DNA of 31,923 nucleotides from Streptomyces sp. NRRL S-350 (GTDB lineage: Bacteria > Actinomycetota > Actinomycetes > Streptomycetales > Streptomycetaceae): the NCBI RefSeq assembly GCF_000719705.1, contig NZ_JOHO01000066.1:1-31923 (forward strand). Direction: 5' to 3'. Numbering within the stretch: the stretch's first letter is position 1; every line of letters starts with the position of its first letter. Below are positions 1-31,923 of the stretch, in pieces. The translations under genes and the position numbers were made by a program. Below the pieces are notes generated by a model. That model did no database searches, was not told where the DNA came from, and was given only the letters and a program-made list of their open reading frames with translations.

Positions 1-46
1 TACACTATCCTCTTCGTCGGCAGCGTCAGATGTGTATAAGAGACAG
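1..46 (+). other. Illumina/Nextera adapter left in the assembly
   Basis: Not genomic. Bases 1-5 match the end of the P5 flow-cell primer, 6-13 (tatcctct) match a Nextera i5 index, 14-27 (tcgtcggcagcgtc) are the Nextera read-1 handle, and 28-46 (agatgtgtataagagacag) are the Tn5 mosaic end. The four parts are contiguous and in the order of a library molecule. Genomic sequence starts at about 47, so any reading frame that begins before 47 is artificial. Confidence 0.97.
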
Positions 47-89
47 GCCCTCCCACCCCCGCCTCCCCTCCCACCAGGAGCCACCCCTG

Positions 90-1193
90 ATGAAGATCTC
101 CGGCATCGAACTCCGCCGCATCCGGATCCCGCTGCGCGCCCCCTTCCGTACGTCCTTCGGCACCGAGACCGAACGCGACGTGCTGCTGGTGCGCGTCGCG
201 ACCGCGGACGGCGAGGGCTGGGCCGAGTGCGCCGCCATGTCAGAACCCCGCTACTGCTCCGAGTACGTCGACGCGGCCCAGGACGTCCTGCGGAAGTTCC
301 TGATCCCCGCCCTGCCCAAGGACGGCATCGACGCCCACACCGTGGGCCGCGTCCTGGAGCCCTTCACCGGCCACCGCATGGCCAAAGCCGCCCTGGAAAC
401 CGCCGTCCTCGACGCCCACCTGCGCACCACCGGCGAGTCGTTCGGCTCCTACCTCGGTGCCGCCCGCGACCGGGTCCCCTGCGGAGTCTCCGTCGGCATC
501 ATGGACTCCGTCCCCGAACTCCTCGACGCCGTCGACGGCTTCATCGCCGAGGGCTACGCCCGGATCAAGCTGAAGATCGAACCGGGCTGGGACCTGGAAC
601 CGGTGCGGGCCGTCCGCGAACGCTTCGGCGACGACCTGGTGCTCCAGGTCGACGCCAACGCCGCCTACACCCTGGTCGACGCCCAACACCTCGCCAAGCT
701 CGACGACTTCGGCCTCCTCCTGATCGAACAGCCGCTGGCCAACGACGACATCGTCCAGCACGCCCGGCTCGCCGAACTGCTGCGCACCCCGGTCTGCCTC
801 GACGAGTCCATCGAGTCCGCCGCCGACGCGGCAGCCGCGATCTCCATCGGCGCCTGCTCCGTCATCAACATCAAGCCCGCCCGCGTCGGCGGCTACCTGG
901 AGGCCCGCCGCATCCACGACATCGCCCGCGCCCACGGCATCCCCGTCTGGTGCGGTGGCATGCTCGAAACGGGCATCGGCCGCGCCGCCAACGTCGCCCT
1001 CGCCGCCCTGCCCGGCTTCACCCTCCCCGGCGACACCTCCGGATCCAGCCGGTACTTCGCCACCGACATCACTCCGCCGTTCGAACTCGCCGACGGTCAC
1101 CTCGACGTCCCCACCGGCCCCGGCCTGGGCGTCGAACCGCTCCCCGAAGTCCTGGAGGAGGTCACCACCTCCACCGAGTGGATCACCATCTGA
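90..1193 (+). CDS. menC: o-Succinylbenzoate synthase / N-acylamino acid racemase (enolase superfamily)
   Basis: A 367-residue muconate-lactonizing subgroup member. The family dehydrates SHCHC to o-succinylbenzoate in menaquinone synthesis, or racemises N-acylamino acids, and many members do both. The general-base pair is visible: K160/K162 in IKLKIEPGW and K262 in INIKPARVGG. The metal ligands are D188 (QVDANAAYTL), E213 (LIEQPL) and D238 (CLDESI). Length and spacing fit the actinobacterial NSAR/OSBS group. The ATG at 90 was chosen because AGGAG sits at 76-80; the frame extends further upstream only through adapter sequence. It is alone on its strand up to the antiporter, 490 bp away. Streptomycetes generally make menaquinone through futalosine, so a racemase or promiscuous role is at least as likely as a dedicated MenC role. 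This is inference. Confidence 0.9.
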   Translation: MKISGIELRRIRIPLRAPFRTSFGTETERDVLLVRVATADGEGWAECAAMSEPRYCSEYVDAAQDVLRKFLIPALPKDGIDAHTVGRVLEPFTGHRMAKAALETAVLDAHLRTTGESFGSYLGAARDRVPCGVSVGIMDSVPELLDAVDGFIAEGYARIKLKIEPGWDLEPVRAVRERFGDDLVLQVDANAAYTLVDAQHLAKLDDFGLLLIEQPLANDDIVQHARLAELLRTPVCLDESIESAADAAAAISIGACSVINIKPARVGGYLEARRIHDIARAHGIPVWCGGMLETGIGRAANVALAALPGFTLPGDTSGSSRYFATDITPPFELADGHLDVPTGPGLGVEPLPEVLEEVTTSTEWITI

Positions 1194-1680
1194 TCCCAGG
1201 CTCACCTGCGCCCCGACCGCCGCCAATGCTTCGTCAAGATGATTCCCGGGAGCGTCAGGGACTCGTCAGGGCGGGCGGACGGGTGTTCGGCCGCACCTGG
1301 CGTGAGCTGTGCGGAAACGGTTCGCCGCCCGGGCGTGGGGCCTGGCGGCGGACCGTTTGCCGAACCCCGACCCCGGCTGCTCGCGCTGGGAACGCTCGCC
1401 GGGCTGGCCGCGCTGGCCGCGCTGGCCGGGCTGGCCGGGCTGGCCGAGCGGCCGCGGCTGCGCGAGTTCGCCTGAGCGTGTCCGGCCGAGCCGCTGGGCG
1501 CCGTGGTCGCGCCCGGTTCGGTCCGGTCGCGCTCCGGCATCCCGCGATCGGACGCCGCCTCCCCCCGCTAACGCTCCGATAAGATGACCCTAGGTGTGCC
1601 GGGAAGCCTGGTCGGCGCGGGGGATGACTGCGGCATTCGGCGGCAGTGACCCCCGATCTCGCGATGGGGTCCTTCCACCG
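1194..1680. other. Intergenic gap with a 9-bp tandem repeat
   Basis: There is no convincing gene between the racemase and the antiporter. Short open frames on both strands have poor composition. At 1401-1445 five copies of a 9-bp unit, g(g/c)gctggcc, stand in tandem; in one frame they read as Leu-Ala-Ala/Gly repeats. A TAAGAT hexamer at 1580-1585 could be a -10 box for the antiporter, but no matching -35 is visible. Confidence 0.5.
1401..1445. repeat. 9-bp tandem repeat, five copies
   Basis: Five head-to-tail units of gggctggcc or gcgctggcc, varying only at the second base. It lies in non-coding DNA upstream of the antiporter. Slippage-type repeat; no function seen. Confidence 0.85.
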
Positions 1681-3234
1681 ATGCACGTTGTGGCGATCGT
1701 TCTCGTCCTGGTGGTCCTGGCCACGACCGTGGCCACCTTCGCCGGGCGCCTGCGCGTACCCGCCCCCTCACTGCTGGTCCTGGCCGGCATCGCCGTGGCG
1801 CTGGTCCCCGGCGTCCCCGCCCTGCACATCCCACCGCAGATCATCGGCACGGTGGTCCTGCCGCCGCTGCTGTACGCCTCCGCCGAGGAGCTGTCGCTAC
1901 GCGACCTGCGCACGGTCTGGCGCCCGGTGACCATCCTCTCCTTCGGCCTGGTCTTCGCCTCCGCCGCCGCCGTCGGCTTCACCGCCGTCGCCGTCGCGGG
2001 CCTGCCGCCCGCGATGGCGTTCGTGCTGGGCGCCGTGCTGTCCAGCACCGACCCGGTGGCCGTCACCGCACTCGGGCGCCGGCTCGCGCTGCCCGGGCGG
2101 CTCCAGGTGCTGGTGCAGGCGGAGAGCCTGTTCAACGACGCCACCTCGCTCGTCCTGTTCAAGGTCGCCGCCGGCATCGCGGTGGCCGTCGGCGCCTCGG
2201 TCAGCCTGCCGGCGGCGGGCGGGGAGTTCCTGCTGCTGGGTGGGGGCGGCAGCCTGGTCGGTGCAGCCGTCGCAGGCCTGGTGTGGCTGGTGCGTCGCCG
2301 CACCACCGACCCGGTGCTGGAGACGGTGATCGCGCTGGTCACCCCGTACGCGGCGTACGTGCTGGCGGAGTCCGCGCACACCTCGGGCGTCACCTCCGTC
2401 GTGGTCGCGGGCGTGCTGCTCGGGCGGTCCGGCCGCCGCCTCACCGACGCGCACATCCGGCTGCAGCTGCACGCCGTCTACGCGGTCGTGGTGTTCCTGC
2501 TCGAGAGCGTCGTCTTCAGCATCGTCGGCCTGGAACTGCCGACCCTCGTACGGGACCTTCCCCCGGGCACCGGCTGGTGGCCGCTGCAGGCGCTCGCGCT
2601 GGCCGCCGTACTGATCGCGGTGCGGGTGCTCTCCACCCTGCCGCTGACCCGCGCCGTCAAACCCAGCCACGGCCGGGGCCGGCTCTCCTGGCGGGTCGCC
2701 GGGGTGGTCACCTGGGCCGGCACCCGCGGCGTCATGCCGCTCGCCGCGGCCCTGTCCATCCCGCTGCTCGCCGACGACGGCACCAAACTCACCGGACGGC
2801 CCCTCGTCCTGGTGCTCACCACCGCCGTCGTCGTCTTCACCCTCGTCGTCCAGGGCCTCACCCTCGCCGCCGTCGTCAACCGCTCCGGCCTCGCCCTCGA
2901 ACCCGAACACACCGCCCGCGAGGAGGACGACGCCCGCGACGCCCTCAACCGCGCCGCCCTCCAGCACGTCGAACACCTCGCCGAACTGGAAGCCGCACCC
3001 GACACCGCCCTCGACCGGGTCCGCCGCGCCCTCACCGCCCGCCTCGACCACACCCCGGAAACCCCCGACGGCAGCACCGCCGACACCGCCTACCGCCAGC
3101 TGCGCCGCGAGGTCATCGCCCTCCAGAGCACCGAGCTGCACCGCCTCTACGACGAACACCGGATCAGCGACACCACCCGCCGCCGCGTCCAGCACGACCT
3201 CGACCGGGAGGAAGCCGCCCTCGGCAACCCGTGA
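1681..3234 (+). CDS. Na+/H+ antiporter, CPA1 (NhaP/NHE) family
   Basis: A 517-residue polytopic membrane protein that would exchange cytoplasmic Na+ (or K+) for H+ in pH and salt homeostasis. Hydrophobic segments run from residue 2 to about 400. They are followed by a hydrophilic, helical, strongly charged C-terminal tail (about 415-517) of the regulatory type seen in this family. Signature motifs are SSTDPVAV (121-128) and ESLFNDATSLVLF (148-160). The latter contains the Asn-Asp pair (N152/D153) of electroneutral CPA1 transporters. The ATG at 1681 opens directly into the first membrane helix. An in-frame ATG at 1624 and GTG at 1594 would add a non-hydrophobic extension and seem less likely. 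The stop lies in a 25-bp tandem duplication. Confidence 0.9.
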   Translation: MHVVAIVLVLVVLATTVATFAGRLRVPAPSLLVLAGIAVALVPGVPALHIPPQIIGTVVLPPLLYASAEELSLRDLRTVWRPVTILSFGLVFASAAAVGFTAVAVAGLPPAMAFVLGAVLSSTDPVAVTALGRRLALPGRLQVLVQAESLFNDATSLVLFKVAAGIAVAVGASVSLPAAGGEFLLLGGGGSLVGAAVAGLVWLVRRRTTDPVLETVIALVTPYAAYVLAESAHTSGVTSVVVAGVLLGRSGRRLTDAHIRLQLHAVYAVVVFLLESVVFSIVGLELPTLVRDLPPGTGWWPLQALALAAVLIAVRVLSTLPLTRAVKPSHGRGRLSWRVAGVVTWAGTRGVMPLAAALSIPLLADDGTKLTGRPLVLVLTTAVVVFTLVVQGLTLAAVVNRSGLALEPEHTAREEDDARDALNRAALQHVEHLAELEAAPDTALDRVRRALTARLDHTPETPDGSTADTAYRQLRREVIALQSTELHRLYDEHRISDTTRRRVQHDLDREEAALGNP

Positions 3235-3270
3235 CCGCGACGGCGTCGGCAACCCGTGACCCCGACGGCG
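3221..3270 (+). repeat. 25-bp tandem duplication over the antiporter stop codon
   Basis: Bases 3221-3245 and 3246-3270 are direct copies differing at one base (g versus c at unit position 17). The first copy contains the TGA at 3232-3234, so the second lies outside the gene. A recent duplication at the 3' end. Confidence 0.9.
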
Positions 3271-3672
3271 TCGAACGGGCAGCCGTCCGGCCACCGGCTC
3301 GGCGGCGGCGCCACGCCGAGCGGGTAGCGGTGGGGCGGAGCCTGATGCCGAACCGGTGGGAGAAGCGGGTGGTGTCCGCGTGGTGAACGGCCATGGCGCG
3401 GCCTTCCTTCCCAAGTACGTTGTGGGTGACTGGCGTTGTTCGCTCGTCCAGTCTCTTGCCGGGCGGCCGGCGGCGGTCAGGTGTCGAAGGTCCCGGCTGC
3501 GGGGCCGAAGGGCTGGGGCGGTTCGGCCGAGCGAGGAGCGGCGAGGGACCGGGCGCACCGGCGCGCCCGGTCCCTCGGCTGCCCGTGGGCCGGCATCGGG
3601 CAGGGAATGACGGTCGATCCCGCCGGCACCCGGCCGGATGCCTCCTCCTCGACGTTCAGGCCCCTCCGCAGG
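3235..3672. other. Convergent intergenic region
   Basis: It separates the antiporter (+) from phosphoketolase (-), which converge here. It holds the second copy of the 25-bp duplication and a strong hairpin at 3542-3577. No gene is supported in the rest. Confidence 0.6.
3542..3577. terminator. Hairpin terminator between convergent genes
   Basis: A perfect 15-bp stem (cgagggaccgggcgc at 3542-3556 against 3563-3577) with a 6-base loop lies between two converging genes. There is no U-tract, as is common in actinobacteria. It could work in both directions. Confidence 0.75.
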
Positions 3673-6066
3673 TCAGTGGGGCCAGGTCCAGTCGGTGACT
3701 TCGGGCAGGTCGGTGCCGTGTTCGCGGACCCAGGCGTCGTGGCGGGTGCGGACGTCGGCCATGAGCTGACGGACGTGCGCGGCTCGTACGGCCAGGCCGG
3801 GCACGCGGTCGATGACGTCCATGACCAGGCGGTAGCGGTCCAGGTCGTTGCGCAGCACCATGTCGAACGGCGTGGTGGTGGTGCCGATCTCCTTGTAGCC
3901 GCGGACGTGGAGGTGGGCGTGCCCGTTGCGGCGGTAGGTGAGGCGGTGGATCAGCCACGGGTAGCCGTGGTAGGCGAAGATCACGGGCTTGTCGCGGGTG
4001 AAGACCGCGTCGAACTCGGAGTCGGGCATGCCGTGCGGGTGCTCCTCGGCGGGCAGCAGGCGGGCGATGTCGACCACGTTGACGACGCGGACGGCGAGTT
4101 CGGGCAGGTGGCGGTGGAGCAGGTCGGCGGCGGCCAGGACCTCCAGGGTGGGTACGTCCCCGGCGCAGGCGAGGACCACGTCGGGCTCGCGGGTGCCGTC
4201 CTCGGTGCCGGCCCAGTTCCAGATGCCCAGTCCGCGGGCGCAGTGCACCCGGGCCTCGTCCAGGGACAGCCAGTCGTGGCAGGGCTGCTTGCCCGCGACG
4301 ACGACGTTGACGTAGTCCTTCGAGCGGAGCACGTGGTCGGCGGTGGCGAGCAGGGTGTTGGCGTCCGGCGGGAGGTACACCCGGACGGCCTCGGGGCTCT
4401 TGTTGAGGACGTGGTCGACGAAGCCCGGGTCCTGGTGCGAGAAGCCGTTGTGGTCCTGGCGCCAGACGTGCGAGGTGAGCAGGTAGTTCAGCGAGGGAAC
4501 GGGCGCGCGCCAGGGAAGGCGGCGGGTGGTGCGCAGCCACTTGACGTGCTGGTTGACCATCGAATCGACGATGTGGACGAACGCCTCGTAGCAGGAGAAC
4601 AGGCCGTGGCGGCCCGTCAGGGTGTAGCCCTCCAGCCAGCCCTGGCAGACGTGCTCGGAGAGGATCTCCATCACCCGGCCGCCGCGTTCCAGGTGTTCGT
4701 CGGTGGGCAGCAGTTCCGCTTCCCAGGCCTTGCCGGTGGCGCCGTAGACGTCCTGGAGCCGGTTGGAGGCGGTTTCGTCCGGGCCCACCAGGCGGAAGTC
4801 GCGCCGCTCGGCGGTGTCGGCCATGAGCTGCGCCAGCAGGCCGCCCAGCACTCGGGTGGGTTCGTGCAGGGTCGCGCCAGGCTTGTCCACCGCCACGGCG
4901 TACTTCTCCAGGGGCGGGACGGGAAGCGGGCGGGTGACCAGTCCGCCGTTGGTGTGGGGGTTCGCCCCGAGCCTGCGTGGCCCGTGGGGCAGGCCGGCGA
5001 GCACCTCCGGCACCGGGCGGCCCTTCTCGTCGAAGAGCTCGTCGGGGCGGTAGGAGCGCAGCCACGCCTCCAGCCGGGCGAGGTGCCCGGGGTTGTCGCG
5101 GACCTGGTCGAGCGGCACCTGATGGGCGCGCCAGGTGCCCTCCACCGGCACCCCGTCGACCTCGTGGGGGCCGGTCCAGCCCTTGGGGGTGCGCAGCACG
5201 ATCACCGGCCAGCGGGGGCGCTCGGTGGCGGCCTCGGCGCGCGCCGCGTGCTGGGCGGCGGCGATCCGGTCGAGAGCGGCGTCCATGGCGGCCGCCATCG
5301 CCTGGTGCACCTGGGCCGGGTCGTCGCCGGTGACGTGGAGGGGTTCGTGGCCGTAGCCGCGCAGCAGCGCGTCCAGTTCCTCGTGCGGGAGGCGGGCGAG
5401 CACCGTGGGGTTGGCGATCTTGTAGCCGTTCAGGTGGAGGATCGGCAGCACGGCGCCGTCGTGCACCGGGTCGAGGAACTTGTTCGCGTGCCAGGAGGCG
5501 GCCAGGGGGCCGGTCTCGGCCTCGCCGTCGCCGATCACGCAGGCGACCACCAGCTCGGGGTTGTCCAGCGCGGCGCCGTAGGCGTGGGCGAGCGAGTATC
5601 CCAGCTCGCCGCCCTCGTGGATCGAGCCCGGCGTCTCGGGAGCGACGTGGCTGGGCACCCCGCCGGGGAAGGAGAACTGCCGGAACAGCTTGGCCATGCC
5701 CGCCTCGTCGCGGGTGACGTCGGGGTAGTGCTCGGTGTAACTGCCGTCCAGCCAGGAGCCGGCCAGCACGGCCGGGCCGCCGTGACCGGGGCCCCAGACG
5801 CAGATCGCCTCCAGGTCGCGGGTCCCGATCACCCGGTTGAGGTGGGTGTACACGAGGTTCAGCCCGGGCGAGGTGCCCCAGTGGCCGAGCAGGCGGGGCT
5901 TGATGTGCTCGGGCCGCAGCGGCTCACGCAGCAACGGGTTGGCCATCAGGTAGATCTGCCCGACGGCCAGGTAGTTCGCCGCACGCCACTGGGCGTCCAG
6001 CTCTGCGAGTTCCCGCTCGCCCAGCACGGCGCGGGCGCGGGGGCTGTCCCACTGATCGGTACGCAT
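3673..6066 (-). CDS. xfp: Xylulose-5-phosphate / fructose-6-phosphate phosphoketolase
   Basis: A 797-residue cytoplasmic ThDP enzyme that splits xylulose-5-P (and often fructose-6-P) with phosphate to acetyl-phosphate plus glyceraldehyde-3-P or erythrose-4-P. The length is typical. Family motifs appear in order: [10 protein letters not shown] (61-70, active-site His), [14 protein letters not shown] (91-98), the ThDP/Mg motif [11 protein letters not shown] (179-189), and a central [12 protein letters not shown] block carrying the cofactor-activating Glu. The ATG at 6066 follows an AGAAAGG Shine-Dalgarno at a normal distance. It lies 124 bp downstream of hmp on the same strand, with a hairpin between them, so it probably has its own promoter. 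Inference: acetyl-phosphate could feed acetyl/malonyl-CoA to the nearby PKS, but the enzyme is also common as primary metabolism. Confidence 0.96.
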
Positions 6067-6129
6067 CAGGAGCCTTTCTCTGTCGATGGTCAGTCGTGCG
6101 TCTTCCCACGGGAAGCCCGCTGAGCACGG

Positions 6130-6160
6130 CCGCCCCCGGCGTCCGCGACGCAGGGGGCGG
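6130..6160 (-). terminator. Hairpin downstream of hmp
   Basis: A 14-bp stem with one mismatch (6130-6143 against 6147-6160) and a 3-base loop begins 30 bp past the hmp stop and before the xfp start. It probably ends or attenuates hmp transcription before xfp. Confidence 0.6.
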
Positions 6161-6190
6161 ATTCACCCGGCCGGGCTATCGGCGTGGTGT

Positions 6191-7402
6191 TCAGGCGTCG
6201 GCGGTCTCGGGCAGCCACAGGTCGGGGCCGAAGACCTCGTACCGGATGCGGTCACCGGGCACACCGGCCTGGCGGAACCGGGCCCGGACCTCACGCATGA
6301 AGGGCAGCGAGCCGCACAGGTAGACGTCGGCGTTCGCGGGCAGGGCCAGTTCGCCCACGTCCATCAGTCCGACCTCGGCGTCCGGCTCCTCGGCGCCGGG
6401 GTGCTCGTACCAGAACACGGCGCGGGCGCCCGGGAGTTCCGCAACGAGGCGACGGGTCTGCGACCGCAGTGCGTGGTCGGCCGGGGAGCGGTCGGCATGC
6501 AGCACCAGCACGGTGCGGGTGGAGCCGGTGGCTACCAGGTGGTCCAGCATGCCGACCATCGGAGTGCAGCCGATCCCGGCAGACGCCAGCACCAGGGGCC
6601 GGTCGCCGTCCTCCAGGACCACGTCGCCGAACGGCGCCGAGAGGACGAGCCGGTCGCCCGCCCGCACCCGCAGGTGCAGCAGGTTGGAGACCTCGCCGTC
6701 GGGCGTGCCGTCGCCGCGGACCCGCTTGACCGTGATGCGACGCAGGTCGCCATCGCCGGCCGGGTCGCTGGACAGGCTGTACTGACGCAGCTGGTGGACG
6801 CCGTCGGGCATGAGCAGGCGGACGCTGACGTACTGCCCGGCGCGGGCGCGCGGCGCGGGCCGCCCGTCGGCGGGGCACAGCAGGAAGGACACGGTGTCCG
6901 GGGTCTCGTCCCGGCGCTCGACCACCGTCCACGGCCGCCAGGTGTCGCCGGGCGTCACGTCCGCAGCCTGGTAGAGGCGGGCCTCGCGGGCGACCAGGGC
7001 GCCGGCCAGCTGCCAGTACACCTCGTCCCAGGCGGCGGCGACCTCGGGGGTGACCGCGTCGCCGAGCACCTCGGCCATCGCCGCGAACAGGTACTTGTGG
7101 ACGACGGCGTACTGTTCCTCCGTCACCCCGACCGCCGCGTGCTTGGGGGCGATCCGGTCCAGCAGCGCCTCCGGGGCGGCCTCGGGATCGTGCACCAGAG
7201 CGCCGGCGTAGGCGGCGATGGAGCCGGCGAGGGCCTGGCGCTGCGCGCCGCTGGCCTGGTTCCCGCGGTTGAACATGCCGTCGAGCAGTTCCGGCCGGTC
7301 GGCGAACATCCTCGCGTAGAAGCGGGTGGTGATCTCGTCCAACGCGGCGCCCACGACGGGCAGGGTCGCGCGGATCACGGCAGCCGATTCGGCGGTGAGC
7401 AT
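6191..7402 (-). CDS. hmp: Flavohemoglobin, nitric oxide dioxygenase
   Basis: A 403-residue cytoplasmic protein that oxidises NO to nitrate with O2 and NAD(P)H. The N-terminal globin (about 1-140) has the distal Tyr (Y29 in RFYARMF), the E-helix Gln (Q49) and the proximal haem His (H88 in IAPKHAAVG). The FAD domain (about 150-260) carries RQYSLS (206-211). The NAD domain carries GIGCTPM (276-282) and a C-terminal YLCGSLPFM. Length and order match the Hmp family. The ATG at 7402 has a CTGGAG Shine-Dalgarno 6-7 bases upstream. Regulation by an NsrR-type NO sensor would be expected from the family, but I did not recognise an operator upstream. Confidence 0.96.
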   Translation of the reverse strand: MLTAESAAVIRATLPVVGAALDEITTRFYARMFADRPELLDGMFNRGNQASGAQRQALAGSIAAYAGALVHDPEAAPEALLDRIAPKHAAVGVTEEQYAVVHKYLFAAMAEVLGDAVTPEVAAAWDEVYWQLAGALVAREARLYQAADVTPGDTWRPWTVVERRDETPDTVSFLLCPADGRPAPRARAGQYVSVRLLMPDGVHQLRQYSLSSDPAGDGDLRRITVKRVRGDGTPDGEVSNLLHLRVRAGDRLVLSAPFGDVVLEDGDRPLVLASAGIGCTPMVGMLDHLVATGSTRTVLVLHADRSPADHALRSQTRRLVAELPGARAVFWYEHPGAEEPDAEVGLMDVGELALPANADVYLCGSLPFMREVRARFRQAGVPGDRIRYEVFGPDLWLPETADA

Positions 7403-7694
7403 GGCTACTCCAGGGGAGGGGTGCGGAGTGAGGGGAGCGGCACCGTCGGACGGGCCAGGACCGGTTTACCAACTCCGACCGCCGCCGCGTTGGGCCGAAC
7501 GTCCCCAGCAGCGCGATCAGGGCCGAAAGGCCCTGGGAGAGGGGCCTGCCGGCCCGCGGTGGTCGGCCGGGCCGCCCTGGTCGGCCCGTGGCGAACGGGG
7601 GCGTTCGGCCCTGGGATCGGTTCCCGCCTCCACCCTGCCCCGCTCCCCGGGTGGTGGCACACCGTCGTGGCACACCGCCCCCCTTCCCGTCCCT
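7403..7694. other. Upstream region of hmp
   Basis: Non-coding DNA between the PKS operon terminator and hmp. It contains a stable 7-bp hairpin with a GAAA loop (7518-7535) and an inverted pair of gggccgaacg / cgttcggccc about 100 bp apart (7491-7500 and near 7600). It must carry the hmp promoter, but I cannot assign -10/-35 boxes with confidence. Confidence 0.4.
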
Positions 7695-7736
7695 GTGGGA
7701 GGTCTGGCGGGACCGGACTCCCGCCAGACCTCCCAC
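7695..7736 (-). terminator. Perfect 18-bp inverted repeat ending the PKS operon
   Basis: The arm gtgggaggtctggcggga (7695-7712) is exactly repeated in reverse complement at 7719-7736 around a 6-base loop. It starts 6 bp after the thioesterase stop, which fits a factor-independent actinobacterial terminator without a U-run. Confidence 0.85.
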
Positions 7737-7741
7737 TCGCG

Positions 7742-8623
7742 TCACCGCGCGGGGCCGAGGTCAGTGATCGGGCATTCCCCCGACGGTGAGCCGGAGCCGC
7801 CGATCGGACACGTCCACCCCCGCAGGGAGGCGGCGAGGTCGACGGTGAGCCGGGCACTGAGCGCCGCGACGTCGTCGAGGGGGTAGGTGTGATCGCCGGG
7901 GAAGAGGCGCGGGGTCGCCGGTCGGCTGCTGATGTCGTTCCAACCGGCCAGGGCCTCCGGGGAGATGACGGGATCGTCCTCGCCTCCGTAGAGGGCGAGT
8001 TGGGCGTCCAGCGGTGGTCCCTGGTGGGGCGGGAACTGCAGGGCGAGCAGAAGATCGGCGAGCATCGGTATCCACGCGTTGACCAGTGCCCTGGGGTCGT
8101 GGTCGACGTGGTCGGGTAGGCGGCCGAAGAGCTTCTCGATCCCCTCCCGGCCGCCGAGCAGGACCTCCGGAGCCTTTGTGGTGAACTCGGGGTGGTGGGG
8201 GGCGGCCATGGCGGACAGGGCGAGCAGGGTGGGTGGGCGGTGGCCCTGCCGGATGAGGCACTTGACGGTCTCGTAGGCGACGAGGGCCCCCACGCTGTGG
8301 CCGAACACGGCGTACGGGTGGCCGTCGTCGCCCTGACGGATGCGCTCCGCGAGGAGCCGGCCGAGGCGGTGCGGGTCGGTGTGCACCGCCGTGCCGACGG
8401 CGCGTCCACGTCCGGGCAGTTGCAGGGCGTGCACGCTGACGGTGGTCGGCAGGTGGGCGGTGAAGGCCTGGAAGTAGGTGGCGTTCGTTCCCGCGGGCGG
8501 CATGCAGTAGAGGCGCAGGAGGTGTCCGTCGCCGGTGGCGGCCGGGCTCAGTGCGACGAAGTCGGGTTGGTCGACGGCGGTGGTCAGGCGGGCCGAACTG
8601 CTGTCCGCTCCAAGGGTGTTCAT
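7742..8623 (-). CDS. Type II-like thioesterase (RifR/GrsT family) of the PKS locus
   Basis: A 293-residue alpha/beta hydrolase. Family members hydrolyse mis-primed or finished acyl chains from carrier proteins. The nucleophile elbow is FGHSVGA (S110), the acid lies in GGEDDP (D216 or D217), and the His is in PGDHTYPL (H245). The N-terminal LYCMPPAGTNATYF is the usual oxyanion-loop region of type II thioesterases. It is about 30-50 residues longer than typical family members, with an unstructured Gly/Pro/Ser tail. The ATG at 8623 overlaps the PKS stop as ATGA, implying translational coupling. The PKS has no terminal TE domain, so this protein may release the product as well as edit. Releasing versus editing cannot be told from sequence. 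Confidence 0.9.
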   Translation of the reverse strand: MNTLGADSSSARLTTAVDQPDFVALSPAATGDGHLLRLYCMPPAGTNATYFQAFTAHLPTTVSVHALQLPGRGRAVGTAVHTDPHRLGRLLAERIRQGDDGHPYAVFGHSVGALVAYETVKCLIRQGHRPPTLLALSAMAAPHHPEFTTKAPEVLLGGREGIEKLFGRLPDHVDHDPRALVNAWIPMLADLLLALQFPPHQGPPLDAQLALYGGEDDPVISPEALAGWNDISSRPATPRLFPGDHTYPLDDVAALSARLTVDLAASLRGWTCPIGGSGSPSGECPITDLGPAR

Positions 8624-11600
8624 GCGTGCTCACTCCGCTCCGGGACGGCGACGGTGTTGGCGGGGTCGGCGTGGCCCGGCTGCCGGAGGCGGTACAGGGC
8701 TCGCTTGGCGATGTCGGGCAGGTGCGCGGCGCCCATCAGTTCCAGGGTGGGGATGTCGCAGCCGAGGTGCCGGCGCAGTGCCGCGGAGAGTTCCAGGAAC
8801 ATCAGGGAGTCGATGCCGAGCAGGTCGAGGCGGCTGGTGCGGTCCAGGCGGTCGACGGGGGTGTGCAGGACGGCGGCGGCAAGCTCGGCGACCTTGTCCT
8901 CGATCAGGACGATGGCCTCGTCTTCGCTCAGCACGGCCACCTCGCTGCGCAGCGAGGTGAGGCTGTCGGTGCTCACCTCATGCTGTCGGAGCAGCGCGCC
9001 GGTCCTGGGCGCCCTGAGAGCGGGCAGGACGCGGCTGATGCTGTCCCAGTCGAAGCGGCCCAGTGCGACGACCGGTGCCGTTCGGGTGTCGAGAAGCCGG
9101 TCGAGTGCGGTGAGCGCGTCGGTGGCGGAGACGGGGGCCATGCCGTAGGAGGCCATCTCGTCGATACGTCCGGTGCGGTGGACGTATCCGGCGTCCGCGA
9201 TGACGCCCCATTGAACGGCGAGGGCGGGGCTGCCGCATCGGTGTCGGGCTCGGATCAGCGCTTCCATCGCGGCGTTGGCGGCGACATAGGGGGCCTGCTG
9301 GATGTTGCCGTCGAGGGCGGCTACCGAACTGTAGGCGAGGAAGAAGTCGGGATCGTGCTCTTCGGCGAGAGCGTCGAGTGCGTGGAGTCCGGCGATCTTG
9401 GGGGCGAGGACGGCCTCCAGCCGGGTGTCGGTGCAGTCGGTCAAGGGAGCGTCCGCGAGGACCATGGCGGCGTGCACGACGCCGCCCAGGCGCCGTTCCC
9501 GCAGGGCGGTGCGCACGGGGTCGAGGGCGCCGGGCCGCGTGACGTCGGCGCAGTGCACGGTGACCTCGACGTTCATGGCGCGAAGCTCGTCGAGCAGTCC
9601 CGCCGCGCCGGGAGTGCGGGCGCCTCGGCGTCCGACGAGATGAAGGTGGCGGGCGCCGCGTGCGGCGAAGTGACGGGCGGTGGCGGCACCGAATCCCGTG
9701 AGGCCACCGGTGATGACGAAGGCGGCGTCGGCGTCGAGTGCGCTCGCGGGCGCGGAGTCGACGACCGGTGGTGGGGCGTCGAACGTGATGACGACCTTCC
9801 CGATGTGCCGGGCGTGGCTCAGCAGGCTGAACGCCTCCCCGAAGCGTTCCGCGGGGAACGCGTGATGGGGCACCGGCCGCCAGCGGCCGGTGGTGACGGC
9901 TTCGGCCAGCGCGGTGAAGTGGCGCCGGACCACGGGCGCCTGCCGGTCGTGCAGGTCCAGCGTGTCCACTTCGAAGAACGAGACGTTGCGGGCCGGCGGG
10001 GAAACGGGCAGCGGATCGTCCCGCTCCGCGTCGCGTCGACCGAGTTCGATGAAACGTCCCTGCGGGGCGAGCAGGTGCAGGCTGCGCTGCCGGGCCTCGC
10101 CGGGCAGGGAGTTGAGGACGACGTCGACGCCGCGGCCGTCGGTCAGGTCGGCGACCTGTTCGGCGAAGTCCAGGGTGCGCGAGTCCAGCACCTGCTCGAC
10201 GCCCAGCAGGTGCAGCAGGCTCCGCTTGGCGGGTGTGCCGGCCGTGGCGATGACGCGCGCGCCGGCGAGCCTCGCGAGTTGCAGGGCGGCCAGCCCGACG
10301 CCCCCGGCGGCGGCGTGCACGAGGACGGTGTCGTCCTCGGTGAGGCCCGCGCACTGCTGGAGGGCGTGGTGTGCGGTGAGGAACGCGGTGGGCAGGGTGG
10401 CTGCCGCGGTGAACGCCATCGCGTCGGGCAGCGGTACGACGTGATCGCTGGAAGCCAGGACGTGGGAGGCCAGAGCGGTGTGGGCCATGGCCGCGACGCG
10501 GTCGCCCGGTGCGAGGTGGGTGACCCCGGGGCCGACCGCGGTGATGACGCCCGCGCAGTCCAGGCCGAGGCCGAGGAATCCGCGGCGCCGGGCTGCGGGC
10601 CGGGGGCTGCTGCCGGTCGCGGTGAGCAGGTCGTGGTGGTTCAGCGCCGCGGCCGCGGTACGGATGAGCACCTGTCCTTCGGCCGGGTGGAATGCGGTGG
10701 TGGCGCGCCAGGTGAAGACGGGGTGTCGTCCGGAGGCGTCGACGTGCAGTGCGTAGTGGGGTTCGGATCCGGATGCGGCCGCGGTGGCGGGCAGCGTGGT
10801 GACCCGAGTGGCGAACCGCCCTCGCGGGGTGAGGACCACTTCGTCGTCGACGGACTCCTCGGGGCTGCCCGCCGCGGCTGCGCTGCCCTGGAGGTGGTGC
10901 AGTTCGTGCAGGAGGCGCTGGAACGTGTCGTCGTTGCCCGGCTCGGTCAGGGCGATGCGACGTACGTTCAGTGCGGGGTGTTCGTTCGCCAAGCTTCGCG
11001 CGGCACCCCACAGGGGGGCGCCGTGGGGTGAGGGTGGCGGGGTGGGCGGCTGCTGGCTGTCGGCGTCGATGATCCAGACGCGCAGGTTCCCTTCGCCTGA
11101 CCGCGGGCTCCGGCCCCAGGCCCGGGTGAGGTCGCGCAGCGCGGCGAGCTGCCGCACGGCGTGGTCGGTGCGTTGCCGTGGTCCCGTTTCGCCGGCCGGT
11201 TCGGCGAGGAGGACCACGTCGCTCACCGGTCGGCGGCCCTCGGCTCCGTCTGCCGCAGCGGTCAGTTCGCGGGCCCAGGAGTCCGCACCGCCTGCCGCCG
11301 GGACGTGGTGGACGCGGCTCCGGGGGCAGGCGGCGAGCAGGGCCCGGGCCAGTCGGTGCGCCAACCCGGTGGGGGCGTCGGCGGTGGGCGTGCTGAGCAG
11401 CCAGGACCGCTGCGTCGGGTGATCGGGCGCGGTTGCGGCGGCGGAGGCCCGTCGCCCGCCCGATGCGTCAGGACGGGTACGGTCCGTTGCCTCGTCGGGG
11501 ACGGCGCGGGCACCGCGCTCCGCGACGACGAGGGACACGTAGGGCCGGTCGGCGGCGGTGTCGTCGTACTGGCCGGTGGCCGCGAAGCCGCAGTCGGCGA

Positions 11601-14600
11601 GCAGGTCGGGCCAGCGGTCGTAGGGCACCAGGGGACCGTCGGGCCGGACGTCCTGGTCGGTGGGGAGCCAGAAGGAGTCCAGCAGGCCGAACACCGGAGC
11701 CAGGAGTTCCGTGCTGTGGGTTTCCAGGGCGATCAGGTGGCCGCCGTCCGCGAGCAGGGTGGCCATGCCGCGCAGCGCGCGGGAGATGTCGCTCGTGGCG
11801 TGCAGGATGTTCGCGGCGATGACGAGGTCGTAGGCACCCGGCTCGAAGCCTTGGGCCACGGGGTCGCTGCCTGCGTCCAGGACCTGGTGGGTGAGGAAGT
11901 CATAGGCGTGGAAGCGCTCCTCGGCGGCGGGGAAGAACGCGGGTGACACGTCGGTGAAGGTGTAGTGGACGCGCTCCGGAGGCAGGTGCGGCAGCAGGGC
12001 CGCGGTGGTGGCGCCGGTGCCCGCACCGACTTCGAGGATGCGCAGCGGCCGGTCGGTGGGCCAACCGGCGACGACGCCGCGGATCCACCCGACGAGCGCC
12101 CGGGTGTGCGGGGCGAAGAAGGCGCCGGCCTCGTAGAACCGTTGGGCGAGGTTGTCGGCGTCGGAGAAGAGGAGCTCCAGGGGGTCGGCGTCACCGGTCA
12201 GGACATCGGCGAGGCGGTCCCCGCACACACCGTAGGTGAGGACGGTGACGGACTGGCCGGGAAAGTCCTCGAGCAGCCGGCTGAACAGTGCCTCGGGGCG
12301 TGGTGCGGCCGGGCTGCTCCAGACGCCGGGCCCGGTGGCGGTGAGGACGCCGGCACTGACGGCTTGGGGCAGCAGGACCTCCAGGAGCCGCGCGTGCTTG
12401 GCCTCGACCCCCGCCTCGATGAGGTCGGCCAGGCCGAACGAGGAGTGCTTCGCGGCTGGGAGCAGGTGGCGCACGGCCCGGGCGGTGGAGTGGGCGCAGG
12501 CTTCGAGCAGGCGTGGCCGCAGCGCGTCGCTGATCCGGTGCAGCCGGCCCAGTCGGGCGTCGTTCTGCCCCCTGACCAGTTCCGGCAGCGACTGCGGGGC
12601 GGGCAGCGGGCTCCGGCCGGGCTCGGGTCGGCCGGGTAGCGGCACCGCGCGCAGGACTTCGGTGAGGCGGTCCGGCCCGTCGGCGGTCACGGTTTCGAGG
12701 CGTCGCAGTTCGCAGCCGAGCAGTTCCATGCACACCTCGCCGTCGTCGTCGCACACGGCGATGTCCCACAGGCCTTCGGGGCCGGTGGCGCGGGTGACGT
12801 GGCTGAAGCCGGAGGAGGGCAGCGTCCGCCAGCTGCGGACGGTGGTGATGCGGGCGGGCAGGAACGGGGCGGGGCGGTCCGCGGTGAACATCAGCGGCAG
12901 ACAGCTCTGCAGGGCCGCGTCCACCAGCGTGGGGTGGGCGATGACTCCGGGCTCGGGCCGGATCGGTGCGGTGGACTCGTAGCGTCCTACGGTCTCCTCC
13001 GCCCCGGTGTGCAGGTGGGTGACGGTCCGGAACGCCGGCCCGTAGTCGAGAGCGGCCCGACGGGCGGCTGCGTAGTGCTCCGGGGCGGGATGCCGGTTCG
13101 GCAGCCGGCGTTCCAGGGCCGCGACGTCCAGCGGGGGGCGCTGTGGGCGCAGCAGGCTCCGCACGCCGGCGCGGACGTGCTCGGTCCAGTCCTGTTCGCC
13201 GGTGCGGCTTCGAATGGTGAGCCTGCCGTCCCGGGAGAGGTGGGTGGCCAGGTGGATGTCGTCGTCCCCGTCCTCGGGGCTTGCGGAGTCGGTGCTCCAG
13301 TCGAGGGTCAGGGCCCGGTCGATGGACAGGCCGGTGATTTCGAGTGGTCCGTCGTGTCGGCTCCGGGCGGCGGCCAACGCCATTTCCACGAAGCCTGCGG
13401 CGGGCCAGACGACGGCGTCCGCGACCCGATGGTCTTCCATCCAGGACAGCCGGTCGGCGTCCAGACGGTTCGACCACGTGGCCTCCGGCCCGGCTTGGCG
13501 GGAGCCGAGCAGGGGGTGGGGACCGGCGGCATTCTCACCGGGGGCGTCTTCCTGCCACCAGGACGCGTCCCCGTTCCAGTGCCGCTCGCGCTGCCACGCC
13601 ACCGCCGGCAGGTCGGCCACCGCGCCGGGACGGGGGAAGTAGCCGTCCCAGTCCACCGCCGCCCCGGCGGCGAGTACGTGCAGGGCGGTCCGCTGCAGCG
13701 CGTCCACGGTGGCGAACGTCCGGGACAGCGTGGGAACGATCACGCCGGGAGCGGGGGCGTCGGCGGTGGCGCGCCGCAGATAGGCGGTCAGCACGGGGTG
13801 GGGGCCGACTTCGACCAGGACGTCGCAGGCGGCGTCCCCGGCCGTCAATTCGGTGGCGGCCTGGTGGAAGCGGACGGGGCGGCGGATGTTGGCCCACCAG
13901 TACTCGGCGTCCAGGGCCTGCCCTGACTCAAGGCGGCCGGTCACCGAGGAGACCATCGGGATGCGGAAGGACCGGGGGGTCAGGGATTCCAGCGCGCGAG
14001 CCAACTGGTCACGCACGGGCGCCATGGCTTCGGTGTGGAAGGCGTAGTCGAGGCGCAGGTCCCGGAAGAAGACGCCGTCGGAATCCAGTGCGGCGCCGAG
14101 GGCCGCAAGGTCCTCGTGCGGGCCCGCGAGGGTGACGTCCTGGTCGGAGTTGATCGCGGCGATCTCGACGCGGCCGGTGAGCTGAGCCTGCTCGAGCCTT
14201 TCCCTGGCGGCGTGTTCGCTCAGGCCCACCGCGGCCATGCCGCCCGAGCCCGCCGTGGCGGCCTGGGCGAGGCTGCGGGCGGCGATGACGCGGCAGGCTT
14301 GCGCCCGGGTGAGGCCACCCGCGCAGTACGCGGCGGCCACCTCCCCGACGCTGTGTCCCATGACGGCGTGCGGATCGACGCCGCGGGCGGCCAGGGCGGC
14401 GACCAGGCCCGCCTGGACGGCGAACAGCATCGGCTGCGCGACTTCCGTGCGGTCCCAACGGGAGGCGTCGGCGCAGGCCATCTCCTCGCGCACGCTCCAG
14501 CCGAGCAGGGGCTCGAGCTCGTCGCTGACGGCGTCGACTTCGCTGGTGAACGCATCGTCCCGGCCGAGGAGTTCGGCCCCCATGCCGGCCCACTGCGATC

Positions 14601-16371
14601 CGTTCCCGCAGAAGACGAAGCCGATCCGGCCTCCGCTCACCAGACGTTCGGTGGCGGTGGCGGCTTCCTGCCCCCGGGCCGCCCGGGCCAGGACCTCCGC
14701 GGCCTGGGCGGGACCGGTCGCGAAGAACGCCATGCCGTGGCGGCGCCGGGTCCGTCGCCGGCACGAGGTGAAGGCGGCGTCGTACAGGGCCTCGGGCCCC
14801 TGCGAGGAGTCGGCGGCCATCGCGGCGAAGTGCTCCGCCCAGGACTCCAGGGCGGCGGTCAGCGCCTGGGCCGTGTGGGCGGAGACGACGACCGGCACCG
14901 GCCGCGCCGCAGCGCCGGCGACCGGCGCGGAGGGGTCGCCCGGCGCGGCGCCGTCGGCGCCGACAGCGCGGGCCGGTGGCACCGACGGTACGGGCGGAGC
15001 GGCCGGGACGGGCGGTGCGGCCAGAACGGCGTGCGCGTTGGCGCCACCGATGCCGAAGGAGTTGATGCCGACCACCACGCGGCTGTCGCCGGGAACGGGG
15101 CGGGCGGTGAGTACCGGCTGCAGACCGAGGCGGTCGAAGTCGATCTTCGGGTTGGGTGGATCGGCGTGCAGGGTCCTCGGTATGGAACGGGACTTGATGA
15201 CGATCAGCGACTTCAGCACACCCGCCATCCCGGCCGCCGCTTCCAGGTGCCCGAGGTTGGACTTGATCGAACCGATCGGGAGCGGGGCGTCGGCACGTCG
15301 GCTGCCGAGCACCTCCCCCAGCGCCGCGCACTCGACGGGGTCTCCGACCAGGGTGCCGGTGCCGTGCGCCTCCACGTAGGACACGTCGCGCGGGTCGATG
15401 CCGGCGGTGGCGTACACACGGCGCAGCAGAGCGGCCTGGGTGCGTGAACTCGGTGCGGACAGGCCCACGGTGCGGCCGTCGGAGTTGAGTGCGGTGGCCA
15501 GGACGACGCCATGCACGCGGTCGCCGTCGGCGAGGGCGGCGGCCAGGGGTTTCAGGACGAGCATCACGGCACCCTCGGAGCGCACGAAGCCGTCGGCCGC
15601 TGCGCCGAAGGGGTGGCAGCGCCCCGTCGGCGAGAGCACTCCGGCCTGCGCGTAGCCGACGAAGGGTCCGGGCGCCAGCATCAGGTTCACCGCGCCTGCC
15701 ATGGCGAGCGGGCTGCGGCCGGTGCGCAGGTGTTCGCACGCCTGGTGCAGCGCGGTCAGACCGGAGGAGCAGGCGCTGTCCACGGCGCTGGACGGTCCGG
15801 TCAGGTCCAGTTCGTACGAGACGCGGTTGGCCGTGGTCGACAGGAGTCCGCCGGTGGTGGTGTAGGGATTGCTCGAACGCAGGCGGCGCGCCTGCAGGTC
15901 GGCGTAGTCGTGGTTGGAGACACCGGTGACGACGGCGGTTTCGGTGCCGGCCAGGGCACGGATGTCGAGGGCGGCGTCGTCGAGGGCTTCGACCGCGCAT
16001 TCGAGGAGCAGACGCTGCTGCGGATCGATGCGGGAGGCTTCCTTGGGAGTGATGCCGAAGTACGAGGTGTCGAAGCCGGTGACCTCCGGCTCGGGTAGGA
16101 AACCGCCCGCGAGGGAGTGGAACTTGCCCGGACTCCCGGAGCGACGGGCTTGGTGGGCACTGATGTCGAAGCGGTCCGGGGGCATGGTGCCGACCAGGTC
16201 GCGTCCGTCGTGCAGGGCCTGCCCGAGCTGGTCCAGGCGGTGGATGCCGCCCGGCAGGCGCAGGCCCACCCCGATCACGGCCACGGCGTCAGCAGGCAGC
16301 GGGGGATGGCCGGGAGGCGGCTGGTCGACGTCGGAGGAGGCGTACGGAGAGGATGTACGGGGTTCAGCCAT
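8620..16371 (-). CDS. Single-module, fungal-type highly reducing type I polyketide synthase (KS-AT-DH-cMT-ER-KR-ACP)
   Basis: 2583 residues from the ATG at 16371, which has GGAGGAA 4 bases upstream; an ATG at 16395 would add 8 residues. KS about 28-452 has Cys201 in DSACSSG, His336 in EAHGTGT and His375 in KSNLGHLEA. AT about 583-885 has FCGNGSQWAGMG and GHSVGE (S674), with YAFH at 776-779 suggesting malonyl-CoA. DH about 950-1228 has H981 (DHRVADAVVWP, Asp where Gly is usual) and D1151 (HPTLVDAALQ). C-methyltransferase about 1395-1615 has LEVGAGTGA (1446-1454). A structural-KR-like linker spans about 1655-1850. ER about 1888-2198 has HAAAGGVG (2019-2026). KR about 2215-2450 has TGGLTGFG, S2348 or S2349, Y2362 and N2366. 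ACP about 2475-2560 has GIDSL (S2522). All domains look competent. With one module and no TE, iterative use is inferred. The product is probably a reduced, alpha-methylated chain. Confidence 0.95.
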   Translation of the reverse strand: MAEPRTSSPYASSDVDQPPPGHPPLPADAVAVIGVGLRLPGGIHRLDQLGQALHDGRDLVGTMPPDRFDISAHQARRSGSPGKFHSLAGGFLPEPEVTGFDTSYFGITPKEASRIDPQQRLLLECAVEALDDAALDIRALAGTETAVVTGVSNHDYADLQARRLRSSNPYTTTGGLLSTTANRVSYELDLTGPSSAVDSACSSGLTALHQACEHLRTGRSPLAMAGAVNLMLAPGPFVGYAQAGVLSPTGRCHPFGAAADGFVRSEGAVMLVLKPLAAALADGDRVHGVVLATALNSDGRTVGLSAPSSRTQAALLRRVYATAGIDPRDVSYVEAHGTGTLVGDPVECAALGEVLGSRRADAPLPIGSIKSNLGHLEAAAGMAGVLKSLIVIKSRSIPRTLHADPPNPKIDFDRLGLQPVLTARPVPGDSRVVVGINSFGIGGANAHAVLAAPPVPAAPPVPSVPPARAVGADGAAPGDPSAPVAGAAARPVPVVVSAHTAQALTAALESWAEHFAAMAADSSQGPEALYDAAFTSCRRRTRRRHGMAFFATGPAQAAEVLARAARGQEAATATERLVSGGRIGFVFCGNGSQWAGMGAELLGRDDAFTSEVDAVSDELEPLLGWSVREEMACADASRWDRTEVAQPMLFAVQAGLVAALAARGVDPHAVMGHSVGEVAAAYCAGGLTRAQACRVIAARSLAQAATAGSGGMAAVGLSEHAARERLEQAQLTGRVEIAAINSDQDVTLAGPHEDLAALGAALDSDGVFFRDLRLDYAFHTEAMAPVRDQLARALESLTPRSFRIPMVSSVTGRLESGQALDAEYWWANIRRPVRFHQAATELTAGDAACDVLVEVGPHPVLTAYLRRATADAPAPGVIVPTLSRTFATVDALQRTALHVLAAGAAVDWDGYFPRPGAVADLPAVAWQRERHWNGDASWWQEDAPGENAAGPHPLLGSRQAGPEATWSNRLDADRLSWMEDHRVADAVVWPAAGFVEMALAAARSRHDGPLEITGLSIDRALTLDWSTDSASPEDGDDDIHLATHLSRDGRLTIRSRTGEQDWTEHVRAGVRSLLRPQRPPLDVAALERRLPNRHPAPEHYAAARRAALDYGPAFRTVTHLHTGAEETVGRYESTAPIRPEPGVIAHPTLVDAALQSCLPLMFTADRPAPFLPARITTVRSWRTLPSSGFSHVTRATGPEGLWDIAVCDDDGEVCMELLGCELRRLETVTADGPDRLTEVLRAVPLPGRPEPGRSPLPAPQSLPELVRGQNDARLGRLHRISDALRPRLLEACAHSTARAVRHLLPAAKHSSFGLADLIEAGVEAKHARLLEVLLPQAVSAGVLTATGPGVWSSPAAPRPEALFSRLLEDFPGQSVTVLTYGVCGDRLADVLTGDADPLELLFSDADNLAQRFYEAGAFFAPHTRALVGWIRGVVAGWPTDRPLRILEVGAGTGATTAALLPHLPPERVHYTFTDVSPAFFPAAEERFHAYDFLTHQVLDAGSDPVAQGFEPGAYDLVIAANILHATSDISRALRGMATLLADGGHLIALETHSTELLAPVFGLLDSFWLPTDQDVRPDGPLVPYDRWPDLLADCGFAATGQYDDTAADRPYVSLVVAERGARAVPDEATDRTRPDASGGRRASAAATAPDHPTQRSWLLSTPTADAPTGLAHRLARALLAACPRSRVHHVPAAGGADSWARELTAAADGAEGRRPVSDVVLLAEPAGETGPRQRTDHAVRQLAALRDLTRAWGRSPRSGEGNLRVWIIDADSQQPPTPPPSPHGAPLWGAARSLANEHPALNVRRIALTEPGNDDTFQRLLHELHHLQGSAAAAGSPEESVDDEVVLTPRGRFATRVTTLPATAAASGSEPHYALHVDASGRHPVFTWRATTAFHPAEGQVLIRTAAAALNHHDLLTATGSSPRPAARRRGFLGLGLDCAGVITAVGPGVTHLAPGDRVAAMAHTALASHVLASSDHVVPLPDAMAFTAAATLPTAFLTAHHALQQCAGLTEDDTVLVHAAAGGVGLAALQLARLAGARVIATAGTPAKRSLLHLLGVEQVLDSRTLDFAEQVADLTDGRGVDVVLNSLPGEARQRSLHLLAPQGRFIELGRRDAERDDPLPVSPPARNVSFFEVDTLDLHDRQAPVVRRHFTALAEAVTTGRWRPVPHHAFPAERFGEAFSLLSHARHIGKVVITFDAPPPVVDSAPASALDADAAFVITGGLTGFGAATARHFAARGARHLHLVGRRGARTPGAAGLLDELRAMNVEVTVHCADVTRPGALDPVRTALRERRLGGVVHAAMVLADAPLTDCTDTRLEAVLAPKIAGLHALDALAEEHDPDFFLAYSSVAALDGNIQQAPYVAANAAMEALIRARHRCGSPALAVQWGVIADAGYVHRTGRIDEMASYGMAPVSATDALTALDRLLDTRTAPVVALGRFDWDSISRVLPALRAPRTGALLRQHEVSTDSLTSLRSEVAVLSEDEAIVLIEDKVAELAAAVLHTPVDRLDRTSRLDLLGIDSLMFLELSAALRRHLGCDIPTLELMGAAHLPDIAKRALYRLRQPGHADPANTVAVPERSEHA

Positions 16372-16515
16372 GGAGTTCCTCCACATGAGCGGCACGGGTT
16401 CGGATCTCAGGGATGGTGAGGCGACGACGGGGCGGGTCGGGGCAGCGCTCGAGCGCCGAGGGGATGTGCGGAGCGGGGCCGCGGTGTCCGCCCCCGGAGT
16501 TGCCGGGCCGGACGG

Positions 16516-17379
16516 CTACCCGGTCGGCTGCACCGGCTTGCGACCCCATACGGAGACGGCGTGCATGCCGAGATCCGTGAAGTCCGGTCGGTCGATCAAG
16601 GAAAGCGCCGCGTCCAGCTCGTCGGCCAGGGGAGAGCCGTTCCGGGCCTGGTGGTCGCGGAGTTGTGCGAACGACAGCCGCCAGAACTCGTCAGCGGGGC
16701 CGCCGGCACCGATCATCACCGGCTGCACCGCCATGCCGCCCAAGACGAAGCCGGCACCGGTCACCAGGGCTTGCAACCGTCGGCCCAGGCGGAGATCGCT
16801 GCCCTGGGAGGCCCCGAGGGTCCGCTCGGCGACGAGCAGGCCCTGACGCATCACCGGGTGGGGTGAGGCATCGGCGGGCCCCAGGTCGAGATCCTCGGCC
16901 AGGAGGAGGCCACCGGGGCGCAGCCACTCGGCCATGGCGGCCAACGCCTGTGCGGGGTCGGCCAGATGGCACAGGACCATCCGGGCGTGGATCACGTCGA
17001 AGGAGCCGGTCGGAAAGCCGTCCCGGGTCACGTCGTGGCTCAGGACGGTGATGCGCTCCTCGGTCGCGAGGTCCGCGAAGAAACGGGTGTCGATGTCCGT
17101 CGCGGTGACGTCACCGCTCGGGCAGATCCGGGCCAGCATCCGGGCCACCGACCCAGCGCCTGCCCCGACTTCCAGACAGCGGGCCGTGGCGGGCACGCCT
17201 GCCTGTCCGAGGTACTGCTCGGTGAACGGGTCCCACAGGTCCTGCAGCGCACGCAGCCGGCCTTGTTCACCGGTCCTCTGATGGCCGAAGGCCCCGGCCT
17301 CGTAGCCGGACGCCGCCTCGGAGCGGGACGCCGCCTCGGATCCGGGCCCGCGCCCGGTCGTGGGATTGGATCTGGTCAA
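16516..17379 (-). CDS. Class I SAM-dependent methyltransferase
   Basis: A 287-residue UbiE/Methyltransf-11-like enzyme. SAM motif I is CLEVGAGAGSVA (68-79), followed by VTATDID (motif II), FDVIHARMVLCHL (motif IV) and WLRPGGLLLAED. The C-terminal third is a helical cap ending SVWGRKPVQ. I chose the TTG at 17379 because AGGAAGG lies 8 bases upstream and the resulting length is normal. A GTG at 17484 would add a low-complexity 35-residue extension without homology-like features. It lies 144 bp upstream of the PKS on the same strand and is probably co-transcribed. The substrate is unknown: a tailoring O-methylation or carboxyl methylation of the polyketide is plausible, because C-methylation is already supplied by the PKS. 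Confidence 0.85.
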   Translation of the reverse strand: MTRSNPTTGRGPGSEAASRSEAASGYEAGAFGHQRTGEQGRLRALQDLWDPFTEQYLGQAGVPATARCLEVGAGAGSVARMLARICPSGDVTATDIDTRFFADLATEERITVLSHDVTRDGFPTGSFDVIHARMVLCHLADPAQALAAMAEWLRPGGLLLAEDLDLGPADASPHPVMRQGLLVAERTLGASQGSDLRLGRRLQALVTGAGFVLGGMAVQPVMIGAGGPADEFWRLSFAQLRDHQARNGSPLADELDAALSLIDRPDFTDLGMHAVSVWGRKPVQPTG

Positions 17380-17596
17380 CGTGGTGGCCTTCCTGGGCTG
17401 GGTATCGGATGTTCTGGTCGCAGCCACTCCTCGGCGGGCCGGCACGAGGACGGCCGCCTGCTGGCGGGCTGCGGGCTGGTTCACCGCGTGGTCGCGTCAC
17501 GGTGGCTGCCGAGGTGGCGGATGCCACACCCGACCGCAAGCCGGGCCTCGCAGTCCTCGGCATCGAGCCTTACGGCCGGCCGCCCGCACGACGAGC

Positions 17597-17632
17597 TTGC
17601 GGTTGCGGTTGCGGTTGCGGTTGCGGTTGCGG
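17597..17632. repeat. Hexamer repeat (ttgcgg) x 6
   Basis: Six perfect consecutive copies of ttgcgg, followed by the degenerate ctgtgg. It sits about 220 bp upstream of the PKS-operon methyltransferase start. Copy number is expected to vary between isolates. Confidence 0.95.
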
Positions 17633-17745
17633 CTGTGGGTCCGGTCCGCGGCGCGCCGTCGGCCTCACCTGATCAACCCGGGCCGCAGGCAAGCCCTTTC
17701 CCGCTCCCGCCCGCATCAGCCCGTCCCGGGCCCGCCCCGCCGCGC

Positions 17746-17787
17746 CGACCGTTCCCGTCCCCGCAGCGACCGTTCCCGTCCCCGCAG
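17746..17787. repeat. 21-bp tandem duplication
   Basis: Bases 17746-17766 (cgaccgttcccgtcc...) are repeated exactly at 17767-17787 and followed by the first five bases of a third copy. Non-coding. Confidence 0.9.
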
Positions 17788-18026
17788 CGACCGCGACGCC
17801 GGCCCTGCGCGGGAACACCGCCATCGACACCCGGCGCCACCAGGCCCTCGGCAGGCGCCGCGGGTCCGATGCCGCCCGGCGAACTCTCGCGGCGTGGTGG
17901 CGGCCGCCACCAGTGCCTCGCACGCGGCGGGAAACGGGCCTCCACCGCTCCCGCCGATCCCGCCGCCGGCTTCAGGCCCGCGATGGCGCGGGAGCCGACC
18001 TCAGCAAGGGCGACCCCGGTGAGGAT

Positions 18027-18284
18027 TCAGGTGCCCGCGCCCACAGGGTCCGCCGGCCGGACGGCGGCGGAGCTGCTGTCGGCGTTCGAGGCGGAGGTCG
18101 CGCTCCACGTGGAGGACCGGGTGGCATGCCGGCCGTGGGAGGAGGAAGCCCGCGCCCCGGCTCCGCGCACCGGGGCGCCGGCCGAACCGCCGGGACCGCA
18201 CGCGGTCAGCGCCCGCACCGCGGCGACGAGCGCGGTGGCCGGTCTTCGTGCGCAGGCGTGCATACCCCTCATCACTTTCGACAT
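18027..18284 (-). CDS. Possible small lipoprotein (weak)
   Basis: An 85-residue open frame with streptomycete-like third positions. It starts with an ATG preceded by GGGGA. The N-terminus has basic residues, a short hydrophobic stretch and a lipobox-like LTAC around Cys28, followed by a Gly/Ala-rich segment, as in secreted lipoproteins. Against it: an Arg interrupts the hydrophobic core, the remainder shows no domain, and the plus-strand frame with the same wobble position is also open, so composition does not settle the strand. It lies divergent from the hydroxylase gene. It may be a spurious frame or a degraded lipoprotein. Confidence 0.3.
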   Translation of the reverse strand: MSKVMRGMHACARRPATALVAAVRALTACGPGGSAGAPVRGAGARASSSHGRHATRSSTWSATSASNADSSSAAVRPADPVGAGT

Positions 18285-18607
18285 CGTCGTCCCCCGTCCG
18301 GCGGCACTGTCCGGTCCGCCCCTCGGAGGGGGACGATCGGTGGTGTCTGCAACGACCTTGACACACGCGACCGCCCAGGCGAACGCCGGTTACCGCCCCG
18401 TGACACAACGTCGAAGGTCTGGCGACAATCAGCACCGGGAGTCGTCAGGCCAGGGTGCTCACCTGTCCGTACGCTCCACGGGCGAGCCGGTCGGGCGAAA
18501 CAGGGGAGGCGGTCTCGGGGTCGGCGTCGGTCGCGCAGCGGTGCACCTCTGCTCGACTTCAAGTGTCACCGGTGGCCCGGTTGTCTCTGGTGGGCCGCTG
18601 TCCGACC

Positions 18608-19603
18608 ATGAACCCCATGACCGATCTCGCGAGTCGGACGCCCCTGAGCCCCGATGGCCGTCTCGGGCGGGCTGATCGTCATCCGGGCCTGAGCGATCCG
18701 GTGTACCGGCGGCGCCGCGCCGCGGTCGCGGTTCTGGCCGAGGGGCGAGAAGTCGGTGACCGTGCCTGCCGCGTCAGGTACACCGAGCGGGAGCACGAGA
18801 CGTGGCGTTCGGTGTACCGGGCGTTGGTGGTCGCGCACCGCGGACGGGTGTGTGCCGCGGTGGAGCAGGCGCGTGAGGTGGCGCCGATCCCGGCGGACCA
18901 CGTGCCGCAGCACGCGGAGGTCGGTGACCGGCTTCGGTCGCTGACCGGGTTCGACTTCGCGGTCGCCGGCGGGTTCGTGCCGAACAAGCGGTTCCTCGGT
19001 TCGATGGCGCTGGGCTACTTCCACGCCGTGCAGTTCGTGCGGCATCCCGCGCTGCCGCTGTACACCCCGGAGCCGGACATCATCCACGACGTGTTCGGCC
19101 ACGGCATCCACCTGGCCTCGCCGTGGTTCGCCGACCTGTACCGCTTGTTCGGGGCCGCGGCCCGGCGAGTCGACACCGAGGACGCGCTGGACCTGATCAG
19201 CCGGGTGTACTGGTTCAGCCTGGAGTACGGCGTGCTGGCCCGGCGACGGCGGGTGGAGGCGTACGGCGCGGCGCTGCTGTCCTCCTACGGTGAGCTGACC
19301 GGCCTGCACCGGGCCGAGGTCCGCCCCTGGGACCTCGGGGAGGTGCTGCGCCAGCCCTTCGAGGTCGCGGGCTACCAGCCGACCTTGTTCGCGACGCGCT
19401 CGCTCGACCACCTCGCGGAGCAACTGCACGCGTTCCTGGACGACTTCGACGAGGAGACCGGGCCCCGTCTGGGGCTGCCGCCGAAGTCGCAACGAGGGGC
19501 GATTCCCCGGCTTCCGGCCGGTGCGGGCGGGCCGGTGGCAGGTCCGGCCGTGCGCGCGACGGGAGAGGCTGACGGGTCGACAGGTACCGTTCACCGGTGG
19601 TAG
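18608..19603 (+). CDS. Biopterin-dependent aromatic amino acid hydroxylase (phenylalanine 4-monooxygenase-like)
   Basis: 331 residues. Family enzymes hydroxylate Phe (or Trp/Tyr) using tetrahydropterin, O2 and a non-haem iron. The 2-His-1-Glu site is clear: H160 and H165 in PDIIHDVFGHGIHLA, and E206 in YWFSLEYGV. Other family blocks are the PIPADHVPQ-type segment (94-102), GFDFAVAGGFVPNKRFL and PLYTPEPD. The N-terminal 60 residues show no ACT regulatory domain, as in bacterial PhhA. The ATG at 18608 was chosen, with an ATG at 18617 also possible; neither has a strong Shine-Dalgarno. No pterin-4a-carbinolamine dehydratase (phhB) is nearby. It is divergent from the PKS operon, so it may serve tyrosine supply, phenylalanine catabolism or tailoring in the cluster. 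Substrate specificity is not assignable here. Confidence 0.92.
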   Translation: MNPMTDLASRTPLSPDGRLGRADRHPGLSDPVYRRRRAAVAVLAEGREVGDRACRVRYTEREHETWRSVYRALVVAHRGRVCAAVEQAREVAPIPADHVPQHAEVGDRLRSLTGFDFAVAGGFVPNKRFLGSMALGYFHAVQFVRHPALPLYTPEPDIIHDVFGHGIHLASPWFADLYRLFGAAARRVDTEDALDLISRVYWFSLEYGVLARRRRVEAYGAALLSSYGELTGLHRAEVRPWDLGEVLRQPFEVAGYQPTLFATRSLDHLAEQLHAFLDDFDEETGPRLGLPPKSQRGAIPRLPAGAGGPVAGPAVRATGEADGSTGTVHRW

Positions 19604-19742
19604 CCGGGGCGGGGCCGCGGACGGCCGGTCGGGCGCGGCCGGTGCGGTGGGCGGATCCGACCGGAGCGCTGCAGGAGAGGTCGAGCCCGCTGTCCTTGGG
19701 AAGTTCGGACCCGGTACGCAAGGCCCAGCCGCATCGCCCGGG

Positions 19743-20213
19743 CTATGTCCTCCCCGGAGGAATCGCAGGGCGAGCTGCTGGCGCACATCCCGTCGGCGGG
19801 CTGATCCCGACGAGATCGGCAACAGGGACGCCAGAGGGGGAAGAGCCTCGGAGTTCCCATGACCTCGCATCGACGGCGGCTAGAACGGGAAACAACGTTT
19901 CCGTGTCGGTCAGTTCGAGGAGCCGGCGCACCGTGCGGCTGGGCTGCAGCAGCACCAGCGCCGTCCCCTGTGCGGGAGCACGGAGGCGGACGTCGAGCAG
20001 CACATTGAGGCCGGCGCAGGTGAACAGGACAACGCGAGCCAGGTCCACGGCCAGTACGGCGGGCTTCTCGCTGAGAGCCGCGGCCAGGGCCCGCTCGAAC
20101 TCGGGCTGGTTGTGCAGCAGCACGTCGCCGGTGAGCGAGCACACGACCATGTCGCCGATCCGGATCGATTCGGTCGTCAGGTCAGCCGGTGTCACGAACG
20201 TTCGCGGGGTCAC
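19743..20213 (-). CDS. STAS-domain anti-sigma factor antagonist
   Basis: 156 residues with one STAS domain (about 10-115). The typical pattern is present: DMVVCSLTGDVLL (beta strands), helix QPEFERALAAAL, then VLAVDLARVVLFTCAGLNVLL. In the last segment the Thr/Cys before AGL occupies the position of the phosphorylatable Ser (usually F-x-D-S-S-G). It would bind an anti-sigma kinase in a partner switch. The GTG at 20213 overlaps the stop of the upstream gene (GTGA), indicating coupling. The C-terminal 35 residues are Pro/Ala-rich and unlike the family. A PP2C phosphatase encoded 1.2 kb away is a natural partner. Because the usual acceptor Ser seems to be replaced by Thr or Cys, phospho-regulation is uncertain. 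Confidence 0.85.
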   Translation of the reverse strand: MTPRTFVTPADLTTESIRIGDMVVCSLTGDVLLHNQPEFERALAAALSEKPAVLAVDLARVVLFTCAGLNVLLDVRLRAPAQGTALVLLQPSRTVRRLLELTDTETLFPVLAAVDARSWELRGSSPSGVPVADLVGISPPTGCAPAARPAIPPGRT

Positions 20214-20545
20214 TCCGCGGGGCCGACCGCGGCCTGAACGGCACCTCCGCTGCCCGACCCAGGTGCAGGGGGCGGCGGGTCCGGCCAGCTCGCGGCGACC
20301 TCTACCAGGCTCTGCCACAGGCCCTCGGCCTGGGCGGCCAGGTGGGCCGCGGCGGGGCTGCCGCTCTGGACGGCAACGAGGTAGGCGTCGACACCGATGA
20401 CCGCGTGCCGCACCGACCGCAGTGCCGGCGTGAGGAGGCGGGGATGTGCGTCGTCATCCAGGAAGGGGCCGAGCCGGGCGGTCAGGATGCCGACGAGCCG
20501 GTCGAGGCCGTCGCGGTTCGGAGCGGCCATCACGAGGTCAGCCAC
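20210..20545 (-). CDS. Small protein of unknown function, coupled to the STAS gene
   Basis: 111 residues; no family recognised. The N-terminal two-thirds is helical and charged (AAPNRDGLDRLVGILTARL, then LRSVRHAVIGVDAYLVAVQS). The tail is Pro/Gly/Ser-rich. The GTG at 20545 was chosen for its AGAGGTGG Shine-Dalgarno; an in-frame ATG at 20638 is an alternative that lacks one. Its stop overlaps the GTG start of the STAS gene. It lies just downstream of the palindromic operator at 20691-20714. Operon position suggests a regulatory partner of the STAS protein; nothing in the sequence proves it. Confidence 0.6.
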   Translation of the reverse strand: MADLVMAAPNRDGLDRLVGILTARLGPFLDDDAHPRLLTPALRSVRHAVIGVDAYLVAVQSGSPAAAHLAAQAEGLWQSLVEVAASWPDPPPPAPGSGSGGAVQAAVGPAE

Positions 20546-20679
20546 GGGCCACCTCTCGGCATGGGGCGGCAGCCGTCCCGGCGGGTCGGGTTGTGCGGGG
20601 TCGTTCGGCCATACCGGCCTCCCTTCACCGGGCCTCATGGATGAGCGGGGCCCGGGGCCGCGAACTGCGGCACGTCCTC

Positions 20680-20714
20680 ACCATAGGGCTAATTGTTGTC
20701 GCACGACAACATTT
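20680..20714 (-). promoter_or_regulatory. Candidate promoter with overlapping MarR-type operator
   Basis: Bases 20694-20711 form a perfect 8-bp inverted repeat, tgttgtcg-ca-cgacaaca, extended by AA/TT at the outer ends (20691-20714). On the minus strand ttgtcg (20709-20704) can act as -35 and tatggt (20685-20680) as -10, with an 18-bp spacer that overlaps the palindrome. Size and symmetry fit MarR operators, and a marR gene ends 70 bp upstream. A repressor bound here would block the STAS operon. Confidence 0.6.
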
Positions 20715-20734
20715 CCCATTAGGCAACGGTTTTT

Positions 20735-20750
20735 GGGCATTCGAATGCCC
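20735..20750. promoter_or_regulatory. Perfect 16-bp palindrome
   Basis: gggcattcgaatgccc is fully self-complementary and lies between the marR stop and the operator. It could be a second protein-binding site, or a 6-bp stem with a TCGA loop ending the marR transcript. The adjacent T-run is on the wrong side for a minus-strand terminator. Confidence 0.5.
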
Positions 20751-20781
20751 CAGCGGAACCCCGGACCTCGCCGCGGCCCGG

Positions 20782-21282
20782 CTACGCCGTGTGCGAGCGC
20801 GAGACGGCGGACGGCCCGTCGGTACCGACGTTCAGCCGCCGATCGGCCGCGTCCCGGAACGCCTCCAGCCCGGTCAACAAGGCCCGACGCCCGGCCGGCG
20901 GCATCGTCTCCAGGACCTCCACCAGATCCTGCTCCCGGCGCGCACGGAGGTCGGCCAGGAACGCGCGTCCGTCCGTGGTCAGGTGCAGCCCCAGCTCTCG
21001 GCGACTGTTCGCACTGGCCGTGCGCTGGACGAACCCCACCGCCTCCAGGCGGTCGCACAGGCGGCTCACCGAGGACGGCAGCGAGCCGAGCAGCTCGGTC
21101 AGAGTGCGCAGGTTGATTCCGTCGTTGCGTTCCAGGACGTAGAGCACCCGCAGCTGGGAGACCGAGACCGGTGCCACCGAGAGGTCCCGGCCGCCGCCCC
21201 ACAGCACCTCCAGCAGCTCGACCACGGACGAGGCGACGCTCGAGGGGTCTGCGCCGCGCGGAAGCGGGGATACGGAGTCCAT
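20782..21282 (-). CDS. MarR-family transcriptional regulator
   Basis: A 166-residue winged-helix protein. The recognition region is PVSVSQLRVLYVLERNDGI (helices 2-3), TELLGSLPSSVSRLCDRLE (recognition helix), then VGFVQR and a wing SANSRRELGLHLT, followed by DGRAFLADLRARRE, all canonical MarR features. The C-terminal dimerisation helix follows. The ATG at 21282 was chosen; upstream in-frame codons extend into the divergent promoter region. It is divergent from the PP2C gene (106 bp gap) and upstream of the STAS pair on the same strand, so it probably controls one or both through palindromes such as 20691-20714. The ligand is unknown. Confidence 0.92.
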   Translation of the reverse strand: MDSVSPLPRGADPSSVASSVVELLEVLWGGGRDLSVAPVSVSQLRVLYVLERNDGINLRTLTELLGSLPSSVSRLCDRLEAVGFVQRTASANSRRELGLHLTTDGRAFLADLRARREQDLVEVLETMPPAGRRALLTGLEAFRDAADRRLNVGTDGPSAVSRSHTA

Positions 21283-21388
21283 GGGGCCAGTCTGACATCC
21301 CCGCCGGACGGCCCCGGCTCCGCCGGCACAATCCGCACCCTCTCGTACGACAAGCTCGCAAGAGAAGCCGAAGGAAAGGCGAACATAG

Positions 21389-22579
21389 ATGGCGACCAAT
21401 TCGACAGCAGGGACGACCAACCTCTCAGTGGTGGAGCGTGCACTGCGCACCGCTGCCCCGCACGCCCTGCTCGACGCCGTGCGCGCGGCACTGCGGGAGC
21501 TGTACGCGGCCTGGGACGTCCAGCTGTTGATGGCCGACTACAGCCTCTCCTTCCTCCAGCAGGTGACCGCGCTGCCGCACACCGCCGAGGCGGTGGCGGT
21601 GCACACCAGCGATCCCGGGCGGGCGTTCGGCTCCCAGCAGCCGTTCGCCACCTCCGTCGGCGGCGGCCGAGTACTGCTGTACCTGCCGGTCACGGTCCGC
21701 GGCGACCGACTCGGCGTTCTCCAGGTGGGTCTGGATGGCGATGCACCCGATCCCGGCGCGGTGGAGGAACTGGCGGAGATCGCGGAGATTCTCGGCCACC
21801 AGATCGTCGTCGCCGAGCGGGACACCGACCTCTACCTCCAGGCGCGCCGGAAGGACCGTCTGACCCTGGCCGCCGAGATGCAGTGGCAGCTCCTGCCGGC
21901 CCGCGCCTGCCGCCGCCAGGAGTACGCGATCGGCGCGCAGCTGGAGCCCGCCTACGCCATCCGGGGCGACAACTTCGACTGGTCGACCACCGGCGACTTC
22001 CTCACCCTGACCGTCACCAACGGCATGGGCGAGGGCATCGAGGCATCACTGCTCACCAACCTCGCCGTCAATGCCCTGCGCAACGCCCGCCGGGCCGGCG
22101 TGTCGCTCGCCGACCAGGCCGCGCTGGCGGACCAGGCGATCTACGGCCAGTACCAGGGAGCCGCCCACGTCGCGGTCCTGCTGCTGCGCTTCGACCTGCG
22201 GACCGGCGAGGTCGAGATCGTGGACGCGGGCTCGCCGCGGCTGCTCAGATCACGCGGCGGCACGGTCGAACGGATCGATCTGGAGGCGCAGTTGCCGCTG
22301 GGCCTGGCCGACGACACGCCCTACACGGTGCAACGAGAGCGGGTCCTGCCGGGCGATCGGTTGATCTTCGTCAGCGACGGCGTGCACAGCGTCGCCTCGG
22401 ACGCCGGCGAGCAGTACGGCGAGCGAGCACTGGTCCGGTCCATCCAAGCCACCCGGCTGCTGCCGGCCGCCGAGGTACCCCGGGCCGTACTGGCCGAGCT
22501 GTCGGCCTACCGGCACGCGGTGGCGGACGACGACGCCCTCGTGGTCTGCCTGGACTGGTTCGGTCGCGCCAGGGCGTGA
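21389..22579 (+). CDS. GAF-PP2C (RsbU/SpoIIE-like) serine phosphatase with variant metal site
   Basis: 396 residues from an ATG with a strong AAGGAAAGG Shine-Dalgarno. Residues about 20-145 resemble a GAF sensory domain. Residues about 160-392 are a PPM/SpoIIE-type phosphatase: AAEMQWQLLP (linker helix), IRGDNFDW (191-198, usually GGDxYD), VTNGMGEG (209-216, usually GDVxGHG), FVSDGV (D330) and VADDDALVV. Asn211 stands where the family has a metal-binding Asp. I recall similar RGDNFDW/NGMGEG variants in streptomycete proteins, so it may be a subfamily trait rather than a mutation. Family members dephosphorylate STAS antagonists, and one is encoded nearby. Activity may be altered, lost or use a different metal arrangement. 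Confidence 0.88.
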   Translation: MATNSTAGTTNLSVVERALRTAAPHALLDAVRAALRELYAAWDVQLLMADYSLSFLQQVTALPHTAEAVAVHTSDPGRAFGSQQPFATSVGGGRVLLYLPVTVRGDRLGVLQVGLDGDAPDPGAVEELAEIAEILGHQIVVAERDTDLYLQARRKDRLTLAAEMQWQLLPARACRRQEYAIGAQLEPAYAIRGDNFDWSTTGDFLTLTVTNGMGEGIEASLLTNLAVNALRNARRAGVSLADQAALADQAIYGQYQGAAHVAVLLLRFDLRTGEVEIVDAGSPRLLRSRGGTVERIDLEAQLPLGLADDTPYTVQRERVLPGDRLIFVSDGVHSVASDAGEQYGERALVRSIQATRLLPAAEVPRAVLAELSAYRHAVADDDALVVCLDWFGRARA

Positions 22580-22649
22580 CCTACGGCGGGCCGCCTTGGC
22601 CTGCGCCCACACCAGCTGTGCGCGGCGCGGCCCGCGTCGGTGAGCGAGA

Positions 22650-23286
22650 ACAGCCGCTTGTCAACGCGGCGGGTGACATCGAGGTGGTGGCGACCGCCGT
22701 CGGCGGGCAGGCCGTCGCGACCGTGCGCGAGCACCGGCCGGACGTCGTCCTGCTGGACATCCGGATGCCGGACGTGGACGGGCTGAGCGTGCTGCGGGAA
22801 CTGGTCGCGCTGCCGTCGCCGCCGGTGGTGGCGATGCTGACCACCTTCGACACGGACGAGTACATCCTGACGGCGCTGAACTCAGGAGCCGCCGGCTTCC
22901 TGCTCAAGGACACCGAGCCCGAGCACCTCGCCCCGCAGGTGCGGACCCTCGCGGCGGGCGGGGTCGTCCTGTCACCGAAGGCGTCGCGGACGCTGTTGCG
23001 CGGGCACCCGGGCAGCGGGCCGGCCGTGGTGGACGAGGAGGCCGCGCGGGTCGACCGGCTCACCGACCGGGAGCGGGAGGTGCTGGTCCTGCTCGCCGAG
23101 GGGCTGTCGAACGCCGAGATCGGTGTGCGGATCCACCTGGGGACCGGCACGGTGAAGGACCACGTCAGCGCGATCCTCACCAAGCTGCGGGTCGGCGGGC
23201 GGGTGCAGGCCGCGCTGCTCGCCCAGCGCGCGGGACTGCTGGCCGACGGCCCGAACGGGATGGGTGAACCGCCGCAGCGCCTGTGA
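22650..23286 (+). pseudogene. NarL/FixJ-type response regulator lacking its N-terminus
   Basis: The frame encodes most of a receiver domain (AAGDIEVVATAVGG, the phospho-acceptor Asp in VVLLDIRMPDVDG, the switch Thr in MLTTFD, and the Lys in FLLKD) and a full LuxR-type HTH (LTDREREVLVLLAEGLSNAE, then GTGTVKDHVSAILTKL). The first 25-30 residues, including beta-1 and the acidic DD pair needed for Mg2+ binding, are absent. Upstream sequence is unrelated, and no start codon with a Shine-Dalgarno precedes the homology. GTG codons at 22684 and 22687 could start a headless protein. The wing and HTH look intact, so a DNA-binding remnant is possible. Probably a truncated pseudogene. Confidence 0.8.
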
Positions 23287-23302
23287 CGTGGGGCATCGAG
23301 GC

Positions 23303-23512
23303 TCACTCGCGCCGTACGGTGGCCGAGGGGCGAGGAGCCTCGTCTCTCTCGACCTCCCGGACGTCACCGACCTCTTCGGCGTTCCCGGCATCCACCGCCT
23401 TCTCCTGACGCGGCCGAGCCTTGCCGCGCAGTGCGCGGGCGAGGGCCGGCGAGCCGCCGCCGTGCAGCAGGATGCTGCCGAGCACGGCGACGACCATGGC
23501 GTCGAGGGCGGT
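23303..23512 (-). pseudogene. Fragment resembling the C-terminus of a cation/proton antiporter
   Basis: About 69 codons end in a stop at 23303. A hydrophobic helix (DAMVVAVLGSILLHGG) is followed by SPALARALRGK and a charged tail. This resembles the last membrane helix of CPA-type antiporters, which commonly reads S-x-x-LHG followed by PLAR. No other part of such a gene is present; upstream the frame runs into a tandem repeat. Resemblance is judged by eye over a short stretch, so the assignment is tentative. Confidence 0.4.
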
Positions 23513-23523
23513 GTTGGCGCCCG

Positions 23524-23634
23524 TCCCGTCCGGGACGGCCCGCCGACCGGGCGGAATGTCCGTGACGCTGGAGGGCCCGCCGACCGGGCGCAAGGCCCGT
23601 GACGCTGGAGGGCCCGCCGCCTCGACGGGTCTCC
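23524..23634. repeat. 37-bp tandem repeat, about three copies
   Basis: ggcccgccgaccgggcg occurs at 23537-23553 and 23574-23590 and in part at 23611. cgtgacgctggagggcccgc recurs at 23561 and 23598. All are spaced 37 bp. The array lies in the gap between the response-regulator remnant and the histidine kinase. The rest of that gap (to 23867) shows no gene. Confidence 0.85.
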
Positions 23635-23867
23635 GTGACCGGGTGTTCCCTGCCGACTGGATGTGACCACCCCGCCGGGTGGCCGGAGCTGCCGTCCGGC
23701 CACCGCCCCGACGACCCCGAAGCCGTAGGGTCGGCTCCGACGGAAACACCTGCCGGAGCGGGTCGCGGACCGACTCAGCCCGGCCCCACCCCGTCGCCCT
23801 CGGGGCGTCGACCACGATCCGCGCCGAGGCGGCTGGGACGGAACAGAGCGAAGGCGAGGCGGCACGA

Positions 23868-25078
23868 ATGAGAACGAAGGCGGTGACGGAACGGGAGGCT
23901 GTGGTGAGCCGCACGGCGGTCGCCGGGAATCGGCTGCAGACGCAGGGAACGGGCCGGGCTCGCGCACTGTGGGCACGGGTGCCGGCGCCCGTCGTGGACG
24001 GCGCCCTGGTCGTGGCGGCGGGCATCGACGCCTGGGTGAACCTCACGGAGGGCCCGGGAGCATTCGACCTGGCCGTGGCCGCCGTCGCCTGCGGTGCGCT
24101 GGCACTGCGCCGCAGGTTCCCCCTCGGCGTCCTGCTGCTCACCCTGCCGATCGCCTTCACCCAGGACGACATCGCCCTCGCACCGTTCGTGGCGCTGTTC
24201 ACCCTCGCCGAACGCTCCCGCAACCGCAGGCTGCTCGCGGTCTGCGCCTTCGGTACCGCGCTCGCCGGCATCATCCCCTGGTCCCTCGGCGGCCCGTTCG
24301 AGGTCAGCCGGACCTTCACCCTGGTCACGTTCGTCTACGGCCTGGCCACCGCGGCCGCCGCCGTCCTGTTCGGGCAACTCCTCCAGACCCGCAGGGACCT
24401 GGAGCGCCAGATGGCCGAGACCGAGGAGGCCAGGGAGCACGAGAGGATCCTGCACGCCCAGACGGTGCTCGCCCGCGAACGCGCCCAACTCGCCCGCGAG
24501 ATGCACGACGTGGTCTCCCACCAGGTCAGCCTGATCGCCGTACGCGCCGGGGCGCTCCAGATGTCCACCCGGGACGAGGACGCCAAGGACGCCGCCCGCA
24601 CCATCCGCTCCCTCAGCGTCACCACGCTCGACGAACTGCGCACCATGGTCAGGCTGCTGCGCGCCTCCGGCGGCCGCGACACCGAACTCACCCCCAGCCC
24701 ACCCTGGCCGACCTGCACCGGCTCGTGGACTCCAGCGGCATCGAGACCCGCCTGACCGGAGAACTGCCGCCCGACCTCGGCGCCTCCGCCCAGCGGGCCG
24801 TGTACCGGACGGTCCAGGAGGCGCTGACCAACGCCCGCAAGCACGCCCCGGGTGCCACCGCCACCGTCGAACTCTGGCAGCACGGCCCCGACGTCGGCGT
24901 GACCGTCACCAACAGCGCGCCCGCCCGCCCCTCCCTCGCTCTGCCCGGCTCCCAGCAGGGCCTGATCGGCCTGCGTGAACGCGCCGAGATCCTGCACGGC
25001 ACCCTCGAATCCGGCCCGACCACCGAAGGCGGCTACCGGGTCAGCCTGTGCATCCCCCTCACCGCCAACGGCGACTGA
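23868..25078 (+). pseudogene. NarL-type sensor histidine kinase with a one-base frameshift
   Basis: A membrane sensor kinase of the HisKA_3 class. The N-terminus (to about residue 170) holds several hydrophobic helices (VDGALVVAAGIDAWV, FDLAVAAVACGALALRRRF, LGVLLLTLPIAFTQ and others). A coiled linker follows, then the H-box LAREMHDVVSHQVSLIAVRA, and after the frameshift the ATPase part (AVYRTVQEALTNARKHAPG, then QQGLIGLRERAEILHG). The frame breaks at the C-run 24691-24695: one more C would restore TELTPQPTLADLHRLV and a normal protein of about 403 residues. The start ATG at 23868 has an AAGGCGAGG-like Shine-Dalgarno. It is either a sequencing or assembly error or a real inactivation; the decayed regulator downstream favours real loss. 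Confidence 0.85.
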
Positions 25079-25949
25079 TCAGTCGGGCGGCTCCGGATCG
25101 CGCATGCGCGGCCCCCGGGGCCGCCCGGCAGGTCGAGGAACTGACGCTCCGGGAACGGCAGGTGCTCACCCTGCCGGCCGGGGGACTCGCCAACGCCGAC
25201 ATCGCCCGGAGGCCGGACCTGACGGTGGGCACCGTCAGGGAACAGAACGAGCAGGCGGCAGACGAGGACGTCCTCGGGCGGGCGGCGATGTTGCCGACGA
25301 AGAAATGCGTGGCCCGATCGGGCGTGACCATCCTGGTCCACCAGCGCTCGCGCAGGACGTCGGCGAGCCGGTGAGCGGGGTAGGTGCGGCGGAACTTGCG
25401 CCATGACTGGCCGGCTTCCCAGTCGTGCAGGCCCATGTCGTGGCCCCGACAGGAGTCGTCGTGGCAGTGGAAGCGGTAGCGGAACTCGTAGGGTACCCAT
25501 TCGAGGGGCCGGTGATCGGGGTGCAGCACGTCGGTCTGGTTGACGATGCCGTGCTGCTCAGAGGTCCGGGGGCTGGCGTCGGTGAGGCGGAACGAGTCGA
25601 TGTGTGCAGGGCGGAACAGCCCGAGGGAGGTACCGTCGGCGGCCTGGAGGCGTTTGATCGCGCACAGGGACGGCTGGATCAGCGGTCTGGCGATGTCGAC
25701 GCGCTCGGCCCAGCCGTCCCGGCTGCAGACCGTGTCGACGACACGGAGGGTGTCCAGGTTGGGTCTCAGGCTCTCCGGTCTCCGGTCGGCGTGATGGCGC
25801 CGGACGTCAACCTCGACGACGGAGTACTTCCCGAACTGCTTCTCCTCGTCGAGCAGCCGGTGTGGGACCGGGAACAGCCGTACATGCCGCACGGGGTCGG
25901 TGTCCAGGCGGATGCCGGCGACGCAGCAGGTTTCCAGGTACTTGTGCAA
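25059..25949 (-). CDS. Conserved protein of unknown function, ends altered
   Basis: Residues 1 to about 228 resemble a bacterial family of unknown function known to me only by its pattern: an ETCCVAGI-like start, RHVRLFPVPHR, the block FGKYSVVEVDVR, then RPESLRPNLDTLRVV. Later comes a Cys/His cluster FHCHDDSCRGHDMGLHDWE, which looks like a zinc site, and HFFVGNIAARP. Homologues usually end soon after that with a hydrophobic strand. Here one missing base near 25268 shifts the frame, and the last 70 residues are antisense to a response-regulator remnant. The start (TTG at 25949) has no Shine-Dalgarno, and an in-frame stop lies about 50 bp upstream, so the N-terminus is probably also truncated. 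Likely a decaying gene. Function unknown. Confidence 0.55.
   Translation of the reverse strand: MHKYLETCCVAGIRLDTDPVRHVRLFPVPHRLLDEEKQFGKYSVVEVDVRRHHADRRPESLRPNLDTLRVVDTVCSRDGWAERVDIARPLIQPSLCAIKRLQAADGTSLGLFRPAHIDSFRLTDASPRTSEQHGIVNQTDVLHPDHRPLEWVPYEFRYRFHCHDDSCRGHDMGLHDWEAGQSWRKFRRTYPAHRLADVLRERWWTRMVTPDRATHFFVGNIAARPRTSSSAACSFCSLTVPTVRSGLRAMSALASPPAGRVSTCRSRSVSSSTCRAAPGAAHARSGAARLISRRWR
25129..25245 (+). pseudogene. LuxR-type HTH remnant of a response regulator
   Basis: QVEELTLRERQVLTLPAG, then LANADIARRPDLTVGTVRE, is recognisably the NarL/LuxR HTH (LTxREREVLxLxAxGLSNxEI...GTVKxH) with several unusual substitutions. It lies 50 bp after the kinase stop, where the partner regulator would normally start. 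The receiver domain and the last helix are missing, and sequence after 25245 belongs to the converging unknown gene. A deletion removed most of the regulator. Confidence 0.7.
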
Positions 25950-26638
25950 GACGTCGGGCCGGGCGAACAGAGGAGGCGCGGCAAAGCTGATGGAGCGGGG
26001 CGCTCAGGTCGCCGATGCGTAGAACGCCGTGGTGGGGAACCGGGCATGGGCTTGTTCCGGCGAGATCGCGGTAACCGAGGTGACAGCGGCGAGGCAGGGC
26101 GCCGCCCCGAGTAGGCCGCGGAGCCTGGGCCGGAGGTGCCGGCCCGCGGCTGGCTGGGGGTGCTCAAGCGGACCAGACGGTAGTTTCCGGACGGCAGCTG
26201 CCTCGACATCGACGATCTGTTCACCGCAGACAAGCGCGGCAAGGTCGGCCGAGTCGATCCACTGGCAGTCCGGCACCGCCCGACCGCTGCCCCGCCTGAT
26301 CGCCGGTCGCATCCAGGGCCCGCTGTCCTCACCCGAACGCCGCGCGCCAGCTGGCACGCCGACCAACGACATCTGCCTGGGCACTGGGGGACGAGGCGCC
26401 CGACAAGGTGGTCAGCCGCACGACGGACGGCGGCGACTTCCACGATGAGGCCGAGGGTCAGCAGACGCTCGCGCTCTGGGCCACGAGGGCCTCCAGCCGG
26501 ACGGCGTACTCCACATCGTTTACGCGTGGCCGGATCCGGGCGCTACGCACTCCTGACATCCCTTCCCAGATGCACCAGGCAGTGAGACGCTAGATATGGG
26601 TTCCCGGCATGACTTTCTGCTGGCAAGAGGTGGTTCCG
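25950..26638. other. Degenerate region without a confident gene
   Basis: About 690 bp. Minus-strand frames give protein-like patches (for example ADLAALVCGEQIVDVEAAAVRKLPSG near 26150-26260 and SVTAISPEQAHARFPTTAFY near 26010-26080) that change frame and stop. A plus-strand patch near 26490-26550 reads LQPDGVLHIVYAWPDP before a stop. None can be tied to a family. It looks like decayed gene fragments. Confidence 0.45.
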
Positions 26639-27223
26639 ATGGGTGCAAACACTCATTTCGGAAATCGACAATCCGTCGGGGCGATAAATAAGTTCACTCG
26701 ACAAGGAATAGTCATTCTGGGTTTTGCAGTGCTGGCCCTGCTCATCATTCGCCTCGCCATGGGACCCGAAGACGCCGGGTGGATCGCGGCACTCGGCCTA
26801 CTCGGCGTAGGCCTGCTGATAGTGGGGTACTTCCTTCCGGATCCCGAAGAGGTCGGCGACGTCGAGGTGATCGGCCTCTTCAAAGTTAAACGCCTCAAGC
26901 GCCTCGAAGAGGGGCTGGATCAAGTTTCCAAGGCGGCTTTTCGAGGGATCCTAGGGTCGCATGAACGCGCCCACCTCAGAAAGTTGAATAAGCAGGAAGA
27001 CGACATAGTTCACTATCAGAGAGGTCTCCAGGAAGAATGTGAACGACTAGAGGCCCTAGGGTACCTTCAGGCCACAGAGAAAGATCGCGGGCTGCAAGCC
27101 CTGAAAGACGAGATCGGTAACAAAGAGGGCTTCGCCCTGGCGAAGTACGCACGCATCACATCGGACGGAAAAGAGTACCTTCAGCTGTACGACCAGGTGG
27201 CTCCCGTTTCGAACGGAGGCTGA
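26639..27223 (+). CDS. Membrane protein with two helices and a coiled/winged cytoplasmic domain, unknown function
   Basis: 194 residues from an ATG with AGAGGTGG upstream; an in-frame ATG at 26609 lacks one. Two membrane helices (about 24-41 and 48-66) are joined by a short loop. Then comes a basic segment VKRLKRLE (83-90), a charged helical stretch rich in Glu/Lys/Gln (about 85-160) and a C-terminal ARITSDGKEYLQLYD that looks like the wing end of a winged-helix fold. Codon third positions are clearly less GC-rich than in neighbouring genes (gaaagttgaataagcag), suggesting horizontal acquisition. No family recognised. It stands 180 bp before another low-GC orphan on the same strand and may be co-expressed with it. 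Confidence 0.75.
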   Translation: MGANTHFGNRQSVGAINKFTRQGIVILGFAVLALLIIRLAMGPEDAGWIAALGLLGVGLLIVGYFLPDPEEVGDVEVIGLFKVKRLKRLEEGLDQVSKAAFRGILGSHERAHLRKLNKQEDDIVHYQRGLQEECERLEALGYLQATEKDRGLQALKDEIGNKEGFALAKYARITSDGKEYLQLYDQVAPVSNGG

Positions 27224-27405
27224 GGAGAGTATCGCCGGGCTGACGACCACCCACGACGCGCTTCAGCGTCCCGCCCCCTGCGAACGCTCCCGACGTCCAT
27301 GCCTGTAGAAACGGATCACGCTGCGACCCATGCCCCGACAGTCGGGGTGAGCAGCGCATTTCCCACCCCCTTTGGAGGGATTTCCGCGGTATTGGGGATA
27401 TCGAC

Positions 27406-27906
27406 ATGGCGGAGAACTGTAATTCTGCACCGGCGTATATCGCGCGAGCCCGCAGTGCAGCCCAACGGGCGCGCGCCTCGGCCTCACATTTTGGATTTTC
27501 CGAGCCGGAAATTACCGAGGCTGCCGAACGCGCGGCCCGAGCTGCCGACAGTGCAGCGCAAGACTTCGCTCGCACATGCGCATCCATTGAGAGCGGCGAC
27601 ACGCATGTAAATACTTCAAGATCTTGGGCCAAGATAGCGGGATTCGCCGCTGATGCCGCGTCCGCAGCCGAGGATTCCGCGCGATACGCGGCGGAGAAGC
27701 TAGGATTCCCCGGCCGTCCCCCGATCTTTCGAGAAGAGAACGAATCTATCTATGTGAAAGCTCTCCGAGATGCGTCTGCGGTGGCGTCCTATGCGCGCTA
27801 TGCCGCTGGTACTCCTCCCGGCACTGCAAAGCACTGGGCAGCGAAAGCCGACGAAGAGGAGAAGTGCGCCATTGAATCCGCCGGCGAAGCGTACGACGCG
27901 CCATAA
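27406..27906 (+). CDS. Ala-rich helical protein of unknown function
   Basis: 166 residues; ATG at 27406 with GGGGA 8 bases upstream. About one residue in four is Ala, spread through predicted helices with regular charged positions (ARARSAAQRARAS, then AAERAARAADSAAQDFAR, then AADAASAAEDSARYAAEK). The pattern suggests a helical bundle or oligomer. No signal peptide, membrane helix or known motif. Base composition is lower in GC than the flanks, like the preceding gene. It ends directly before an IS5-type transposase remnant. Role unknown; cargo of a former mobile element is a reasonable guess from context only. Confidence 0.65.
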   Translation: MAENCNSAPAYIARARSAAQRARASASHFGFSEPEITEAAERAARAADSAAQDFARTCASIESGDTHVNTSRSWAKIAGFAADAASAAEDSARYAAEKLGFPGRPPIFREENESIYVKALRDASAVASYARYAAGTPPGTAKHWAAKADEEEKCAIESAGEAYDAP

Positions 27907-27973
27907 AATTTCCTCCAGGCGCTGCGAAATCTGGCGTCCCCCTGCCGCCGCAGTCGGCACTCGGCTCATCGCC

Positions 27974-28301
27974 CTAGGGTGCGGATTTGGTCGTGATCAA
28001 GCGATGGCTTCTGGCGAGGCCCTTAATCCAGATCATCGCGCCCGCGGAGTTGCAGGCCGGCGAGATAACTCGCCGGGGTCTTGTCGTAGCGAGTGGCGGT
28101 GCCCCGCCATGCCTTCAGCTTGTTGATCAAGCGTTCGACGGTGTAGTGGTCTTTGCAGGAGTCGGCGTCGTGTGCGACGGGTCGACCGCCCTTGCTGCCC
28201 TTCTTCTTGCGATTCGCGGCCTGGTCGACCTTCTCCGGGATGACCGCCTTGATGTGGCGTTTGTGCAGGTGGGCGCGGTTGCTGCGGGACGAGTAGGCCT
28301 T
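27974..28301 (-). pseudogene. C-terminal half of an IS5-family transposase
   Basis: From 28301 the frame reads KAYSSRSNRAHLHKRHIKAV, then IPEKVDQAANRKKKGSKGGR, then the conserved C-terminal block with the catalytic Glu, YTVERLINKLKAWRG and TATRYDKTPASYLAGLQLRG. An extra base near 28040-28048 shifts the frame to a stop at 28023; correcting it gives AMIWIKGLARSH and a stop at 27974. The N-terminal half of the same type of transposase lies at 29781-30092, on the other side of an IS110 element. Inactive. Confidence 0.85.
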
Positions 28302-29780
28302 GGGCCCCGGCGACCGCGGCGGCCCCCGTTACCGTTTTCGCGGCCCCGCAACGGGGTTCCCGGCCTCCCGGCCCGGCATGACTTGCGCCCCCAGTCGATG
28401 ATGATCGAAAAGGTGGTGTCACCGGGCTCGGAGGCGTTGGCAGACCGCTGATGAGGGGCTTGAGCGCCGGATCCCGCACCGGGTCAGGCAGGCTCTCCGT
28501 AACGTGGATGCTGGCACGCCGATGCCGCAGGGCCGGGGAACGAGACCTGGGGAGGGGCAGTTGACCGGCACCGACGGTATAGATCTCTATCTCGGCCTGG
28601 ACGTCGGCAAGGGCGAGCATCACGCGAGCGCGCTCACGCCGGTCGGCAAGAAGGTCTTCGACAAGGCTCTGCCCAACAACGAGCCCCGGCTCCGCGAGCT
28701 GTTCACGAAGCTGCAGGCCAAGCACGGGACGGTGCTGGTGGTGGTCGACCAGCCGGCCACCGTCGGAGCCTTGCCGCTGGCCGTTGCTCGCGACACCGGC
28801 TGCCGCATCGCCTACCTGCCCGGCCTGACGATGCGCCGGATCGCCGACCTCTACCCGGGCGAGGCGAAGACCGACGCCCGCGACGCACACGTCATCGCGG
28901 ACGCCGCCCGCACCATGCCGCACACCCTGCGCGACCTGGTACCGGCCGACGAGACCGTCGCCGAGCTCGAGATGATCGCCGGATTCGATGACGACCTCGC
29001 GGGCGAGTCCACTCGGATCAAGAACCGCCTGCGCGGCCTGCTGACCCAGATCCATCCATCCCTTGAACGCGTCCTGGGCCCGCGACTCGACCACCCCGCC
29101 GTCCTCGCCCTGCTCGAACGCCACGGCTCACCAGACCAGTTGAGGAAGAGCGGCCGGAGGAGACTGATCACGCTGCTGCGGCCCAGGGCCCCACGGATGG
29201 CGGAGCGCCTGGTCGAGGACATCTTCACCGCCCTGGACGAGCAGACCGTCGTCGTCCCCGGCACCGAGGCCGCCGCGCTGATCGTCCCCAGCCTCGCCGC
29301 GTCACTGTCCGCGGTCATCGACCAGCGCAAACTCCTCGCCGCGAGGATCGAAGAACTGCTGGAGGCCCACCCTCTTTCCCCGGTCCTGATCTCGATGCCC
29401 GGCATCGGGGTCAGGACCGCCGCCCGGATCCTCGTCGACGTCGGCGACGCTCGCGCCTTCCCGAGCGCCGGCCACCTGGCCGCCTACGCCGGCCTGGCGC
29501 CCGTGACCCGCGCGTCCGGATCGTCCATCCGCGGCGAACACCCCTCCCGGCGGGGCAACAAGCAGCTCAAACGGGCCTTCTACCTCGCCGCGTTCGCCTC
29601 GTTGTCCCAGCCGGAGTCACGTGCCTACTACGACCGGAAACGACGCGAGGGCAAGCACCACGTCGCCGCCCTCGTCGCACTCGCCCGACGCCGCATCGAC
29701 GTCCTCTTCGCCATGCTCCGCGACGGCACCCTCTACCAGCCGCCGACCGCCGCGACCAGTTGACGAAGACCATAGGGGCA
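28302..29780 (+). mobile_element. IS110-family insertion sequence
   Basis: The segment between the two IS5 transposase halves contains one IS110 transposase gene with about 260 bp in front and about 17 bp behind. No terminal inverted repeats are seen, as expected for the family. Exact ends cannot be fixed: some of 28302-28440 may be residual IS5 sequence. The leader is where IS110 elements encode their bridge RNA; I infer its presence but did not fold it. Confidence 0.75.
28561..29763 (+). CDS. IS110-family transposase (DEDD recombinase)
   Basis: 400 residues from a TTG with GGGGAGG just upstream; an ATG at 28522 or GTG at 28504 would lengthen it without family support. The N-terminal RuvC-like DEDD domain has D14 (LYLGLDVGKGEH), D63 in VVVDQPAT at the usual Glu position, and D105/D108 in EAKTDARDAHV. 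The C-terminal Tnp_20 domain has the helix-hairpin-helix SMPGIGVRTAARILVDVGD and the serine-bearing segment ASGSSIRGEHPSRRGNK followed by QLKRAFYLAAFAS. Length and motifs are those of a full, probably active enzyme. Members use a bridge RNA to choose donor and target. Confidence 0.95.
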   Translation: MTGTDGIDLYLGLDVGKGEHHASALTPVGKKVFDKALPNNEPRLRELFTKLQAKHGTVLVVVDQPATVGALPLAVARDTGCRIAYLPGLTMRRIADLYPGEAKTDARDAHVIADAARTMPHTLRDLVPADETVAELEMIAGFDDDLAGESTRIKNRLRGLLTQIHPSLERVLGPRLDHPAVLALLERHGSPDQLRKSGRRRLITLLRPRAPRMAERLVEDIFTALDEQTVVVPGTEAAALIVPSLAASLSAVIDQRKLLAARIEELLEAHPLSPVLISMPGIGVRTAARILVDVGDARAFPSAGHLAAYAGLAPVTRASGSSIRGEHPSRRGNKQLKRAFYLAAFASLSQPESRAYYDRKRREGKHHVAALVALARRRIDVLFAMLRDGTLYQPPTAATS

Positions 29781-30092
29781 CCTTTTGCTGGCCTTGTCCG
29801 CCTCCTCGGCGGCCTTCTCCAGGCCGCCAGGGCGTCGCGGTCCAGGTGCATCCCGGCGGCGGCGTGGCGGGCGCGGACCGTTGTGGAGTCGACGCTGACC
29901 AGCGACAGGTCCGTCCTCCCCTCGCGGGCGGCCTCGGCGATCAGGCTTTCGAGCAGGACACTGAACACGCCGGCGTTCCGCCAGACCCGGAACCGGCCGA
30001 AGACCGTGGACCAGGAGCCGAACACTCCCGCCACTGGGCGCTGGAACGGAACCGCCAGATCACCCCCTCGAACTGGTCACGAAGCCGACGTT
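29781..30092 (-). pseudogene. N-terminal half of an IS5-family transposase
   Basis: Reading from 30092: RRLRDQFEGVIWRFRSSAQW, then a short deletion and frameshift near 30029, then FGSWSTVFGRFRVWRNAGVF, LIAEAAREGRTDLSLVSVDS (the D-S catalytic block), TTVRARHAAAG and LEKAAEEADKASKR. The match stops at 29781 where IS110 sequence begins. About 85 residues of the middle are missing between this and the C-terminal half. The first residues are also absent. Inactive. Confidence 0.85.
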
Positions 30093-30214
30093 TCTCTCTC
30101 CTCCGCGAGGGTTGTACGCCCGCCGGAGGGAGCCCGGGGCGCCGAACCGGTCCTGTTCGTGCGGCTCGCGGCGAAGGTCGGTCGGCTGCTCGCTGGCCAC
30201 GGCTCCGTCGTGTC

Positions 30215-30378
30215 TCAGACCTCGCCGAGCGGGACGTTCGGGTCGCTCAGGGCCTTGGTGTCCACCACCCGCCCGGAGCGCACCAGTTCGCGGATCGGGT
30301 CGGTGACGTCCCAGACGTTGACGTTCATGCCGGCCAGGACGCGGCCGCCGGAGAGCCAGAAGGCGATGAACTCACGGC
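30215..30378 (-). pseudogene. C-terminal fragment of an FAD-dependent ferredoxin/nitrite-type reductase
   Basis: The frame reads REFIAFWLSGGRVLAGMNVN, VWDVTDPIRELVRSGRVVDT, then KALSDPNVPLGEV and a stop at 30215. This is the Reductase_C end of pyridine nucleotide-disulphide oxidoreductases that serve ferredoxins. Nothing of the FAD or NAD domains remains; at 30378 it abuts a recombinase fragment read in the other direction. Confidence 0.75.
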
Positions 30379-30803
30379 ATGGGCGGCCAAGAACGGGAAG
30401 CGGGTCCGGGAAGTCTGGGTGGACAACCTGTCGGCGTGGTCGGACGTGAAGCGGCCCGAGTTCGACAAGGCTGTGTCCGCCGTGCTGGCCGGAGACGTGC
30501 CGATCCTGTGGTGCGCGTTCCTGGACCGCTTCACCCGCAAGGGGGCGGACGAGATCGTGCCCATCCTCGGCAAGGCCACGGTCATCTTCGACTACGAGGA
30601 CCTGGACAGCTCGATCGAGCGCGACCGGCGGTGGATCATCGACCGGGCCGAGCAGGCGCGCGAGTTCTCACAGCGTCTGAGCTTCAACCTGACCGCTACC
30701 ACGGCCACGCAACGCAACGCTGGGAAGTGGCTCGGCAGCTGCCCTACGGCTTCGAGCTGGACGGGCCGGACACGCGGAAGCTCAAGAACAGCGCGGACAC
30801 GTG
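30377..30803 (+). pseudogene. Serine recombinase (resolvase/integrase) fragment
   Basis: AWAAKNGKRVREVWVDNLSA, WSDVKRPEFDKAVSAVLAGD, LDRFTRKGADEIVPIL, then SSIERDRRWIIDRAEQAREF and TATQRNAGKWLG is the catalytic-domain core and start of the recombinase domain of a large serine integrase. The first 20-25 residues with the nucleophilic Ser are missing. A one-base loss near 30737 shifts the frame, after which LPYGFELDGPDTRKLKNS continues the match. The zinc-ribbon and C-terminal regions are gone. A relic of a phage or integrative element. Confidence 0.8.
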
Positions 30804-30806
30804 GTG

Positions 30807-30977
30807 CTACCTCGAACCGCCGGAGCGCGGCTGTGTCGTCTGGTCGCTGAAGTCGTCGTCCATATCCGTCTCGGCGTCGGCCATCGCGAAGGCACGGGCC
30901 AGGGCCGCTTCCTCCGCTGCATCGAGGATCTCGCGGACCTTGAGGTTCTTGAAGTCGTTGCTGAGCGTGCGCTAACG
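30807..30977 (-). pseudogene. Possible small gene remnant
   Basis: An open stretch without a start codon reads TLSNDFKNLKVREILDAAEE, then AALARAFAMADAETDMDDDF, and stops at 30807. It is acidic and helical, with good codon usage, but an in-frame stop lies directly upstream. No family recognised. Confidence 0.25.
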
Positions 30978-31074
30978 GTTACGTCGGGTATTGGAACCGT
31001 CCGAATGCCTGGGTCTGGACTTGGGGTGGGGTGCTCAACGTTGGCCTCCTGGCCGGGAAAGTGAAGTGCTGCCG

Positions 31075-31923
31075 TCAGGTGGCTGGTGTGCTTTGTGTTG
31101 CCCGGTAGCGCGATGGCGGTGTCCCGTAGCGGCTGACGAATGCCTGGCGGAGCGTTTCAGCGGTTCCGAAGCCGCATTGTGCGGCCACGCTCGCCACGGG
31201 GAGTGAGGTGGAGGTCAGGAGGTGAGCGGCGGCCTCGGTTCGCGCGTCGCGGACGAATCGGCCTGGCCCTTTTCCAAGGTGGTCGATGAACAGGCGGGTC
31301 AGGTGGCGTTCGCTCACCCCCGCGTCGGCTGCCAGCGCGGTTGCGGTCAGGTCACCGGTCAAGTGGCTGGCGATATGGTCGACGACTCGCCTGACCAGCC
31401 CGTTCGTGGGTGCTGGGGTGGCTGTGAACATGCTCATCTGTGCCTGGTTGCCGGGCCGTTGCAGATAGGTGACCAGGCCGCGGGCCACTGCGCGCGCCAG
31501 CTCCGCGCCGTGGTCCTCCTCGATGAAGGCCAGGGTCAGGTCCAGGGCGCTGGTGACGCCCGCCGCGGTGGACACGCTTCCGTCGCGGATGTAGATCGGC
31601 GCGGGATCCACGGTGATCTCCGGGTAGGCGGAGGCCAGCCGCTCGGCGTACCACCAGTGAGTCGTGGCGCGCTTCCCGTTGAGCAGACCGGCGGCAGCCA
31701 GCACGGTCGCCCCTGTGCAGACCGAGGCCACTCTGCGGCTCTCCCTGGCCAGGCGGCGGACATGTCCGGCGATCCGCGGGTTGCCTGCCGCGGCCTCGTG
31801 GCCGAACCCTCCCGAGACGATCAGCGTGTCCAGCGGCCCCCTGAGCCGCTCCAGGGATCGCTGGCCCTGCAGCGTCAGCCCCGAGTCGCAGGTGATCGCG
31901 CGGCCTCCCGGCGTGGCCACGCT
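31075..31923 (-). CDS. GlxA-family AraC-type transcriptional regulator (5' end outside the window)
   Basis: A partial protein of about 282 residues. The DJ-1/PfpI-like domain comes first (SGGFGHEAAAGNPRIAGHVR, the elbow VASVCTGATVLAAAGLL, KRATTHWWYAERLA). The C-terminal AraC HTH follows (HLTGDLTATALAADAGVSER, HLTRLFIDHLGKGPGRFV, then VASVAAQCGFGTAETLRQAF and YGTPPSRYR). GlxA regulators are usually about 320 residues, so some 40 N-terminal residues lie beyond 31923; the internal GTG at 31920 is unlikely to be the true start. The DJ-1 Cys (CTGA) is present. These proteins typically sense small metabolites; the ligand is unknown. Confidence 0.93.
   Translation of the reverse strand, partial: SVATPGGRAITCDSGLTLQGQRSLERLRGPLDTLIVSGGFGHEAAAGNPRIAGHVRRLARESRRVASVCTGATVLAAAGLLNGKRATTHWWYAERLASAYPEITVDPAPIYIRDGSVSTAAGVTSALDLTLAFIEEDHGAELARAVARGLVTYLQRPGNQAQMSMFTATPAPTNGLVRRVVDHIASHLTGDLTATALAADAGVSERHLTRLFIDHLGKGPGRFVRDARTEAAAHLLTSTSLPVASVAAQCGFGTAETLRQAFVSRYGTPPSRYRATQSTPAT

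Follow-up and report, generated by a model that had tools for sequence, protein, structure and literature searches.

The window analysed here, a stretch of 31,923 nucleotides from Streptomyces sp. NRRL S-350 that appears to be a whole contig, carries a gene for a single-module polyketide synthase (PKS) laid out like the highly reducing (HR) PKSs of fungi. The locus thus raises the question of whether such an enzyme is an oddity among bacteria, how it is related to its fungal counterparts, and what a lone module with two partner genes might make.

The PKS gene and its two partners

The ORF list and its translation place the PKS in one open reading frame on the minus strand, which starts at the ATG at 16371, with a GGAGG closely 5' of it, and stops at the TGA at 8620-8622 (Table 1). 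The domain order KS-AT-DH-cMT-structural KR-ER-KR-ACP on one chain, which the initial annotation had read together with the catalytic residues, was borne out by Pfam, by matches to solved structures in the PDB and by the conserved residues. Numbered on the 2,591-aa version of the ORF, the Pfam matches cover residues 36-411 (KS), 593-896 (AT), 960-1235 (DH), 1454-1554 (methyltransferase core), 1906-2203 (ER), 2225-2400 (KR) and 2500-2564 (ACP). Since the structural-KR/ER/KR region of MAS (PDB 5bp4) can be aligned to query residues 1732-2396, which take in part of the gap between cMT and ER as well as the ER and the KR, the full order includes a structural KR, and a WGAARSLANE-type motif in this segment is common to the whole family described below. 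No TE domain was found in the PKS protein by Pfam and no docking domain was seen by Pfam or inspection, the ACP match being trailed by just 27 residues; the description of the protein as a single module without a TE domain therefore held. A chance ORF was rejected on the conserved residues and the homologues, because most listed homologues (105 of 120) have a similar length (2,400-2,650 aa; eight are shorter and seven longer).

Table 1. Features of the three-gene unit, with positions in the window.
Feature	Coordinates	Strand	Evidence and remarks
Discrete alpha/beta-hydrolase thioesterase	7742..8623	-	Pfam PF00975; ATGA overlap with PKS stop
Single-module PKS, 2,583 aa	8620..16371	-	ORF, translation, Pfam, PDB matches, conserved residues
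Acyl carrier protein, GIDSL	8704..8898	-	Pfam PF00550, motif
Catalytic ketoreductase	9196..9723	-	Pfam PF08659; Lys/Ser/Tyr/Asn present
Enoylreductase, clade-specific NHHD for NYRD	9787..10680	-	Pfam PF08240/PF00107/PF13602, motif comparison
Structural (non-catalytic) KR-like segment between cMT and ER (approximate borders)	10756..11520	-	MAS 5bp4 alignment, WGAARSLANE-type motif
C-methyltransferase (query stretch; approximate borders)	11551..12399	-	Pfam PF08242, solved relatives
Dehydratase, HxxxDxxxxP and catalytic Asp	12691..13518	-	Pfam PF21089/PF14765, residues
Acyltransferase, GHSVGE, motif YAFH	13708..14619	-	Pfam PF00698
Ketosynthase (Cys and two His present)	15163..16290	-	Pfam PF00109/PF02801, residues
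Class I SAM methyltransferase, upstream of PKS	16516..17379	-	Pfam; TTG start inferred from homologues

The catalytic residues were tabulated for the window PKS and 32 of the 120 listed homologues (33 rows). Every row keeps Cys201, His336 and His375 of the KS, Ser674 of the AT, His981 and Asp1151 of the DH, His1524 and Glu1550 of the cMT, and Lys2325, Ser2349 and Tyr2362 of the KR; Asn2366 of the KR and Ser2522 of the ACP are present in 32 of the 33. The DH motif of the window PKS is HxxxDxxxxP, at a position where the aligned rows of the family differ (Gly in 13 and Asp in 11 of the 33). At the ER, on the other hand, the window PKS has the unusual NHHD; NH[HQ]D marks the close clade, being found in each of its ten rows and in none of the 23 others, 19 of which have NYRD, and the ER may thus have low or selective activity. 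For the AT, 30 of the 33 aligned rows show the motif YAFH and the remaining three YPFH or YAYH, in contrast to the ASH carried at this motif by the methylmalonyl enzymes EryA2 and MAS. Phenylalanine in this AT motif indicates malonyl-CoA, and the motif points to malonyl-CoA as the probable substrate of the window AT.

The methyltransferase, PKS and thioesterase genes all lie on the minus strand, in line with the mini-cluster with one methyltransferase and one thioesterase that had been described. Solved relatives of the thioesterase in the PDB include 3qmw, which we take to be RedJ, and RifR, a type II editing enzyme, so that the thioesterase may proofread rather than release. The methyltransferase gave a structure model with a pLDDT of 92, whose nearest fold neighbour is a Methanosarcina methyltransferase, followed by AtmM, RebM, TleD, MitM, SpnF and phosphoethanolamine methyltransferases (TM-scores ~0.5-0.6). 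It was not assigned as BioC, because its score against the NCBIfam BioC model (44 bits) falls below the cut-off of 185.

The other window ORFs were scanned selectively. On one flank of the unit the scanned ORFs include flavohaemoprotein-like, phosphoketolase and Na+/H+ exchanger genes, and on the other flank an aromatic amino acid hydroxylase, SpoIIE-type, two-component and AraC-type regulator genes and an IS110 transposase. Among the scanned ORFs neither flank has a further PKS gene, and no FadD-type or other acyl-ligase, starter gene or MMPL transporter was found. The hydroxylase gene, phenylalanine-hydroxylase-like and on the opposite strand near the cluster (18455-19603), has no match beside the relatives, and a pathway link was set aside since no match at E 1e-8 was found in the relatives' loci searched. 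The IS110-family transposase gene (28504-29763) lies ~11 kb from the cluster. Near the contig start, positions 28-46 hold 1 exact match to what we take to be a Nextera-type transposon adapter, probably a residue of sequencing and not part of the genome.

Recurrence of the unit and the wider bacterial family

Nine close relatives match the PKS at 81-87% identity along the protein. In one of them, P0004 from Streptantibioticus cattleyicolor (2,334 aa), the aligned sequence has no ACP stretch and the KR nucleotide motif is altered, which may reflect gene decay or a faulty annotation. Among the methyltransferase matches listed (120 of 231), nine, from Streptomyces and Kitasatospora, are 79-88% identical, and none of the rest exceeds 45%. 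Together with the gene order in the relatives described next, this drop points to methyltransferase, PKS and thioesterase as a putative single inherited functional unit.

A scan of named genomes retrieved the loci L009-L013 (from S. misionensis, S. pinistramenti, S. catenulae, S. diastatochromogenes and S. griseofuscus). The methyltransferase stands beside the PKS in L009, L010, L012 and L013, the contig of L011 starting at the PKS, and the 4-base overlap of PKS and thioesterase genes recurs in L009, L011 and L013, L010 and L012 stopping inside the PKS. The surroundings of the unit mostly differ among these Streptomyces relatives, and most of the other window genes used as queries are unmatched in L009-L013. 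A SpoIIE-type gene (window 21389-22579) is 67% identical to one in S. griseofuscus (L013:18980-20116); it lies on the methyltransferase side of the cluster in the window and on the thioesterase side in L013. L009 has part of an IS110 transposase.

These loci also bear on whether the PKS could be a module split off from an assembly line encoded on another contig. The host genome (8.78 Mb) is split into 253 contigs and has 28 KS matches on many of them, with further PKS modules on other contigs, which would leave room for such an arrangement. However, just 1 of the 28 matches lies in the window contig, which has no second KS, and non-PKS genes flank the unit; neighbouring modules and docking domains, the marks of a modular cis-AT system, were thus both absent from what was seen. 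Moreover, the PKS of the unit is the sole KS gene in the 20.6 kb fetched for L009 and for L013, the latter from a complete chromosome. As the unit is isolated in other species too, the split module was set aside, and we regard it as very improbable. Within the host genome the cMT/structural-KR region has one full match, the sole other match being weak and 73 residues long.

The unit is patchy within the genus. In 70 genomes, the host's own included, a loose first look was followed by scoring of 17 candidates per genome, and near-full-length PKS matches (frames of 2,488-2,798 residues) were found in 5 of the 70, again counting the host. Outside the host, the top match among these reaches 44% identity, and another 26 of the 70 genomes have shorter cMT-type matches.

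A wider protein search gave 563 hits with E<=1e-10, and 79 loci were fetched from the best 80 of 184 confirmed matches. Exactly one KS was present in 74 of the 79 loci, none in three and two in two, with gene counts in the fetched loci being approximate since a simple GC-frame gene caller was used. KS, cMT and ER share one ORF in 69 loci; in some of the 10 others the contig or the called ORF is cut. Complete single-module genes number 66 in these 79 loci (2,424-2,923 aa, median 2,533), so that the domain order, whose cMT position the initial annotation had called unusual for bacterial modular PKSs, is not rare when lone modules of bacteria are included. The lone single-module cMT PKSs are monophyletic in the KS (100/99) and cMT (97/92) trees, and the window PKS is a member of a large, little-studied, mostly actinomycete family, not a lone oddity. 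P0063, named from the myxobacterium Archangium violaceum, has a Streptomyces protein of the family as its partner in the KS tree (100/99), a grouping that suggests a possible transfer between phyla.

The neighbours of the PKS vary across the family, each neighbour cluster being classified by a single representative. Of the 79 loci, 15 have a thioesterase match and six an MFS transporter. An acyl-reductase (NAD_binding_4) is found near the PKS in 16 loci (L024, L028, L036, L038, L040, L045, L047-L051, L063, L067-L069 and L073), which suggests reductive release to an aldehyde or alcohol in place of the thioesterase. MMPL transporters occur near 14 loci (e.g. L052:14748-17060), a hint that some members of the family may make lipids. 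From these counts the release step seems to have been swapped among family members. Two family members share a contig in Streptomyces sp. RB17 (L021/L049, ~16 kb apart) and in Actinokineospora pegani (L061/L080, ~23 kb), and in both L038 and L052 the end of the fetched stretch cuts a further, cMT-bearing PKS gene; single modules of the family might sometimes act in series.

Relation to the fungal HR-PKSs

The fungal enzyme LovB and the PKS part of PsoA are single modules with the same order as the window PKS, including a cMT before the structural KR, and the initial comparison with the fungal layout, in which the cMT lies between DH and ER as in LovB, proved correct. LovF and SQTKS are further fungal HR iterative PKSs. 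The window PKS differs from LovB and PsoA in being bacterial and in having a discrete thioesterase gene that overlaps the PKS gene.

A KS tree was built from 64 rows and then from 46, after 21 close or redundant rows had been dropped and three references added; wider-family loci were sampled at every third locus number in the 64-row KS tree and at every sixth in the cMT tree. No tree was rooted, and the fungal enzymes were represented by two KS rows (LovB and PsoA) and one sure cMT row (LovB). In the 46-row KS tree the family adjoins LovB plus PsoA (98/91), the contrast set being modular KSs (host genome, EryA2, PikA1 and GfsA) plus MAS, CurL and a trans-AT KS; in the 64-row tree LovB alone groups with the family (100/95). 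The family KSs form their own branch (100/99) outside the fungal pair, that is, as sister to the fungal HR clade as represented by these two rows and not inside it. The cMT tree agrees weakly, with the fungal reference nearest (83/70) and CurJ grouped with AprA and DisA, apart from the family.

The check proposed at the outset, a phylogeny of KS and cMT, thus placed the fungal HR-PKSs nearest among the reference groups used, but approximately unbiased (AU) tests left both MAS (p 0.441) and CurL (p 0.158) acceptable as KS partners of the family, and grouping with the actinomycete modular KSs was weakly disfavoured (p 0.034). Unlike the trees, the pairwise scores lean to bacteria: the KS scores higher with GfsA (355.5), PikA1 (352.2), CurL (349.2) and MAS (342.3) than with LovB (292.9), and among solved relatives the cMT matches that of cyanobacterial CurJ (curacin) best, at 176.5 bits, ahead of 7dmb (122.6) and LovB (108.7). 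CurJ itself belongs to a modular assembly line. Given the AU results, these scores, the unrooted trees and the few fungal rows, a sister relation of the family KS to the fungal HR-PKSs is the leading but unproven placement. It is possible, and we put it forward tentatively, that the bacterial family as such is the sister of the fungal HR-PKSs and that the LovB-type architecture came to be shared through transfer of a whole synthase. Such a transfer would parallel the fungal 6-methylsalicylic acid synthases, for which actinobacterial ancestry is argued in the available part of PMC2636887.

A proposed pathway and its place among known systems

We consider it likely that the window PKS is an iterative, malonyl-using and SAM-methylating reducing enzyme, whose product the thioesterase would release and the methyltransferase would tailor. 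In this pathway the AT would load malonyl-CoA and the KS would lengthen the chain repeatedly on the single ACP; in selected cycles the cMT would methylate the alpha carbon with SAM as donor, and the depth of reduction by KR, DH and ER would differ from cycle to cycle. The discrete thioesterase would then free a methyl-branched acyl chain as the acid, and the separate methyltransferase may tailor the released product, possibly as an ester or ether.

That the enzyme must act iteratively, as first stated, was too strong. A lone module is consistent with iteration, but one extension of a supplied fatty or aromatic acyl chain, alpha-methylated and with the thioesterase releasing or editing, would also fit a single ACP with no second module. 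RifR, an editing enzyme, is indeed among the relatives of the thioesterase, and general metabolism could supply the starter, as neither an acyl-ligase nor a starter gene is among the scanned window ORFs. On the other hand, a full reducing set and a cMT in one lone protein is the LovB-like iterative layout, and the nearest references in the KS tree are fungal iterative enzymes; a single turn therefore appears unlikely.

MAS is the best whole-protein PDB match of the window PKS (767 bits), and is itself a single-module iterative reducing PKS with structural KR-ER-KR-ACP. The enzyme could accordingly be imagined as a lipid synthase of the MAS/Pks kind, turning ordinary fatty acids into multimethyl-branched surface lipids with SAM in place of methylmalonyl-CoA; this would agree with the KS grouping with MAS that survived the AU test and with the MMPL and acyl-reductase genes near members of the wider family. 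However, the best KS tree groups MAS with the modular enzymes, and MAS is not known to carry a cMT; its AT motif is of the ASH type. Mycobacterial MAS/Pks lipid synthases also have other partner genes, whereas neither a FadD-type ligase nor an MMPL transporter is among the scanned window ORFs. Membership of the mycobacterial MAS/Pks group was rejected on the presence of the cMT, the differing AT motif and a score of 940.7 bits against the NCBIfam Pks2 model (cut-off 2400), and we hold a lipid synthase of this kind to be quite improbable here.

For the iterative reading there are also parallels in Streptomyces itself. In Streptomyces sp. MP131-18 a single-module PKS, SBA_00390, was proposed to act iteratively in lagunapyrone biosynthesis and was likened to the fungal alternapyrone synthase; it shares with the window PKS the genus, the single module and a proposed iteration towards a methyl-branched chain, but the available part of the source describes it without ER and cMT and paired with a type III PKS (PMC5301196). 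The same strain has a family member, P0121, that is 47% identical to the window PKS over the alignment, and a lagunapyrone-type cluster is mentioned for a Lentzea genome in the available part of PMC9120177. Streptomyces iterative PKSs with discrete thioesterases are likewise on record: as far as the available text of PMC13389473 goes, the fuelimycin pathway, with a discrete thioesterase, yields fatty acids and the jawsamycin pathway, which has no thioesterase, yields none. These polycyclopropane enzymes resemble the window PKS in genus and in the iteration proposed for it, and that of fuelimycin also in its discrete thioesterase, but are given in the same text as KS-AT-DH-ACP with a standalone KR and a cyclopropanase, cMT and ER not being named (PMC13389473). 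The bacterial iterative subclasses of NaPDoS2, according to the available part of PMC9582728, are aromatic, PTM, enediyne and PUFA, with new ones widespread in Streptomyces, and the present family looks uncharted there. Of these subclasses the comparison covered PfaA, whose NCBIfam model the window PKS matches at 244 bits (cut-off 1010).

The suggestion that the pathway might be undescribed stands insofar as no characterised close homologue appeared among the open-licence papers listed, and must be qualified insofar as the fungal-like iterative Streptomyces PKS of lagunapyrone is already in print. A survey of iterative PKSs in Streptomyces, reportedly published in PNAS in 2020, could already include the family.

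How fungal HR-PKSs are programmed is difficult to work out, given the size of the enzymes and the slowness of their fungal hosts. A bacterial family that shares this layout, and that in Streptomyces comes in a minimal unit of three genes, provides tractable material with natural variation, which could teach what determines methylation pattern, reduction and chain length. If the sister relation of its KS to the fungal enzymes holds under wider sampling, the family would also bear on the origin of the fungal reducing PKSs.
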